64,000 nucleotides of DNA from Bacillota bacterium (lineage in GTDB: Bacteria; Bacillota; UBA4882; UBA10575). Every line of letters begins with the position of its first letter. Positions within the stretch are counted from its first letter, which is position 1. Positions 1-64,000 of this stretch are shown piece by piece. The translations under genes were made by a program, and so were the position numbers. The notes under the pieces were generated by a model. That model searched no databases, was not told the origin of the DNA, and was given only the letters and a program-made list of their open reading frames with translations. The stretch spans positions 46,326-110,325 of the forward strand of contig DUQR01000043.1 of NCBI GenBank assembly GCA_012837715.1. Direction: 5' to 3'.

Positions 1-1
1 A

Positions 2-277
2 ACCGATTATACCAACCGCCAGTGGTACTTTACCGAAAACTCATTAGCCCCGGAGCTTCTGGAGAAGCGAAGTTTTCCCGCTTACCTTATTTACCGATCA
101 GCTACGGGTTTACGTGTGCCGACCCCGGCTTTGGCTTTTGAAAAAAACACCGGTTGGACCGTATCGACATCCGTCAAGGGGGAGAAACGTCCCGTCGCGG
201 TGGAAGTGGTTGATATGAACGACCAATGGGCGATTATCAACGGGATTCCGCTTGGCACCGTGATTTATGATCGATAA
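2..277 (+). CDS. HlyD-like secretion/adaptor protein, C-terminal end (5' end outside window)
   Basis: This open frame has no start in the window and ends at a TAA; it is not in the ORF track. The 91 visible residues (ending VIYDR) include ATGLRVPTPAL and NGIPLGTVIYDR, with the alternating beta pattern of a periplasmic-adaptor barrel. In many clostridia a HlyD-domain protein of unknown role sits directly upstream of yggS-sepF, and that position is the main reason for the call. It is probably cotranscribed with yggS, whose TTG start lies 32 bases downstream. The family call is an inference from a short fragment plus context. Confidence 0.5.
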   Translation, partial: TDYTNRQWYFTENSLAPELLEKRSFPAYLIYRSATGLRVPTPALAFEKNTGWTVSTSVKGEKRPVAVEVVDMNDQWAIINGIPLGTVIYDR

Positions 278-309
278 GATGGCTAAAGCACACTGGGGGG
301 AATTGAAGT

Positions 310-999
310 TTGGATCTGAAAACAAATATTCTATCTGTACGGGCAAAGATTGATCGCGCATTGGCCGCCGCCGGACGCCAGCCGGAAGAATTGACAATTC
401 TAGCCGTCACTAAGTATGTGGATGCTTCTGTGTTTAAAGAGTTGCTGACCTACGGTTTACAGGAGATTGGCGAGAACCGGCTCCAGGACGCTGTTGGGAA
501 ACAGGAGGCCTTAGGCGAGCTAAAAACTAAGTTTAAATGGCATTTTATCGGCAGTTTACAGACAAATAAGGCCCGGGCGGCCGCCCTTCGGTTTGACTTA
601 ATTCATTCTTTGGACCGGATAAATTTGGCGGAAGTATTGAGTAGGGTTGGGGAAGAAATAGAAAGACGGATCCCGGTCCTCATTCAGGTTAATGTATCCG
701 GTGAACGCACCAAACATGGGATCGCCCCCGACGAAGTAGGCGTCTTTTATGAGGAGATCCGGAAACTTCCGGGACTTCGGGCCAGTGGTTTAATGACGAT
801 GGCCCCTTATACCAAGGATCCGGAAACGGTCCGTCCGGTCTTTCGGGAACTGCGTTTTCTTTTTGAGCAGGTGAAGGCGGAGTATAATCCTGGACCCGAA
901 TGGCGGGAACTTTCTATGGGGATGAGTAACGACTATGCGGTAGCGATTGAAGAAGGAGCAACCATTGTCCGGATTGGTAGTGCCATCTTTGGGGTTTGA
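310..999 (+). CDS. yggS: YggS/PROSC family pyridoxal-phosphate homeostasis protein
   Basis: The 229-residue protein is a single-domain PLP-binding barrel of the usual family length. It has no known catalytic activity and buffers the cellular PLP pool. The lysine in LAVTKYVD, near residue 35, is the expected Schiff-base residue, and IGENRLQDA, HFIGSLQTNKAR and LSMGMSNDY are family motifs. The start is a TTG at 310. The gene heads a division cluster in which sepF follows immediately, an arrangement conserved across Gram-positive bacteria. Confidence 0.93.
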   Translation: MDLKTNILSVRAKIDRALAAAGRQPEELTILAVTKYVDASVFKELLTYGLQEIGENRLQDAVGKQEALGELKTKFKWHFIGSLQTNKARAAALRFDLIHSLDRINLAEVLSRVGEEIERRIPVLIQVNVSGERTKHGIAPDEVGVFYEEIRKLPGLRASGLMTMAPYTKDPETVRPVFRELRFLFEQVKAEYNPGPEWRELSMGMSNDYAVAIEEGATIVRIGSAIFGV

Positions 1000-1013
1000 A
1001 CGGAGGGATGAGT

Positions 1014-1502
1014 ATGAAATCGGCGGAGAATGAAGAGTGGGCCCAGGGAGAAGGGAAGAAAAGTTTTCTTGAACGGTTGATGAACCTGTTGGGTTTTGAA
1101 ACCCAAATTGAATTTGAAGAGGTTTATGACGAAAACCCGAAAGGCGGGAAGACGGAACCGTCTTCGACCAAAGAACGGGGAAAAGTAGTTAGCCTTTCCA
1201 GCACTAATAAGACCACGCGGCTGGTGGTCTTTGAACCACAAAGTTTTGATGATGTCCAGTCCATTGTCAACCATTTAAAAAATAAACGTCCGGTTATTTT
1301 AAATTTGGAGGAGACCGATAAAGCGATCGCCCGTCGGATTACTGATTTTGTCGGTGGCGCTGTTTATGCTCTAGATGGCGGGGTCCAACGGGTTAGTTCT
1401 TCGATTATGCTCTTTACCCCGCTCAACGTGGAGGTGTCTTTCCCGCTCCGTGCAGAAACGGGGAAAAATCCCTATTTTAGTCCGGATACTTTTGAACGTT
1501 AG
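1014..1502 (+). CDS. sepF: Cell division protein SepF
   Basis: SepF is an FtsZ-binding membrane anchor that bundles FtsZ filaments at the septum. The protein has an N-terminal amphipathic stretch (SFLERLMNLLGFE), a charged linker and a C-terminal domain with RPVILNLEETDKAIARRITDFVGGAVYALDG, the family signature. The ORF track begins at a TTG (996) overlapping the yggS stop; I prefer the ATG at 1014 because GGAGGG ends six bases before it, giving 162 residues. It sits 14 bases after yggS and 10 before proC, so these are probably one transcript. Confidence 0.93.
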   Translation: MKSAENEEWAQGEGKKSFLERLMNLLGFETQIEFEEVYDENPKGGKTEPSSTKERGKVVSLSSTNKTTRLVVFEPQSFDDVQSIVNHLKNKRPVILNLEETDKAIARRITDFVGGAVYALDGGVQRVSSSIMLFTPLNVEVSFPLRAETGKNPYFSPDTFER

Positions 1503-1512
1503 GAGGAGACCT

Positions 1513-2322
1513 TTGAAAACCTTAGGTTTAATAGGTGGCGGTATGATGGCCACCGCTTTGATTAAAGGCCTCTTGAAGCAGAATTATCCGGCCGCCCGGA
1601 TTTATGTGTCCGATCCGGATCCGGCCCGCCGCCAAATCCTTGCGGAGCTGGGAGTGGAAACCTTCAGCGCCAACCAGCCGATGCTTGATGCGTTAACCAC
1701 GAGCGGAGCCGAAGGGGTGGTTTTAGCAGTTAAACCCCAGGTGGTGCCGGAGGCGTTAACCGGTTTAAACTATCCTGATTTGCCCTTGCTTTCAATTGTG
1801 GCCGGGTACAGCATAGCTGGCCTGGAGGAGTTACTGCCAGCGGGAACCAAAGTCCTGCGGGCGATGCCCAATACCCCGGCGTTGATTGGGGAAGGAATTA
1901 CTGCGTTAACCCTGGGTTCGAAGAGTGGAGCGTCCGAAGAAGCGTGGGCGGAAAAGATCCTACGGGGTTTAGGGCGGGTGGTGGTTGTTCCGGAAAACCT
2001 GATGAATGCAGTGACCGGACTTTCCGGGAGTGGACCCGGTTATGTTTACCTTTTTATCGAGGCTTTGATCGACGGTGGAGTTTTAGCCGGTTTGCCCCGG
2101 ACTTTAGCCCGGGAACTGGCGGTGGCCACGGTGTTAGGCAGTGCGCGGCTGGTGGCCGAGGCGCAAGAACACCCGGCTGTGCTAAGGGATATGGTAACCT
2201 CGCCGGGGGGCACCACCATTGCTGGTCTCGCCCATTTGGAACGGGAAGGTTTTGCCGGGCAGGTCATGACAGCCGTTCTGGCGGCGACCGAGCGGGCCCG
2301 AGCATTAGGCGAAAAAGAATAG
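1513..2322 (+). CDS. proC: Pyrroline-5-carboxylate reductase
   Basis: ProC catalyses the last step of proline synthesis, NAD(P)H-dependent reduction of pyrroline-5-carboxylate. The N-terminal Rossmann motif LGLIGGGMMATALIKGL, the AVKPQ segment, RAMPNTPALIGEG and the C-terminal TGLSGSGPGYVYLFIEALIDGGV and TSPGGTTIAGL motifs are all present. The ORF-track start (1375) lies inside sepF in another frame; the real start is the TTG at 1513 behind AGGAGGAG, giving 269 residues. The gene is embedded in the division cluster, as in many clostridia. Confidence 0.95.
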   Translation: MKTLGLIGGGMMATALIKGLLKQNYPAARIYVSDPDPARRQILAELGVETFSANQPMLDALTTSGAEGVVLAVKPQVVPEALTGLNYPDLPLLSIVAGYSIAGLEELLPAGTKVLRAMPNTPALIGEGITALTLGSKSGASEEAWAEKILRGLGRVVVVPENLMNAVTGLSGSGPGYVYLFIEALIDGGVLAGLPRTLARELAVATVLGSARLVAEAQEHPAVLRDMVTSPGGTTIAGLAHLEREGFAGQVMTAVLAATERARALGEKE

Positions 2323-2331
2323 GAGAATTTA

Positions 2332-3141
2332 ATGGATAGAGAAGCTATTTTAGCCCAACTGGAAGAGAATGAACGGCTTTTGGTTGCGCGCTTGCTGGAT
2401 CAGGTGGAAGTGGCGGTGATGAAGGCGGCGCCGGTGGCTACGGACTTTTTGGACCCACGGGAGAGAGAACTTTCCAGGGAAATCCTTCATTATCTCCCGG
2501 AAGTTAAAGTTTTATCTTTTGGTGGGTACCGCGGCGCCGAACGGCAACGGTTGGTCATCATCCCCGCTTTTTATCTGTCGGAAGCCGTAGAGCCACCCCT
2601 GGCTTATCTCTCGATCCGGCCGGCGACCAAGGGGCGGAAGCATACTGCGGAGGCATCGGACGCCCTTTTTACCCACCGGGATGTGTTAGGGAGCATCTTA
2701 GGGTTAGGATTGAAACGGGGGAAGATCGGGGATTTACTTTTGACGGCGGAAGAAGCCCAAGCGGTGGTTGGGGAGGAGATTGGAGAATTCATCCGGACCA
2801 ACCTGGCGAAGGTTGGAGCCATCGGTGTTACCGTGGAGACGATTGATCCCGAACAACTCAACATTCCAGTGGAAAGAGTGAAAGAGATCAGGGGGACCGT
2901 GGCTTCCCTGCGTTTGGATGCAGTGGCTGGCCTTGGTTATGGTGTTTCCCGGAGCCGGATGGCACGGGAGATCAAAATGGCTAAGGTCAAGGTGAACTGG
3001 CGGCCGGTAACCGACTCCGATTATAAAGTAGCGGTCGGGGATGTGCTTTCCATCCTTGGTCGCGGCCGTGTAGAGGTGGCTGAGGTCGGTGGTGAAACGA
3101 AAAAAGGGCGTTTGGTTGTAAAACTCAGGCGGTTGTTGTAA
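2332..3141 (+). CDS. ylmH: YlmH family S4-domain RNA-binding protein
   Basis: The 269-residue protein has a central YlmH domain (VKVLSFGGYRGAERQRLVIIP, TAEEAQAVVGEEIGEFI) and a C-terminal S4 RNA-binding domain from about residue 190, containing SRMAREIKMAKVKVNW and the typical DVLSILGRGRVEV. S4-domain relatives act on stalled large ribosomal subunits in bacterial ribosome quality control, and this homolog could do the same. A yggT gene, often found between proC and ylmH, is absent here. The start is ATG with GGAG five bases upstream. Confidence 0.9.
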   Translation: MDREAILAQLEENERLLVARLLDQVEVAVMKAAPVATDFLDPRERELSREILHYLPEVKVLSFGGYRGAERQRLVIIPAFYLSEAVEPPLAYLSIRPATKGRKHTAEASDALFTHRDVLGSILGLGLKRGKIGDLLLTAEEAQAVVGEEIGEFIRTNLAKVGAIGVTVETIDPEQLNIPVERVKEIRGTVASLRLDAVAGLGYGVSRSRMAREIKMAKVKVNWRPVTDSDYKVAVGDVLSILGRGRVEVAEVGGETKKGRLVVKLRRLL

Positions 3142-3250
3142 CAAGTTATTTCCGTTGTGACCAGGAAAAGGGATAAGGACAACGCAAATACCCCTGCAGC
3201 TGGTCATCATTGGAATCATGTATTTTGTGGAAAAAGAGGAGGCTGGGTGG

Positions 3251-3862
3251 ATGTTTACACCGGTAGATCTGGAAACCATGGTTTTTCGGCGGGGGTTCCG
3301 CGGGTATCGGACAAAAGAGGTTCAGGAGTTCATGCGGAAACTGATCGTGGATTATGAAAAACTCTATAAAGAAAACATCGACCTCCGGGAAGAACTGGAT
3401 GCACAGAAGGAATTGCTTAAGAACTACAAACAGATGGAAGAGACACTGAAAAACACCCTTTACCTTGCTCAGGGCACGGCGGAAGAGATTAAGGCGGCCG
3501 GGGAAAAACAGGCCGAAGTGATTCTGCGGGAAGCCCAGAACCGGGCCGAACAGATGCGGCTGAAAGTACGGGAGGAGATCCAATCCGAACTTCAAGAATT
3601 GGCCAACCTGAAGCAACAGGTCGATCTCTTCCGGATTCAGTTTACCCGATTTTTGAATTCGCTGATTGAGATGGCCGAACAACACCTGGATATTGAAGGG
3701 ATTTGGGATAAAATGGTCGATCTTTCCCGCCATAATATTGACGTCAGAAAAGCAGAGCCGGAAAAGGTGGAGGAAAGCGGCAAAATAGAGCTGGAAAAAG
3801 ACCCCCAGGCGTTGGCGGCCGCCAAAGCGAAAGCGGCTAGCCTATTTGAAACCACCGAGTAA
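3251..3862 (+). CDS. divIVA: DivIVA domain protein
   Basis: DivIVA binds negatively curved membrane at poles and septa and recruits division or sporulation factors. The N-terminal lipid-binding motif FTPVDLETMVFRRGFRGYRTKEVQEFMRKLIVDYE is clear, followed by long charged coiled coils up to about residue 150. I start the gene at ATG 3251 because the conserved N-terminus begins MFTPVDL and GAGGAGG lies upstream; the ORF track starts 33 bases earlier. The 3' end overlaps the 3' end of the convergent spmB by 26 bases. Confidence 0.92.
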   Translation: MFTPVDLETMVFRRGFRGYRTKEVQEFMRKLIVDYEKLYKENIDLREELDAQKELLKNYKQMEETLKNTLYLAQGTAEEIKAAGEKQAEVILREAQNRAEQMRLKVREEIQSELQELANLKQQVDLFRIQFTRFLNSLIEMAEQHLDIEGIWDKMVDLSRHNIDVRKAEPEKVEESGKIELEKDPQALAAAKAKAASLFETTE

Positions 3863-4361
3863 TCAGCACGGCCATGAAGAAAGCGGTGAGATCACCCAGA
3901 AGACCCATGCCGACCAGATGTTTGGGGCGGGTGATCTTGGCCGCGCCGAGATAGACGGAGAGCACATAAAAGGTGGTCTCCGATCCGCCGGCAATAATCG
4001 AAGCCATGATCCCTAATGGGGAATCGGGACCATGCTTCTGGATTAAATCGGCCATAAAGCCGATGCTTCCGGAACCGGAAAGTGGTTTAATCAGGCCAAG
4101 CGGAAGGATTTCCTCGGGAATCCGGAGGAGGTTGGCGAAGGGGGCAGCCACCCGGCAAAAGAAGTTTAAAGCCCCGGAAGTTTTAAAGACCGCTAAGGCG
4201 CCGAAGATGGCCAGGAAATAAGGGAGAAGCTCAAACCCGGTTTTCAGACCAGTACCTGCGCCTTGGATAAAGGTTTCATAGACTTTAACCCCTTTATACT
4301 CTCCGTAGGCGAGAACGGCCAGGATAAAAAGGGGGATAGCCCAAATAGAGAGTGTGTTCAT
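3837..4361 (-). CDS. spmB: Spore maturation protein B
   Basis: SpmB is a membrane protein needed, with SpmA, for core dehydration during late sporulation. The 174 residues contain four or five hydrophobic segments and the family stretches TGFELLPYFLAIFGALAVFKTSGAL and GSETTFYVLSVYLGAAKITRPKH. Its ATG overlaps the spmA TGA by four bases, so the pair is probably translationally coupled. The 3' end runs into the convergent divIVA coding sequence, so no terminator fits between them. Confidence 0.93.
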   Translation of the reverse strand: MNTLSIWAIPLFILAVLAYGEYKGVKVYETFIQGAGTGLKTGFELLPYFLAIFGALAVFKTSGALNFFCRVAAPFANLLRIPEEILPLGLIKPLSGSGSIGFMADLIQKHGPDSPLGIMASIIAGGSETTFYVLSVYLGAAKITRPKHLVGMGLLGDLTAFFMAVLITRWFQIG

Positions 4362-4954
4362 TTTTTCCTCTCCTTACGGGTTTTTTTTATGAAAAAATGG
4401 GTTAGTAAGGCAGCGGCGGTCCCGAAGGAGGCAGTGATGAGGATGGGGATGATGACCATCGAGGGCCGGACCGAACCAGCTTGGGAACGGACGGCGATAA
4501 TGGTGGAAGGGACAAGGGAGATTCCACCGAGAATTAAAGCCAGGTACACGGCCATTTCATCGGAGACGACGCCGGGGGTGGCATTGACCTTTTCCAATTC
4601 ACGCATGGTTTTGATTCCCAAGGGCGTGGCGGCGTGACTCAAGCCCAAAAGGTTGGCCGCCAGGCTCAGGGTGATTGCGCCAAGGGCAGGGCTGTCTGCG
4701 GGCAAGCGGGGAAATAACCGGCGTAAAAGGGGATGGAGGGCCCGGGCTATTTTTTGGGTAAGGCCGGCCGTTTCGGCGATCCGTAACAGTCCCGACCAGA
4801 AGGCTAAAAAACCGGTGATCCCTATGGCGAATTTGACGCTGTCTTCCATGGAGGCCAGCAAGGCTAGGGTTGTCTCTTCGACCCGTCCGGTCGCGCCTGC
4901 GACCACATAACCGAGGAAAAAAAGGGCAAGCCAGATGCGATTGATCGGGGCCAC
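4358..4954 (-). CDS. spmA: Spore maturation protein A
   Basis: This is the partner of SpmB. Family motifs include SGLLRIAETAGLTQKIARALHPLLRRLFPRLP, AANLLGLSHAATPLGIKTMREL and MAVYLALILGGISLVPSTIIAVR. The ORF track extends to 5146 across the whiA start, which is not credible. I use the GTG at 4954, giving 198 residues, close to family length. The AAGGAG runs directly into this GTG, and the codon at normal spacing is ATC, nine bases further on, which aligns with the usual M-x-x-IW start; initiation at ATC is possible. Confidence 0.9.
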   Translation of the reverse strand: MAPINRIWLALFFLGYVVAGATGRVEETTLALLASMEDSVKFAIGITGFLAFWSGLLRIAETAGLTQKIARALHPLLRRLFPRLPADSPALGAITLSLAANLLGLSHAATPLGIKTMRELEKVNATPGVVSDEMAVYLALILGGISLVPSTIIAVRSQAGSVRPSMVIIPILITASFGTAAALLTHFFIKKTRKERKK

Positions 4955-5032
4955 CTCCTTCCTTCCATATATATACTTGTATGGTGAGCGATTATGCGCA
5001 AGAAATAAGGGCGAACGACAGGGGGAAAAGAA

Positions 5033-5998
5033 ATGGTGAGTTTTTCCCAACGGACCAAAGCCGAGTTGGCGCGGCGCTTTCCGAAACAAAAATGTTGCGT
5101 TAAAGCGGAATTGGCTGCGATTATGCGCGCTAGCGGTAGTTTGCACTTACAAGCCAACCGGTCCTTTGCGGTAACAGTCACCAGTGAAAACGTGGTTTTA
5201 ATCCGGAAGACCCTTCTGCTTTTGAAAAATTACTTTCAGCTTCCCAGTCGGGTAATGGTGGAAGAGCGGGGGCAGTTCAACCGGCGCCGGTACCGGCTGC
5301 AACTGGTTGGCGCCAGAAATGTCCGGCGGGTCCTTACGGAGCTTAATATCATGTCCGGGTTAAACCTGGAAAGCGCGATCCCTTCCGCTTTGGTCCGCGC
5401 CGATTGTTGCCGGGCAGCTTTTTTACGGGGAGCTTTCCTGGCCCGGGGATCGATTACCGATCCGCAGAAACAAAATTACCATTTAGAAATTGTGACTGAA
5501 AATGAAGAGTTTGCGATCGGCCTTAATTACCTGATGAATTTATGTGGTTTCAATGCCGGCGCTAATTTCCGGAAGGATTATTTCATCTATCTCAAGGGGG
5601 CCGAAAACATCGGGGAATTTTTACGTTTCATCGGGGCGCATCATGCTTTTCTGGCGTTGGAAGAGATCCGGGTGATTAAAGGGGTACGTAACGAAGTGAA
5701 CCGTTTGGTGAACTGTGAGACGGCCAACTTGGAAAAATCGGTCCGGGCTGCTTTGGAACAGGTGAAGGTGATTAAAGCTCTCGAAGCCAAGAAACTGCTG
5801 GCGAAACTCCCCCCTTCTTTGCAGGAACTGGCCGCGCTTCGTTTGGACCATCCGGAGGCTAGCCTCCGGGAACTGGGCGAACTGGCCATTCCGCCCTTAA
5901 GTAAATCGGCGGTTAATCACCGGATGCGGAAATTGTTAAAAATTGCCGAAATCTATTTAGACCAGGGAGGAAATGAATCTTCCGAGATGAACAATTAG
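5033..5998 (+). CDS. whiA: DNA-binding protein WhiA
   Basis: WhiA combines a LAGLIDADG-like domain with a C-terminal helix-turn-helix and affects division, chromosome segregation and sporulation depending on the species. The 321 residues show SFSQRTKAELAR, a domain with RGAFLARGSITDPQKQNYHLEIVTENEEFA, and the terminal HTH LASLRELGELAIPPLSKSAVNHRMRKL-like segment. It usually follows rapZ and yvcK; neither is here. It is divergent from spmA, with a 78-base shared upstream region, and lies just before the glycolytic run. Confidence 0.95.
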   Translation: MVSFSQRTKAELARRFPKQKCCVKAELAAIMRASGSLHLQANRSFAVTVTSENVVLIRKTLLLLKNYFQLPSRVMVEERGQFNRRRYRLQLVGARNVRRVLTELNIMSGLNLESAIPSALVRADCCRAAFLRGAFLARGSITDPQKQNYHLEIVTENEEFAIGLNYLMNLCGFNAGANFRKDYFIYLKGAENIGEFLRFIGAHHAFLALEEIRVIKGVRNEVNRLVNCETANLEKSVRAALEQVKVIKALEAKKLLAKLPPSLQELAALRLDHPEASLRELGELAIPPLSKSAVNHRMRKLLKIAEIYLDQGGNESSEMNN

Positions 5999-6090
5999 TT
6001 TGATCCTTTTTTAACAAAGTTGGTTTTTCCCGATCATTCTCCCCTTTTTCCGGTTGGAAATCCCGCTTTCTAGGAAAAACTGCAAAAGCT

Positions 6091-6120
6091 TTGATAGTTT
6101 TGAAGAAAGGGGGAGATAAT
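6091..6120 (+). promoter_or_regulatory. Probable sigma-A promoter for the gap operon
   Basis: TTGATA and GATAAT are separated by 18 bases. This is the best -35/-10 pair I see in the 292-base space between whiA and gap. No cggR gene and no clear operator was found here. A ribosome binding site AAGGAGG lies just before the gap ATG. Confidence 0.45.
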
Positions 6121-6266
6121 TCCAGTAGTAGAGGGAAATGCATTATTACCGTGGCCATAATTGTACAGAATATAGGGTGGTCCAAGCGGAAGCCAACGAT
6201 AATGTAATTCCTGAACAGTGGGGGAAAAGCTCTTGTTAGTAGGTGAAAAAGGGCAACAAGAGTTAA

Positions 6267-7340
<1,074 letters not shown>

Positions 7341-7375
7341 GATAAAGGTGAGAATAAGCAAGGAGTGGTGTACTG

Positions 7376-8563
7376 ATGGAAAAGTTGACCATTAAAGACC
7401 TGGAGGTAAAAGGAAAACGCGTTTTGGTCCGGGTGGATTTTAATGTTCCCGTTAATGACCAGGGAGAGATCACCGATGACCGGCGGATTAAAGCCGCTTT
7501 GCCAACCATCAACCAGCTGGCGGAGAATGGTGCTAAAGTCATTTTGGTCTCCCATTTCGGACGGCCGAAAGGGGTAGACGAGAAGTTTCGGATGGATAAG
7601 ATCGCCCAGCGCTTACGGGAACTTAGCGGTCGGAAAGTGATTAAGGTTAACGATTGTATCGGCGCTGAACCGCAACAAGCCGTTGGCGCCATGGCCGAAG
7701 GTGATCTTTTATTGCTGGAGAATGTTCGTTTTTACAAGGAAGAGACCAAAAATGATCCGGAATTTGCCAAGCAGTTAGCCGCGGTGGCCGATCTTTATGT
7801 GAATGATGCCTTCGGCACCGCTCACCGGGCCCATGCTTCCACCGCCGGAGTCACCGCTTATCTGCAGCCGGCCGCGGCCGGGTTTTTGATCGAGAAGGAG
7901 TTACGGATCATGGGTAAGGCAATCAGCGATCCGGAACGCCCCTTTGTGGCTATTTTAGGCGGCGCGAAAGTCGCCGATAAACTGGGCGTGATCACCAACC
8001 TGTTGAATAAGGTGGATACATTAATTATCGGTGGAGGAATGGCCTATACTTTCCTCAAAGCAAAGGGTTTGGAGATTGGAAAATCTTTAGTTGATACGGA
8101 AAAAATCGATTTTGCCCGCGAGATGCTGGAACAGGCAGCCGCCAAAGGTGTCAAGCTCCTCCTGCCGGTGGATGTGGTGGTAACCGATGACTTCAAAAAC
8201 CCGACGACCCATAAGACAGTGGCCGCCGATGCTATCCCTGGCGATATGCAGGGGGTGGATATCGGACCGGAAACGGTGGAATTATTTTCACAAGCGGTGA
8301 AGGCGGCGAAAACAGTGGTTTGGAACGGGCCGATGGGTGTCTTTGAGAACCCCGACTTTGCCGTCGGAACCAACGCCATTGCCAAAGCCATGGCTGAAGC
8401 GGACGCCACTACGATTGTTGGCGGCGGCGATTCGGCGGCAGCCGTTGAACAATTAGGCTTCGCGGCGCAGATGACCCATGTATCGACGGGCGGCGGCGCA
8501 TCCCTTGAGTTCTTGGAAGGAAAAGAACTACCGGGTGTCGCTGCTTTGACTGACAAAGAATAA
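7376..8563 (+). CDS. pgk: Phosphoglycerate kinase
   Basis: Pgk makes ATP from 1,3-bisphosphoglycerate. The 395 residues start with [25 protein letters not shown] and include [36 protein letters not shown], the hinge region and the nucleotide-binding [11 protein letters not shown] and [11 protein letters not shown] motifs. Length and motif order are normal. It follows gap by 35 bases and leads tpiA by 12, consistent with one glycolytic transcript. Confidence 0.98.
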
Positions 8564-8575
8564 GAGGTGGTATTG

Positions 8576-9325
8576 TTGCGGAAACCAATTATTGCTGGGA
8601 ACTGGAAAATGTACAAAACCCATTTGGAAGCCAAGGACTTAGTAAAGGAGCTAAAGGAGAAAGCCTTGCCCGCTGGGGTGGAAGTGGTCCTTTGCCCGCC
8701 CTTTACAGCGCTGGCGACCGTCGGAGAAGAGCTGGCGGGGACGGAGATTGGCTTAGGGGCCCAGGATCTTTTCTGGGAAGAGGAAGGAGCCTATACCGGG
8801 GAGGTTTCTCCGGCAATGCTTAGAGAGTTAGGTTGTGCCTATGTGATTATCGGCCATTCGGAGCGGCGTCAATATTTTGGCGAGACCGACGAAAGCGTGA
8901 ACAAAAAGGCAAAAGCTGCCCTCCGCCATGGTTTGAAGCCCATTATCTGCGTGGGTGAGAGTTTAGCCCAACGGGAAGCCGGCGAGACCAATCAGTTTGT
9001 CGCCGGTCAAATGGAGAAGGCTTTGGCCGGGTTGGCTCCGGAAGAAATTCCCCAGGTGGTCATCGCCTACGAGCCGATTTGGGCGATTGGCACCGGCCGT
9101 TCCTCCAGTGGCGCCGATGCCAATCAAGTGATTGGGATGATTCGCCAAACTATTGCCAATCAATTTCAACCGGCTTTGGCGGATCAGGTACGGATCCAAT
9201 ATGGCGGCAGCGTAAAACCGAACAATATTAAAGAATTTATGGACCAACCGGAGATCGATGGCGCTCTGGTCGGTGGGGCTAGCCTGAAAGCAGCCGATTT
9301 TTATGGAATTATTTCTTATCAATGA
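8576..9325 (+). CDS. tpiA: Triosephosphate isomerase
   Basis: TpiA interconverts dihydroxyacetone phosphate and glyceraldehyde-3-phosphate. The protein begins RKPIIAGNWKMYK and holds the catalytic histidine in IIGHSERR and the glutamate in VIAYEPIWAIGTG; the phosphate loop IQYGGSVKPNN and DGALVGGASL are present. I use TTG 8576 rather than the track GTG 8567, because GAGGTG ends six bases before this TTG and the protein then begins MRKPII as in relatives (249 residues). Confidence 0.97.
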   Translation: MRKPIIAGNWKMYKTHLEAKDLVKELKEKALPAGVEVVLCPPFTALATVGEELAGTEIGLGAQDLFWEEEGAYTGEVSPAMLRELGCAYVIIGHSERRQYFGETDESVNKKAKAALRHGLKPIICVGESLAQREAGETNQFVAGQMEKALAGLAPEEIPQVVIAYEPIWAIGTGRSSSGADANQVIGMIRQTIANQFQPALADQVRIQYGGSVKPNNIKEFMDQPEIDGALVGGASLKAADFYGIISYQ

Positions 9326-9359
9326 GCAAGGCTACGCAGTTTGAACGGAGAGATGCGCA

Positions 9360-10910
9360 ATGAAACTAAAACACAGACCAGTTGGCCTCTTCATCCTCGA
9401 TGGCTGGGGTTATAATCCCAGCCCGGAACATAACGCAATTCAGGCGGCTCATACCCCTTTTTTAGACCAGATGATGGCGGAGCACCCCCATGCTTTGGTG
9501 GAGACTTCCGGAGAGGCGGTCGGTCTCCCAGAGGGACAGATGGGTACCTCTGAAGTAGGCCACCTGAATATCGGAGCCGGAAGGATTGTCTATCAGAGTT
9601 TGGTACGGATCAGTAAAGCCCTAAAAAGTGGGGAGATGAAGAAAAACCCCGTCTTTACCGAACTGATAAATTATCTGGTGACCAACGAGAAACCCCTCCA
9701 TTTTATGGGGTTGGTTTCACCCGGCGGGGTGCACAGCCATACAGACCATTTATACCAATTTATCCGGCTGGCGGTGGAGATGGGTGTGAAGGAGGTTTAT
9801 ATCCATGCCTTCCTGGACGGCCGGGATACCCCACCGGCCAGCGCCAAAAGTTATCTGGTCGAGTTAGAAGAAGAACTCAAGAAGATCGGGGTCGGCCAGA
9901 TCGCGACTGTATCCGGACGTTATTATGCGATGGACCGGGATCAGCGTTGGGACCGGGTGGAAAAGGCCTATGCCGCTATGGTTGACGGTGAAGGGGAAAA
10001 GGCGGCGGATGCGGTTTCCGCGGTGGAGGCTTCCTACCAAAAGGAGATCCACGATGAGTTTGTCCTCCCCACGGTGATTGAAAGGGACGGGAAACCGGTG
10101 GCGACCGTTCAACCTGGGGATGGTATGATCTTCTTCAACTTCCGTCCCGACCGGGCCCGGGAGATTACCCGCGCTTTTGTGGATGGGGAATTTACGTCTT
10201 TTCCCCGGAAGAAGGGCTTTTTAGCCCCACGGTTTGCTTGTCTGACCCTGTATGATGAGGAGATTCAGGCGCCGGTGCTTTTCCCGCCGGAAGAGGCAAT
10301 GCGGAATATCCTCGGGCAATACCTTAGTGACCACGGTCTGAAACAGCTACGGATCGCGGAAACCGAGAAATACGCCCATGTGACCTACTTTTTCAACGGG
10401 GGGGAAGAAACCCCCTTCCCCGGAGAAGAGCGGATTTTAATTCCTTCGCCGCAGGTAGCTACTTACGACTTAAAACCGGAGATGAGCGCTTTAGAAGTCA
10501 CCGACCGGGTTTTGGCGGAGATTGACAGCGACCGGTTTGATGTCATTGTTATGAACTATGCCAACTGCGATATGGTAGGCCATACCGGGATCTGGGACGC
10601 AGCGGTGAAAGCAGTGGAGACGATCGATGCTTGTTTGGCCCGGGTGGTGCCGGCCATTTTGGCCAAGGGCGGGGCGGTCTTGATCACGGCCGACCATGGA
10701 AATGCCGAGTTGATGGTGGACCCCGCAACAAATCAACCCTGGACCGCCCATACAACTTTCCCCACTCCTGTCTTGCTCATCGGGTACGGGAAAGAATGTC
10801 GGCTGAAGAAGGGAGTTTTGGCCGATTTAGCCCCCACCGTCTTGGAGCTGCTTGGTTTACCCAAGCCCGCGGAGATGACAGGGGTCTCCTTAATTGAGGA
10901 ACTGACATAA
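9360..10910 (+). CDS. gpmI: 2,3-bisphosphoglycerate-independent phosphoglycerate mutase
   Basis: This Mn-dependent alkaline-phosphatase-superfamily enzyme converts 3- to 2-phosphoglycerate. The metal site DGWG opens the protein, the phosphorylated serine is S64 in TSEVGHLNIGAGR, and HSHTDHL, HAFLDGRDTPP and ITADHGNAE are present near their usual positions. The length of 516 is normal. The Mn-dependent enzyme is pH-sensitive and is the typical mutase of spore formers. Its ATG follows CGGAGAG. Confidence 0.98.
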   Translation: MKLKHRPVGLFILDGWGYNPSPEHNAIQAAHTPFLDQMMAEHPHALVETSGEAVGLPEGQMGTSEVGHLNIGAGRIVYQSLVRISKALKSGEMKKNPVFTELINYLVTNEKPLHFMGLVSPGGVHSHTDHLYQFIRLAVEMGVKEVYIHAFLDGRDTPPASAKSYLVELEEELKKIGVGQIATVSGRYYAMDRDQRWDRVEKAYAAMVDGEGEKAADAVSAVEASYQKEIHDEFVLPTVIERDGKPVATVQPGDGMIFFNFRPDRAREITRAFVDGEFTSFPRKKGFLAPRFACLTLYDEEIQAPVLFPPEEAMRNILGQYLSDHGLKQLRIAETEKYAHVTYFFNGGEETPFPGEERILIPSPQVATYDLKPEMSALEVTDRVLAEIDSDRFDVIVMNYANCDMVGHTGIWDAAVKAVETIDACLARVVPAILAKGGAVLITADHGNAELMVDPATNQPWTAHTTFPTPVLLIGYGKECRLKKGVLADLAPTVLELLGLPKPAEMTGVSLIEELT

Positions 10911-11002
10911 AAAGGCGCCAACAAGCCGTATGCGCTGGTTACCGTCAGCACAAGGCAGTGCTGAATTTAAGAAATTCAAGACTATCAAATCTAGATTGTT
11001 GA

Positions 11003-12322
<1,320 letters not shown>

Positions 12323-12336
12323 ATTAAGGAGGAAAA

Positions 12337-12361
12337 GGAAGGGAGGAAGCTCCTCCCTTCC
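12337..12361. terminator. Perfect inverted repeat after eno, possible terminator
   Basis: An 11-bp G/A-rich arm (GGAAGGGAGGA) and its exact complement are separated by three bases. No T-tract follows on the plus strand, so it is not a classical intrinsic terminator; it may protect the 3' end or pause transcription before the secG promoter. Confidence 0.4.
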
Positions 12362-12391
12362 CCTCGCAAAAAAGCGGATCGGAAGTAAGGC

Positions 12392-12420
12392 TTGTTAATC
12401 CGGGACATCTTTGATAAAAT
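12392..12420 (+). promoter_or_regulatory. Probable promoter for secG
   Basis: TTGTTA and TAAAAT with a 17-base spacer lie 34 bases before the secG ATG. This would let secG be expressed apart from eno. Confidence 0.5.
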
Positions 12421-12453
12421 AATATAAGTAAGTAACCCAACGGGGTGATAAAA

Positions 12454-12669
12454 ATGAATTTCTTTTCCGTATTATTATTAATTGTCTCCTTGGCTTTGAT
12501 TGTCTTGGTGACGATTCTTCCTAGCAAAGAGGAAGGCTTAGGCTCCCTGGGTGGAGGTTCTTCCCGTTTGTTCGGGAAGAATAAAGGGTTGGAAGCGTTG
12601 TTATCTAAAATAACGGCCGGGTTGGGTGTAGCCTTTTTCCTCCTGGCGATCATTGCCAACCTATTTTAA
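12454..12669 (+). CDS. secG: Protein-export membrane protein SecG
   Basis: SecG is a small integral subunit of the SecYEG translocon. The 71 residues form two transmembrane helices (FFSVLLLIVSLALIVLVTILP and GLGVAFFLLAIIANLF) around a glycine/serine-rich loop with LGGGSSRLFGKNK, the family pattern. The ATG at 12454 follows GGGGTGAT; the track start at GTG 12445 lies inside that site. secG after eno is a common Firmicutes order, but the RNase R gene that often follows is not here. Confidence 0.93.
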   Translation: MNFFSVLLLIVSLALIVLVTILPSKEEGLGSLGGGSSRLFGKNKGLEALLSKITAGLGVAFFLLAIIANLF

Positions 12670-12695
12670 CTCCCTGGCGGGAGTTTTTTATTTTT
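12668..12695 (+). terminator. Intrinsic terminator of secG
   Basis: The AACTCCC...GGGAGTT hairpin starts in the secG stop codon and is followed by a T-rich run, a textbook Rho-independent terminator. Confidence 0.88.
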
Positions 12696-12821
12696 CAAAC
12701 CCATCTTCCTCTTCAGAAAACATTTTGTTCTACCGAATAAATAAGTGGAATCCCAGCGCGCTCTTGGTGTAAAAAATTCTGGGTAAAAAGAAGTTTTGTC
12801 GGTTCACTCCATTGTGAAAAG

Positions 12822-12850
12822 CAGGATTGTTTGCTATTATGTAGAACATT
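12822..12850 (+). promoter_or_regulatory. Probable sigma-A promoter of the chemoreceptor gene
   Basis: TTGTGA and TATTAT are separated by 17 bases, 41 bases before the TTG start. No sigma-D type promoter (TAAA/CCGATAT) was found here. Confidence 0.5.
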
Positions 12851-12890
12851 ATTAAGCTAGGGAGAGTTCAGCAGGGAGGAGAGGGTTCCT

Positions 12891-14378
12891 TTGAAATTTA
12901 TCAGTATTAAAAAGCGCTTATTGCTTCGGATTATGATTCCATTAATGGTGCTTGTTGTCCTCAGTAATCTGCTGGGGACCATAATCAGTAGTGTGTTTTG
13001 GCGAATTGTCCTTGAAATTCTTTTGGTCTTCGGGTACTTGAAACTAGTAGAAATATTCGTTGACCGCGGAGTTTTAGGGCCAGTTCACCTGATCAACCAG
13101 GTCGCGGAGGAAGTTGCGGAGAATAACTTAAGTAATGAACTGCAAATTGCGACCGGCGATGAATTTACCATTCTCGGGCATAATTTAAACCAAATGTTGG
13201 CTAATCTACGCCGGATTCTCCAGGAAAACTTGGAAGCAGCCGAGAAACTAATGTTAGCCGCCCATGATATGTCGGCCATGGCGGAAGAGGCTAATCTTTC
13301 GTCGCAAGAAGTTACGAGCGCAATCGATGTGATTGCGAAGGGGACGGAAGAACAGTCTCAACATGTCAAACAATCATCTTTGGCTGCCCAGCAGATGGCG
13401 TCGACGGCTCAGGAAGTAGCCGCGGAATCCCAAAAGGCGGCTTCCTTCTCGACGAAGGCATCGGAACGGGCTAAGATCGGCGGCGAAATTATTCAGACCG
13501 TCCAGGAAAAGATTTTACAGGTCAAAGAGACTGTTGACTCCTCAGTTGATACGGTCCGTCGACTGGGATTAAAGTCGCAGGAAATTGGGAAGATTACCGA
13601 TGTGATTCGGGGTATTTCCCGTCAAACTAACCTTTTGGCCTTAAATGCGGCGATTGAGGCCGCCCGGGCTGGTGAGCACGGACGTGGTTTTTCCGTGGTT
13701 GCCGATGAAGTCCGCGCCTTAGCTGAACAAACCACCCAATCTACCGGTCAGATTGTGGAGATGATCGCGGAGATTCAAAGTGAAACCCAAAGCGCCGTTG
13801 AAGCGATGGAATCCGGGAAAATGGTTGTGGATGAAGGGGCCTCTCTTGCTAACCAAGCCAACGAAGCTTTTACAGCGATTGTTAATTCGGTGACCGAGAC
13901 CGTGCAGACCATTCAGGAGATTGCAGCGGCTTCCCAGGAACAGGCGGCGAGTAGTGAAGAGATGAATAGCACAATGGCCGGGGTGGAAGAGATCGCCCAA
14001 CGGAATGTGGGAGCAGCTCAGCAAGTGGCGGCGGTTACCGAACAACAAAGAACCGTCATGGAACAACTGGCCAAGTCTTCCAGTGCCCTGGTGGAAATGG
14101 CCGAACATTTAACCTCGATGGTTGGGCGGTTCCGAGTTAGTTCCAATTTCCAACGGTGTTGGCGGGTGATGGATTGTAACTGGGTGGATTGCCCGGCATA
14201 CCAGGCGAAAGAGGAAAAATGCTGGTTGATTCCGAACACCTTGTGTCAGAAAGGGATTCCTAGCGGTTCGGTTCTGGAGAAACGGGCCCAGTGTCACCAA
14301 TGTGAAGTCTTTAAGATTAACACCGTTGTCAGTGACCAAGCAGGAGAAGAACAGGAAAGAATAGAAGAATCGGTATAA
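12891..14378 (+). CDS. Methyl-accepting chemotaxis protein with C-terminal cysteine-rich (two-CW-like) domain
   Basis: The 495-residue receptor has two adjacent N-terminal hydrophobic segments with almost no extracellular loop, a HAMP-like region ([18 protein letters not shown]) and a long signalling coiled coil. Its hairpin tip is intact: [47 protein letters not shown], the CheA/CheW contact. Methylation-helix sequence flanks it. After residue ~420 comes a cysteine-rich tail ([25 protein letters not shown]) resembling the two-CW domain seen in some sensor proteins. With no outer ligand domain, sensing is probably cytoplasmic and may be redox or metal linked; that part is inference. Start is TTG with GGGAGGAG upstream. 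Confidence 0.9.
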
Positions 14379-14406
14379 CCTGGAGCAGGAAAAAATATTG
14401 AGGTGT

Positions 14407-14436
14407 GAAGCCAGTCTATACTGGCTTCCTCTTATG
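14407..14436 (+). terminator. Probable terminator after the chemoreceptor gene
   Basis: GAAGCCAGT and ACTGGCTTC form a 9-bp hairpin with a four-base loop, followed by a weak pyrimidine-rich run. It lies about 30 bases after the stop. Confidence 0.55.
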
Positions 14437-14656
14437 CTTCCCCCAAGCAGTTATCCGGTTATTGGTAGGTTTTTTTGCGTTGTCCATTGATTTGATCGCC
14501 CCCTTCAAGTTGAACCCGGTTTCTTGTAGGGTCTCCTTTTAAATGGCGACAACATAAAAAGCTTGGGTAATGGCCGGTTAACTATAGAATGGACAAACCT
14601 CAGTCCCCCGGAAACCGCACACGAAGAAACAATCATTGAAAGGAGTTTGTGACAAG

Positions 14657-15859
14657 ATGAATATTTTGGTGCTGAATAGTGGCAGTTCTTCCCTGAAATA
14701 CAAACTGTTTTCCGTCGACAAAGAAGAAGTTATAGCCTACGGACTGGTTGAGAGGATTGGAATGCCGGGCGGGCTGGGTAAAATTACCCACCAGGTACAA
14801 AGGGAACAAAACGGAAAATATCAAGCCGAGGATGAGATCTCTAACCATCAGAAAGCTTTACGGATGGTTTTAAACCTGCTCACCGATGCCCAATGGGGTG
14901 TGCTCCGTGACTTGCATGAGATTAACGGCATTGGCCATCGGGTTCTGCACGGGGGGGAATATTTTAAAGCATCGATTCGGATCTCCCCCGAAGATGTAGC
15001 GAAAATGGAGGAACTGATTGAGCTTGGTCCGTTGCACATGCCAGCCAATATCATGGGGATTAAAGCCTGTGCTGAGCTAATGCCGGGTGTGCCCCAGGTC
15101 GCTGTCTTTGATACCGCTTTCCACCAGACCATGCCGAAAAAGGCTTTCCTTTATGCGATCCCTTATGATTTTTACGAAAAACACCGGGTCCGCCGGTACG
15201 GTTTCCATGGTACTTCCCACCGCTATGTCTCTCATCAGGCGGCGACCATTCTTGGACGCCCCCTTACCGATCTTAAGATGATCACCGCCCATCTGGGGAA
15301 TGGGAGTAGTTTGGCTGCGATTGACGGGGGTAAAGTCATCGATACTTCTATGGGTTTAACTCCATTGGAAGGCCTGGTGATGGGGACCAGATCGGGCGAT
15401 TTGGATCCGGCCATCGTGCCCTTTATCGGACAGAAATTGAACCTGACCCCGGAAGAGGCCGATGCCGTTCTCAATAAGAAGAGTGGTTTTTTGGGAATGA
15501 CCGGTTATTCCGATATGCGGGATATTCAACGGGAACGTAAAGCCGGAAATAACCGTGCCCAGGAAGCTTATGACCTCTTTATTTACCGGATCACGAAGTA
15601 TATTGGTTCTTACCTGGTAGCCCTAAAGGGCTTGGATGTTCTGGTCTTTACCGCCGGAATTGGTGAGAACGACTGGCAGGCCCGGGCCGACATCTGTCGG
15701 GAACTGGAGTTTTTGGGAGTTAAGATGGATTACGCGAAGAACGAAAATCTCCGTGGGGAGGAGGCCATCCTGAGCTGCGCCGATTCTAAAGTGACCATCA
15801 TGTTGATCCCTACTAATGAAGAGTTGGTCATTGCCAGAGACACGATGGCGCTTATTTAG
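14657..15859 (+). CDS. ackA: Acetate kinase
   Basis: AckA transfers phosphate from acetyl phosphate to ADP, giving ATP and acetate in fermentation. The N-terminal MNILVLNSGSSSLKYKLF, the catalytic-site RYGFHGTSHRYV, HLGNGSS, DTSMGLTPLEGLVMGTRSGDLDP and the C-terminal FTAGIGEN and IPTNEELVIARDT are all present. The ATG at 14657 follows AAAGGAG and gives 400 residues; the track start is seven codons upstream. No phosphotransacetylase gene is adjacent, so ackA appears monocistronic. Confidence 0.97.
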   Translation: MNILVLNSGSSSLKYKLFSVDKEEVIAYGLVERIGMPGGLGKITHQVQREQNGKYQAEDEISNHQKALRMVLNLLTDAQWGVLRDLHEINGIGHRVLHGGEYFKASIRISPEDVAKMEELIELGPLHMPANIMGIKACAELMPGVPQVAVFDTAFHQTMPKKAFLYAIPYDFYEKHRVRRYGFHGTSHRYVSHQAATILGRPLTDLKMITAHLGNGSSLAAIDGGKVIDTSMGLTPLEGLVMGTRSGDLDPAIVPFIGQKLNLTPEEADAVLNKKSGFLGMTGYSDMRDIQRERKAGNNRAQEAYDLFIYRITKYIGSYLVALKGLDVLVFTAGIGENDWQARADICRELEFLGVKMDYAKNENLRGEEAILSCADSKVTIMLIPTNEELVIARDTMALI

Positions 15860-15942
15860 TCTTAAGAATTCTTTGGAAGAAATTCGCGTCATTGATTTTC
15901 ATCACTTCGTCGCCCTAGTAGTAACTTAGGATCTGCGATTAC

Positions 15943-15971
15943 TTGACAGTAGGGTCGGTCCTGGATATAAT
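15943..15971 (+). promoter_or_regulatory. Consensus sigma-A promoter for smpB
   Basis: TTGACA and TATAAT with a 17-base spacer match the full consensus and lie 30 bases before the smpB start. Confidence 0.88.
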
Positions 15972-16000
15972 TACAGTGACCAAGTTGAGGAGTTGGACTT

Positions 16001-16468
16001 TTGGAAATCAAAAAGATCGCCACTAACCGTCGGGCTCGACACGAGTATTTTATTGAAGAGACCTTTGAGACCGGGATCGTTTTGACCGGGACCGAAGTTA
16101 AATCCTTACGACGGGGAAAGGGGAACTTGAACGACAGTTACGCGCAGATTAAAGCGGGAGAAGTTATTCTATATAACTGCCATATAAGCCCCTATGATTT
16201 TGGTAACCGTTATAACCATGATCCTCTGCGCCCCCGTAAATTGCTTATGCATAAGGCGGAGATCCGAAGGTTAATGGGTAAAATTAAAGAGAAAGGTTTT
16301 ACCTTAGTCCCCCTAGTTATGTACTTTGACCGGAACAACCGGGTCAAAATCGAGCTGGCGTTGGCCCGGGGGAAGAAGCTCTATGATAAACGAGAGGATC
16401 TGGCCAAAAGGGATGCCCAGCGGGAGATGGCCCGGGCCCTTAAACAAAAGGCGGATTTTCGTTCTTAG
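16001..16468 (+). CDS. smpB: SsrA-binding protein SmpB
   Basis: SmpB binds tmRNA and brings it to stalled ribosomes. The 155 residues include [68 protein letters not shown] and the basic C-terminal tail [20 protein letters not shown] that enters the empty A-site channel. Start is TTG at 16001 with GAGGAG upstream. Its RNA partner ssrA begins 77 bases downstream under a separate promoter. Confidence 0.97.
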
Positions 16469-16489
16469 ACTCACGTGGACGATCGTTGT

Positions 16490-16518
16490 TTGCCAAAACC
16501 CTTAATTTAGAGTATAAT
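16490..16518 (+). promoter_or_regulatory. Promoter of ssrA (tmRNA)
   Basis: TTGCCA and TATAAT are separated by 17 bases and end 27 bases before the mature 5' end of tmRNA. Confidence 0.8.
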
Positions 16519-16545
16519 TAAAGGGTAAACTAGACTTCCCGATTT

Positions 16546-16893
16546 GGGGGCGACTGGTTTCGACGGGGAGTTTGATGACAGGGGTAGCGGGTCGAGGTGC
16601 TGTGGCCTCGTTAAACTACAGCAAGCACATTAAGTGCCGATAATAATTTATACGCTGCTTAATTTAAAGTAGCCGTCCAATCCGGACTTAACCTGGGAGT
16701 GCGGTGCGGGCGTCAACTAAACCAGGGCGCTCACCGGCTAATTCTCGGAGGCCGGTGCTAAGATCATCGAGATAGCCGAAGTTCAGTTCGGCCGTAGACG
16801 GAACGTAGGCGAACTTTAAATTGCGGTCTGCACCCGGAGAGACTCCTGTGGTCATCTTTTCGGACGGGGGTTCGATTCCCCCCGCCTCCACCA
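16546..16893 (+). ncRNA. ssrA: Transfer-messenger RNA
   Basis: The 5' end GGGGGCGACTGGTTTCGACG and the 3' end GGTTCGATTCCCCCCGCCTCCACCA are the paired tRNA-like halves, with the CCA encoded. The tag frame is probably at 16636-16662: GCC GAT AAT AAT TTA TAC GCT GCT TAA, giving ADNNLYAA. This ends in the -AA degron recognised by ClpXP but is shorter than the common 10-residue tags. Downstream pseudoknot sequence fills 16665-16830. Ends are set from the acceptor stem pairing. Confidence 0.95.
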
Positions 16894-16985
16894 AAGAAAG
16901 CTTTTTTGCCGAAAAAAAATTTGTGTATTACCTACAGCTTGTGTTCCCAAAGACAGCCGATATAAACTGTAGGAAAGGAGAAATA

Positions 16986-17183
16986 GTGCTTATGAACCAT
17001 GGAATAAGTTCTGCGATCGGTGAACTAATTGAGACCCAAGGTCCCTCTTTGACCGCAAGTGAAGCCATTGCCAAACTGAAGGGCATGTTTTCCGATGCCG
17101 AGTTGGAGGAGTTTTATCAACAATTAAAATTTCCCGATCTTGAACAGGCGGTTCAAGCAATTATTAGTGATATTAAAGGTTAG
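16986..17183 (+). CDS. Small protein of unknown function after tmRNA
   Basis: The track ORF begins inside tmRNA; a believable gene starts at GTG 16986, five bases after AGGAAAGGAG, or at ATG 16992. The 65 residues (MNHGISSAIGELIETQGPSLTASEAIAKLKGMFSDAELEEFYQQLKFPDLEQAVQAIISDIKG from the second start) are predicted mostly helical, soluble and acidic. I do not recognise the family. A ribosome binding site, a dedicated strong terminator and neighbour-like codon use support a real gene. Confidence 0.6.
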   Translation: MLMNHGISSAIGELIETQGPSLTASEAIAKLKGMFSDAELEEFYQQLKFPDLEQAVQAIISDIKG

Positions 17184-17186
17184 CCT

Positions 17187-17210
17187 AACCCCGTAAGGGG
17201 TTTTTTTTTA
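17187..17210 (+). terminator. Intrinsic terminator after the small ORF
   Basis: AACCCC-GTAA-GGGGTT is followed by nine T residues directly after the stop codon of the 65-residue ORF. Confidence 0.9.
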
Positions 17211-17424
17211 CCTATTCGTAGCTTCCGGGCAAAACGAAGTTAACGGTCGCTTGTTATACTAAGATCACACAAACAAACATCCTTTTTTCATTTTCCTCCT
17301 TTTTTATAGTTTAGGGGTTTGTCCACATAACCCGCCATAGCCGAGTAAGCGGGGGCATTAAACCCGCTGATGATGTGGAACTTTTACCTATGCGAAGCCT
17401 TGTAAAGGCCATTAATTTTGTCCA

Positions 17425-17448
17425 GCGCCCTTTGGCGCCATTTTTTTT
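17425..17448 (+). terminator. Plus-strand terminator inside the gene-free region
   Basis: GCGCC-CTTT-GGCGC is followed by CA and eight T residues. No annotated gene upstream needs it, because the 65-residue ORF already has its own terminator. Confidence 0.6.
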
Positions 17449-17508
17449 GCGGCGGGAACAAACCGTAGCGAAGAACGTTAACCTTAATATCACCTCCTTT
17501 TATATAGT

Positions 17509-17533
17509 CCCCTCGTTCGTGAGGGGATTTTTT
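17509..17533 (+). terminator. Second plus-strand terminator next to the chromate transporter stop
   Basis: CCCCTC and GAGGGG pair around six bases and are followed by ATTTTTTATT on the plus strand. On the minus strand no T-tract follows, so it does not serve the adjacent minus-strand gene. Confidence 0.65.
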
Positions 17534-17535
17534 AT

Positions 17536-18057
17536 TCAGGTGAGGAGAAGACCGGAAAGACCCGCTAAGATGAGGACCGGGATCGGGTGGAGACGTCCCT
17601 TAAGCAATAAGACAAGAGCGCCAAGGAAGATGAGGACGGCTTTATAATCGGTTAAAGTAACACTTCCTACCCGCCAGAGGGCCAGGCCGATGAGGCCGAT
17701 GACCGCCGGCTTTATCCCAGTAAAAATTCCTTTTGTCCAGGGGGATTTGGTCAAACCAGTAAAGAGACGGACAATGATGAGAATAATTAGGAAAGAGGGG
17801 AGGACCACCCCTAAAGTAGCGACCAGGGCCCCGAAGAAAACGGCGGTCCGGTAACCGATAAAAGTCGCGGCATTGATGGCGACCGGCCCCGGGGTCATTT
17901 CGGCAATGGCGATGACCTCTATAAATTCGTTCAGCGCTAACCAGCCGTGCGTATCAATCACTTCCACCTGGATCAGGGGGAGCATCGCGTAACCGCCGCC
18001 AAAAGTGAAGGCGCCGATTTTAAAGAAGGTAAAAAAGAGTTTTACGAAAACGGCCAT
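17536..18057 (-). CDS. chrA: Chromate transporter half-subunit (CHR family, short chain)
   Basis: The 173 residues are one CHR domain with about five membrane segments. The motifs FTFGGGYAMLPLIQVEVI, AEMTPGPVAINAATFIGYR and TLGVVLPSFLIILII are the family signature. Short-chain CHR proteins work as pairs of homologous halves, here this gene and the one upstream of it. Chromate or another oxyanion is the likely substrate, though many such pairs have no tested function. It follows its partner by three bases, with GGAGG before the ATG. Confidence 0.9.
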   Translation of the reverse strand: MAVFVKLFFTFFKIGAFTFGGGYAMLPLIQVEVIDTHGWLALNEFIEVIAIAEMTPGPVAINAATFIGYRTAVFFGALVATLGVVLPSFLIILIIVRLFTGLTKSPWTKGIFTGIKPAVIGLIGLALWRVGSVTLTDYKAVLIFLGALVLLLKGRLHPIPVLILAGLSGLLLT

Positions 18058-18060
18058 GGG

Positions 18061-18654
18061 TTATTTTCCTCCTGTTTTTGATGGTTGCTTGTGATGATCT
18101 TTCTCTTCAACTACATACTGATAAAGAAGGCCAGCTACGGCAGCTATGAGCAGGGTGGGAATCGGAGGTACCCCAAGCAGGAGCTGTACTAGGAAAACGG
18201 CTATGGCGATGACAAAGCCGAACTTAGTTTTTAAGATTTGTTTACCTAATTTAAAAACGGCTGACCCGATGAGGGCCGCCACAGCCGGGCGGATCCCATA
18301 GAAGAGACGTTGGGTGATGGGATGGGAAGTAAGACGGGGAAAAAAGAGGGCAATCGCTAAGATAATGGAGAAAGAGGGGAGGACAACACCTAAGGTTGCC
18401 ATGACCGAGCCCAGGAACCCGCCGGTCCGGTAGCCGACAAAGGTGGCCGTATTAACAGCAATCGGTCCCGGTGTCATCTCCGCAATCGCGATCAGTTCAA
18501 CAAACTCTTCCGTATCTAACCATTGGTGGTTCTCGATCACCTCCCTTTGGATTACGGGCACCATGGCGTAACCACCTCCGATCGTGAAGGCGCCCACTTT
18601 AAAAAAGGTAATAAAAAGGGAGAACAGATTGGTTCGTTTAGTCCGTTCCGGCAT
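18061..18654 (-). CDS. chrA: Chromate transporter half-subunit (CHR family, short chain), first gene
   Basis: This is the partner of the downstream half, with the parallel motifs FTIGGGYAMVPVIQREVI, AEMTPGPIAVNTATFVGYR and TLGVVLPSFSIILAI, and a hydrophilic C-terminal tail (VEEKDHHKQPSKTGGK). The two halves differ enough to suggest opposite membrane orientation, as known for paired CHR proteins. I start at ATG 18654 (197 residues): GAGGAG is nine bases upstream, whereas it abuts the TTG at 18663 used by the track. Confidence 0.9.
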   Translation of the reverse strand: MPERTKRTNLFSLFITFFKVGAFTIGGGYAMVPVIQREVIENHQWLDTEEFVELIAIAEMTPGPIAVNTATFVGYRTGGFLGSVMATLGVVLPSFSIILAIALFFPRLTSHPITQRLFYGIRPAVAALIGSAVFKLGKQILKTKFGFVIAIAVFLVQLLLGVPPIPTLLIAAVAGLLYQYVVEEKDHHKQPSKTGGK

Positions 18655-18676
18655 AAACTTCAACTCCTCTTGGTGT

Positions 18677-18709
18677 AAAAAGAACCTGGGTCGAACCCAG
18701 GTTCTTTTT
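18677..18709 (-). terminator. Strong intrinsic terminator of tkt (bidirectional in form)
   Basis: A perfect 15-bp inverted repeat (AAAAAGAACCTGGGT and complement) with a three-base loop lies 16 bases past the tkt stop. It ends in a T-run on the minus strand and insulates the chromate transporter pair from tkt. Confidence 0.93.
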
Positions 18710-18724
18710 CTTGTGGTTTTGGGT

Positions 18725-20692
18725 TTACCATTTAAAGAAGGTTTTAATCCGGTCGGCCACAGCCTCAGGAGTAAATCCGAAGAAATTCTCCAGATCTTTG
18801 TAGGGAGCGCTGACGCCGAACCGATCGAGCGAAATGACTAAACCTAGGGGACCGGTCAGTTGATACCAGCCGCTGCCGACACCGGCTTCAATCGTGACCC
18901 GCGGTAAGTCAGGGCCGAGAACACTGCTGATATAGGCTGGATCTTGTGCCAAGAAGACTTCCCGGCAGGGCATGGAGACGACGCGGGCTTTTTTACCCAT
19001 TGTAGCCAGTTTTTCCGCAGCGGAAAGGGCCAAGGAAACCTCGCTACCGGTGGCGATTAAAACCAAATCAGCGCCGCCTTCCGGTTCGTAAAGGAGATAG
19101 CCGCCACGCATGAAGCCTTCCTGGTTGGCGCCAGGGAGGGTCGGAACCTTTTGTCGGGTCAAAAGAATGGCCGTCGGTCCGTCGGTCCGGCGTAAAGCGG
19201 CCTGCCATGCCCAAGCGGTTTCATTGGCATCGGCCGGACGGATGGTGTGCAAACCGGGAATTAACCGTAAGGCTTCGATGTGTTCCACCGGTTGGTGGGT
19301 GGGTCCATCTTCGCCTACGTAAAAAGAGTCATGGGTGAAAATGTAAATGATTGGTTCTTTCATCAGCGCAGCTAGGCGAATCGACGGTCGCATGTAATCA
19401 GAGAAGACAAAGAAGGTCGACCCGTAGACCCGGAAACCACCATGGAGGGACATGCCGTTTAAGATCGAACCCATCCCGTGCTCTCTGACGCCGAAGCGGA
19501 GATTCTTTCCGCTATATTCACCACCGCTAACATCGCCGGCTCCTGCTACGTAAGTTTTGGTGGAAGGGGCGAGGTCAGCCGAGCCTCCAACTAACTCGGG
19601 TAGTTTCGGGGATAAAGCGGTGAGGACTTTGCCACCGGCATCCCGGGTGGCAAAACTGGTCCCCGCTTCGAAGGCGGGCAATGAATTTTCCAGATCGGTC
19701 GGCAACTCGCGGGCCATCACCCGATCCCATTCGGCTCTTAGTTCGGGGAAAGCGTTGGACCAGGCAGTGAACCGGCTTTCCCAGTCCTGACGCCGTTGGG
19801 CCCATTGTTCCTGTTTTTCCTGGAAAAAGCGGGAGACGGCGGTGGGGACATGGAAGTCTTCCTCCGGCAGTCCCAAGGTCTTTTTGAGGGCAACGATGTT
19901 TTCTTGGCCCAAGGGGGCGCCGTGTACTTTGGCGTCGCCAGCTAAGGCACTACCATGGCCGATTTCCGTTTGTGCCACAATCAGGGTCGGGCGTAAGGTG
20001 TCGGCTTTGGCGTCTTCAACGGCTTTCAGGATTTCTTCCGGATTATGCCCGTCAATGTTGAGGACTTGCCAACCGTAAGCCTTAAAGCGTTGGGGCACAT
20101 CCTCTTTAAAGGCCAGATCGGTTGAGCCTTCAATGGAAATCTCGTTGTCATCATAAAAGACGATTAGTTTGCCAAGTTGCAGGTCGCCCGCCAACGAACA
20201 GGCTTCGGCGGCTACCCCTTCCATCAAACAACCATCGCCGGCAATGACATAAGTATAATGGTCAATAATGGTATGGTCCGGCCGGTTGAACCTGGCGGCA
20301 AGCATTCGTTCGGCCAAGGCCATTCCCACCGCGTTGGCAATACCCTGGCCTAAAGGACCAGTAGTGGTTTCAATACCGGGCACTTCCCAGTATTCGGGGT
20401 GACCGGGTGTTTTTGAGTTAAATTGGCGAAAACGTTTCAGTTCTTCCATCGGCAGAGGATAGCCCGTGAGATGGAGTAAAGCGTAAAGCAGGGCTGAACC
20501 ATGGCCAGCGGAGAGCACAAAACGGTCCCGGTCCGGCCAGGCGGGGGTTGTGGGGTCGTGTTTCATGACCTCGGCATAAAGGACAGCCCCAATTTCGGCG
20601 GCGCCGAGCGGCATCCCCGGATGACCCGAGTTGGCTTTTTCCACCATATCAGCGGCTAACCCGCGAATTGTGTTGGCAATTGTGGTAATCAT
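18725..20692 (-). CDS. tkt: Transketolase
   Basis: This thiamine-diphosphate enzyme moves two-carbon units in the pentose phosphate pathway. Domains run in order: N-terminal ThDP domain with [30 protein letters not shown] and the ThDP motif GDGCLMEG with its Asn partner; pyrimidine domain with [14 protein letters not shown] and [17 protein letters not shown]; and a C-terminal domain ([14 protein letters not shown]). I use ATG 20692 (655 residues), seven bases after AAAGGAG, rather than TTG 20698. It appears to be transcribed alone. Confidence 0.97.
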
Positions 20693-20815
20693 GGACAAAC
20701 TCCTTTCCTATTATTCTAAGATTCAGTATAAGATCCCAACCTCATTATTTCTTCTTTTCCTAAAAAAAATCCTTTCAAAAAAGCTGGAGAAGGGAATTTG
20801 CAAACAAATGGTAAC

Positions 20816-21727
20816 CTAATCTTTTTCGCGACGTAAACCAAGGGTTGCGGTTAATTTGTTTAGATCGGCGGGGAGGGGAGCCCTAAACCTTAAACGCCGG
20901 TGGTGTCGGGGATGGTAAAAACCAAGGCTTACCGCGTGCAGGGCTGGGCGGGGAAAGTTTGGATCCACCCGGCCGTAAAGCGGGTCACCCCATAAAGCCG
21001 CCCCCATCGAGGCAAAGTGCACCCGAATCTGATGGGTGCGCCCGGTAATCAATTTGACGAGGAGGAGGGCGGCCCGATCGGTCCGGTTAAGGACCCGGTA
21101 ACGGGTGAGGGCCTCTTGTCCGGCTGGAGAGATGACCCGTTTGATCCCTTCCGTTCCTTTGAGGACCGGTGCGTTAATTAGACCGCTTTCGTTGGGGGGG
21201 ATCCCATCGGTGACCGCCAGGTAGCGACGGTTGATTTTATCCTTAGTCAACTGTAGGGATAATTGTTGATGTGCCCAGGAACTCTTGGCAATTAAAAGTA
21301 ATCCGGAAGTCGGCTGGTCTAAACGGTGAACCGGATGTACGGCGGCCTTTTCGTTTTTGGTGTGCCAATGGTAGACTAAAGCATTGGCAACCGTTCCGGT
21401 TAAATGGTAACGGACCGGGTGGACCAGCATGCCGGCGGGTTTATTCACGACAATGAGGTCGGGATCTTCGTAAACAATTGATAAGTCAATCTTTTCCCCG
21501 CGGATCTGTTGGGGCGGCGGGAGGGGAAAGCGGACCACCAGTTCCTCGCCACCGTGAAGAATAGTTTTCGCACGGACGGGTTTTCCTTCCAAAAAAAGAC
21601 CGTTACTTTTTTTCAAGGCAATAATTTGCCGACGGGAGAACTGCAACTCCTGCCGGAGAACGGACTCAACGGTCCGTCCTTTCCAGACGGAGAGGATAGA
21701 CAAGCGAAGGGGAGGAGATTGGGACAT
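20816..21727 (-). CDS. RluA/RluD family pseudouridine synthase
   Basis: The protein isomerises uridine in rRNA or tRNA. An N-terminal S4-like segment (RQELQFSRRQIIALKKSNGLFLEGKPVRAKTIL) precedes the catalytic domain with VVNKPAGMLVHP and the active-site motif HRLDQPTSGLLLIAKS, where D is the nucleophile. LITGRTHQIRVHFASMGAALWGDPLYG is the conserved C-terminal motif. The 303 residues fit the YjbO/YhcT-type Firmicute members; which uridine is modified cannot be told. It overlaps nothing and lies 118 bases upstream of tkt's promoter side. Confidence 0.93.
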   Translation of the reverse strand: MSQSPPLRLSILSVWKGRTVESVLRQELQFSRRQIIALKKSNGLFLEGKPVRAKTILHGGEELVVRFPLPPPQQIRGEKIDLSIVYEDPDLIVVNKPAGMLVHPVRYHLTGTVANALVYHWHTKNEKAAVHPVHRLDQPTSGLLLIAKSSWAHQQLSLQLTKDKINRRYLAVTDGIPPNESGLINAPVLKGTEGIKRVISPAGQEALTRYRVLNRTDRAALLLVKLITGRTHQIRVHFASMGAALWGDPLYGRVDPNFPRPALHAVSLGFYHPRHHRRLRFRAPLPADLNKLTATLGLRREKD

Positions 21728-21932
21728 GGGGGCGAGACCTCCTCATAGCGTAATCTCCTTAATTATAGCATACCGCTGGGCTGTTACTTATTCCTTACGC
21801 CCGGGGACAAATAGTCTTCTCTCGAATATGCTAAATTGGAAACTGTTCTACTGCTGTGTTTATTTTTTCATGGAAAGTAGTAGAAAAGAAGGCTATGCGT
21901 GAAGCCCAAGTTTGCGTTGAGGAGGGAGAAAA

Positions 21933-22811
21933 TTGATTTTCAAGGACGAGATGGAAGGAAAGGGCCACTTTACTCCTCCGGCGCCGCCTTTTTGTCCTCA
22001 GGGACAGCTCTATACTGTAGTCGCCGGTGATACATTGTTCTTGATCGCTAAGCGTTTTGGCGTTTCTTTAGAAGCTTTAATTGCGGCCAATCCACAGATC
22101 CCTGATCCGGACTTAATCTTTCCCGGGCAGGTTATTTGTGTTCCATTCATGCCGATGCCGCCGGTACCCCATTGTCCGGGAGCAACTTATATCGTAGTTC
22201 AAGGCGATACCTTATTTCAGATCGCGCAACGTTTTGGCGTGACTTTAGAGGCTTTATTGGCGGTCAATCCACAGATCACCAACCCGGACTTGATCTTCCC
22301 GGGACAAGTAATTTGCCTGCCGGTAACGGCCCAACCGGATTGCCCGACCGGATTAACCTATATGGTTGTTCCCGGGGATACGCTTTTTAGTATTGCCCAG
22401 CGTCTTGGTGTTTCGGTTGAAGCCCTGTTAAGACTTAATCCGCAAATTACCGACCCGAACTTGATCCAACCGGGGCAATTGATCTGTGTACCGGTTCCTT
22501 GCCCGGTGGTGTCACCGATTGAAGAACCGGTTAGCCCGCCAATACCGGTTCCACCGGCGCCCCACCCACCTTTTCCTTGCCCACCCTGGGAAGAAAGGCC
22601 TTATCCATGCCCGGATGGACCACCCGTGGTGAGCCCCAGTCCTTGTCCGCCCCGGGAAAAAGAGCGCTATCCTAGTGTGCCGGGGACACCAATGCCCAAC
22701 CCTTACTATCCCGGTTCTTTTGTCTATGCCGAACCGCCCATCCGTTGGGAAGAGTGCCCCTACCGCCGGCGGAGGAGAAGACGGGTTTTCCGAAGAAGGA
22801 GATTATTTTAA
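21933..22811 (+). CDS. Triple-LysM protein with proline-rich linker and arginine tail
   Basis: Three LysM repeats occupy about residues 26-71, 84-130 and 142-187, each of the form YxVVxGDTLFxIAxRFGVxxEALLxxNPQIxxPxLIxPGQxICVP. They bind N-acetylglucosamine-containing glycan such as spore cortex or cell wall. A proline/cysteine-rich linker follows, then a tail dominated by arginine (RRRRRRRVFRRRRLF). There is no signal peptide, so an outer-forespore role like SafA, loaded from the mother cell, is plausible but inferred. Start is TTG after GAGGAGGGAG; the gene is monocistronic with its own terminator. Confidence 0.85.
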   Translation: MIFKDEMEGKGHFTPPAPPFCPQGQLYTVVAGDTLFLIAKRFGVSLEALIAANPQIPDPDLIFPGQVICVPFMPMPPVPHCPGATYIVVQGDTLFQIAQRFGVTLEALLAVNPQITNPDLIFPGQVICLPVTAQPDCPTGLTYMVVPGDTLFSIAQRLGVSVEALLRLNPQITDPNLIQPGQLICVPVPCPVVSPIEEPVSPPIPVPPAPHPPFPCPPWEERPYPCPDGPPVVSPSPCPPREKERYPSVPGTPMPNPYYPGSFVYAEPPIRWEECPYRRRRRRRVFRRRRLF

Positions 22812-22813
22812 CG

Positions 22814-22839
22814 AAAGGAGGCTGCGCCTCCTTTTTTTT
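22814..22839 (+). terminator. Intrinsic terminator of the LysM gene
   Basis: AAAGGAGGC-TGC-GCCTCCTTT with a T-run starts two bases after the stop codon. Confidence 0.93.
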
Positions 22840-23059
22840 CTCTGCTTGAGGCCATTAAATTGAAGCAAGAATCTAATTTAACTTGGGATAGAATAGAACC
22901 ATGCCTTCAGCGTCAATGCAAATTTACGTTCCAGGTTTCGTGGAAAAACTTTGGACCCGATCCAAGACAAGAGATCGGGTTTAGCTTGCATTTGGTATCA
23001 ATAAGTTGTATTAGAATGATTGAAGCAAAGGATAGGATAAAAAGCTTAAAAAAAGGGAA
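22840..23059 (+). other. Gap with nested inverted repeats before marR
   Basis: AATGCAA (22915) pairs with TTGCATT (22986), enclosing ACCCGATC (22955) and GATCGGGT (22973). The two nested stems form an elongated hairpin. A 67-codon ORF across it (22860) has no ribosome binding site and unremarkable composition, so I do not call it a gene. Confidence 0.4.
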
Positions 23060-23099
23060 TTGACGGTATTAATTAAATATGGTAATATTAAACCATATT
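23060..23099 (+). promoter_or_regulatory. marR promoter with overlapping palindromic operator
   Basis: TTGACG and TAATAT are separated by 17 bases. The inverted repeat AATATGGT-N8-ACCATATT (23076-23099) covers the -10 box. MarR proteins are dimeric winged-helix regulators that bind such dyads, so autorepression is the natural reading. Confidence 0.75.
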
Positions 23100-23110
23100 A
23101 ATAAAAGGTC

Positions 23111-23683
23111 GTGTTGGTCTTGATCGATCTTGATTTGCTAGACTTAACTTTAAAATTATTCGTTCAAACTCTGGAGAAGGGAATCTACGCCCCTCTAACC
23201 CAAGGCGGGAGTAGTCTTACTCCTGTTCAAGAAAACTGTTTGCGCTTTATTTATTATCACCCGTCTCCTTTAGCCAAAGAAATAGCTGATGGTTTACAGA
23301 TCAGTAACGCGGCGGTTACCAAATTGATTGACCGCTTGGAAAGAAAAGGGCTGGTCATCAGGGAGTATCCTAAAAACGACCGGCGGCAAATTATCATCAC
23401 TTTAACCGAGACCGGAAGAAAGCTTTTGGAAAACACCCACGGCCAAACCTGTCGCCGGTTGCAAGAGATCGTGGACCGGCTCGAGCCGGAAATGCTGGCT
23501 TCTTTTGTCGAGGGGCTGAAAGCCTTTTTAAAAGCGGCTTTAGTCAATACGGAACAGCTTGACCGGGTTTGTTTACGGTGCGGTCGGGCTCATGTGCGGG
23601 ATTGTCCCGGAAATTTAATTTACCGTGGTTTCACCGGAGAGGACCGGTTTCCCCCAAAAAATGAGAAGGAGGAAGGTAGATGA
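23111..23683 (+). CDS. MarR family regulator with cysteine-containing C-terminal tail
   Basis: The winged helix covers residues ~35-110: LAKEIADGLQISNAAVTKLIDRLERKGLVIREYPKNDRRQIIITLTETGRKLL, with the expected DRR wing. After residue ~150 there is an unusual tail with CLRCGRAHVRDCPGN, which could bind a metal or sense oxidants. The start is uncertain: GTG 23111, TTG 23114 and TTG 23120 are all possible near AAAAGG. The ATGA overlap with the next gene couples it to a rubredoxin-like protein, supporting a redox theme. The operator on its promoter suggests autoregulation. Confidence 0.88.
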   Translation: MLVLIDLDLLDLTLKLFVQTLEKGIYAPLTQGGSSLTPVQENCLRFIYYHPSPLAKEIADGLQISNAAVTKLIDRLERKGLVIREYPKNDRRQIIITLTETGRKLLENTHGQTCRRLQEIVDRLEPEMLASFVEGLKAFLKAALVNTEQLDRVCLRCGRAHVRDCPGNLIYRGFTGEDRFPPKNEKEEGR

Positions 23684-24015
23684 AGAAATGGCGATGTGGC
23701 GTTTGCCGGTATGTGCATGACGGCGATCATCCCCCCGCCGCTTGTCCCAAATGTAATGCACCTGCGGAGAAATTCACCGAGATCCCGGCGGAAGAGAGTG
23801 CGTTAATTGAGCGCGCGCGGAGAACCAACCACTATCATGTGGAACTCCTCGCCTTACTTGAAGAAGTGAAAACTATAGCCGAGCTGGGGTTGGAAGACAA
23901 GTTGGATCCACCGTGTGTCTCTCTCTTCCAGAAGGCGATCCAATCCGCTGTTGAGTTGCGGCAAGCGATCAAAGCTGAACTGCTTGGGCATATGCAGAAA
24001 GGGAAATGGGGTTAA
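23680..24015 (+). CDS. Rubredoxin-like domain protein (rubrerythrin C-terminal type)
   Basis: Residues 4-30 form a rubredoxin-like iron site, C6-x2-C9 and C22-x2-C25 (CGVCRYVHDGDHPPAACPKC), as at the end of rubrerythrin. The remaining ~80 residues are helical without the ExxH diiron motifs of a ferritin-like domain, so this is not a whole rubrerythrin. A role as electron carrier or peroxide-response protein is likely. It overlaps marR by four bases and ends at a strong terminator, so the two form a closed operon. Confidence 0.88.
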   Translation: MKKWRCGVCRYVHDGDHPPAACPKCNAPAEKFTEIPAEESALIERARRTNHYHVELLALLEEVKTIAELGLEDKLDPPCVSLFQKAIQSAVELRQAIKAELLGHMQKGKWG

Positions 24016-24041
24016 AAAGGGCTCGTTGAGCCCTTTTTTTG
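24015..24041 (+). terminator. Terminator of the marR operon
   Basis: AAAAGGGCTC-GTT-GAGCCCTTTT followed by more T residues begins at the stop codon. Confidence 0.93.
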
Positions 24042-24051
24042 CGAATTCGGG

Positions 24052-24357
24052 CTAACCTAAAAAATATTGAAAGAGATAGACGGCGAAGGCGGCGAAGAGA
24101 GCCACCGTGATTAAACCTTTTTCATAGAAGGCCAGAAGGAGAGCGACGCCAAAGCCAACCAGGGCTGAACCGATATCCCCGGTCGCGTAGAGGATGGCGG
24201 GGAAAGTCATTGCTCCCAAGACAGCATAGGGGACGTAATAAAGGAAGGATTGGAAAAAAGGGGAATCAACCTTTTGCCGGAGAAAAGCGAGGGGTAACAC
24301 CCGGGGTAAGTAAGAGACGAGCGCCATTAAGAAGACGGCGAGCAGGATTCTAACCAT
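24052..24357 (-). CDS. azlD: AzlD-like branched-chain amino acid exporter subunit
   Basis: AzlD is the small membrane subunit that works with AzlC in exporting branched-chain amino acids and analogues. The 101 residues have three to four hydrophobic helices, with the family-like YLPRVLPLAFLRQKVDSPFFQSFLYYVPYAVLGAMTFPAIL. The start codon overlaps the azlC stop by one base, and GGAGG is seven bases upstream within azlC. It is convergent with the marR operon. Confidence 0.92.
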   Translation of the reverse strand: MVRILLAVFLMALVSYLPRVLPLAFLRQKVDSPFFQSFLYYVPYAVLGAMTFPAILYATGDIGSALVGFGVALLLAFYEKGLITVALFAAFAVYLFQYFLG

Positions 24358-25100
24358 TACTTAACCTCCTTTCTGGGGAAGAAAGTGGCCCCAAAGAGAC
24401 AAGCCACGACGGTTGCAATGGTGATCCGCCAGCCTTCCGAAAGCAGACGGAGACCGGGAAGCCAGGTCAGGGCGGAACTGACCCCTACGGCGACGGCGAT
24501 GATGATAGAAATGGTCCTCGATTTTTTGGCAGGAGGGACGACGATAGCGATGAACATGGCATAGAGGGTTATGCCCAGCGCCTTTTGGAGGCTAGCGGGG
24601 AGAAAGGTACAGACAATGCCACCTAAAAGGGTGCCTGTCCCCCAACCGAGGTAGGGACCGACAATTAGTCCTAACATATAAAGAAAAGTAATCTCGCTCC
24701 GCTCTACGGAAGCAACGGCGAAGGTTTCATCGGTGATGCCGAAGGCCATGAGACAGCGCTGGCCGAGCGTGAGGTCGGGCGCTAATTTTTGGCCTAGGGA
24801 GAGGGACATTAACAAATAACGAAGGTTAATGAGGAAAGTGGTAAAGGTGATCTCCAGCAGCGAAGCGCCCGCCAAGATCAGGTTGGTACCGGCGAATTGT
24901 CCGGCTGAAGTTAAATTGGTCAGCGAAATAAGAGTGGCAATCCAAGGTGGGAGGCCGCCTCTAACTGCGAGTAAACCGAAGGCAAAGGAGACTGGAACGT
25001 AGCCTAGGGCGATGGGGAACCCGTCCCGGAGACCAAGGAAGAAATCCTGTCGGCGCGGGTCCGCCGTGGCGATCCGGCGTGATAAGAAAGGAATATGCAC
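24357..25100 (-). CDS. azlC: AzlC family branched-chain amino acid exporter
   Basis: This is the larger exporter subunit (247 residues). FFLGLRDGFPIALGYVPVSFAFGLLAV, TNLTSAGQFAGTNLI, LRYLLMSLSLGQKL and FGITDETFAVA are family motifs spread over six or more helices. Translation starts at GTG 25100 behind AGGGA. A palindrome sits in its promoter region (25136-25150), suggesting regulation by an unlinked repressor, because no azlB-like Lrp gene is adjacent. Confidence 0.93.
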   Translation of the reverse strand: MHIPFLSRRIATADPRRQDFFLGLRDGFPIALGYVPVSFAFGLLAVRGGLPPWIATLISLTNLTSAGQFAGTNLILAGASLLEITFTTFLINLRYLLMSLSLGQKLAPDLTLGQRCLMAFGITDETFAVASVERSEITFLYMLGLIVGPYLGWGTGTLLGGIVCTFLPASLQKALGITLYAMFIAIVVPPAKKSRTISIIIAVAVGVSSALTWLPGLRLLSEGWRITIATVVACLFGATFFPRKEVK

Positions 25101-25135
25101 GAAAATCCCTGCCTTTGACTGGAAGTTTAATTTAT

Positions 25136-25176
25136 ACTTAAACGTTAAGTTTAAATTATTATATCATCCTTGTCAA
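25136..25176 (-). promoter_or_regulatory. azlC promoter with palindromic site
   Basis: On the minus strand TTGACA (25176-25171) has TAAACT 17 bases downstream. ACTTAA-ACG-TTAAGT (25136-25150) overlaps that -10, and A/T-rich repeats AAGTTTAA and TTAAGTTTAAATT flank it. A consensus TATAAT occurs only seven bases from the -35, too close to pair with it. Confidence 0.5.
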
Positions 25177-25207
25177 GTTCCTTTGAGCGGATTTTTCCGT
25201 TGTCACC

Positions 25208-25234
25208 ATTAGAGGGATTCCGCTCCGCTCTAAT
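25208..25234. repeat. Isolated hairpin between azlC and rnpB
   Basis: ATTAGAGGGA and TCCGCTCTAAT pair with one bulged base. It belongs to no clear transcript. The rest of the 296-base gap holds only the azlC and rnpB promoters. Confidence 0.35.
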
Positions 25235-25354
25235 TTGCTTAAAATGAATGACCCATCCAAATCTTGGCTTGGGGTCATCGCAAAAGACAACGCGGAAAAC
25301 CCTTGGTGAAGTGGAGTTGGAAACGGGAATTAAAGCGGATGGATAAAAATAACA

Positions 25355-25383
25355 TTGTGTTTTCTCCCGAACTATGATAAAAT
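25355..25383 (+). promoter_or_regulatory. Probable promoter of rnpB
   Basis: TTGTGT and TAAAAT are separated by 17 bases and end 13 bases before the first paired base of RNase P RNA. Confidence 0.6.
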
Positions 25384-25396
25384 TATAAATCCTGAA

Positions 25397-25797
25397 ACCA
25401 ACCGGATCGGGTAACCGCGGGCGTTAGACCGAAAGGGAACGTCTGAGGAAAGTCCGAGCTCCAGAGGGCAGGGTGCTGGATAACGTCCAGTGAGGGTGAC
25501 CTTAAGGCAAGTGCCACAGAAAAGGAAACGCCTACTGGCAGCAGTGATGCTGGTCCATGGCAAAGCTGAAAAGGTGCGGTAAGAGCGCACCAGCGGTTGA
25601 GTGATCAACCGGCTTGGTAAACCCCACCCGGAGCAAGACCGAATAGGAGGGGGCGTCTCCCGGTAGACGCGAGGACGGCCCGTTCTTCCCTCGGGTACGG
25701 TCGCTTGAGGCGGCAGGTAACTGTCGTCCCAGATAAATGGTTACCACTGATTGTGCCATCACAATCAGCACAGAACTCGGCTTACAGATCGGTTGGT
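25397..25797 (+). ncRNA. rnpB: RNase P RNA, class A type
   Basis: This is the catalytic RNA that matures tRNA 5' ends. The conserved core GAGGAAAGTCCGAGCTCC near the 5' end, GCAGTGATGCTGG-type P-helix sequence, CAGATAAATGGTTACC and the 3' block ACAGAACTCGGCTTACAGATC identify it. Ends are set from helix P1, ACCAACCGGATC pairing with GATCGGTTGGT. It has its own promoter and terminator. The length of about 400 fits a Firmicute, and the long arms suggest the ancestral A layout rather than the Bacillus B type. Confidence 0.95.
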
Positions 25798-25806
25798 GAC
25801 AGTAGA

Positions 25807-25838
25807 AAAGAAGCTATCCTTTGGATAGCTTCTTTTTT
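25807..25838. terminator. Terminator of rnpB, also facing the PII-like gene
   Basis: A perfect 13-bp stem (AAAGAAGCTATCC) with a three-base loop carries T-runs on both strands, so it can serve rnpB and the convergent minus-strand operon. Confidence 0.9.
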
Positions 25839-25850
25839 GTAGTCGCTTGC

Positions 25851-26549
25851 TTAGTCCCAGTTTTTTAGACCTAAAGCCCTATTTACCGGGAGGGAGAAAC
25901 AGATGCCCCGACCCGCTGTATTCAACCCGGCTTCGTGGGTGATCGTTTCCATAATCCCCGATTTTTTCTCGTGGGGGGCTAAAATTAGGATTACATCTTT
26001 CTCCGGTTGAATGGTGATGCCAAGAAACTTCTCGGCTTCCTTCGAACCTAGCCCTAAGCCGTGCAGGAGTGTGCCTCCGGGGGCGTCGGCCTTTTTCGCG
26101 GCCGACATGACCAAATCGGAATGACCCCGATTGACAATAGTAACGATCAAATCATAAGCTTCCTTGAATTCCATGGTCTGATCCTCCCTTTCCTTACGGG
26201 TATGATCTTGATCCATCTGTTGACTAAGTTTCCAGAGGGAACTACTGACACTATTCAGTGAAATAGTGAAGGCAATTCCCGTCCCCGGTCGGTGAAGATC
26301 AATCTGATCCTGTAGTTGGGTTAAAAACTGATGCGTCAAAGTGGTGCTCTGTATACTCAGGACGACCGCTTTCTTAGGATTGCCAAAGCCAAGTAATTCG
26401 TAGATTTCCGATTCAGCAGAACCATAACCGTGACTTATTAAGTAAAGGGGTAGTTGATTACGCTTGCACAAATCTTTTACTACTTTACCCAGACTAAAAT
26501 CGACAATCGTAATCAAGGCTTCCATCCGAGTCCCGTCTTTCTCTGGCAT
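25851..26549 (-). CDS. Tandem PII-like (GlnB-superfamily) regulatory protein
   Basis: The 232 residues are two PII-type modules in a row. Residues ~8-115 (MEALITIVDFSLGKVVKDLCKRNQLPLYLISHGYGSAESEIYELLGFGNPKKAVVLSI) and ~130-232 (DLIVTIVNRGHSDLVMSAAKKADAPGGTLLHGLGLG...LLILAPHEKKSGIMETI) align in pattern. The terminal AGLNTAGRGICFSLPV resembles the PII C-terminal signature. PII-like proteins bind nucleotides and gate transporters. The gene follows a DUF1538 transporter by 109 bases on the same strand, and I infer that it controls it. ATG 26549 follows GGAGGG. Confidence 0.82.
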   Translation of the reverse strand: MPEKDGTRMEALITIVDFSLGKVVKDLCKRNQLPLYLISHGYGSAESEIYELLGFGNPKKAVVLSIQSTTLTHQFLTQLQDQIDLHRPGTGIAFTISLNSVSSSLWKLSQQMDQDHTRKEREDQTMEFKEAYDLIVTIVNRGHSDLVMSAAKKADAPGGTLLHGLGLGSKEAEKFLGITIQPEKDVILILAPHEKKSGIMETITHEAGLNTAGRGICFSLPVNRALGLKNWD

Positions 26550-26658
26550 AATCGTACCCTCCGTTTCCCGCTCTCTGGATTAAGCTTTTCCGCCCAGATA
26601 GAATTAACCGGCTAAATAAAATGTGGGCTTGCCCACTACCGAAATGACCTGGATTAAA

Positions 26659-28182
26659 TCATTTTGGGAACTCTTCCTCTTTATCATACAAAATAATCGA
26701 GTCTTCGGCAACGGGGATAATATTCTCTTTCTCGGCCCGTTTGGCCTTTATCCGATAAACAAGGCCAAAACCCTGGATGGTCAGCACCGGAGTCAACGCG
26801 ACCAGGGCCACGATGCCAAAGGCATCAGTGAAGATGTTACCCCCGATTGTTTCACAGGCCCCCATCGCCAGCGGTAACAGAAAGGTGGCGGTTAAAGGTC
26901 CTGAGGCGACGGCGCCGGAATCAAAAGCAATCGCCGTAAAGAGGGGCGGGACAATCAGCGCCAACAGCAATGCAATAATGTATCCGGGGATCACTATAAA
27001 AAGCAAAGACGTTTCGGTTAAGATCCGGAACATGGATAGTCCAACGGAGACGGCCACCCCAATGGAGAGGCCAATGCCCATGGTCCGACCGGAAATGGCG
27101 CCGTCGGTAATATCTTCAACCTGTTCTTTTAGGACGAAGACTGCCGGTTCGGCGGCGACGACAAAATAACCGGTGGCCAGACCAATCAGGATCAAAGCCC
27201 AGGGCGGTGTGTTCGTGATCAGCAATCCCCCTAACTGGTACCCGGCGGGCATAAAGCCCACATTAACACTGGTTAGGAAGAAAACAAGACCCAAGTAAGT
27301 ATAGATGGTGCCGATTAATATCTTCAACAACGTTTTTTTCCGGAGGCGAAGGGAGACAAATTGAAAAACGATAAAAAGGAGGAGAATAGGGAGAAGGGCC
27401 AGTGCCACCTGGCCGAAAAAAGCGGGGAAATTAGCCAGATAAAGGCGGACGATGTCGCCAAGGGAAAACAGGTCGGGAATGGCCAGGACGCTTCCGCCGG
27501 ACGGTTCAAAGAAGAGGCCTAAGATCAGCATCGTCAGGATGGGCCCGATCAGACAGAAGGCGACCAAACCGAAACTATCCTCTTCCGTAGTTTTATCACC
27601 CCGGACCGAAGCCAACCCAAGGCCCAAGGCCATGACAAAGGGGACCATAATCGGGCCGGTGGTGACAGCGCCCGATTCCCAAGCAATGGAAAGAAAATTT
27701 TTGCTGGTAAAACCCGATAAGATAAAGGCCAGTATATAGCAGAAGGTAAGGATAGTAGCGAGCCGGACCTGAAACAAGATGCGGAGAAAGGCGCCGACCA
27801 GCGCAATCCCGACACCAACCGAAACGGCAAAGATAATGATCGAGGCGGGGATCCCGTTGACTTGTCCGGCCAAAACATGGAGATCCGGTTCGGCGATGCT
27901 GATAAAAGTGGCAATTACAAAGGTTAAGATTACGATCAATTTTAAATTTTTACTTTTTACTAAACCGGAGCCAACATGTTCCCCAATGGGCATTAAAGAA
28001 ACATCAACCCCAAGGTTAAACAGGGTGATGCCGAGAATCATCATCATTGCGCTCAGTAAAAAAAGGACCGTGCTATAAAAGGGCATTGGTGCGACTGTTA
28101 AAGTCAGTGCTAAAACAATAATGATAATTGGAAGTACCGTTGTAAAGGATTCTTTGAATTTTGCCCAGAGTAGTTTTGCCAT
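26659..28182 (-). CDS. DUF1538 family membrane transporter, two repeats fused
   Basis: The 507 residues contain about twelve hydrophobic helices in two homologous halves. Matching segments are VSLMPIGEHVG / VGFMPAGYQLG, AEPDLHVLAGQV / AEPAVFVLKEQV and AWESGAVTTGPIMVPF / AFDSGAVASGPLTATF; the acidic SGAV motifs are good candidates for ion-binding sites. DUF1538 proteins have been reported as cation/proton antiporters acting as a two-gene pair, but I cannot verify that assignment here. I start at ATG 28182 (MAKLLWAKF) behind the GGAGG run, not the upstream track start. It probably heads an operon with the PII-like gene. Confidence 0.85.
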   Translation of the reverse strand: MAKLLWAKFKESFTTVLPIIIIVLALTLTVAPMPFYSTVLFLLSAMMMILGITLFNLGVDVSLMPIGEHVGSGLVKSKNLKLIVILTFVIATFISIAEPDLHVLAGQVNGIPASIIIFAVSVGVGIALVGAFLRILFQVRLATILTFCYILAFILSGFTSKNFLSIAWESGAVTTGPIMVPFVMALGLGLASVRGDKTTEEDSFGLVAFCLIGPILTMLILGLFFEPSGGSVLAIPDLFSLGDIVRLYLANFPAFFGQVALALLPILLLFIVFQFVSLRLRKKTLLKILIGTIYTYLGLVFFLTSVNVGFMPAGYQLGGLLITNTPPWALILIGLATGYFVVAAEPAVFVLKEQVEDITDGAISGRTMGIGLSIGVAVSVGLSMFRILTETSLLFIVIPGYIIALLLALIVPPLFTAIAFDSGAVASGPLTATFLLPLAMGACETIGGNIFTDAFGIVALVALTPVLTIQGFGLVYRIKAKRAEKENIIPVAEDSIILYDKEEEFPK

Positions 28183-28407
28183 TACCCGCCCGCCTCCATC
28201 TTTTCTCAATTGCCGATCTTCTTTGGTGTTGACCAACTTCCCACCATTATAATGATAATTGATCAGTTTTATTTGTCTATTGATTTAAACGGATATTCAG
28301 GTATTTTTAAGCAAGATGACATAAATGATGGGGTGGCGAAGATCGCTTTTGGGTGTTGTCCCCAAGGACCGCCGGTTGATCGCCAGCGGTCTGGCTTAGA
28401 CCGGTTT

Positions 28408-29343
28408 TTACCACCGAAGAGCGGCCGCCGCCCAAGACAAGCCACCCCCGAAACCGATGAGAAAGACGAGATCCCCTTTGGTAAAACGCTTTTCTTCCCA
28501 GGCTTCTTTTAACGCCAGGCCGATCGAAGCGGAGGAGGTGTTTCCGTATTGGGCGATATTGGAGATAAAACGCTCCCGGGGGATACCCTTATTCCGGGCG
28601 ACCGCTTCAAAAATCCTACTGTTGGCTTGGTGGGGGATGATAAAGTAGGGCTCATCCTGCTTCACAGCCAAGCGTTTGAGCAACCGATCAATAAGCCCGC
28701 CCATTTTATCTACTGCGAACTTAAAGACGTTTTTTCCGTCTTGCCGGAAATGATACTGATCCCCCGGACCGCCCATGACGACCAGATCGGCGCCAGCCGG
28801 GTCGGCGCCTAACTCTACGGTGAGCAGCTCATGTTCGGGCTGAGCTGTACTAAGCATCAGCGCGGCGCCGGCATCACCAAAAAGTATGCAGCTGGAACGG
28901 TCCGTATAATCTACATAACGGGAGAGTTTTTCCCCGGCGGTGATTAAAGCGTGGTCATAACCTTCGGTCCGCATTAAACTCCAGGCCACGGCTAAAGCAT
29001 AAACCAAACCGGAACAGGCGGCGTTTAGATCAAAAGCGGCCAGATTGGTCAGGTTTAGTCGTTGCCCGATTATACTGGCTTGATAAGGACAGGCTTTTTC
29101 CGCGCTACTGGTCGCGGCAATGAGAAGTTGGGGCTGGTAAGGGGTCCGGGCTAAACAATCAGCCGCGGCTTCCACCGCTAAGTCAGAGGCGTGAACCCCC
29201 TCCGGGGCTATTCTCCTTTCCTTAATTCCGGTTCGCGACGTAATCCACTCATCGGTGGTGTCAACCATCTTCTCTAAATCGGTGTTCGTAAGTTTTTCTT
29301 CCGGAACATAACTGCCGACGGCAACAAGTCCTACTTTTTTCAT
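28408..29343 (-). CDS. fabH: 3-oxoacyl-ACP synthase III (KAS III), orphan
   Basis: KAS III condenses an acyl-CoA with malonyl-ACP to start fatty acid synthesis. The catalytic triad is C110 (FDLNAACSGLVYAL), H238 (IIPHQAN) and N268 (YGNTSSASIGLAL), and the 311 residues are of normal length. No other fab gene is nearby. Its promoter carries a FapR-like site, which fits lipid control. A paralogous role in a special acyl chain cannot be excluded. The ATG follows AGGGGAAG. Confidence 0.95.
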   Translation of the reverse strand: MKKVGLVAVGSYVPEEKLTNTDLEKMVDTTDEWITSRTGIKERRIAPEGVHASDLAVEAAADCLARTPYQPQLLIAATSSAEKACPYQASIIGQRLNLTNLAAFDLNAACSGLVYALAVAWSLMRTEGYDHALITAGEKLSRYVDYTDRSSCILFGDAGAALMLSTAQPEHELLTVELGADPAGADLVVMGGPGDQYHFRQDGKNVFKFAVDKMGGLIDRLLKRLAVKQDEPYFIIPHQANSRIFEAVARNKGIPRERFISNIAQYGNTSSASIGLALKEAWEEKRFTKGDLVFLIGFGGGLSWAAAALRW

Positions 29344-29380
29344 CTTTCTTCCCCTTCACTCAGATAATCGAAAATGATAA

Positions 29381-29396
29381 ATTAGTACTAGCTAAT
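29381..29396 (-). promoter_or_regulatory. FapR-like operator in the fabH leader
   Basis: ATTAGTACTAGCTAAT contains the TTAGTAC half-site of the Bacillus FapR operator and the inverted ATTAG/CTAAT arms. It lies directly after the predicted fabH start point. Confidence 0.5.
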
Positions 29397-29410
29397 AATA
29401 TCTGCTCTTA

Positions 29411-29439
29411 ATTATAACTGAACTGTCTACCGTCGGCAA
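29411..29439 (-). promoter_or_regulatory. Promoter of fabH
   Basis: On the minus strand TTGCCG (29439-29434) and TATAAT (29416-29411) are separated by 17 bases. Confidence 0.7.
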
Positions 29440-29608
29440 GGGTTTCATGGTAAATGTTTTTCCGATGCAAACATTAGGAATCATTGAAAGGGATGCCAAT
29501 ACAAAATATATATTTTAATTAAATTAGGCGGAGATGATCTTGTGCTGGAAGGTTCAAGCAAAGGACAATGTAAAAACCGGTCAGAAAAGAGAGACGGAAA
29601 GAGTAAAA

Positions 29609-30628
29609 TCAAGTAATCCGGTAACGATCCGGCTGCGGTGAGCTTAGGCGCTTGAGGACAGAATGCTCCGCTAAATGGTGTTCTTTTCCACTGGCGAGGA
29701 TTTTCACGGTCACGGTCGAGTCCGGCGCATGATCACTATAACGCAGAGTTAAGCCGGCAAGGGTGGTGAGCTCTTCGGCGGTGGGCTGGCCTAGACCGAC
29801 GGTCAAGGGTCCGGGGGCGCCTAAAGCCTTCAATAGGTATAGGCCTTCCGCGTGACGGTTTTGGCAGAAATAACCGAAGAGGACCTGGTTTTCCCGGTGA
29901 TTACGACCGATGATTCCTTTAAAGTTCGGGCTCAAACGGAAATGACGCCCGGTGCGGAGGAGACGGAGGTGCTCAACGGTCAAACGGCCTTCTGTTTTAA
30001 GGAGGTCTTTGACCTTGCGGCCATACTCCACGTTGGTGAGGAGGCAGCCTCCGGCCGGCGCCTCATATTCTAAACGGTACTTTTTGGCTAATTCCAGTTG
30101 AATTTTACGTTGCCGGCCCTGGATCGACGGACAGTGCCGCAAGGAAATCCAGCCTTTATCTTCGGGAATAGTCGGTGGTAAGAGCCCGGCGGAGAGCGGC
30201 CGCACGATCAAACCGGCCAGCCCGGTTTCTTCATCAATCTTCGGAAAGGCTCCCCGGTATTGGGATTTAGGCCGTTGGCCGACGACTTCACCGGTGACTA
30301 AAAAGGCGGCGTCGATTTCGTTCATCATCTCGCCTGCTTTCCGCAAGAAAAAAATATGACAGTCCAGGCAGGGATTGGCCGCTTTACCATAACCATGTTT
30401 CGGGTTTTCCAGCATCCGTAGATAATCTTCGCCCAAACGGAAGATATGTAGTTTCACCCCCAGCTGAGCAATTAGTTTTTGTAAGTGGGTTATTACCCTT
30501 TCTTCTTCTTCCGGGGGGAGGAAAGGTTGGAGAAAATAAACGGCTTCTACTTCAACGCCAGTCTCTTGGATTAATTTAATCGCAAGTAGACTGTCCAAAC
30601 CGCCGGAAAAAAGGGCTAATGCTTTCAA
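29609..30628 (-). CDS. PP-loop ATPase of the MnmA/ThiI-like type
   Basis: The 339 residues begin with the PP-loop ALFSGGLDSLLAIKL, which adenylates its substrate. NPCLDCH near residue 85 places two cysteines where sulfur-transfer enzymes of this class have them; VTGEVVGQRPKSQ and APAGGCLLTN add further conserved-looking motifs. Relatives in clostridia are annotated as tRNA thiouridylases related to MnmA or ThiI. The residue ~180-339 half lacks a clear THUMP or the standard MnmA tail, so the true tRNA target is open. Start is TTG 30628 behind AAGGAGG. Confidence 0.72.
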   Translation of the reverse strand: MKALALFSGGLDSLLAIKLIQETGVEVEAVYFLQPFLPPEEEERVITHLQKLIAQLGVKLHIFRLGEDYLRMLENPKHGYGKAANPCLDCHIFFLRKAGEMMNEIDAAFLVTGEVVGQRPKSQYRGAFPKIDEETGLAGLIVRPLSAGLLPPTIPEDKGWISLRHCPSIQGRQRKIQLELAKKYRLEYEAPAGGCLLTNVEYGRKVKDLLKTEGRLTVEHLRLLRTGRHFRLSPNFKGIIGRNHRENQVLFGYFCQNRHAEGLYLLKALGAPGPLTVGLGQPTAEELTTLAGLTLRYSDHAPDSTVTVKILASGKEHHLAEHSVLKRLSSPQPDRYRIT

Positions 30629-30821
30629 TTGAAATCGCCTCCTTCGGTGCTTGAGCTAAAAATAATTAGTTCTGGTTCTCCCCTTTGTTTCCTGCCTCAA
30701 TTATGCTTTGGGCCTCATTAGGGCTTTCTGCGTTGTCCTTTGCTTTAACAATGCCAAGCCCAATTTATCTTCAACACCATAGATCAGATTGGGATCTTTA
30801 TTGGCGACAGCGCAAAAAGCT

Positions 30822-30854
30822 TAATCATATTATAAGTTGTTTACAATATGATTA
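30822..30854. promoter_or_regulatory. Long dyad, candidate Fur/PerR-type operator
   Basis: The arms TAATCATATT and AATATGATTA match perfectly over 10 bases. The A+T content and location resemble Fur/PerR binding sites in general, though the spacing differs from the standard PerR box. Confidence 0.4.
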
Positions 30855-30902
30855 CTTATACTTTTCAAAGATTGATTTAGTAGACAAAAAATGATAATCT
30901 AT

Positions 30903-30931
30903 TTTCAACATCGTGGCACGAGCATTATAAT
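30903..30931 (+). promoter_or_regulatory. Probable promoter of the Fur-family gene
   Basis: TTTCAA and TATAAT with a 17-base spacer lie 27 bases before the GTG start. Confidence 0.5.
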
Positions 30932-30957
30932 ACTATCGAATGAGGGTTGATTTTTAG

Positions 30958-31404
30958 GTGAAAAATTTACGCGAAAAAATAACGGAAATTAGTGAATCTC
31001 TCCGCCGCAAGGGCTACCGGTTGACGCCGCAGCGGGAAGCCGTGATCAAGATTTTACTCGAAAACCCCAACCAGCATTTGGCCGCGGAAGACATCTACGC
31101 CATGGTGCGGAAGACCCATCCGGAGATCGGGATGGCCACCGTCTATCGGACGCTGGAACTATTAAGTAATGAGAAGATTATTAACCAGCTAAACTTTGAA
31201 GAGGGTTATAGCCGTTACGAGTTGGAAAGCCAAGCCCATCACCACCACTTAGTCTGCTTGAAGTGTGGGAAAATCACCGAGTTCAACGACAATTTACTGG
31301 AAAAAGTAGAGGAAGAGATCGCCAAAGAGCATACTTTCGCCATCGTCGGGCATCTGCTCAAGTTTTACGGCTATTGCGCCAACTGTGCCCCGCAGGAAAG
31401 ATGA
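30958..31404 (+). CDS. Fur family metal/peroxide-responsive regulator
   Basis: The 148 residues have a winged helix (RLTPQREAVIKILLENPNQHLAAEDIYAMVRK, IGMATVYRTLELL) and a dimer domain with the metal-binding AHHHHLVCLKCGKITEF and a second CANC for the structural zinc. Whether it is Fur, Zur or PerR cannot be settled from sequence alone. The start is GTG 30958. The overlap (ATGA) with a TtcA-type enzyme indicates one transcript; a dyad upstream suggests self-control. Confidence 0.92.
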   Translation: MKNLREKITEISESLRRKGYRLTPQREAVIKILLENPNQHLAAEDIYAMVRKTHPEIGMATVYRTLELLSNEKIINQLNFEEGYSRYELESQAHHHHLVCLKCGKITEFNDNLLEKVEEEIAKEHTFAIVGHLLKFYGYCANCAPQER

Positions 31405-32159
31405 AACCATCTTTGCCAAAGCGTTACAACCAAAAGATTTTACGGGCCAACTTTGAGTTTGGTCTGATTGAACCGGGGGACCGGATCCTGATTGGCTTTT
31501 CCGGGGGGAAAGATAGTGCCTTATTGGTTTGGGCTTTAGGTCTGATGGCCAAAGCTGGGGTGATCAGAGCGGAGATCGCGGCGTTAACTCTGGATTTAGG
31601 GTTTACGCCCCGGGTTGATCCCCAACCATTACGGGAGCTCTGTGCCCGGGTGGGTGTGGAGTTTTATTATCTCCCTACTGACATCGGAGCGACCGCCCAG
31701 CTCGCGGACGACCACTGCGCAACTTGCTCCTACCTACGGAACGGCCGGTTGAACCGGTTTGCCACGACCCATGGGTTTAATAAAATCGCTTTGGCCCACC
31801 ACCATGATGATGCGGTGGAGACATTTCTCATGAGTATTCTTTACTCGGGACAGATCCGTACTTTTATGCCTAAAACCTATTTGGACCGGGTGGGGTTAAC
31901 GGTGATCCGTCCTTTGGTCTATTTGCGGGAAGCCGAAATTATTGCCGCCCAGGAGTTTATCCCTTATGCACCGGTGGCGCCGAGTTGTCCCTTTGATGGG
32001 TATACCTACCGGCAAAAAGTAAAAGATCTAATTCATACTTTGAATCAAGAACACCCTTGGGTTTATGCGAATCTGGCCAGAGCGATGCGGGCGGGTCGCC
32101 CTTTGCTCCTGTGGCCCCCCGCCATTGATCCACGGAAACAACCCCCGGATGGTTCTTGA
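31401..32159 (+). CDS. TtcA-family tRNA 2-thiolation enzyme
   Basis: The 252 residues contain the PP-loop LIGFSGGKDSALLVWAL, a C-x2-C pair in HCATCSYLRN, ALAHHHDDAVETFLMSILY, RPLVYLREAEI and SCPFDGYTYRQ. This is the TtcA pattern, which binds an iron-sulfur cluster and thiolates cytidine 32 of tRNA. The track ORF starts inside the Fur-family gene in another frame; ATG 31401 is correct. The next transcript's -35 box overlaps the final codons. Confidence 0.9.
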   Translation: MKPSLPKRYNQKILRANFEFGLIEPGDRILIGFSGGKDSALLVWALGLMAKAGVIRAEIAALTLDLGFTPRVDPQPLRELCARVGVEFYYLPTDIGATAQLADDHCATCSYLRNGRLNRFATTHGFNKIALAHHHDDAVETFLMSILYSGQIRTFMPKTYLDRVGLTVIRPLVYLREAEIIAAQEFIPYAPVAPSCPFDGYTYRQKVKDLIHTLNQEHPWVYANLARAMRAGRPLLLWPPAIDPRKQPPDGS

Positions 32160-32185
32160 CAGGGGAGTTAGTTCATACCTATAAT
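32156..32185 (+). promoter_or_regulatory. Consensus promoter of the cysE-cysS operon
   Basis: TTGACA and TATAAT, both perfect, are separated by 18 bases. The -35 overlaps the last codons of the TtcA-type gene, including its stop. Confidence 0.88.
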
Positions 32186-32191
32186 CAGGGT

Positions 32192-32463
32192 GAAAGCAGA
32201 GGTATTGGCTTATTGATAGTTGTGGCGAAGAACGGGAGAGTACCTTGACGGGAAGGTCAGAGAGGGGAAGTCGGCGGCTGGAAGCTTCCCTCCGGAACGA
32301 CAGGGGAAATGCCCCCGGGAGCCTTAAGGCCGAATTAAAAGTAGGTCTTAACGGGAACGCCCGTTACCGCGTAACAAGAGGGGGACCGCTGCCAAGGCCG
32401 GTCCAACCAGAGTGGAACCGCGAAGGAAAGACTTCGTCTCTGTCGGGAGACGGAGTTTTTTTT
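32192..32463 (+). promoter_or_regulatory. T-box riboswitch sensing cysteinyl-tRNA
   Basis: The 272-base leader has a GAAGAACGGGAGAGTACC-type stem I base, CAGAGAGGGGAAG and GGCTGGAAGC elements, and the T-box AGAGTGGAACCGCG (32409-32422). A terminator stem (ACTTCGTCTC with GAGACGGAGT, 32431-32456) with a T-run follows. The specifier is probably TGC (32310-32312), in GAAATGCCCCC at the 3' side of stem I, which matches cysteine and both downstream genes. Uncharged tRNA-Cys would favour the antiterminator and turn on cysE-cysS. Confidence 0.93.
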
Positions 32464-32483
32464 CGGAATAAGGGGGTGTAAAA

Positions 32484-33131
32484 ATGTTCGTTTATCTTCG
32501 GGAAGGTATTAAAGCGGTCTTTCAACGGGATCCGGCCGCGCGTAGTCTTTGGGAGGTAATCCTTTGTTATCCCGGGTTTCATGCCCTCCTTGCTTACCGG
32601 ATTGCCCACTGGTTTTATCGACACAAATTGTATTTAATCGCCCGGATCATCTCCCAAATTACCCGTTTCTTCACCGGGATCGAGATTCACCCCGGGGCCA
32701 AAATCGGGAAAGGATTCTTTATCGACCATGGAATGGGCGTGGTGATCGGGGAAACAACGGAAATCGGGGATAATGTTACTATTTATCAAGGAGTTACCCT
32801 GGGTGGGACCGGTAAAGAGAAGGGAAAACGGCACCCCACCATCGGTGATAATGTGATTATTGCGGCCGGGGCGAAGGTCTTAGGCTCCATTACCGTAGGG
32901 GAGAATGCCAAGATTGGCGCCGGCGCGGTGGTTATTCGTCCGGTGCCTCCCAACTCGACGGTGGTGGGGGTTCCTGGACGAGTAGTGGTGCAGGACGGTG
33001 TTCGGGTCAGAACGCCCGATCTGGAGCACGGCCAGTTGCCCGACCCCATTTTAACCTACTGTGAGCAGTTGCAGAAACGGCTTGAAGTTTTGGAAAACCG
33101 GTTAGCCGGATTGGAAGAAGACCGGACTTAG
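32484..33131 (+). CDS. cysE: Serine O-acetyltransferase
   Basis: CysE makes O-acetylserine, the carbon skeleton for cysteine. The 215 residues have a helical N-domain ([29 protein letters not shown]) and the left-handed beta-helix domain [46 protein letters not shown] with catalytic histidines, and VGVPGRVV at the C-terminal tail. The tail carries a coiled-coil-like extension. The gene lies directly under the cysteine T-box with cysS 21 bases downstream. Confidence 0.96.
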
Positions 33132-33152
33132 GAAAAAAAGGAGGCTTGACCA

Positions 33153-34586
33153 ATGGCGATTATGGTTTATAACACCCTTTCGAAAAAGAAGGAAGAGTTT
33201 GTGCCACGGGAACCGGGAAAAGTCAGCATTTACGTCTGTGGGGTGACCCCGTATAATTATGCCCACATCGGTAATGCCCGTCCTCCAGTGGTTTGGGATT
33301 GTATCCGGCGTTTTCTCCGTTACCGGGGGTATGAAGTCACCCTGGTTCAGAACTTTACCGATGTGGATGATAAAATTATCCTCCACGCCCACCAAACCGG
33401 GGAAGAACCTTTAGCCCTTTCCGCCCGTTTCGCCCAAATCTATCTGGAAGATATGGCGGCGTTGGGGGTCGAGCCGGCGACTTGGTATCCCAAGGTCTCG
33501 GCCCATATCCCCGAGATTATCAAGATGGTCCAAGGTTTAGTGGAGAAAGGCCATGCTTACCAATTGGACGAAGACGTCTACTTTGCCGTTGACACCTTCC
33601 CCGAATACGGGAAACTTTCCGCCCGTCCTTTAGATGAGATGCTCAGCGGGGCGCGGGTCGAGGCGGATCAACGGAAACGAAATCCCATGGATTTTGCCCT
33701 TTGGAAGGGGGCGAAACCGGGCGAGCCGGCCTGGGATTCGCCTTGGGGCAAAGGGCGTCCCGGTTGGCATATCGAATGCTCGGCCATGTCTTTGAAATAC
33801 TTGGGGAGCGGTTTTGATTTTCACGGCGGCGGTACAGATCTGGTCTTCCCCCATCACGAAAATGAGATTGCCCAGGCCGAAGCCTATTGTGGGACTAAAC
33901 CCTTCGTTCGTTACTGGCTCCATACGGCCTTTATCACGATGCGGGGAGATAAAATGTCCAAGTCCTTGGGTAACGTCGTCACCATTCGGGAAGCCTGTGC
34001 CCGCTTCTCGCCAAAGGTAGTCCGGTTTTGGCTGTTAGGCACCCATTACCGGAATCCCCTCAGTTTTGGGGAAGATGAATTAACGGCGGCGGCGAACGGT
34101 CTGGCCCGTTTAGAAACGACCCGGGATAATTGGCGTCACCTGCTCTCCACCCCGGTACACGAGGGGACCGGGGAGATTCCGGCGGAAGTCAGCACGGCGG
34201 TTTCCAACAGTAGGGACCGGTTTGTCAGTGCGATGGAGGATGATTTTAATACCGCGTTGGCCTTGGGGGTACTCTATGAATTAGTGCGGGATGTTAATAA
34301 ATGGGCTTTAGCCGAAGACTTTGTCCTGACGGCGGCGGGAGAAAAAGGGTTACGGGAAGCCCTTTCCCTCCTCGAAGAATTAGGCGGACTTCTGGGTATT
34401 TGGTTTAGTGAAGCGACGGTGGAAACCGGCCTCAGTGCCGAAGAGATCAATGCTTTAGTCGAACAGCGGCAAGCAGCAAGGAAGAAAAGGGATTTCAAAA
34501 CCGCCGATGCGATTCGGGATCGATTAAAAGCAGCGGGAATAATCGTGGAGGACACACCACAAGGGGTGCGTTGGCGCCGGATTTAA
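33153..34586 (+). CDS. cysS: Cysteinyl-tRNA synthetase
   Basis: The enzyme charges tRNA-Cys. The HIGH-like motif is YAHIGNARP (~35), the zinc ligands are in CGVTPYNY and WHIECSAMS/HHENEIAQAEA, and KMSKSLGN marks the second nucleotide-binding loop. The 477 residues end with the DALR-type domain and LKAAGIIVEDTPQGVRWR. The usual downstream mrnC is absent, and a terminator follows the stop. Confidence 0.98.
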   Translation: MAIMVYNTLSKKKEEFVPREPGKVSIYVCGVTPYNYAHIGNARPPVVWDCIRRFLRYRGYEVTLVQNFTDVDDKIILHAHQTGEEPLALSARFAQIYLEDMAALGVEPATWYPKVSAHIPEIIKMVQGLVEKGHAYQLDEDVYFAVDTFPEYGKLSARPLDEMLSGARVEADQRKRNPMDFALWKGAKPGEPAWDSPWGKGRPGWHIECSAMSLKYLGSGFDFHGGGTDLVFPHHENEIAQAEAYCGTKPFVRYWLHTAFITMRGDKMSKSLGNVVTIREACARFSPKVVRFWLLGTHYRNPLSFGEDELTAAANGLARLETTRDNWRHLLSTPVHEGTGEIPAEVSTAVSNSRDRFVSAMEDDFNTALALGVLYELVRDVNKWALAEDFVLTAAGEKGLREALSLLEELGGLLGIWFSEATVETGLSAEEINALVEQRQAARKKRDFKTADAIRDRLKAAGIIVEDTPQGVRWRRI

Positions 34587-34613
34587 AAAGCGGTCGTCGG
34601 TCCGCAAAGAGAG

Positions 34614-34639
34614 ACCGCCCGTTTTACGGGCGGTTTTTT
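34614..34639. terminator. Terminator of the cysE-cysS operon
   Basis: ACCGCCCG-TTTTA-CGGGCGGT is followed by T residues on the plus strand. It overlaps the 3' end of the convergent CPBP gene. Confidence 0.9.
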
Positions 34640-35553
34640 ATGGAAGGCTGGGTACTAGCCGGTGGACGGGGGCCGGGCGCTCGGCGGTAACGGCCATAAA
34701 GCAGCGTCGCCATTGTCGCCAGGCTGAGCAGGACCAGGCCGGAAAGGCCGGCTTCCGGACCGAAGGCGCCACCGGTCCAGAGCGGGGGACCAATCACTTC
34801 GACCTGGAAAAGGGTGGGAAAGGCTAACCCACTAACCCGGAAACCAAAAAGGTTCTGGAAGAAATTCCAGCTAAAATGGAGCGCGATCGGGAGATAAAGG
34901 GCGCCGGTTTCGATATAGGCGAAGGCAAAGAGAACCCCGGCGATTAAGATTCCGAACAAGCCAAAGAAGTTTAAGTGGGGATTATATAGATGGGCCAGAC
35001 TAAACAGAAAGGCAGAGAAAGCGATCCCCGGGGAGATTCCCCAGTGCGAGGCGAGGAGCGGTAGGTGAAAGCCGCGGAAAAGCAACTCTTCAAAGAGGGC
35101 AGAGACGAAAAAGGTCAGGGTGAGCCAGAGTAGATCGGTTGCGGCTAAAGCCGGTTCGGCCGTCACGCGGAGCCAACCTAAAGCGCCAAAGGCGAGAAAA
35201 AGAAGGCCAAAAAGGATACCGCCTAAACCAAACCCAAAACAAAGGTCGGGAAGGGCCGAGCGGGACGACGGAAAAAAGCGGGGGAGAAACCGTTGGCGGA
35301 AAATGAGTTTCTTGGCCCAGAAAAAGGCCAGTAATAAGGGGAGTAAACCGAAGAAAAGATTGACCAGGAAATTAGGGTAGAGGAGTTCCGGTTGGAGCTC
35401 CTCAAATTTCCACGTCCATTTAAGCAGGTGACCGAGGAGGTTGCCGAGAAATAAAAAAAGAACCTGGCTAGCAAGGAAAAGAAGATAAACCACCCCGATC
35501 ACGAATAAAGGATAGACGATGCGGCGCAGGTTGGGAAGGCTAGTCTTTTTCAT
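34624..35553 (-). CDS. CPBP family intramembrane metalloprotease
   Basis: The 309 residues have about eight membrane helices. The CPBP/Abi motifs are present: EELLFRGFHLPLL (EExxxR), SLAHLYNPHLNF and LHFSWNFFQNL. Such proteases process CAAX-like or prenylated substrates, or confer bacteriocin immunity; no substrate can be inferred here. Its coding end is built into the cysS terminator hairpin. It is divergent from tsaC. Confidence 0.88.
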   Translation of the reverse strand: MKKTSLPNLRRIVYPLFVIGVVYLLFLASQVLFLFLGNLLGHLLKWTWKFEELQPELLYPNFLVNLFFGLLPLLLAFFWAKKLIFRQRFLPRFFPSSRSALPDLCFGFGLGGILFGLLFLAFGALGWLRVTAEPALAATDLLWLTLTFFVSALFEELLFRGFHLPLLASHWGISPGIAFSAFLFSLAHLYNPHLNFFGLFGILIAGVLFAFAYIETGALYLPIALHFSWNFFQNLFGFRVSGLAFPTLFQVEVIGPPLWTGGAFGPEAGLSGLVLLSLATMATLLYGRYRRAPGPRPPASTQPSIKNRP

Positions 35554-35682
35554 CTATATAAACCTCGCTTGTTGAATTTACAGGGATCTTTTCGCGATAA
35601 AAAAGAGGAATCCTTTTCCTTAGTAGAGAAGTTTCCTCGAAGATATGATGATCGCGGGGATAAAGCTAAAGCTGGTGACGGA

Positions 35683-36741
35683 ATGATTAAGACTGAAATT
35701 ATCCGCGTTAACCCGGAAGCGCCCGATGAAGGGGCATTGGCTCAGGCGGCGGCGATTCTGCGCCGGGGAGGACTGGTTGCTTTTCCCACAGAGACAGTAT
35801 ACGGCTTAGGGGCCGTTATTTATAACCGGGTTAGTGTAAAAAATATTTTTACCGTTAAAGGCCGGCCAGGGGACAATCCATTGATTGTCCATATTTATCG
35901 GGAAGAACAAATCTTTGAGCTTGCCCGGGAAACGCCGGCGGCGGCGATGGTCCTGGCCCGACGGTTCTGGCCCGGCCCGTTAACCATGATCTTGCCGAAA
36001 CGCGAAGGGATCCCGGTGGAGGTCAGCGCCGGTCTACCCACGGTCGCGATTCGGCTGCCTTCCCATCCGGTTGCCCGGGAACTTTTGCGCTTGACGGATC
36101 TGCCGGTGGCGGCGCCGAGTGCGAATCTTTCCGGTCGACCCAGTCCAACCCGGGGGAGCCACGTGATTACCGATCTGAATGGGAAGATTGAAATGATTAT
36201 TGATGCTGGTCCGACCGGAGTAGGGGTCGAGTCGACCGTGCTGGATCTGACTGGTCTTCGTCCGCGGATTCTCCGTCCCGGTGGGGTTACCCGTGAGATG
36301 CTGGAAGCGGTTTTGGGTGCGGGCGCCGTGGAGACGCCGGAAGCGCTCAATGACAGCCGTCCGTTGGCCCCCGGAATGAAATACCGGCATTATGCGCCAC
36401 AGGCGCCCCTCCGTCTGCTCACCGGCGAAACAAGAGTAATCCACACTTTTCTCCAAGAAAGGGTTGACCAGGCACGCCAGGCCGGAAAGAAGATCGGGGT
36501 AATCGGTTACGACGAAGACCAAGGCATTCCGTCTTGTCGAACGGAAGTCACTTTTTTTTCGTTGGGTCGGCGCAGCAACCCGGCGGAAGGGGCAGAGCGC
36601 TTGTTTCATCTCCTAAGACTCTGCGATCAGGCCGGAGTGGATGAAATATATGCGGTAGCGCCCCCGCGCACGGGGGTCGGAGAGGCGGTTTATAACCGTC
36701 TGCTTAAGGCTGCCGGCGGGAAAGTCGAGGAGATAAAATGA
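35683..36741 (+). CDS. tsaC: L-threonylcarbamoyladenylate synthase (Sua5/YwlC type)
   Basis: The enzyme makes threonylcarbamoyl-AMP for the t6A37 modification of ANN-decoding tRNAs. The YrdC domain has RRGGLVAFPTETVYGLGA, KGRPGDNPLIVHI, RFWPGPLTMIL, VAIRLPSHPVAREL and APSANLSGRPSPT; a C-terminal Sua5 domain after GMKYRHYAPQAPL follows. ATG 35683 (352 residues) matches the usual Sua5 N-terminus; the track start would add 38 unrelated residues. It starts the run tsaC-DUF3108-ywlE/rpiB-upp. Confidence 0.95.
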   Translation: MIKTEIIRVNPEAPDEGALAQAAAILRRGGLVAFPTETVYGLGAVIYNRVSVKNIFTVKGRPGDNPLIVHIYREEQIFELARETPAAAMVLARRFWPGPLTMILPKREGIPVEVSAGLPTVAIRLPSHPVARELLRLTDLPVAAPSANLSGRPSPTRGSHVITDLNGKIEMIIDAGPTGVGVESTVLDLTGLRPRILRPGGVTREMLEAVLGAGAVETPEALNDSRPLAPGMKYRHYAPQAPLRLLTGETRVIHTFLQERVDQARQAGKKIGVIGYDEDQGIPSCRTEVTFFSLGRRSNPAEGAERLFHLLRLCDQAGVDEIYAVAPPRTGVGEAVYNRLLKAAGGKVEEIK

Positions 36742-37478
36742 GTTCTCGTAGCCGGGTCTGGGGAGTTTGCTTGCTGTTATGCATTGTATTCTGTTGCACA
36801 CAGCCAGCCTTGAGCCAAAGAAAGGGGTTTTTAGTGGGCGAAACCTTGGAATATCAAGTTTTTACTAAAGGTCTGCCCATTGGGGAACAGATCTTCCGGC
36901 TCCGACGGGAAAAAGTGGTTCAGAACCGTCGTGTTTTTGAGATCGAGATGAGTTTACGCAGTTATGCCGCTTACGCTCTTTTTTATAGTTATGGCGAAGA
37001 GAACCTTTTGCACCTGGATGCCCAGGATCTTACCCCTGTGAGCCTGAAAAAGGTGATTAAAGAGAAGGACAAAGTTTGGGAAGAGCAGTATTATTTTGGC
37101 GGCGAAAAGGTGGAAAAACGGGTCTTGGTTCCCGGGAAGGCGGTCCAGATTTCGACCTATGAAGCCAAACACCCTCTTTTAGAGGGTCTCTCTTTGATTT
37201 ATTACCTCCGAAACCGGCCTTGGCGGCAAGGGCTGAACCAGGTTTATTATTTGACCAATAAAGGGGCGCAACCGGTTATTTATGAACATCGAGGGAAAGA
37301 GCGAATCCGGGTGCTAAATGATCACCACTGGGCGGAAGTCGTGCATGATCCTGTCTCCCAGGTCACAGTCTGGTTTTCCCAAGATGATGCGGTTTATCCG
37401 TTACGGATTCAAGTGGCGACCAATATCGGTGTTTTAACCGCCCGTTTGGTAAAGATCAACCATGGGTCGGACGAATAA
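36738..37478 (+). CDS. Secreted DUF3108-type protein
   Basis: The 246 residues open with a signal peptide (VWGVCLLLCIVFCCTQPALSQ) and continue as a beta-rich extracellular domain (GETLEYQVFTKGLPIGEQIFRL, EQYYFGGEKVEKRVLV, VWFSQDDAVYPLRIQVATNIGVLTARL). That pattern is DUF3108, a family of unknown role. The two cysteines just before the cleavage site do not fit a lipobox. It overlaps tsaC by four bases (ATGA) and so belongs to the same operon. Confidence 0.75.
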   Translation: MSSRSRVWGVCLLLCIVFCCTQPALSQRKGFLVGETLEYQVFTKGLPIGEQIFRLRREKVVQNRRVFEIEMSLRSYAAYALFYSYGEENLLHLDAQDLTPVSLKKVIKEKDKVWEEQYYFGGEKVEKRVLVPGKAVQISTYEAKHPLLEGLSLIYYLRNRPWRQGLNQVYYLTNKGAQPVIYEHRGKERIRVLNDHHWAEVVHDPVSQVTVWFSQDDAVYPLRIQVATNIGVLTARLVKINHGSDE

Positions 37479-37503
37479 TAATGGATTCAGACAGGAGGTA
37501 AAG

Positions 37504-38457
37504 ATGGTCCAGAATATACTCTTTGTCTGTACGGGGAATACTTGCCGTAGTCCGATGGCGGCGGCCTTGCTCCGACAGCTATTAAAAGAACGCAGTGATC
37601 TACAGGGGACGATTGGAATCTCTTCGGCCGGGCTCTATGCTTACCCCGGGGCGCCCGCTTCCCAGGAAGCGGTGGAAGTGATGCGGGGTTACGGGATCGA
37701 TCTCTCAACCCACTTAGCACGGGAGCTTGAGCAGGAAGAGTTGGCGGCAGCCGATTTAATCTTAACCATGACTCACGCCCAGAAAGAACAGATTCTCAAG
37801 ACTTATCCGGCCTTGAAGGATCGGGTCTTTGTCTTCAGAGAGTATCTGCGGAGTCGGGGCCGGGTTGATGGACCCGATGGTGATTTGCCCGATCCCTTTG
37901 GACAACCGGTGGAGGTGTACCGGCGGTGTGCCGCCGCGATCGAGAAAGATTTAAGGGCGCTAATCCAATTAATGGAAACAGACAAAAAGGACATTGGCCA
38001 ACAGAAAGGGGGGAGAAAGATGAGAATTGCCTTGGGTTCCGATCATGCCGGCGTTGATCTCAAAGCGGAGATCGCCCAATACCTACAGACCAACGGTTAT
38101 GAGTTCAAGGATTTTGGTGTTTTTTCCACCGAATCGGTTGATTACCCTGATCAAGCGGCTATTGTAGCAAAAGCAGTGGCTAAAGGCCAGTTTGACCAGG
38201 GGATTATTATATGTGGAACCGGAATCGGCGTTTCCATTTCGGCTAACAAAATAAAAGGGATTCGGGCAGCCCTTTGTCACGATGTTTTTTCAGCGCAGAT
38301 GGCCCGCGCCCACAATGATAGTAATGTATTGACTTTGGGTGCCCGGGTGGTTGGTCCGGGGCTTGCCCTCTCCATTGTCGAAGCCTACCTGAAGGGGGAA
38401 TTTGCCGGCGGACGTCACCAGCAACGGGTCGATAAAATCATGAAACTGGAAGAATGA
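37504..38457 (+). CDS. rpiB: In-frame fusion: YwlE-type protein-arginine phosphatase and ribose-5-phosphate isomerase B
   Basis: One open frame of 317 residues joins two proteins normally encoded separately. Residues 1-160 are a low-molecular-weight phosphatase with FVCTGNTCRSPMAAALL and the acid motif DLPDPFGQ; the threonine in CTGNT is the residue that makes YwlE prefer phosphoarginine. Residues 173-317 are RpiB, with MRIALGSDHAGVDLK, CGTGIGVSISANK and RAALCHDVFSAQMARAHNDSNVL. A strong GGGGGGAG lies five bases before the internal ATG at 38020, so RpiB may also be made alone. The outer start is ATG 37504 behind AGGAGGT. No stop codon separates the parts. Confidence 0.93.
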   Translation: MVQNILFVCTGNTCRSPMAAALLRQLLKERSDLQGTIGISSAGLYAYPGAPASQEAVEVMRGYGIDLSTHLARELEQEELAAADLILTMTHAQKEQILKTYPALKDRVFVFREYLRSRGRVDGPDGDLPDPFGQPVEVYRRCAAAIEKDLRALIQLMETDKKDIGQQKGGRKMRIALGSDHAGVDLKAEIAQYLQTNGYEFKDFGVFSTESVDYPDQAAIVAKAVAKGQFDQGIIICGTGIGVSISANKIKGIRAALCHDVFSAQMARAHNDSNVLTLGARVVGPGLALSIVEAYLKGEFAGGRHQQRVDKIMKLEE

Positions 38458-38470
38458 AAAGGAGGAATAG

Positions 38471-39106
<636 letters not shown>

Positions 39107-39149
39107 GGATCGTTCTGAATAAAAAAGGGTTCAAAAGGGGGGAAGGCGA

Positions 39150-40274
39150 GTGCAGTGGTCGGTTTTCGGGTGGAATCTTGCCCTCCTGACCGGGATCGGG
39201 TTTGTTTTCGCTTTCCCGTTGACGGCATTTTGGACGAAAAAGGGGAACGCTTGGGGATTATTGGATCTGCCCCGGGAACGCCGGGTGCATGAAACCCCCC
39301 GCCCCTATACCGGCGGTTTAGCTATTTTCATTGCGTTTAGTCTTGGGCTTCTGCTCACCGGCGGGCTCACCTTCCCCCACGTTGGTCCGCTTCTCTTCGG
39401 GGGTTTAGCCATTTTCCTTTTGGGGTTCTTTGATGATAAATATGATTTACCGGCCGGGTGGAAACTCCTCGTCCAGCTTCTGGTCGCAGCCTTCATTACT
39501 TGCGCCGACGTGCGGATCGCCTATCTGACTAACCCCTTTGGGGATATGGTGGCTTTGGGCTGGAAGGGTTATCCTTTGACCATCATCTGGCTGGTGCTGA
39601 CGATTAATATTATCAATCTCATCGATGGGTTGGACGGTTTGGCGGCCGGGGTCTCGGCCATTGCCGGGGTCAGTCTGCTCATCATCGGGATGGGTCTTGG
39701 CCAGTCGGCGGCGGTGTTTCTCTGTGCGCTTTTAATCGGGGTTTTACTTGGTTTTCTCCCCTATAATTTTTACCCGGCCCGGGTTTTTATGGGTAATTCC
39801 GGGGCCTATTTCCTGGGTTACCTTTTGGGGGTCATTTCGGTGATGGGGGCATTAAAGATACCAACTGTTTTGGCCCTGGCCATCCCCGTTTTTGCCATGG
39901 GGATTCCCTTTTTGGATACGATCTGGGCGGTCTGGCGACGCTGGCGGGGCGGTAACCGGATCATGCGCCGCGACCTTTATCATATCCATTATTTATTGCT
40001 CACTTCCGGGCTCGGTCCTAGAAAGACCGTTCTTTTACTGTATGGTTTAAGTTTGCTTTCCGGATTGGCTTCGGTCTTTCTTTCCCGGGTTACCTTGTTG
40101 ATTGGACTCTTTATTTTACTCACGGGGATGGGCTTGCTCTTCTTTTGCCTCCGTGGCTTACTAAATATGCAAAGCGCCGCCCGGGAACGGGAAGCAGCGA
40201 CCAAGGCGGGAAAGGTTAAAGACCTCCGGGGGAGAGGGAACCCGGGCGAAATTCAGACCGGGACAAGGAGGTGA
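39150..40274 (+). CDS. TagO/WecA-type undecaprenyl-phosphate GlcNAc-1-phosphate transferase
   Basis: This MraY/WecA-family enzyme starts wall polymer synthesis by moving a sugar phosphate to undecaprenyl phosphate. The 374 residues have about ten helices. The cytoplasmic motifs HETPRPYTGGLAIF, FFDDKYDL, INIINLIDGLDGLAAGVSAI, MGNSGAYFLG and RRDLYHIHYLLL(HH-type) are diagnostic. The start is GTG 39150 behind GGGGGGAAGG. It is coupled to yjbQ by a GTGA overlap. Confidence 0.9.
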   Translation: MQWSVFGWNLALLTGIGFVFAFPLTAFWTKKGNAWGLLDLPRERRVHETPRPYTGGLAIFIAFSLGLLLTGGLTFPHVGPLLFGGLAIFLLGFFDDKYDLPAGWKLLVQLLVAAFITCADVRIAYLTNPFGDMVALGWKGYPLTIIWLVLTINIINLIDGLDGLAAGVSAIAGVSLLIIGMGLGQSAAVFLCALLIGVLLGFLPYNFYPARVFMGNSGAYFLGYLLGVISVMGALKIPTVLALAIPVFAMGIPFLDTIWAVWRRWRGGNRIMRRDLYHIHYLLLTSGLGPRKTVLLLYGLSLLSGLASVFLSRVTLLIGLFILLTGMGLLFFCLRGLLNMQSAAREREAATKAGKVKDLRGRGNPGEIQTGTRR

Positions 40275-40678
40275 TTAAGATCTGGCGCGAGCTAGCCTTT
40301 AATACCCGTGCCGCGACGGAATTTTTGGAGATCACCCGGGATTTAGCGGTCGATCTTCAAAAAGCCGGCGTGCGCCAAGGGGTAGGGACGATCTTTATCC
40401 CCCACACCACTGCTGGTTTAATGCTGAACGAGAATGCCGACCCGGATGTGCTTTATGATTTAAAGTTGGCTTTTGACCAAATCTTTCCCCATTCCTTAAA
40501 CCGGGCCCATCAGGAAGGGAATTCGGCAGCCCACCTCAGAGCGGCATTGGTTGGTTCTTCGCTTCACCTCCCGGTGGAGGACGGCCGTTTGCGGCTGGGG
40601 ACATGGCAAGGAGTATATTTGTGTGAATTTGATGGACCCCGAAGGCGTAGGATATTAGTTAGATGGGATGGTAATTAA
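40271..40678 (+). CDS. yjbQ: YjbQ family (UPF0047) protein
   Basis: The 135-residue protein has the family motifs GVGTIFIPHTTAGLMLNENADPDVLYDL, the histidine-rich HSLNRAHQEGNSAAHLRAALVGSS and GTWQGVYLCEFDGPRRRRILV. Some members have thiamine phosphate synthase activity; the general role is unsettled. The track start is GTG 40271, which abuts the AAGGAG. The ATC at 40280, eight bases past GGAGG, aligns with the first methionine of relatives, so initiation may be at ATC. Confidence 0.9.
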   Translation: MIKIWRELAFNTRAATEFLEITRDLAVDLQKAGVRQGVGTIFIPHTTAGLMLNENADPDVLYDLKLAFDQIFPHSLNRAHQEGNSAAHLRAALVGSSLHLPVEDGRLRLGTWQGVYLCEFDGPRRRRILVRWDGN

Positions 40679-40692
40679 AACGGGGTGATTTA

Positions 40693-43440
40693 ATGGGGGA
40701 TTACTACCGGATGAGCGCCTTCGCCACCGCCGCCGAGTTGACGACCGATCTGGAGCAGGGCTTGACCGAAGAGGAGGCTGCGGCCCGGTTGGCCAAGTTC
40801 GGTCCGAACGAGCTTCAGAAAGAGTCTGGGCTGACGGTCTGGCAGAAGTTGGTTGCACAGTTAAAGGATTTTTTGATCCTCTTATTACTGGTGGCGGCCG
40901 CTGTTTCCCTGCTCTTAGGGGAAAGCAGCGACGCCATCGTTATTTTTCTGGTGGTGCTGATCAACACCGTCCTCGGTGTTCTCCAGGAATTAAAAGCGGA
41001 AAAAGCCCTGGCCGCCTTGGCAAGCCTTTCGGCCCCGACAGCCAAAGTGCTCCGGTCGGGGCAGACCCGGGAGGTCGCCGCCGGTCAGTTGGTCCCGGGC
41101 GATTTAATCCTTTTGAACGCCGGGGATTTTATCCCGGCCGACAGCCGGCTGGTGGTGGCCGAAAATCTACAGGTCAATGAGTCGGCCTTAACCGGTGAGT
41201 CGGTGCCGGTAGAAAAGGATGCGGACTATACCGCCGAGGAGACAATACCCGTGGCCGAGCAGAAGAATATGGTCTTTAAGGGGACGATGGTTACCTTTGG
41301 CCGGGGACGGGCTTTGGTGACCGGGACCGGTATGGAGACCGAGTTGGGGCGGATCGCCGGGTTGCTGCAAACCGGTGCTCAAGAGAAAACCCCTCTCCAG
41401 AAGCGATTGGACAGCTTTGGCAAGCAAATCGGGCTTCTGGCGATCGTCCTTTGCCTCTTCATTTTCTTATTCGGGCTCTTGCGGGGGCACCGTTTTAATG
41501 AAATGTTTTTTGTGGCCGTTAGTCTGGCAGTAGCGGCCATCCCTGAAGGTTTACCGGCGATGATCACCATCGTGTTAGCCCTTGGCGTTCAGCGGATGGC
41601 GACGCAGAAAGCGATCATTCGGCGGCTGCCCGCCGTGGAGACCTTAGGTTCGGCGACGGTCATTTGTTCCGATAAAACCGGTACCCTTACTCAGAATACC
41701 ATGACCGTCCGGCAGATTGTGACCGGGGCGGGTAATTATCGGGTAACCGGCGCGGGGTTAGAAGCCGTCGGCACTTTTGAGCGGGCCGGGGAAAAGGTGG
41801 ACGTGAAGAAGGAACCGCTCCTGACCTTGCTCTTGAAAACTGGCGCCCTCTGTAACGATGCGGAATTCCGGCCCGAGGAAGGAAAGCTAATCGGTGATCC
41901 AACAGAAGGAGCTTTGATCGTGGCGGCGGCAAAGGCGGGCATGACCCGGGAAGAGCTTCAAGCGGTCTACCCCCGCCTACAGGAATACCCCTTCGACTCG
42001 GTCCGGAAAAGGATGAGCACCGTCCATCAGGGGAACCTTACCCCCCTCCTGGGCGCTTCCGGTGGCGGGGGAGCAAAGGGTGAAGAAGAAGGGGGTGAAG
42101 GGGAAGCCAACCAGCGCTGGTTGTTGACCAAAGGCGCTCCCGATTTGGTTCTGGAGAAATGTAAATGGTGGTTGAATGGGGAGGGGCGTCAGGAGTTGAC
42201 CCCCGCCCGCAAGGCAGAACTGCTCCAATTAAACCACCAAATGGCCAGTGAAGCGCTGCGTGTTTTAGCCTTTGCTTGCCGTCCCAATCTACCTGCCGGC
42301 CCTCTTCCCGTTGGGGAGGCCGAGAATGAGCTGACTTTTCTCGGTTTTATGGGCATGATCGATCCGCCGCGCCCGGAAGCCAAAGCGGCGATCCGCCAAT
42401 GCCAGCAAGCCGGGATTGGGGTGAAAATGATCACCGGGGACCATCCGGACACGGCACGGGCGATAGCGCAACAGCTGGAACTGGCTGATCTTGACGCGCC
42501 CGTTTTAACCGGAGTAGAACTGGAAGCGATGGCCGGGGAAGAATTGGCGGAGCAAGTCGGGCGGACCAGGGTCTTTGCGCGGGTCTCCCCCGAACATAAA
42601 GTTCGGATTGTGGAAGCTTTGAAGCAAAAGGGCGCCATCGTCGCCATGACCGGTGACGGAGTGAACGATGCCCCGGCGCTAAAAAAGGCCGATATCGGGG
42701 CGGCCATGGGACAGACCGGCACCGATGTGGCGAAGGAAGCAGCGGATATGGTTTTGGTGGATGATAACTTTGCCACTATTGTCCGGGCGGTGCAGGAAGG
42801 ACGGGTGATCTTTGCGAATATAAAAAAGGCCGTCTATTTTCTGCTCTCTTGTAACTTGGGGGAGATCATCACCATTTTTGTGGCGATTGTTTTGGGCTGG
42901 CCGGTCCCCTTGATTCCCCTTCAGATTCTTTGGGTTAACCTAATCACCGATTCCCTGCCCGCATTGGCGTTAGGGGTGGAGCCCCCGGAGGGTGAGATCA
43001 TGAAACGGCCTCCCCTCCATCCGGAAGAAGGGCTTTTTGGCCGGAAAGTCCGTCTCTCTTTGGGTGTCTTCGGCGGGTTTGTTGCCCTGTTGACCCTGGT
43101 GGCTTTCCGTTGGGGGTTACGGGAGACGGTTCGCAAGGGAGTGACCATGGCCTTTGCCACGCTCGGCCTCTGCCAATTGGTGCACGCCTATAATTTCCGT
43201 TCCCTTCAAGAACCCCTTTGGCGGCGGCGACGGGTTCCGAATAAAAAATTGCTGTATAGTACCATTGGGTCCGCCTTTCTGCATTTGCTTGTCTTTTTCA
43301 CCCCCTGGTTCCGCCGGATCTTCCACGTCCAGAGTCTACCCCTTAACGATTGGTTACTCATTGGGGAATTGGCTTTGGCCCCCCTTTTCCTGGGGGAAGT
43401 CTGGAAGACAGTAGTGAAAGAGGGCTTTGAAACCCTTTAA
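40693..43440 (+). CDS. Calcium-type P2 ATPase (cation-transporting)
   Basis: The 915 residues show all P-type domains: A-domain LTGESVP, phosphorylation site [10 protein letters not shown] with D327, N-domain [11 protein letters not shown], and hinge [18 protein letters not shown]4 has AAIPEGLPA (P284) and M6 has [13 protein letters not shown], the ion site of one-calcium pumps of the PMR1/LMCA type. Calcium efflux is therefore likely. The N-domain carries a low-complexity insert ([16 protein letters not shown]). The gene follows yjbQ by 14 bases. Confidence 0.92.
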
Positions 43441-43574
43441 CAAACGCCAGGATCAGCCTTTTTGCTACTACGGTAGGCGGACCAGACTACCATTAGGGTG
43501 ATCATACCGACCAGGGGGACAACCCCAAAAAAGTTAGACCTAAGTTTAAGCTTTTCGACAAAAGAGGGATGATG

Positions 43575-44030
43575 ATGGAGAAAGAAGCCTGGGTGGTTGC
43601 AGTTGAGGACGGGGAGGTCCGTTTACGGTATATGCGGCATGGGGCTTGTCGGCACTGTGGAGCTTGCTTTGTGTTGGGGAAAGGTCCGGGGGAAGAAGAG
43701 GTTATTCTTCCCGAGAACCAACTGGATTTACGGAAAGGCGACCGGGTGGCAGTAGGTTTGCCGAGTACTTCTCTTTTGAAAGCCAGCTTTCTCGTCTACA
43801 CCATACCTTTAATCTTTTTTTTCCTTGGGTATCTGGCCGGCGCCAAGATTAGCGCCGCCCTCATCGGCACCGCCGCGGAGGAAGCCGGTGGGATGATCGG
43901 TGGGGTTTTAGCTTTGGTCCTGACCTATTGGGGACTCCACTATTACGACCGGCGGTTGAGAAAATCTTCCCGCTATCAGCCCCAAGTGATCCGGATTGTG
44001 GAACGCGCTACGCAGGATTACATCGAGTAA
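43575..44030 (+). CDS. RseC/MucC family membrane protein
   Basis: The 152 residues start with a beta-rich cysteine domain (AWVVAVEDGEVRLRYMRHGACRHCGACFVLGKGPG) and continue with two membrane helices (FLVYTIPLIFFFLGYLAGA; GMIGGVLALVLTYWGLHYY). This is the RseC/SoxR-reducing-system layout, usually linked to Rnf-type electron transport; no rnf genes are here. I use ATG 43575, six bases after GAGGG, of three adjacent ATGs. Its 3' end overlaps that of the convergent spoIIP by 13 bases. Confidence 0.8.
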   Translation: MEKEAWVVAVEDGEVRLRYMRHGACRHCGACFVLGKGPGEEEVILPENQLDLRKGDRVAVGLPSTSLLKASFLVYTIPLIFFFLGYLAGAKISAALIGTAAEEAGGMIGGVLALVLTYWGLHYYDRRLRKSSRYQPQVIRIVERATQDYIE

Positions 44031-45127
44031 CTGGCCTGGGAAAAATAGGTGGCGAGCGCTTCGGCAAAGAGTTCCAGAGAGTATTGGACTTCTTCCCAGG
44101 TTGAATTGTCATCTCCGAACTCGACGATCACGGACCGGGAGTGGAGATGTTGGTTATACCGGGCTTCGGCTAAAATCACCCCATGGGCTAGATTGGGGAA
44201 CCGATGATCTAGCACTTCCAATAGGGCGTTAGCAAAATGGTAATTCTTTTCCCACTGGGGATGGTCCAGGCCCAACCGATCGGAACCGACGACAAGAATG
44301 ATCTTGGCGGCGGTTTTTCCTTTAATGGGTACTTTATGATTTAGCCCGGGCGTCGCATCCCGGTGCAGATCAAGCACCACTTCAATCCCGGGATGTTCCG
44401 CCAGGAGCGTTTTGACCGTTTCTTCAGAACGTTTGTAGGCATCCCGGAAGGGGTAGTGATCATGGATGACATCGCAATGTAAGGTTTTGATCCCATATTT
44501 TTGGTTTAAAAGGGCCGCCAAGCCTTCCCCAGCTTTGACAATATCGCCGCGGCCGTTGTGTAGATGGGTATGACCGCTGACCGGTACGTAGGACTCGGAA
44601 GTATGGGTATGGTAGATAAGGACCCGGGGTGTTTCGGCCCGGGGCGCGGGAACCCGTTCAACAGGCCCGGGACGGACGGGCGGTCGTGGGGCGGTCTGGG
44701 GCGGGACTGGTTTTGGTGTGATCCGTTGGGTTGCCGTATTGACCAAGGAATAGTCTTTGGCCATATTTTGCCGGGCCAAAAAGGGAAACTGTGTTTTCAG
44801 GATCTCTTCGGGAGATGGGTTTCGAATGTTCATCAGAAAACGGAGGAGCAGATCGGCCCCTTTGGCATCAAGAATAGAATCGGGATCATCCTCGAACCGG
44901 TAACGTTTAAAGACGGGAATCACTTGGGCAAGAAAGTTGCGGCCTACTTGCGAATCTAGATGGTAAAGGCGTTTCAGATAAACAAGGGGATAAGATAAAT
45001 TCGGCTGGTGGCCGAGTTCCACCAGACTGACTCCGATGGCGATGAATAAGGTGAAGATGGTGAGGCCAATCACCAAGAGAAAACGGAATTTTTCGGGTGT
45101 CATTACTCTTCTCGGTAGAGAGCTCAT
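44018..45127 (-). CDS. spoIIP: Stage II sporulation protein P (peptidoglycan amidase/endopeptidase)
   Basis: SpoIIP cleaves septal peptidoglycan with SpoIID and SpoIIM to drive engulfment. The 369 residues have an N-terminal membrane anchor (FRFLLVIGLTIFTLFIAIGVSLV), a proline-rich linker and the catalytic domain with VLIYHTHTSESY, VVLDLHRDATPG, the KIILVVGSD segment and VIVEFGDDNSTWEEVQYSLE. The zinc-ligand histidine and glutamate positions look intact. I saw no convincing sigma-E promoter, though one would be expected. Confidence 0.95.
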   Translation of the reverse strand: MSSLPRRVMTPEKFRFLLVIGLTIFTLFIAIGVSLVELGHQPNLSYPLVYLKRLYHLDSQVGRNFLAQVIPVFKRYRFEDDPDSILDAKGADLLLRFLMNIRNPSPEEILKTQFPFLARQNMAKDYSLVNTATQRITPKPVPPQTAPRPPVRPGPVERVPAPRAETPRVLIYHTHTSESYVPVSGHTHLHNGRGDIVKAGEGLAALLNQKYGIKTLHCDVIHDHYPFRDAYKRSEETVKTLLAEHPGIEVVLDLHRDATPGLNHKVPIKGKTAAKIILVVGSDRLGLDHPQWEKNYHFANALLEVLDHRFPNLAHGVILAEARYNQHLHSRSVIVEFGDDNSTWEEVQYSLELFAEALATYFSQASYSM

Positions 45128-45453
45128 CGTTAGGCGACCCCCTGTCTTCTGTATTTCTGTTGGGTGTCAGTTACCTATCATTGTAGAATTATATGCCAAG
45201 GGTTGTGGGTTTAAGACAGGGGATTTTACGACGGAAGAACCGCCGCCGTGGCCGGATGGTACCGCTTCACGAAGAATACTAGGCCAAGAGATTCAAGGTA
45301 GTTCCCCACGCTGGCTATCACCTGCGCCACGAAGGGGTGAGAATTTGAAGAAAACCACATCTGTCTTTTCTAAGTAAAAGTATGGGCTCGATAGCGGGAA
45401 GGAATGTTCGGATAAACGTCGAAGGGGGACTATATAACAAAGGGGGGAATCCC
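45128..45453 (+). other. Gene-free region before rex, containing a decayed coding fragment
   Basis: These 326 bases contain no intact gene. The fragment at 45262-45348 is related to one on the other side of rex. The ORF track joins part of it to rex (45382) and to a 113-codon frame, neither with a ribosome binding site. Confidence 0.5.
45262..45348 (+). pseudogene. Decayed coding fragment A, paralogous to fragment B after rex
   Basis: In the frame starting at 45262 the sequence reads PLHEEY, a TAG stop, then AKRFKVVPHAGYHLRHEGVRI and a stop. Fragment B (46163) reads PLHEEFIAKKFKVVAHARFRSTTR. The first 16 bases are identical, and many differences are at third codon positions, which argues that both once evolved as protein. 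The parent family is unknown to me. Confidence 0.45.
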
Positions 45454-46089
45454 GTGCGGAAACGGAAAGTTCCAGATGTAGTAATAAATCGGTTACCCTT
45501 GTACTTAAGGGTCCTAGCGGAAATTGACGCCGAACAGTCTCCGATTATCTCTTCTTTCGAATTGGGGGAAAGGACGGGGATTACCCCGGGACAAATCCGG
45601 AAAGACCTTAGTTTCTTCGGAGTCTTTGGCAAACAGGGTGTGGGTTATGAAATTTCCACTTTACGGGTGGAGCTCTGTCGTATTCTCCACCTGGACCGGG
45701 TGGTCAATGTTGGCCTGGTTGGCGTCGGTAAACTGGGGGAAGCTTTTCTCCGGTACGGCGCCGGTCGGCAAAGGGAAGTCTTAAACCGGGAAGGATTGAT
45801 CATCAAAGCGGCTTTTGATCAAGATCAGCAAAAGATTGGGCGCCGCATCGCCGGGGTGGAGATCCTCCCTGTCGAGCAGTTACCGGAACTCATCACCCAA
45901 CTGAGGCTGTCGATTATAATCTTGACCGTTCCGGCTGGGGTAGCCCAATCCGTCTTCGATACCTGTGTTGCCAGCGGGATTAAAGCCTTTCTCAATTTCG
46001 CCCCGGTTAAGCTACAGATCCCGGCTGGGATCCGTGTCCACCACGCCGATTTCACCTTACAGTTGGAAAGTTTGGCCTATTACAGCTAA
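45454..46089 (+). CDS. rex: Redox-sensing transcriptional repressor Rex
   Basis: Rex represses fermentation and respiration genes until NADH binds. The 211 residues have a winged helix (RLPLYLRVLAEIDAEQ, GITPGQIRKDLSFFGVFGKQGVGY) and a Rossmann domain (VGLVGVGKLGEAFLRY), ending in FAPVKLQIPAGIRVHHADFTLQLESLAYY. GTG 45454 behind AAGGGGGG gives the normal length; the track start adds 24 unrelated residues. A Rex box was not evident near the gene. Confidence 0.96.
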   Translation: MRKRKVPDVVINRLPLYLRVLAEIDAEQSPIISSFELGERTGITPGQIRKDLSFFGVFGKQGVGYEISTLRVELCRILHLDRVVNVGLVGVGKLGEAFLRYGAGRQREVLNREGLIIKAAFDQDQQKIGRRIAGVEILPVEQLPELITQLRLSIIILTVPAGVAQSVFDTCVASGIKAFLNFAPVKLQIPAGIRVHHADFTLQLESLAYYS

Positions 46090-46449
46090 GCGAATTGCCA
46101 AATTACCGAATTTGTGTACAATATTCTCGCGACCTCCCTGTCGCTCGATCTGCTTTCAATCTCCGCTTCACGAAGAATTCATTGCTAAAAAATTTAAGGT
46201 CGTCGCCCATGCTCGCTTCAGAAGTACAACGCGGTGAAGAATAATCAAGCCGGGTGAGTCGTGAACTGTTGAGACTGAAAAGAAGCGACCGCTCTTATTT
46301 TGAGTCCTTCACCCCGACAGCTGGGTAAGGGAAAGGATGGAAATTAGCAGCGCTGTGTTGGCGAAGGCAAGTCATTCACATGAGCAAAGAGTGACGAGCG
46401 ACGAGATCAGTGAAGAGACTATTTTTGAAGGTAAAGAATAGGAAAACGC
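46090..46449 (+). other. Gene-free region after rex, containing a decayed coding fragment
   Basis: These 360 bases hold fragment B (46163-46237) and no intact gene. The remaining sequence up to 46449 shows no terminator or promoter that I would defend. Confidence 0.5.
46163..46237 (+). pseudogene. Decayed coding fragment B, paralogous to fragment A before rex
   Basis: The frame PLHEEFIAKKFKVVAHARFRSTTR is open back into the rex 3' end but begins nowhere convincing. It shares CCGCTTCACGAAGAAT with fragment A and about two thirds of the following 39 bases without gaps. Confidence 0.4.
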
Positions 46450-47043
46450 ATGAAAGAGAAAAGAATGTCTCGCCAGTCCAACCAAGGACGGATTCGGAAC
46501 ATTGCCAAAATTAGCGCCTATATGGCCCTGGGGGTTACCCTCAGCTTGCTTGAGACCTTTTTGGCGCCTTTAGGTTTAGTGGTTCCGTTGCCCGGCGCCA
46601 AGATTGGTCTGGCTAATATCGTGACCCTTGTTTTGTTGGTTACCGAAAAGCCATGGTTGTTATGGGTGGTGACCGGAGGCCGAATTGTCATGGCGGCGCT
46701 TTTGACCGGAACCTTATTTTCAGTCCCCTTTGCCTTGAGTGTCGGTGGGGGGATGGCCGCCTTACTCGTGATGGGTTTTTTATGGCGGTGGTTCCGTCGG
46801 GTCTTCAGTTTAGTCGGAATTAGTATCATTGGAGCTGTTGCCCATAACTGCGGGCAGCTCTTCACCTTGTGGCTGCTGGTGCCCGGTACCGGGTTCTTTT
46901 ATTTATTGCCCTGGGCTCTACTCTTAGCTCTTCCTTCCGGCTGGTTAACCGGGTATTTAGCCCGGCAGATTATTGCCCGTCGGCCTTGGGAGGAATGGGG
47001 GGAAGGGGGGAAATCCCATGACGGATCTGGAAGGCGTGATTGA
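46450..47043 (+). CDS. Gx transporter family / heptaprenyl diphosphate synthase component I-like membrane protein
   Basis: The 197 residues have five or six membrane helices with ISAYMALGVTLSLLETFL, LPGAKIGLANIVTLVLLV, GGRIVMAALLTGTLFS and AHNCGQLFTLWLL. Members of this family were named as prenyl synthase subunits but look like substrate-binding membrane subunits of ECF-type importers. The usual partner genes (NusG-like domain or prenyltransferase) are not adjacent. It overlaps the recD2 start by 26 bases, suggesting coupling. Start is ATG 46450, with no strong ribosome binding site. Confidence 0.85.
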   Translation: MKEKRMSRQSNQGRIRNIAKISAYMALGVTLSLLETFLAPLGLVVPLPGAKIGLANIVTLVLLVTEKPWLLWVVTGGRIVMAALLTGTLFSVPFALSVGGGMAALLVMGFLWRWFRRVFSLVGISIIGAVAHNCGQLFTLWLLVPGTGFFYLLPWALLLALPSGWLTGYLARQIIARRPWEEWGEGGKSHDGSGRRD

Positions 47044-49186
47044 ACGGATTACCTTCCAAGACGAAGAAAACGGGTATACCGTAGCCCGTTTCCAAGCGGA
47101 CGGTGAAATGCTGACGGTGGTGGGTTTTCTCCCCAACGTTAATACCGGGGAAACGCTCCGCCTGAGCGGGGACTGGATCGTTCATCCCACTTATGGCCGG
47201 CAGTTTAAGGCAGAGGCCTTTGAGGTTCTCCCACCGGTTACGCGCCAAGGGATCGAACGCTACCTCGGCTCCGGATTGATTAAAGGAATTGGACCGGTAA
47301 CAGCCAAGAAAATGGTCCAGGCCTTCGGCTTGGAAACCCTCAAGGTGATTAACGAAACTCCCGAACGGCTCTTGGAGGTAGAAGGGATTGGCCCCCAAAA
47401 AGCGGAAAAGATCAGCAAAGCTTTGGAAGAACAACGCCAGATTCAGCGGATGATGGTCTTTCTGCGGGGGGTCGGGATCACACCTGCTTTAGCCACGAAA
47501 ATTTACCGGCGTTACGGAGAGCAAGCGGCCGCGATCATCAAGGAGAACCCATACCGGTTGGCCGATGAACTCTTCGGTGTGGGCTTTCGGACCGCCGACC
47601 GCATCGCTAATTTACTTGGACGAAATGATCCGGCCGCCCGGGAACGGGTCCGGGCTGGAGTATTATACTACCTGCGTAAGGAAACTGAAGAAGGCCATGT
47701 CTATGTACCGGTGGACGAGTTTGTCCCGGAAGTAAGCAAAGAATTGGCGGCGCCGGAGGAAGTGGTGAAACAGGCAATCGAAGGCTTAGTCCGGGAAAGG
47801 GAGCTTTACCTGGAGGAAGGACGCCTTTATTTAGCCTTCTTCTATCGGTGTGAACAGCGGGTGGCGGAAAGACTTTGTTTACTCATGCGGAAGCGCCCGG
47901 TGGAACGGCCCCTTCTGTTTACCGCCGAAGAACTGAACGCCCTCACCTATGAACAGCGTTTGGCAGTGGAAAAAGCTTTTCAAGTAGGGGTTTTGATGAT
48001 TACCGGCGGCCCGGGAACCGGGAAGACGACCACCATTCGCAGTTTAATCCGCCTCTGTCAGCTCCGGGGGGAGAAAGCGCTTTTGGCTGCCCCGACCGGA
48101 CGCGCGGCGAAGCGACTGAAAGAGGCGACCGGCAAAGAAGCGAAGACCATCCACCGTTTGTTGGAGTTCGGTTATACGCCGGGCCGCGGTTTGAGTTTCG
48201 GGCGAAACGAAGAACACCCGCTGGAAGCCGATATCGTGATTATCGATGAAGTATCCATGCTTGATCTCCCCCTCTTTTATCAACTGTTAAGAGCGCTTAC
48301 ACCGGGAACCCGTTTGGTTTTGGTCGGGGATCAAGACCAATTACCATCGGTTGGCCCCGGTTCCGTGTTGCGGGATCTGATTACTTCGGAAGTGATTCCC
48401 CTCATCCGTTTGCAGACCATCTTTCGTCAGGCCCAAACCAGTAAGATTGTGACCAACGCCCACCGGATCAATGAAGGGCGTCTGCCTGAATTGAAGGGGG
48501 CAGCCGACTTTTTCTTTATCAATGCGGCTGAACCCCAACAGATTGTTGACGAGATCATCCGCTTGGTCACCGTACGTTTGCCCCGTTACCTAAAGTGTGA
48601 TCCGGTAGAAGAGATCCAAGTCCTCTCCCCGATGCGAAGGACCCTGACCGGCGTGGAGAACCTGAATTATCTCCTTCAAGAAGCGTTAAACCCGCCAAAC
48701 GCTAACGGGCCGGAGATCCGTTTTGGCGAAAAGACTTTTCGCCCGCGGGATAAAGTGATGCAGATTCGGAACAATTACGCCAAGATGGTCTTCAACGGGG
48801 ATCTAGGGAAGATTCTCCGGATCGATCCGGAAGAACAAGTAGTGACGGTGGCTTTTGCCGACGAAGAGGAAAGAATACTCAACTACGCCTATGAGGAACT
48901 GGATGAATTGGTCTTGGCTTACGCCATCTCCGTTCATAAAAGCCAGGGCAGTGAGTATCCGGTCGTGGTCATGCCGGTAACCACCCAACATTATCTTTTG
49001 TTGCAACGGAATTTGTTCTACACCGGGATTACCCGGGCAAAAAAAATGGTAGTCCTGGTGGGGACGAAAAGGGCTTTGGCCATCGCGGTGAAAAATAATA
49101 AAATCGAAAACCGCTATTCATGGCTGGCGTCGTTATTGGTCCGTTACGCGGAAGAAGCGGCCGGATCAGAGAAGCTGTCGGAGTAG
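47018..49186 (+). CDS. recD2: ATP-dependent DNA helicase RecD2
   Basis: RecD2 is a 5'-3' superfamily 1 helicase acting in repair and replication-fork protection in bacteria lacking RecBC. The N-domain has helix-hairpin-helix repeats (GLIKGIGPVTAKKMV, LLEVEGIGPQKAEKIS, GVGFRTADRIA). The motor has Walker A GGPGTGKTTT, DEVSML, GDQDQLPSVGPGSVLRD, AYAISVHKSQGSEYP and YTGITRAKK. ATG 47018 gives 722 residues; the track start is 15 codons upstream within the previous gene. Confidence 0.96.
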   Translation: MTDLEGVIERITFQDEENGYTVARFQADGEMLTVVGFLPNVNTGETLRLSGDWIVHPTYGRQFKAEAFEVLPPVTRQGIERYLGSGLIKGIGPVTAKKMVQAFGLETLKVINETPERLLEVEGIGPQKAEKISKALEEQRQIQRMMVFLRGVGITPALATKIYRRYGEQAAAIIKENPYRLADELFGVGFRTADRIANLLGRNDPAARERVRAGVLYYLRKETEEGHVYVPVDEFVPEVSKELAAPEEVVKQAIEGLVRERELYLEEGRLYLAFFYRCEQRVAERLCLLMRKRPVERPLLFTAEELNALTYEQRLAVEKAFQVGVLMITGGPGTGKTTTIRSLIRLCQLRGEKALLAAPTGRAAKRLKEATGKEAKTIHRLLEFGYTPGRGLSFGRNEEHPLEADIVIIDEVSMLDLPLFYQLLRALTPGTRLVLVGDQDQLPSVGPGSVLRDLITSEVIPLIRLQTIFRQAQTSKIVTNAHRINEGRLPELKGAADFFFINAAEPQQIVDEIIRLVTVRLPRYLKCDPVEEIQVLSPMRRTLTGVENLNYLLQEALNPPNANGPEIRFGEKTFRPRDKVMQIRNNYAKMVFNGDLGKILRIDPEEQVVTVAFADEEERILNYAYEELDELVLAYAISVHKSQGSEYPVVVMPVTTQHYLLLQRNLFYTGITRAKKMVVLVGTKRALAIAVKNNKIENRYSWLASLLVRYAEEAAGSEKLSE

Positions 49187-49267
49187 ATGCGGACGTAATA
49201 CCGAATAAAAAAGACCGGACACCGTAATAGAAAAGAGGAGACCAGCGGTTAGCCGGGAGGAATCCTG

Positions 49268-51061
49268 ATGTTAACGGTTACCTACTATCCGGTGGTTTAC
49301 CAAAAAGGGGCCCAGTGGGAAGCGGGCCTCATTCCCGATCCGGCCTTGATGCGACCGTGGGCGTCCGAGCACGGATACAATAGGGTCTGGTCTTGGAATC
49401 GGCCTTTTCCTTTATGGCTGGGGGAAAAGCTCCGGGAAAAACTCCAGGAAAAGCTGGGACAGCTCTGCCCAGAAAGAAAGGCTTATTTTCTTTTGCGCCG
49501 TTTGGGGAGAGAACTGTCCAGAACCGCCCGGCGGCACGGCATCAAGGATGCCGGAGCCTGGGTGGAGCTGACGGCCGAACCCTTTGTTTCCGTGCCGGTG
49601 GCCGCGGCCACCGAGGGGATCGATGACGACCACCTCCTCCGGATGAGGATTCCCCAACTCCTACCCGGCCGGGCGCTCACAACGAATGAACTGCGGCGGG
49701 CTTTAAATCGGGCGGGGGTCAAGGTTACCGGCGACCAGTTGGCCATCGCCCTTGAGCAATTAATCCTTGAGGGGAAAGTGGAACGGGTGGCCGCGGTTGG
49801 CCTGGACCAATGGGGTCGTTTCTATTGCCGCCGTTGCGGTGAACGGGACCGGATTACCCTTGAACAACCGGCGTTTTCCCCTTATCCCTGCCGGGTTTGC
49901 CCCTCTTGTCGCCAATTGGGGGTTCTGACGGATGGAACCGCCCTTTACCGCTGGCGGGGCGCGAACCCGGAGCTTAAACCGGTTGCTGCCTTACCTCCTT
50001 TGCTCCTTCCGGCCTTAACAATCTGGCAAGAACGGGCAGTCGCCGATGTTTTGGACTTCTGGCGCCGACCCGATGCCCGTACTTTGTTGGTCTGGGCGGT
50101 CTGCGGGGCGGGCAAAACCGAAGTAGTCTTTCCTGTGATCCGGGAAGCCTTAGCCCAAGGGCGCAGAGTGCTCCTGGCCGTGCCGCGACGGGAAATCGTC
50201 CGGGAATTAGGCGAGCGGGTCAAAACCTGTTTTCCCGGCCTTCCTTTTACCCTTCTTTACGGTGGCCATAAGGAAGAAGCCCCCGGCACGGGGCTAGTTG
50301 TCGCCACTACCCACCAATTATTCCGCTTTACCTCCTATTTTGATTTAGCCATTATCGACGAAGCCGATGCCTTTCCTTTATACGGTAACCCGATGCTGAA
50401 TGCAGTCTTGGAACGGGTTGTCCTGTCCACGGGAAAGAAAATATACATGACGGCCACCCCCGATGCCTCCTGGCGCCGCCGGGCGCAGCAGGGTAAGATC
50501 GCACTTACCAAGATTCCCCTCCGTTATCACGGGCAACCCCTTCCCGTTCCCCAGTTGATTCGCACGGCCTTGCCCGGGGAAAAAGGGGAGTTTGTGCCAG
50601 CGGTGGTGCAAGACTTTTTCCTTTCTCTGGAGGCAGCAGACCGCAAAGGGCTGCTTTTTATGCCCACGGTGGTGCTGGTGGAAGTCTTTACCCGGCGGTT
50701 GAAAAAGGAATTACCCCGCCATGCCCAGCGCATCGACGGGATTCACGCGCGGGACCCTTTGCGGGCAGAGAAAGTGAAAAATTTTTCGGCCGGAAAGCTC
50801 CGGCTCTTGGTAACGACTACCCTCTTGGAACGGGGGCTTAATTTTGACCGGTTGGATCTGATGGTTCTTTACGCTGACGAAGAACGGATCTTTTCGGCAG
50901 AGACTTTAATACAGATTGCTGGTCGGGTCGGACGACAGGCGGCTGATCCCGGGGGCCGGGTCTATTTTGTGGCGGAAAAAATCAGCGGGACGATGAAAGC
51001 GGCCCGTCAAGGAATTTTGCAGATGAACAAAGAAGGGGCGAAAGCCCAATTAGATAAATAA
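49268..51061 (+). CDS. comFA: ComFA-like DEAD-box helicase
   Basis: ComFA is an ATPase that helps pull transforming DNA into the cell. After a long N-terminal region a four-cysteine zinc finger (CRRCGERDRITLEQPAFSPYPCRVCPSC) precedes the helicase core: WAVCGAGKTEVVF (Walker A), IIDEADAFPL (DEAD), MTATPDAS, GLLFMPT and QIAGRVGRQAADPGGRVYF. The 597 residues exceed Bacillus ComFA (about 460), because the ~190-residue N-terminal part is longer. The ATG follows GGGAGGA. comFC follows after 73 bases. Confidence 0.93.
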   Translation: MLTVTYYPVVYQKGAQWEAGLIPDPALMRPWASEHGYNRVWSWNRPFPLWLGEKLREKLQEKLGQLCPERKAYFLLRRLGRELSRTARRHGIKDAGAWVELTAEPFVSVPVAAATEGIDDDHLLRMRIPQLLPGRALTTNELRRALNRAGVKVTGDQLAIALEQLILEGKVERVAAVGLDQWGRFYCRRCGERDRITLEQPAFSPYPCRVCPSCRQLGVLTDGTALYRWRGANPELKPVAALPPLLLPALTIWQERAVADVLDFWRRPDARTLLVWAVCGAGKTEVVFPVIREALAQGRRVLLAVPRREIVRELGERVKTCFPGLPFTLLYGGHKEEAPGTGLVVATTHQLFRFTSYFDLAIIDEADAFPLYGNPMLNAVLERVVLSTGKKIYMTATPDASWRRRAQQGKIALTKIPLRYHGQPLPVPQLIRTALPGEKGEFVPAVVQDFFLSLEAADRKGLLFMPTVVLVEVFTRRLKKELPRHAQRIDGIHARDPLRAEKVKNFSAGKLRLLVTTTLLERGLNFDRLDLMVLYADEERIFSAETLIQIAGRVGRQAADPGGRVYFVAEKISGTMKAARQGILQMNKEGAKAQLDK

Positions 51062-51134
51062 TGGAGAGGTTAATTATACAATTCCCTCTATTAAGAAAAG
51101 AAGGAATCCGGCCGATGAAAATTAAGGGGTTTCT

Positions 51135-51878
51135 TTGTCTAGGTTCTTTGATTGGCTTGCGAAGCTAATTTATCCACCACTACCTAATTGTGTAGCCTGT
51201 GGGGAGCCTTTTGACTCCCTGTATCCGCTGGCTTTTTGTCAGCGGTGTCTAGCCCGGATTCCTTTCATCACTGCACCAGTCTGCTCCCAATGTGACCGAC
51301 CGTTACGGGGTGGAGAAGGCGATCTCTGCCGCGAGTGCCAAAACGAAACCCACTATTATGAACAAGCAATGGCTGTCGCGGTCTACACCGGTTATCTACG
51401 GGAGTTATTACATACCGCCAAATATAACTTTCGGCCCGATTTAGCCCGGGGATTAGGAACGATTTTGGCTGTTTGGGCCGAAAACGAAATCCGGTTGGAA
51501 GGGATCGAACTAATTATCCCGGTCCCCCTCCATCCGCAGAGACTGGCGGTCCGCGGCTATAACCAGGCGGAATTAATGGCCAGACCGCTGGCTACCGCCC
51601 TGCGCCGCCCGCTCCGTCCCGAACTCCTGGAGCGGGTGAAACCGACGCGCAGTCAAAGCAAACTCAGTCGCCGGGAACGGAAGGAAAATATGCGAGGCGC
51701 CTTTTTGGTGGTTAACTGTCCGGCGGTAGCCGGGAAAGAGATTCTATTGGTTGACGATATCCGGACGACCGGTTATACCCTTTCCGCGGCAGCCCAGGCC
51801 TTACTTTTAGCTGGCGCCCGTCGGGTAAAAGTCTTGACGATCGCTGTTGGCGTTACGCCGGAACAATGGATGCAATGA
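51135..51878 (+). CDS. comFC: ComFC-like phosphoribosyltransferase-fold protein
   Basis: The 247 residues have an N-terminal double zinc ribbon (CVACGEPF, CQRCLARI, CSQCDRPL, CRECQNE) and a type I phosphoribosyltransferase domain with the PRPP loop EILLVDDIRTTGYTLSAAAQALLLAGA. The protein works with ComFA in DNA uptake. Start is TTG 51135 behind AAGGGG. Downstream are the flagellar genes, an order typical of Firmicutes. Confidence 0.95.
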   Translation: MSRFFDWLAKLIYPPLPNCVACGEPFDSLYPLAFCQRCLARIPFITAPVCSQCDRPLRGGEGDLCRECQNETHYYEQAMAVAVYTGYLRELLHTAKYNFRPDLARGLGTILAVWAENEIRLEGIELIIPVPLHPQRLAVRGYNQAELMARPLATALRRPLRPELLERVKPTRSQSKLSRRERKENMRGAFLVVNCPAVAGKEILLVDDIRTTGYTLSAAAQALLLAGARRVKVLTIAVGVTPEQWMQ

Positions 51879-52031
51879 GGCGATAGAGCTCACGGAAGGC
51901 GAGTTGATTAAAAGCTTTTTTCACGTTAGAACCAAAACCAATACAACATATGGTGTTTAACTAAAAATTAAGAACAACACAAAAAGCCTGATTAAGGGTT
52001 AGAAAGTAGCAGTATAAAGGAGGTTCCCTTT

Positions 52032-52442
52032 TTGAGCTTGAGTAATTGTAAACGCTGCGGCAAACTCTTTGATTTTCAGGGACACAAGGTTTGTCAGGAG
52101 TGTCTGCCTAAGGATACGGAAGACTTTGCGAAAATATGGGAGTATTTATCCAAACGTCCGAGTGCCGCCGTTTTGGAATTAAGCAGGGAAACCGGGGTTG
52201 AACCGGCGGTAATTAACCGTTTCCGACGGGAAGGACGTTTAGTGATTGATCCGAAAAAGGGTGGGGATCATTTCTGCGCCGCCTGTGGTATACCCATTCA
52301 CGAAGGGCGCTTCTGTAGCGACTGCGCCACGCAGTTGCGGAACGAGATGTTAATGGCCAATAACGAGTTGGGCAGCCGGGCGGAGGTCAAAATGAAGGGG
52401 AAGGTCCACACCATGGATTCGATTAAAAAGAAAAGACGCTAG
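52032..52442 (+). CDS. yvyF: YvyF-type flagellar operon protein
   Basis: The 136 residues have zinc-ribbon cysteine pairs at both ends (CKRCGKLFDFQGHKVCQEC; CAACGIPIHEGRFCSDC) and a helical middle that resembles a MarR/DnaD-like helix-turn-helix (LELSRETGVEPAVINRFRREGRL). This is the protein often placed before flgM in Firmicutes, once called a flagellar operon protein, whose role is not firmly known. Start is TTG behind AAAGGAGG. A 153-base gap separates it from comFC. Confidence 0.88.
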   Translation: MSLSNCKRCGKLFDFQGHKVCQECLPKDTEDFAKIWEYLSKRPSAAVLELSRETGVEPAVINRFRREGRLVIDPKKGGDHFCAACGIPIHEGRFCSDCATQLRNEMLMANNELGSRAEVKMKGKVHTMDSIKKKRR

Positions 52443-52470
52443 GTTTCCCGCAAACAACAATAAATACCAC

Positions 52471-52498
52471 TAAACATCTTCCGAGGGTTAACCGATAT
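52471..52498 (+). promoter_or_regulatory. Sigma-D (FliA) type flagellar promoter for flgM
   Basis: TAAA and ACCGATAT are separated by 16 bases, close to the sigma-D consensus TAAA-N15-GCCGATAT, 46 bases before the flgM ATG. This is the promoter class under which flgM and later genes are expected. Confidence 0.72.
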
Positions 52499-52515
52499 AA
52501 CCCTTGAGAGATGTT
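52473..52515 (+). repeat. Two-part hairpin enclosing the sigma-D -10 box
   Basis: AACATCT pairs with AGATGTT, and AGGGTTA with TAACCCT; the -10 box sits in the loop. It could be an operator or a transcript-end structure of yvyF. Confidence 0.5.
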
Positions 52516-52544
52516 CCTAGGGAACCAGGGAAAGGGGTAATAAG

Positions 52545-52847
52545 ATGATCATCTCAAATCAGCAGGTTAACTCCATTATCAAAGCGTATGATGTGACGGC
52601 TAAACAAAAAAACCGGGCCGTTCAACCCTCAGAATCAATTAGGCGGGGTGATTCCTTGCTTTTATCACCGGAAGCTAGAGAAATGCAATTAATTCAAAGT
52701 AATATAGCGCAGACGCCTGAAGTCCGTTCGGACCTTGTGGACAAACTTAAAGAGTCCATTGCCAAAGGGGAATATAAGGTGACCAGCGAACAAGTGGCCC
52801 ACCGGATGTTGGTCCGGAGTTTAGTTGACCGGATTGTGGGGGGATGA
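52545..52847 (+). CDS. flgM: Anti-sigma-28 factor FlgM
   Basis: FlgM holds sigma-D inactive until the hook is complete. The 100 residues have a disordered N-terminal half and the conserved C-terminal helices (DSLLLSPEAREMQLIQSNI, RSDLVDKLKESIAKGEYKVTSEQVAHRMLVRSLVDRIV). The ATG follows AAAGGGG. It overlaps flgN by four bases (ATGA), and its own promoter has the sigma-D form, which gives feedback. Confidence 0.93.
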   Translation: MIISNQQVNSIIKAYDVTAKQKNRAVQPSESIRRGDSLLLSPEAREMQLIQSNIAQTPEVRSDLVDKLKESIAKGEYKVTSEQVAHRMLVRSLVDRIVGG

Positions 52848-53266
52848 GCACGGTGTCGACAGCGAAAGCTCAGGAACGAATGGCGGAAGAGATTAGCCTG
52901 CTTCGGCAATTGTTGGCTTTAGCGACGGCGAAAAAAGAAGCGCTTTTTGAGAATAATCTTGAAGCCTTAAGGGAAATTGTGGATGAAGAAGAACAAACCT
53001 TGGCCGTTGTTGATCGTTTCCAACGGGTCGACGATGGGGAAGCGCGTGAAAGCACGGAATTTCATGATTTTATTCAGGAAAGAGCGGCGATCTTAGCCGA
53101 GCTGAAAGAGATTAACCTTTTAAACCAACAATTATTAGAAGACGCGCTGGCCGTAGTCGAATATTCTCTAAAGCTAATTCATGGTGAAGAAGAGAATAAC
53201 CTGTACGGTTCCTCCGGTCAAGTCAAAGTTGGAGGCAACCAATCAGTAGTTAATTGGAGAGGATAA
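52844..53266 (+). CDS. flgN: FlgN family flagellar chaperone
   Basis: FlgN is the cytoplasmic chaperone for the hook-filament junction proteins FlgK and FlgL, which lie directly downstream. The 140 residues are long helices (SLLRQLLALATAKKEALFENNLEALREIVDEEEQTLAVVDRFQ) ending in the short C-terminal region that binds its clients. The start is ATG 52844 overlapping the flgM stop. Confidence 0.88.
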   Translation: MSTVSTAKAQERMAEEISLLRQLLALATAKKEALFENNLEALREIVDEEEQTLAVVDRFQRVDDGEARESTEFHDFIQERAAILAELKEINLLNQQLLEDALAVVEYSLKLIHGEEENNLYGSSGQVKVGGNQSVVNWRG

Positions 53267-53267
53267 C

Positions 53268-54722
53268 ATGCGTTCGACATTCGGCAGTATTGAAACGAGC
53301 CTACGGGGGTTAAGAGCTCAACAGTTAGCTCTTGAAGTAACCGGGCATAACATCAGTAACGCCAACACGCCGGGTTACTCCCGGCAAGTGGTGGATATGA
53401 AGGCGACTGATCCTTACGCCATCCCGACGATGAACCGGAACATCATCGCCGGTCAGATCGGCACGGGGGTAACCGTTACCCAGATTCGGCGGATGCGGGA
53501 TCAATTTGTCGACCGGCGCACCCAGTATGAAAATGCCGCCCTTGGCTACTGGGATGCCCGGCAGCGTAGTTTCAGCCATTTAGAAGTTACGCTGGCCGAA
53601 CCGGCTGATTTGGAAACCGGCGCCAGTATTGGCTACCATCTCAATGAATTTTGGGCAGCCCTGCAAAATCTGGGCAATGCCAACCGGGCAGATAATATAG
53701 CGGTCCGCTCGGTGGTGCGGGAAAAAGCCAACAACCTTTGTGATACAATCCGTGGCACCTACCGGCAACTCAACGTGTTGCGGGAAAATCTTAATACGGA
53801 GATTGATGTTAAAGTTGGGCGGATTAATGCCCTCGCCGAACAGATTGCCAACTTGAATGCGGAGATTGCGAAGATCACGGCGGTTGGCGACCAACCGAAT
53901 GATCTTATGGATCAACGGGAAGTGTTAGTCGGTGAACTATCCAACATGGTTTCCATCTCCGTCTATACCGATGATTTAAACCGGTACAGTATTAATATTG
54001 CCGGGATGCTTTTGGTGAGAGGGGATGCTTCCTACAGTATGGAAACAAAAATTAACAATGATCCGAGCAGTGATCAATACGGTTTATATGATGTGGTCTG
54101 GTCCCATAATGGGCAAGCGGTCACCTTCGCCGACGGTGAGCTCAAAGGATTGCTGGAGATGCGGGATGAGGAAGTCCTGTATTATATGGATTCTTTAGAT
54201 AAGTTTGCCGAGACCCTTATCATGGAGTTTAACGCTCAACACGCAGCCGGCTATGGGTTGAACGGAAGCACTGGCCTTTCGTTCTTTAGCGGGATGGGTG
54301 CGGCGGACATTACCTTGGATGCTGCTATCTTAGATCCGGCGGATGGTTTGGATAATATTGCCGCTTCTGCAAACAGTGATCCTACAGCGGATGGTAACGG
54401 TGAAAACGCCTTACTCCTTGCCAAACTGATCAAAGAAGAACCTTTGGTGGACGGCACCACTTCGCTTTCTGATTTTTACGACAGTTTAATCGCGAAATTG
54501 GGTATAGATGCGGAAAAGGCGCAAGTGACCCATACCAATCAGAAAACCTTAATCGGTCACCTCAAAAACATGCAGGAATCGGTGGCTGGGGTCTCCTTGG
54601 ACGAGGAGATGGCCAATTTGATTAAATTCCAGAATGCTTATAACGCGGCCGCCCGGATGATGACGGCCATCGATGAAATTTTGGATAAGCTGATCAACGG
54701 CACCGGCATCGTTGGCCGGTAA
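53268..54722 (+). CDS. flgK: Flagellar hook-associated protein 1 (FlgK)
   Basis: FlgK joins hook and filament. The N-terminal helix STFGSIETSLRGLRAQQLALEVTGHNISNANTPGYSRQ and the C-terminal SLDEEMANLIKFQNAYNAAARMMTAIDEILDKLING are the conserved D0 regions; the middle is variable. The 484 residues are near the low end of the family. It starts one base after the flgN stop. Confidence 0.95.
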   Translation: MRSTFGSIETSLRGLRAQQLALEVTGHNISNANTPGYSRQVVDMKATDPYAIPTMNRNIIAGQIGTGVTVTQIRRMRDQFVDRRTQYENAALGYWDARQRSFSHLEVTLAEPADLETGASIGYHLNEFWAALQNLGNANRADNIAVRSVVREKANNLCDTIRGTYRQLNVLRENLNTEIDVKVGRINALAEQIANLNAEIAKITAVGDQPNDLMDQREVLVGELSNMVSISVYTDDLNRYSINIAGMLLVRGDASYSMETKINNDPSSDQYGLYDVVWSHNGQAVTFADGELKGLLEMRDEEVLYYMDSLDKFAETLIMEFNAQHAAGYGLNGSTGLSFFSGMGAADITLDAAILDPADGLDNIAASANSDPTADGNGENALLLAKLIKEEPLVDGTTSLSDFYDSLIAKLGIDAEKAQVTHTNQKTLIGHLKNMQESVAGVSLDEEMANLIKFQNAYNAAARMMTAIDEILDKLINGTGIVGR

Positions 54723-54752
54723 GAATAACTTTTGCCCAAGGAGGGGTTTGTC

Positions 54753-55652
54753 ATGCGCGTAACCGATAACATGCTCCATATGGGTTTAACCGGTAACATC
54801 CAAAAAGCCCTGGAACGGTTGAATACCAACTACACCCGGCTTTCCACCGGGAAAATGATCAACCGGCCTTCCGATGATCCGGTAGGGTTGATTATGGGGA
54901 TGCGCTTAAAGAAAGGAATTACCGAAGGGGCCCAGTATAAGGAAAACGCCAATGCGGCTTTGGCCTTGTTGAACAGTTCGGATTATGCTTTGGATGAGAT
55001 GACTAAAGTCTTACACCGTCTGTCCGAATTGGCAGTGAAAGGCGCCAATGAAACCAATGATCAAATCTCCTTGGAGGCCATCGCCCAAGAAGTGGAAGAA
55101 TTACGTAACCATTTATACCACATTGCCAATACCAAACAGGAAAACACCTATATCTTTGCCGGAGAAAGAACGAATCAACCGGCATATACCCTTGACAATA
55201 CAAGTGATCCCCCGAGTGTGGAGTGGCAAGGCTCTACGGCGCCCCTCAAAGCGGAAGTAGGGACCGGGATTATCATGGAGATAACGGTTACTGGCGACCG
55301 TATTTTTGGGGATCCAGCCAATGATTTCTTTGCCCAATTAGATGATTTTATTGAGCATCTTCAAAATGCAAACTATGATGAGATTTCAAATACGGATCTT
55401 ACAAACATTCAAAACCGTTTGGATGAAGTGTTGAAGGTCCGGGGCGAGATCGGCGCGAAGGTTAACCGGATCGAAAAGAATATCGAGCGGATGGACTTAA
55501 TGAATATTAACTTTAAAGAACTCCTTAGCAAAATCGAAGATACGGATTATGCCGAGGTAACAATGGACCTAAAGATGCAAGAAAGTGTTTACCAGGCCGC
55601 TTTAGCGACCAGCGCCCGGATTATCCAGAATACCCTCGTCAATTACATATAG
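54753..55652 (+). CDS. flgL: Flagellar hook-associated protein 3 (FlgL)
   Basis: FlgL caps the FlgK ring at the base of the filament. MRVTDNMLHMGLTGNIQKALERLNTNYTRLSTGKMINRPSDDPVG at the N-terminus and ELLSKIEDTDYAEVTMDLKMQESVYQAALATSARIIQNTLVNYI at the C-terminus are flagellin-type D0 helices. ATG 54753, eight bases after GGAGGGG, gives 299 residues; the track TTG seven codons upstream is not needed. Confidence 0.95.
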   Translation: MRVTDNMLHMGLTGNIQKALERLNTNYTRLSTGKMINRPSDDPVGLIMGMRLKKGITEGAQYKENANAALALLNSSDYALDEMTKVLHRLSELAVKGANETNDQISLEAIAQEVEELRNHLYHIANTKQENTYIFAGERTNQPAYTLDNTSDPPSVEWQGSTAPLKAEVGTGIIMEITVTGDRIFGDPANDFFAQLDDFIEHLQNANYDEISNTDLTNIQNRLDEVLKVRGEIGAKVNRIEKNIERMDLMNINFKELLSKIEDTDYAEVTMDLKMQESVYQAALATSARIIQNTLVNYI

Positions 55653-55686
55653 ATAGGCCCGACCAACAACGGGATGAGGTGGAAAA

Positions 55687-56142
55687 ATGAAGGTAAAGAC
55701 CAAATTTTATGGGGAAGTGGAAGTAGCTCCGGAAGAGATTATTCACTTTCCAGCGGGGCTACCCGGTTTTGAAGAAGACAAGGAATATCATTTTATCCAG
55801 CATGAAGATTCGGTCTTTGGCTGTTTGCAATCCTGCCGGCAAGCGGAGACCGCCTTTATTGTCCTGTCGCCTTTTATCATCTGTCCTGATTATGATTTTG
55901 AACTGACCGCGACCAACCAAAAAGAATTGGGCCTCTCCAAACTGGAGGAAGTGTTGGTGCTGGCGGTAGTGACCATTCCCCCGGGGAAGCCGGAAGAAGC
56001 CACCGTCAATCTCCAAGCGCCGATTGTGATTAATCAGACGATGAAAAAGGGGATGCAAGTGATCCTGAGTGATAGCGGATACCCCCTCCGTTGTCCCTTA
56101 TGGACGAAGCAAACATCATCATCGGTGGCGGCCGCGAAATAG
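55687..56142 (+). CDS. fliW: Flagellar assembly factor FliW
   Basis: FliW binds flagellin and, when flagellin is exported, binds and blocks CsrA. The 151 residues include the FGEVEV-like KTKFYGEVEVAPEEIIHFPAGLPGFEEDKEY, SPFIICPDYDFEL, VTIPPGKPEEATVNLQAPIVIN and the C-terminal region that contacts CsrA. csrA follows 147 bases later. Together they set flagellin translation. Confidence 0.96.
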   Translation: MKVKTKFYGEVEVAPEEIIHFPAGLPGFEEDKEYHFIQHEDSVFGCLQSCRQAETAFIVLSPFIICPDYDFELTATNQKELGLSKLEEVLVLAVVTIPPGKPEEATVNLQAPIVINQTMKKGMQVILSDSGYPLRCPLWTKQTSSSVAAAK

Positions 56143-56289
56143 CCAGTCTTCTCTTTTTGCCGAATCTTCCTTACCGGTGGAGAAAATAGAGGAAGCATGA
56201 AGCAAGCCTTTAACGGGTAGCTTATTTACGGTAGGGAAGTGATTGAAACATTGGGCAGAACGGTGAGCTTAAAGTCAAGGAGGATTTAA

Positions 56290-56523
56290 ATGCTGGTACT
56301 GACCAGAAAAACCAACGAGAGCATCATCATCGGTGATGATGTAAAAGTTACTGTGGTCGAAGTCAAAGGAGAACAGGTAAAACTGGGCATCAGCGCGCCG
56401 AAACGGGTTCCTGTCCACCGCGAGGAGGTATACCTGGAGATCCAGAAAGAGAACCGGAAAGCGGCAAAAGCCGGTGTCGGCATCGATGAGCTAAACGACA
56501 TGTGGAAGAGCAAATCAAAGTAA
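56290..56523 (+). CDS. csrA: Carbon storage regulator / flagellin translation repressor CsrA
   Basis: CsrA is a small RNA-binding dimer that blocks ribosome entry on GGA-containing leaders, notably flagellin mRNA in Firmicutes. [48 protein letters not shown] is the conserved core with the LTRK and RVHREE-type RNA contacts. The 77 residues end WKSKSK. An 18-bp perfect inverted repeat covers the last codons and stop. Confidence 0.97.
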
Positions 56524-56548
56524 AGACCTGGTCTTTACTTTGATTTGC
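56510..56548. repeat. Perfect 18-bp inverted repeat over the csrA stop codon
   Basis: GCAAATCAAAGTAAAGAC and its exact complement are separated by CTG. The left arm encodes the last residues of CsrA and contains the stop. No T-run follows, so it is not a typical terminator, although the hairpin would be very stable. Confidence 0.9.
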
Positions 56549-56639
56549 ATCTGCGCCCAGCTTACCCTTAACTTTCCGTTGGGAATCGCCGATATTTTTG
56601 TTATGGAATGAATGAAAAGAGCTTAATGGGGGAATAAAG

Positions 56640-57239
56640 TTGCGGGTAAAAATACTAGACCAGGAGTGGGAATTGGCAAACCATCCTTCCTCGATTGAGG
56701 AATTGTTTACAAAGATTGAAGAACAGCTGAACGGAACGGGCAAAGTCTTTTCTTCCTTGATCGTTGATGGAGTAGAGATAGAGACCGATTTTGCCCTTTA
56801 TCTTAGTCAACGGATTGATGAGATACAAGAAATCGAGGTGGGGCTTAAAAGTTTCCGCAGATTAATGGCGGAGACGATGCAGAGCGCGGCTGATTATTTA
56901 GAGCGGGCTTGCCCCGAAGTGGAGAAATTGAGTGTGGAATTTTACCGTGGTCCAGCCAATGAATCCTGGAGTAAATTTGAGCAATTACTGCAAGGCTTGA
57001 AATGGCTTTTCGAGGCGGTTGCCGCCATTGAAAGCTACCATCCCGGGCTACAGTCCAGTTCCGGGTGGGGAGTGGAATTGCAGGAAAAAATTAAACTTTT
57101 GCAAGAAGCGCTCGAGAATACGGACCATGTTTTACTTGGTGATCTTTTGCAATACGAAATCTCACCCTCGTTTTCCGCTCTGGAGAAGGAAATACGGGAA
57201 TTATTAAAAAACGAGGTTTGTACCGATGATCTTAATTGA
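56640..57239 (+). CDS. Unknown helical protein between csrA and the Maf gene
   Basis: The 199 residues have no membrane segment or signal peptide. An N-terminal beta-like part (MRVKILDQEWELANHPSSIEELFTKIEEQL, GKVFSSLIVDGVEIETDFALYLSQRI) is followed by helices (FRRLMAETMQSAADYLERA, KFEQLLQGLKWLFEAVAAIES). It resembles uncharacterised proteins in clostridial flagellar clusters, but I cannot name the family. Its last 14 bases overlap the Maf gene, so the two are coupled. Start is TTG. Confidence 0.7.
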   Translation: MRVKILDQEWELANHPSSIEELFTKIEEQLNGTGKVFSSLIVDGVEIETDFALYLSQRIDEIQEIEVGLKSFRRLMAETMQSAADYLERACPEVEKLSVEFYRGPANESWSKFEQLLQGLKWLFEAVAAIESYHPGLQSSSGWGVELQEKIKLLQEALENTDHVLLGDLLQYEISPSFSALEKEIRELLKNEVCTDDLN

Positions 57240-59100
57240 TAATCTTAACTTTTTAACCGAAAGGTTTCCCTTACTCTGGCAGGCGATCAAACCACTGGAA
57301 GGAAAAGTTTTTCCTGGCATAGAGGTTGTGACCGCCCGAAATGGAGCGCCAACCCTTAAGGTCGAAAAGGAGGGAAAAGCTCTTTACCTGCATAGTAGTT
57401 ATAACCCGGAGGCGGAAGCGGAGCGTTTTATTACACAATTTGATAATGTAGAAAAGTATCACCATGTCTTCTTCTTCGGGATTGGCCTTGGTTACCACCT
57501 TGAGGCTTTTATGCGGAAGTTCCCAAACATTGAGTTTACCATTTACGAACCGGTGCCGGAGATTCTTTCAACCTATTTTTCCAGGCGGATGCTAACCAAG
57601 TTACCAGTGAAACAATTGAAAAACTTTTATGTGGAGACTTCCCCGGCGAACCGTTCACTTCTTCTCAAGGATTTTATCGATTTTACCGACGGCAATGTCT
57701 TATTTGTGGTTTTGCCCAGTTACGAACAGGCCTTTCCCGAGTTAACCAAAGCTTTTATTAATTGTTTTCAACAAATGCTGGACGGGAAGCGAACCAACCT
57801 CCAAGCGAACACCGTTTACCAATGGAAATGGACTTTAAACAGCATTCGTAACTTAAAATATCTCTTGGAGACGCCAAACATACTCCGTGCAAAGAACCGG
57901 TTTAAGGATATACCGGCATTAATTGTCGCGGCTGGTCCATCACTGATGGACGAGATTGAGCAGCTTAGAAGAATTAAGAAAAACGGGTTAGCCTATATTT
58001 TTTCTGCTGGTTCGGGAATAGTTCCGCTGCTTAATAACGGAATTTATCCCGATGCGGCCACTTCTTATGATCCTAACCAATTTGACGGTGTTTATAAGCA
58101 AATATTTGCGCAGCAGATTTCCTCGATTCCCTTGATTTTCGGGAGCACAGTTGGTATTTCCTTAAATAAATACCCGGGACCGATGGCTCATATGATCAAC
58201 AGCCAAGATACGGTTGCCCCCTATTATCTACGTCTAAAAGACGGGAGCGAACCTGGGACCTTTTATGACAGTAGCACTGTTTCGGTCGTGCTGGTTCAAG
58301 TCTTAAAGTATCTAGGATTCAATCCCCTGATCTTTGTTGGGCAAAACCTTGCTTTTCGTGGCGAGTACCGGTACGCAGGGGGAATCCCCTATTACAAACC
58401 GGAATTAACCGATTACTGGCGGAATAAAGCGATCCCGGTGGAATCTGTCGACGGACAGGAAATATATACGATCGAAGATTATAACCGGATGCGAAAGGAA
58501 ATACAGGCAGTGATTGCTTTAAATAATGAGGGCGAGTTTATTAATACTACCAAAGGCGGAGCGAAAATTGAGGGTACAAGCTTTATGCCATTGGCGGATG
58601 TTATGGTGCAGCGCTTAACGGAGCAAGTGGTTAAGAAGGACTGGTTCCCGGCTCCCACCTGTGAGTATGATCTGGCTTTTCTAAATAAACAACACAAAAA
58701 GATGGAAACCGATTTTAACCAGCTCACTTCCATTCTTTCCAGATTGGAAAAAGCCTTTAAATCGCTCCAAAACCTGATGCCTGGCGCGAACAGTGAACAA
58801 TGGCAAAGGCAAATCCATCGGTTTGACCGTGAACTGAAGAAGTTAAATAAAAATCTATATTACACCGTCTTTATTAAACCCGGAAAACGAGTGGAGCTCG
58901 AATTGATTGCGAAAGACCTTGATGGAGTTCGATTTGAAGCCGACCAAAGAAAAAAAGGAGAAAAAATAATTAAGCTATTTAGTAGCTTGGTTAATTGTCT
59001 GCCCAAAGATTTAGCGACAACAGTCAGAGAATACGATGGGTTGCAGCGGACGCTTTCGAACTTAAGTAATACTCCGAACGGAGGAATTACCAATGTTTGA
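57226..59100 (+). CDS. Motility accessory factor (Maf), DUF115 family
   Basis: Maf proteins are glycosyltransferases that attach nonulosonic acids such as pseudaminic acid to flagellin. The 624 residues contain FFGIGLGYHLEAF, YEPVPEILSTYFS, LIVAAGPSLMDEIEQLRR, ATSYDPNQ, STVSVVLVQVLKYLGFNPLIFVGQNLAF and a C-terminal helical region. The neighbours are the pseudaminic-type biosynthesis genes, so the substrate is probably their product. It overlaps the preceding and following genes. Confidence 0.9.
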   Translation: MILIDNLNFLTERFPLLWQAIKPLEGKVFPGIEVVTARNGAPTLKVEKEGKALYLHSSYNPEAEAERFITQFDNVEKYHHVFFFGIGLGYHLEAFMRKFPNIEFTIYEPVPEILSTYFSRRMLTKLPVKQLKNFYVETSPANRSLLLKDFIDFTDGNVLFVVLPSYEQAFPELTKAFINCFQQMLDGKRTNLQANTVYQWKWTLNSIRNLKYLLETPNILRAKNRFKDIPALIVAAGPSLMDEIEQLRRIKKNGLAYIFSAGSGIVPLLNNGIYPDAATSYDPNQFDGVYKQIFAQQISSIPLIFGSTVGISLNKYPGPMAHMINSQDTVAPYYLRLKDGSEPGTFYDSSTVSVVLVQVLKYLGFNPLIFVGQNLAFRGEYRYAGGIPYYKPELTDYWRNKAIPVESVDGQEIYTIEDYNRMRKEIQAVIALNNEGEFINTTKGGAKIEGTSFMPLADVMVQRLTEQVVKKDWFPAPTCEYDLAFLNKQHKKMETDFNQLTSILSRLEKAFKSLQNLMPGANSEQWQRQIHRFDRELKKLNKNLYYTVFIKPGKRVELELIAKDLDGVRFEADQRKKGEKIIKLFSSLVNCLPKDLATTVREYDGLQRTLSNLSNTPNGGITNV

Positions 59101-60082
59101 TGGTAAAACCATTCTCATTACCGGGGGAACGGGTACGTTTGGACGCTGTTGTGTCCGGACTTTACTGGAAAGATATAAGCTGAAAAGGTTGATTGTTTTT
59201 TCCCGGGATGAATTGAAACAATATGAGATGCAACAAGTTTTTAATGGGCCCCAAATGCGTTATTTCCTCGGCGATGTCCGCGACCGGGAACGTCTAATCC
59301 AGGCCATGCGTGATGTAGACTATGTGATCCATGCGGCAGCTTTGAAACAAGTGCCTGCTGCCGAATACAATCCGACGGAATTTATTAAAACCAACATCAA
59401 CGGAGCGGAAAATGTCATTAAAGCCGCCATTGAAAATAGGGTCAAAAAAGTAATTGCCCTATCCACCGATAAAGCTGTAAACCCGATTAATCTTTACGGG
59501 GCGACCAAGATGGTGATGGAAAAACTCTTTGTTGCGGCGAACAATATGGCTGGAGGACTAAAGACCCGTTTTGCGGTGGTACGTTACGGGAACGTGATTG
59601 GTTCGCGGGGCTCAGTTGTTCCGTTATATAGAAGAATGGTAGACGAAGGGGCGAAGGAGCTACCGGTCACGGACCCGCGGATGACGCGGTTTTGGTTTAC
59701 CATTCAGGAAGGTGTCGATTTTGTTTTAAAAAACTTCAGCCGGATGCAGGGCGGGGAGGTTTTTGTGCCGAAAATCCCTTCGATGCGCATTACTGATTTG
59801 GTTAAATCTTTTGGAGCAGATATAAAAATGGAGATTATCGGGATTAGACCGGGGGAGAAGCTACATGAGCTGATGATTCCGTTGGAAGCTTCCTGTTTAA
59901 CCCTGGAATACCCTGGATTTTATTTGGTGCAACCCACGATTAGCACCTTTGGAAAACCAGATTACCGAAGGAATTCGTTAGGGGAGGAAGGCCAGCCGGT
60001 TGGGGAAGGGTTTGAATATCGTTCCGATACTAACCTGGTATTCCTGACGGTGGAAGAATTAAGAAAGTTGGGTACAGAATGA
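59093..60082 (+). CDS. pseB: UDP-N-acetylglucosamine 4,6-dehydratase (PseB type)
   Basis: PseB carries out the first step of pseudaminic acid synthesis, a C4,6-dehydration with C5 inversion. The SDR motif ILITGGTGTFGRC and the catalytic-type KQVPAAEYNP, STDKAVNPINLYGATKMVMEKLF, YGNVIGSRGSVVP and the IRPGEKLHELMIP C-terminal motif are present. At 329 residues it is complete. It overlaps the Maf gene by eight bases and pseC by four. Confidence 0.94.
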   Translation: MFDGKTILITGGTGTFGRCCVRTLLERYKLKRLIVFSRDELKQYEMQQVFNGPQMRYFLGDVRDRERLIQAMRDVDYVIHAAALKQVPAAEYNPTEFIKTNINGAENVIKAAIENRVKKVIALSTDKAVNPINLYGATKMVMEKLFVAANNMAGGLKTRFAVVRYGNVIGSRGSVVPLYRRMVDEGAKELPVTDPRMTRFWFTIQEGVDFVLKNFSRMQGGEVFVPKIPSMRITDLVKSFGADIKMEIIGIRPGEKLHELMIPLEASCLTLEYPGFYLVQPTISTFGKPDYRRNSLGEEGQPVGEGFEYRSDTNLVFLTVEELRKLGTE

Positions 60083-61242
60083 TAAGGATTCCTTATGGTC
60101 GCCAGGAGATTAACCAGGAAGATCTCCTGGCGGTGCTTGCGGTCCTCCAGTCCGACTGGTTGACGCAAGGTCCGGTAATTGAGCAGTTTGAGAATGCAGT
60201 GGCCGATTATTGCGGGGCTAAATATGCAGTGGCTGTCAATAGTGCAACTTCCGCTCTTCATCTTGCCTGTTTGGTTGCAGGTTTAGGACCTGGGGATATC
60301 TTATGGACCTCGCCCAACACCTTTGTCGCCTCGGCCAACTGCGGCCTTTATTGTGGGGCTGACGTTGACTTTGTTGATATTGATCCGCTGACTTATAACA
60401 TGAGTGTTGACGCCCTTGAGGAGAAGCTGATTCAGGCGGCGAAAAGCGGTCGGTTGCCCAAGGTCGTTATTCCGGTACACTTCGCTGGCCAGTCCTGCCG
60501 GATGGAAGCCATCCGCAAACTGGCCGTTCAGTATAACTTTACGGTGATTGAGGATGCCGCCCATGCCATTGGCGGTAATTACCGAGGTCAAAAGGTCGGC
60601 GCTTGCCAGTTTTCCGCAATGACGGTCTTCAGTTTCCATCCAGTCAAGATCATTACCACCGGTGAAGGGGGCATGATCCTGACCAACCGGGCGGATCTCT
60701 ACGAAAAACTATTGTTTCTCCGGACCCATGGGATTACCCGCGATGAACGGTTTATGACAAAACCATCGGACGGCCCTTGGTATTACCAACAGATTGATCT
60801 GGGCTATAACTACCGGATGACCGACATCCAGGCGGCTTTGGGTTATAGTCAGTTGCAAAGGATTGATCAATTTGTCCGCCGACGGCATGTGCTGGCCGCC
60901 CGTTATGACCAAAGCCTCAAAGGCTTGCCGGTGACCCTACCCTGGCAAGATCCTGATACCTATTCGTCTTGGCACCTATATGTACTTCGGCTCCATCTTG
61001 ACCAATTAGGAAAATCACGAAAGCAAATCTTCGAGGAGTTAAGGACGGCTGGGATCGATGTGAATGTGCATTATATCCCTGTTCATACCCAACCTTACTA
61101 TGAGCGACTGGGTTTTAAAGTCGGTGATTTCCCGGCGGCCGAAGAGTATTACCGTGCAGCGATTACGCTTCCCCTCTACTACAGTTTGAGTGATGAGGAT
61201 CAGAATTACGTAATAGAGAAATTACAGGAAATTATAAGATAA
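60079..61242 (+). CDS. pseC: UDP-4-amino-4,6-dideoxy sugar transaminase (PseC type)
   Basis: The DegT/AspC-fold enzyme transfers an amino group to the 4-keto sugar made by PseB. The protein has SDWLTQGPVIEQFENAVADYCGAKYAVAVNSATSALHLA, IEDAAHAIGG, FSFHPVKIITTGEGG with the PLP lysine, and GYNYRMTDIQAALG. The 387 residues are typical. The gene overlaps pseB by four bases. A 120-base A+T-rich gap with a promoter follows. Confidence 0.94.
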   Translation: MIRIPYGRQEINQEDLLAVLAVLQSDWLTQGPVIEQFENAVADYCGAKYAVAVNSATSALHLACLVAGLGPGDILWTSPNTFVASANCGLYCGADVDFVDIDPLTYNMSVDALEEKLIQAAKSGRLPKVVIPVHFAGQSCRMEAIRKLAVQYNFTVIEDAAHAIGGNYRGQKVGACQFSAMTVFSFHPVKIITTGEGGMILTNRADLYEKLLFLRTHGITRDERFMTKPSDGPWYYQQIDLGYNYRMTDIQAALGYSQLQRIDQFVRRRHVLAARYDQSLKGLPVTLPWQDPDTYSSWHLYVLRLHLDQLGKSRKQIFEELRTAGIDVNVHYIPVHTQPYYERLGFKVGDFPAAEEYYRAAITLPLYYSLSDEDQNYVIEKLQEIIR

Positions 61243-61269
61243 ACAGCTAATATTATTGTTAGAGCTAAA

Positions 61270-61298
61270 TTGTGTTTAATTTGGGATTAGAATATTAT
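61270..61298 (+). promoter_or_regulatory. Probable promoter for spsF-pseG
   Basis: TTGTGT and TATTAT are separated by 17 bases in the A+T-rich gap after pseC. Confidence 0.5.
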
Positions 61299-61362
61299 TT
61301 TGTTTTGTACTGATTATTGTTTGGTTCCAAGGAAGATGGTTTATGGATAGAAGGGGATACAG

Positions 61363-62100
61363 ATGAAGACTGCAATAATTGTCCAGGCCCGGATGGGGTC
61401 CACCCGGCTACCGGGAAAGATTATGAAAAAAGTACTGGATAAGCCCTTGCTCGAATACCAGTTGGAAAGATTATTGCGGGTTAAGCAAGCGGACCAAGTG
61501 ATCATCGCCACTACGGATCATGGCGAGGAACAGCCGATTGTTGATCTATGCCAAAGATTAGGGGTCCCCTTCTTTCGGGGTTCGGAGGAGGATGTCCTGG
61601 CCCGGTACTACGGGGCAGCGACCCAATATCACGCCGATGTAGTTGTTCGGATTACTTCCGACTGCCCCCTGATCGATCCGGCGGTGGTCGATGAGGTGAT
61701 CGGCTTTTATCTTAAGCACAAAGCGGAATACGATTTTATCTCCAACACCTTTTCAAAACGGACCTACCCTCGGGGGATGGATACGGAAGTCTTTTCTTAT
61801 CAGGCGCTTATGGAAGCCCATGAAGAGGCCACCGATCAAGCGGAGCGGGAGCATGTGACCATCTTTATCAAGAGACATCCGGAGCGCTATAGAATAAAGA
61901 CTTTGCCTTACGACAAAGATTACAGCCATTACCGGTGGACGGTTGATACTCCGGAGGATTTTGTGCTAATCGAAAAGATGATTGCCGCCCTCTACCCGGT
62001 TAACCCCCATTTTACGCTGGAAGATTGCTTGACTTTGATTGAAGAACATCCGGAGTGGGTAAAGATTAATGCGCATGTAAAACAGAAGCCGGTGAAGTAA
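61363..62100 (+). CDS. spsF: SpsF-type nucleotidyltransferase of sugar biosynthesis
   Basis: The 245 residues start with the nucleotidyltransferase motif TAIIVQARMGSTRLPGKIM, then EEDVLARYYGAA, VVRITSDCPLIDP, DTEVFSYQALMEAH and DYSHYRWTVDTPEDF. This is the SpsF/COG1861 form rather than classical PseF, and presumably activates the sugar with CMP. It has its own ATG after GGGGATAC. It is followed by pseG with one base between. Confidence 0.88.
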   Translation: MKTAIIVQARMGSTRLPGKIMKKVLDKPLLEYQLERLLRVKQADQVIIATTDHGEEQPIVDLCQRLGVPFFRGSEEDVLARYYGAATQYHADVVVRITSDCPLIDPAVVDEVIGFYLKHKAEYDFISNTFSKRTYPRGMDTEVFSYQALMEAHEEATDQAEREHVTIFIKRHPERYRIKTLPYDKDYSHYRWTVDTPEDFVLIEKMIAALYPVNPHFTLEDCLTLIEEHPEWVKINAHVKQKPVK

Positions 62101-62101
62101 A

Positions 62102-63235
62102 ATGAAGGTATACATTCGTGCGGATGCTTCCACCCAGATTGGAACTGGACATGTTATGCGTTGCCTTACTTTAGCGGGAGACCTCAGACATTTTGGGTTG
62201 GAGGTTTCCTTTATTTCCCGGGTGTTATCCGGGGATTTATGCGATTATGTTGAAAATAAAGGGTTTAAAGTCCATCGTATAAACGAAGAAGTAGATTTAA
62301 CGGTGGACTATTGGCAGTGGTTGGGTGAAAACTGGATGACCGATGCCATAAAGACCCGGGAAATAATACTTAACCAAGCTGGGGTTCAATCCGATATAAG
62401 TAATGTAGACACAGGGGATGGCATATCTAAGCAAGTTTCTCTACTTGATGAGAGGTTAATCAACCAAAGTTCAAAAATTGCGGCGCAACTATTCTCAGGT
62501 TCTGGCACAGGTTTGGAATTGGATTCACTGATTAACCTGGTAGTTGACAGCTATGCCTTAGACCGCAAGTGGGAGAAGTTCCTTCGACCCTATGTCAATA
62601 AGATCATGGTCATCGATGATTTGGCCAACCGCGCCCATGATTGCGATCTACTCTTAGATCAAAACTACTACCGGGGGATAGAACACCGGTACGACGGGTT
62701 GGTCCCCCTTGTCTGCCGGAAGCTGCTTGGACCTGAATACGCCCTTCTCCGTCCTGAGTTCCATCAGGCGAAAAAGAATCTGCGCAAACGAGATGGGAAG
62801 ATCCGGCGGATCCTGGTTTTTTTTGGCGGGAGCGATCCGACCAATGAGACGAAGAAGGCGTTGGAAGCAATTAAGCTGTTGAACCGTCCGGAGATTGCCA
62901 TAGATGTGGTGGTGGGAGCGGCAAATCCCCATCAGGAAGAGATCAAGTATATCTGTAGCGAGATGCCCAACACCACCTATCACTGTCAGGTGGAAAACAT
63001 GGTAGAGTTGATGGCCGCGGCCGATCTGGCCATCGGCGCCGGGGGCGCCACCACCTGGGAGCGGCTTTACCTGGAACTGCCGACCATCGCCATTGCCGTG
63101 GCGGAGAATCAGGTGGAGACCCTAGAGGCGTTGGGAGAAGCGCAGATGGTGTTGTACGTGGGAGAATCATACACTCTTGAGGTTGGAAGATTAAGAGAGA
63201 CAATTAAAGCTCAAATAGATACTCAAGAATCTTGA
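62102..63235 (+). CDS. pseG: PseG-like UDP-sugar hydrolase with an internal insertion and short C-terminus
   Basis: PseG removes UDP from 2,4-diacetamido-2,4,6-trideoxy-altrose. RADASTQIGTGHVMRCLTLAGDLR, VVDSYALDRKWE, MVIDDLANRAHDCDLLLDQNYY, RRILVFFGGSDPTNETKKALEAI and AAADLAIGAGGATTWERLYLELPTIAIAVAENQ are family motifs. About 45 extra residues (~92-142, ILNQAGVQSDISNVDTGDG onward) sit before VVDSYALD with neighbour-unlike A+T-rich codons. The protein ends early at LRETIKAQIDTQES. It may be a partly decayed or recombined copy. Confidence 0.82.
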   Translation: MKVYIRADASTQIGTGHVMRCLTLAGDLRHFGLEVSFISRVLSGDLCDYVENKGFKVHRINEEVDLTVDYWQWLGENWMTDAIKTREIILNQAGVQSDISNVDTGDGISKQVSLLDERLINQSSKIAAQLFSGSGTGLELDSLINLVVDSYALDRKWEKFLRPYVNKIMVIDDLANRAHDCDLLLDQNYYRGIEHRYDGLVPLVCRKLLGPEYALLRPEFHQAKKNLRKRDGKIRRILVFFGGSDPTNETKKALEAIKLLNRPEIAIDVVVGAANPHQEEIKYICSEMPNTTYHCQVENMVELMAAADLAIGAGGATTWERLYLELPTIAIAVAENQVETLEALGEAQMVLYVGESYTLEVGRLRETIKAQIDTQES

Positions 63236-63410
63236 TAGTTTTTGGGCTTAATGTTAGATAATTGTTTTCGCAATCTTAACAGATTTGGGAAAAATCTTTG
63301 ATAATGTTTGAATAAAGGTAAGAGGAGTCGTGGGAAGTGATTAGTAAATCAGGGAAAAGTGTATAGCTAGCGTTTAAATAAATTATTCAAAATGGACAGG
63401 GGAATGCTAG
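63236..63410. other. A+T-rich gap after pseG
   Basis: These 175 bases are noticeably richer in A+T than the rest and contain no gene that I can support. Confidence 0.5.
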
Positions 63411-63740
63411 ATGTGTGATAAAAAGAAATTGGAATTTGGTTGTGGTGAGAAGTTAAGAGAGGGATATATAGGAGTAGATATTAGACCATTACCGAATGTG
63501 AAATATGTTTGTAATGCTTGGGAAATTGTTGATTATGTACAACCAGAATCAGTAGATGCAATATATTCTAGACATTTTCTTGAACATTTAACTTATGCAC
63601 AGTTAGAAATGACTCTTTACTCGTGGAGAAGAATTTTAAAACCTAATGGAACACTCCATATAATAGTACCTGACATAAACTATCATATGAGACAAATACT
63701 ATATGATAATTATCATGAAATTATTGACCAATCATTCTAA
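63411..63740 (+). CDS. Short SAM-dependent methyltransferase, probably truncated
   Basis: The 109 residues contain LEFGCGEKLREGYIGVDIRP (SAM-binding loop), DYVQPESVDAIYSRHFLEHLTYAQLEMTLYSWRRILKPNGTLHIIVPDINYHMRQ, typical of class I methyltransferases of surface-sugar clusters. Relatives usually continue for about another 80-100 residues. Codons are strongly A/T-ending (AGA, ATA, AAT), unlike all upstream genes. It is probably a horizontally acquired, 3'-truncated gene. Confidence 0.65.
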   Translation: MCDKKKLEFGCGEKLREGYIGVDIRPLPNVKYVCNAWEIVDYVQPESVDAIYSRHFLEHLTYAQLEMTLYSWRRILKPNGTLHIIVPDINYHMRQILYDNYHEIIDQSF

Positions 63741-63797
63741 CAATTTTTGTAGCAGAAATGAATTTTTTCTGAAATTATAGCGAAGGGGAATCAAAAG

Positions 63798-64000
63798 ATG
63801 CAGGCTGAGTCTAAACTCGTGAAAAGTAAGGGTCTTTGGAGGAAAATTATTAGTAAAAAAAAAGAAGATATTCTTATCTTTGGTGCCGGAGAGGCCGGAA
63901 AAACCGCTTTTAATCGATTGAAGAAAACCGTTAATATTATCGGTTTTTTAGATAATGACAAGGCAAAAGTCGGAAACTTGCTTTTTAAGAAAAAGATATA
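63798..64000 (+). CDS. Start of a nucleotide-binding protein of sugar metabolism (3' end outside window)
   Basis: This frame is missing from the ORF track. It opens with ATG 63798, ten bases after AAGGGG, and stays open to the window end: MQAESKLVKSKGLWRKIISKKKEDILIFGAGEAGKTAFNRLKKTVNIIGFLDNDKAKVGNLLFKKKI. ILIFGAGEAGKTAFNRL and IIGFLDNDKAKVG form a Rossmann-type unit seen at the N-terminus of polysaccharide-cluster enzymes, such as some methyltransferases and epimerases. The rest is not visible. Confidence 0.6.
   Translation, partial: MQAESKLVKSKGLWRKIISKKKEDILIFGAGEAGKTAFNRLKKTVNIIGFLDNDKAKVGNLLFKKKI

Follow-up and report, generated by a model that had tools for sequence, protein, structure and literature searches.

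A conserved ywlE-rpiB gene fusion in Bacillota that probably retains an inner start for free RpiB

The arginine phosphatases YwlE of B. subtilis and PtpB of S. aureus harbour a CTGNTCRS motif with a Thr residue at the PX5 position and a DPFG acid loop. In LMW-PTPs, that Thr steers the enzymes to phosphoarginine, and an Ile to phosphotyrosine (PMC8001253). The closest solved relative of the phosphatase described below is 4EGS, an LMW-PTP structure deposited as 'Ribose 5-phosphate isomerase RpiB'. This protein, which we take to come from Thermoanaerobacter tengcongensis, aligns end to end with residues 1-146 of a fused relative in our collection (L091). Since it is named RpiB yet matches the phosphatase half of L091, its gene most likely represents the same ywlE-rpiB fusion, the crystal holding the PTP half only. 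We found nothing about an inner start in connection with 4EGS. As for RpiB itself, it is oligomeric in known structures. A second in-frame start within one gene is also on record, for instance in cheA. Similarly, in cas8b a second in-frame start, in most cases preceded by a Shine-Dalgarno (SD) sequence, gives the C-terminal product Cas11b (PMC11899642). The gene described here resembles both in that an internal start codon would yield a C-terminal product of the same frame, and it differs from them in that the short form predicted here is an entire metabolic enzyme formerly encoded by a separate gene. Thus, the fusion itself is not new to databases, as 4EGS illustrates, and the mechanism of in-frame initiation within a gene is already known. 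Our searches for fusions of YwlE with RpiB, or of PTPs with isomerases, found no paper discussing them, and the repeated fusion of ywlE and rpiB with a conserved inner start appears to be unreported in the literature searched.

We analysed a stretch of 64,000 nucleotides of Bacillota DNA (hereafter the window), all features of which are given here on the forward strand. Translation of positions 37504-38457 yields a single frame of 317 residues followed by a stop codon and devoid of internal stops, in agreement with the frame and coordinates of the initial annotation, and the frame is likewise open in relatives. It is preceded by an AGGAGG Shine-Dalgarno sequence (37493-37498), which ends five bases before the ATG at 37504 and is conserved as ACAGGAGG or similar in relatives. 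Pfam analyses identified an LMWPc domain (PF01451, 9e-36) at residues 5-153 (37516-37962) and a LacAB_rpiB domain (PF02502, 2e-60) at residues 175-312. Both models are covered over nearly their whole length, indicating that the fused protein has two complete domains. The motifs are also those claimed, with CTGNTCRS at residues 9-16 and MRIALGSDHAG starting at residue 173. The RpiB part, residues 173-317 with the stop codon, extends from 38020 to 38457. Upstream lie genes for a Sua5/YwlC-type threonylcarbamoyl-AMP synthase (35569-36741; PF01300 and PF03481) and a DUF3108 protein (36738-37478; PF11306), and the uracil phosphoribosyltransferase gene upp follows (38477-39106; PF14681). Together with its conservation in relatives (see below), these features establish that the ywlE-rpiB fusion is a real, conserved gene fusion.

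An AlphaFold2 model of the fused protein shows two confident domains (mean pLDDT of 90) with a pTM of 0.56. The inter-domain linker (residues 163-172, 37990-38019) is hypervariable, with indels among relatives, and its residues 163-170, with pLDDT values below 50, are predicted to be disordered. Such a model fits two domains that are independent and flexibly tethered, and it speaks against a fixed interface between them in the monomer. As RpiB is oligomeric, the fused protein would also cluster phosphatases.

The phosphatase half has the C(X)5R P-loop and the DP acid loop of the LMW-PTP fold. It is similar to YwlE (E value of about 1e-27), and its nearest solved structures are 4EGS followed by YwlE (4PIC and 1ZGG). 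Residues C9, Thr13, R15 and D130 are invariant among 22 fused proteins, as is the P-loop (37528-37551), in which Thr13 occupies the phosphoarginine-selecting PX5 position. Asp130 (37891-37893), aligned with the DPFG loop of YwlE, is the presumed general acid. Unlike YwlE, this phosphatase, known here from its sequence, is fused to RpiB at its C-terminus and has a longer loop before DPFG. It is the only LMWPc match in the genome. As in organisms with YwlE, the same genome codes for McsB (425 bits with NF002194, for a cut-off of 385) and for McsA, which scores just under its cut-off, and the phosphatase half therefore has its expected partner system. By our own reading, the cluster order is ctsR-like, mcsA, mcsB, clpC-like, radA and disA, the ctsR-like and clpC-like genes being named by position and sequence only. 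The assignment of McsB relies on the NCBIfam equivalog match, as a PF00217 control matched none of 14 named genomes. Both the Thr at PX5 and the presence of McsB and McsA support classing the phosphatase half with the arginine phosphatases. McsB was rejected as a predictor of fusion, being uninformative because it is nearly universal in our phylum sample (370 of 399 genomes). No McsB domain (PF00217) was found in two fused genomes, G340 (family f18, listed as 100% complete) and G011 (f1), in which an arginine phosphatase would be without its usual kinase.

The RpiB half, whose solved relatives include 3HE8 (C. thermocellum) and 2VVR (E. coli), is a full-length domain that scores above the rpiB equivalog cut-off (TIGR01120, 191.5 vs 138.65); it differs from both in having a phosphatase at its N-terminus. 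The SDHAG, CGTG, HND and GGRH motifs are kept in the fused proteins, and D180, H181, C237, G238, T239, H270, N271 and R304 are invariant in the 22 proteins compared. A second RpiB-like gene (L133:1486-1938 in G000:C6) is found between two genes resembling transketolase halves. Its catalytic motifs are altered, with CDENA in place of SDHAG and NNA in place of HND, and it outscores the fused copy on the D-erythrulose-4-phosphate isomerase model, yet remains below the cut-off of that model. Its sequence suggests that it may have a substrate different from that of the fused RpiB. As we detected no match to RpiA in this genome and the motifs of the second gene are altered, the fused RpiB is the leading candidate for ribose-5-phosphate isomerase in this organism. 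Three other fused genomes, G201, G223 and G036, have neither an inner start, nor RpiA, nor any other RpiB match. We infer that the fused form must be an active isomerase in these bacteria, and since they rely on it, free RpiB would be helpful at most and not generally required.

We sampled eight genomes of the genus, including the source genome, and found the fused frame in each, with the seven other proteins 74-83% identical to the one described here and linkers that differ by whole codons. At the family level, the fusion occurs in 13 of 16 genomes, and the split members belong to genera g2 (G008 and G013, with gaps of 71-76 nt between the genes) and g4 (G010), and the order outgroup G016 is split as well. 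Among 399 genomes sampled across the phylum, 22 from outside of the family have an uninterrupted two-domain frame, and a 23rd fused genome, G036, was identified as two matches in one frame. Fused genes outside of the family thus occur in at least 23 genomes from 15 families, including six single-contig assemblies; the count is a minimum, as only strong joined matches were retained. The conservation of the frame over independent assemblies excludes chance.

A two-domain tree with 70 rows, which does not distinguish fusion from fission, requires a minimum of 15 changes between the fused and split states, of which at least nine are imposed by branches with good support. Fused and split neighbours on the tree include f18, f76, f20 and f68. 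The split genus g2 is nested with good support among the fused genera g1, g5 and g6, and its tree position would fit either one fusion followed by fission or two fusions. In G010 (L020), the split genes overlap by 4 nt (ATGA) in another frame, and the SD of rpiB is located inside ywlE, plausibly representing an intermediate between split and fused genes. The loss of one stop codon, initially proposed as the origin of the fusion, is one possibility among others. As the genes of split sisters either overlap out of frame or are separated by 71-76 nt, an indel in a G010-like overlapping arrangement appears at least as likely.

We then turn to the junction. A 17-nt purine run, AGAAAGGGGGGAGAAAG, is found at 38003-38019, directly before the internal ATG (38020-38022), the putative start of free RpiB. 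The initial annotation was right that an internal SD precedes this codon, and its spacing needs correction, as GGGGGGAG ends four bases before the ATG rather than five. To evaluate this site, SD pairing with start codons was scored along each fused gene and all windows were compared. The SD AAAGGGGGG (38005-38013) and its ATG form the strongest pair of the gene. Of the 36 fused genes, 25 have the pair at the domain boundary as their top window, 4 have a marginal pair there and 7 have lost it, although these genes are related and do not amount to 36 independent cases. In the nearest clade (g1, g5 and g6), it is the best pair in 10 of 10 genes. There, nucleotide identity reaches 0.83 over the five codons preceding the inner start vs 0-0.56 in the linker upstream, and the purine run, 17-21 nt long in all ten members, exceeds every other run in the same gene; in the g3 fusions it is only 0-2 nt long. 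The start residue, M173, varies only to Val, both times encoded by GTG. In addition, the second Gly codon of the box is GGG in 10 of 10 genes, the sole one of 20 invariant Gly columns with a fixed third base, and Arg within the box is encoded by AGA or AGG, though AGR represents about 10% of Arg codons. The residues beside the box vary freely with indels, the box itself being purine-only. In the window, the region around the inner start is less folded than 200 of 200 shuffled sequences (z = +2.34), and in split relatives the same box serves as the real ribosome-binding site of rpiB. The inner SD and start are thus retained beyond chance, consistent with the intact internal site first noted.

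A weak point is that the peptide KGGxK readily yields a good SD. A per-genome test of synonymous codons in the inner SD, given this peptide, returned P values of 0.04-0.41 and was not significant for most genomes, indicating that synonymous choice alone leaves individual SDs unexceptional. The case for an inner start is based on the conservation of the whole box, its loss along with the start codon and its recurrence in other lineages. Sequence comparisons indicate that most other fused lineages keep the inner start and that a few, namely g3, f94, f20 and f13, have lost it; three of these four have no RpiA. The g3 fusions (L017 in G009, L018 in G015 and L019 in G014) have no inner SD and have TTA or TTG at the start position. 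In their YwlE halves, the DPFG loop is also preceded by a long insert. In the family, RpiA is found solely in this genus, the one without an inner start. We considered whether retention of the inner start is confined to genomes in which RpiB is the sole ribose-5-phosphate isomerase and rejected this: the fused genomes G201, G359, G223 and G036 have neither the inner start nor RpiA, precluding a general relationship between RpiA and the inner start across the phylum.

The reading that we consider probable is that this gene makes two products, full-length YwlE-RpiB and free RpiB, the latter by internal initiation at the retained rpiB start. Ribosomes starting at 37504 would synthesize a 34-kDa bifunctional protein, whose YwlE half would remove McsB-made phosphoarginine and whose RpiB half would interconvert ribose-5-phosphate and ribulose-5-phosphate. 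Other ribosomes entering at 38020 would produce a 16-kDa free RpiB. Free and fused subunits might share one oligomer, so that only some RpiB subunits would carry a phosphatase, and RpiB dosage would thereby be uncoupled from YwlE dosage. With an internal start in place, a subsequent split of the gene would also do no harm, in keeping with the many switches between the fused and split states.

It is rather unlikely, in our estimation, that only the full-length protein is made and that the inner SD and Met persist as relics because KGGxKM serves as a flexible hinge peptide. The results of the synonymous-codon test are in line with such a hinge, as are G201, G223 and G036, in which the fused form has to be sufficient because they have no inner start and RpiB is their sole recognisable ribose-5-phosphate isomerase. 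However, a hinge peptide does not account for a box that remains purine-only next to freely varying residues, for the fixed GGG codon or for the choice of AGA and AGG codons, and the g3 fusions work with other hinges (GKNQQR and KNEQQ). Pausing of elongating ribosomes at SD-like sequences has been proposed in the literature and is disputed. That the box chiefly acts in this manner, giving YwlE time to fold and initiating nothing, would agree with its location exactly at the domain boundary; we nevertheless regard it as improbable, as a start codon is kept at the correct spacing with the box, exchanges between ATG and GTG preserve initiation and not the residue, and the box is a genuine ribosome-binding site in split relatives. 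Finally, the junction contains a GGGGGG homopolymer, a place where an assembly or sequencing error could have removed a stop codon or shifted the frame. This explanation, also raised initially, is rejected as hardly conceivable, given that eight independently assembled genomes of the genus share the fused frame with linkers differing by multiples of three nucleotides, and that single-contig genomes elsewhere are also fused.

Production of two proteins from the fusion is thus the reading that we retain as probable. It is ordinary in kind, and its moderate interest lies in the fact that the inner start has been retained repeatedly. Were it true, two proteins would exist where standard annotation counts a single one. 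The conserved inner start makes a model of fusion with a retained start directly testable. More tentatively, the fusion might be selected rather than neutral: mixed oligomers with a set number of phosphatases would link protein-arginine quality control to pentose-phosphate metabolism, with the inner start setting the ratio and allowing shuttling between the fused and split states. The fusion physically ties the phosphoarginine system to a central sugar-phosphate enzyme, an association for which we found no published function in the literature searched. More generally, this gene pair suggests how two operon neighbours can fuse repeatedly while keeping separate production of the second enzyme.
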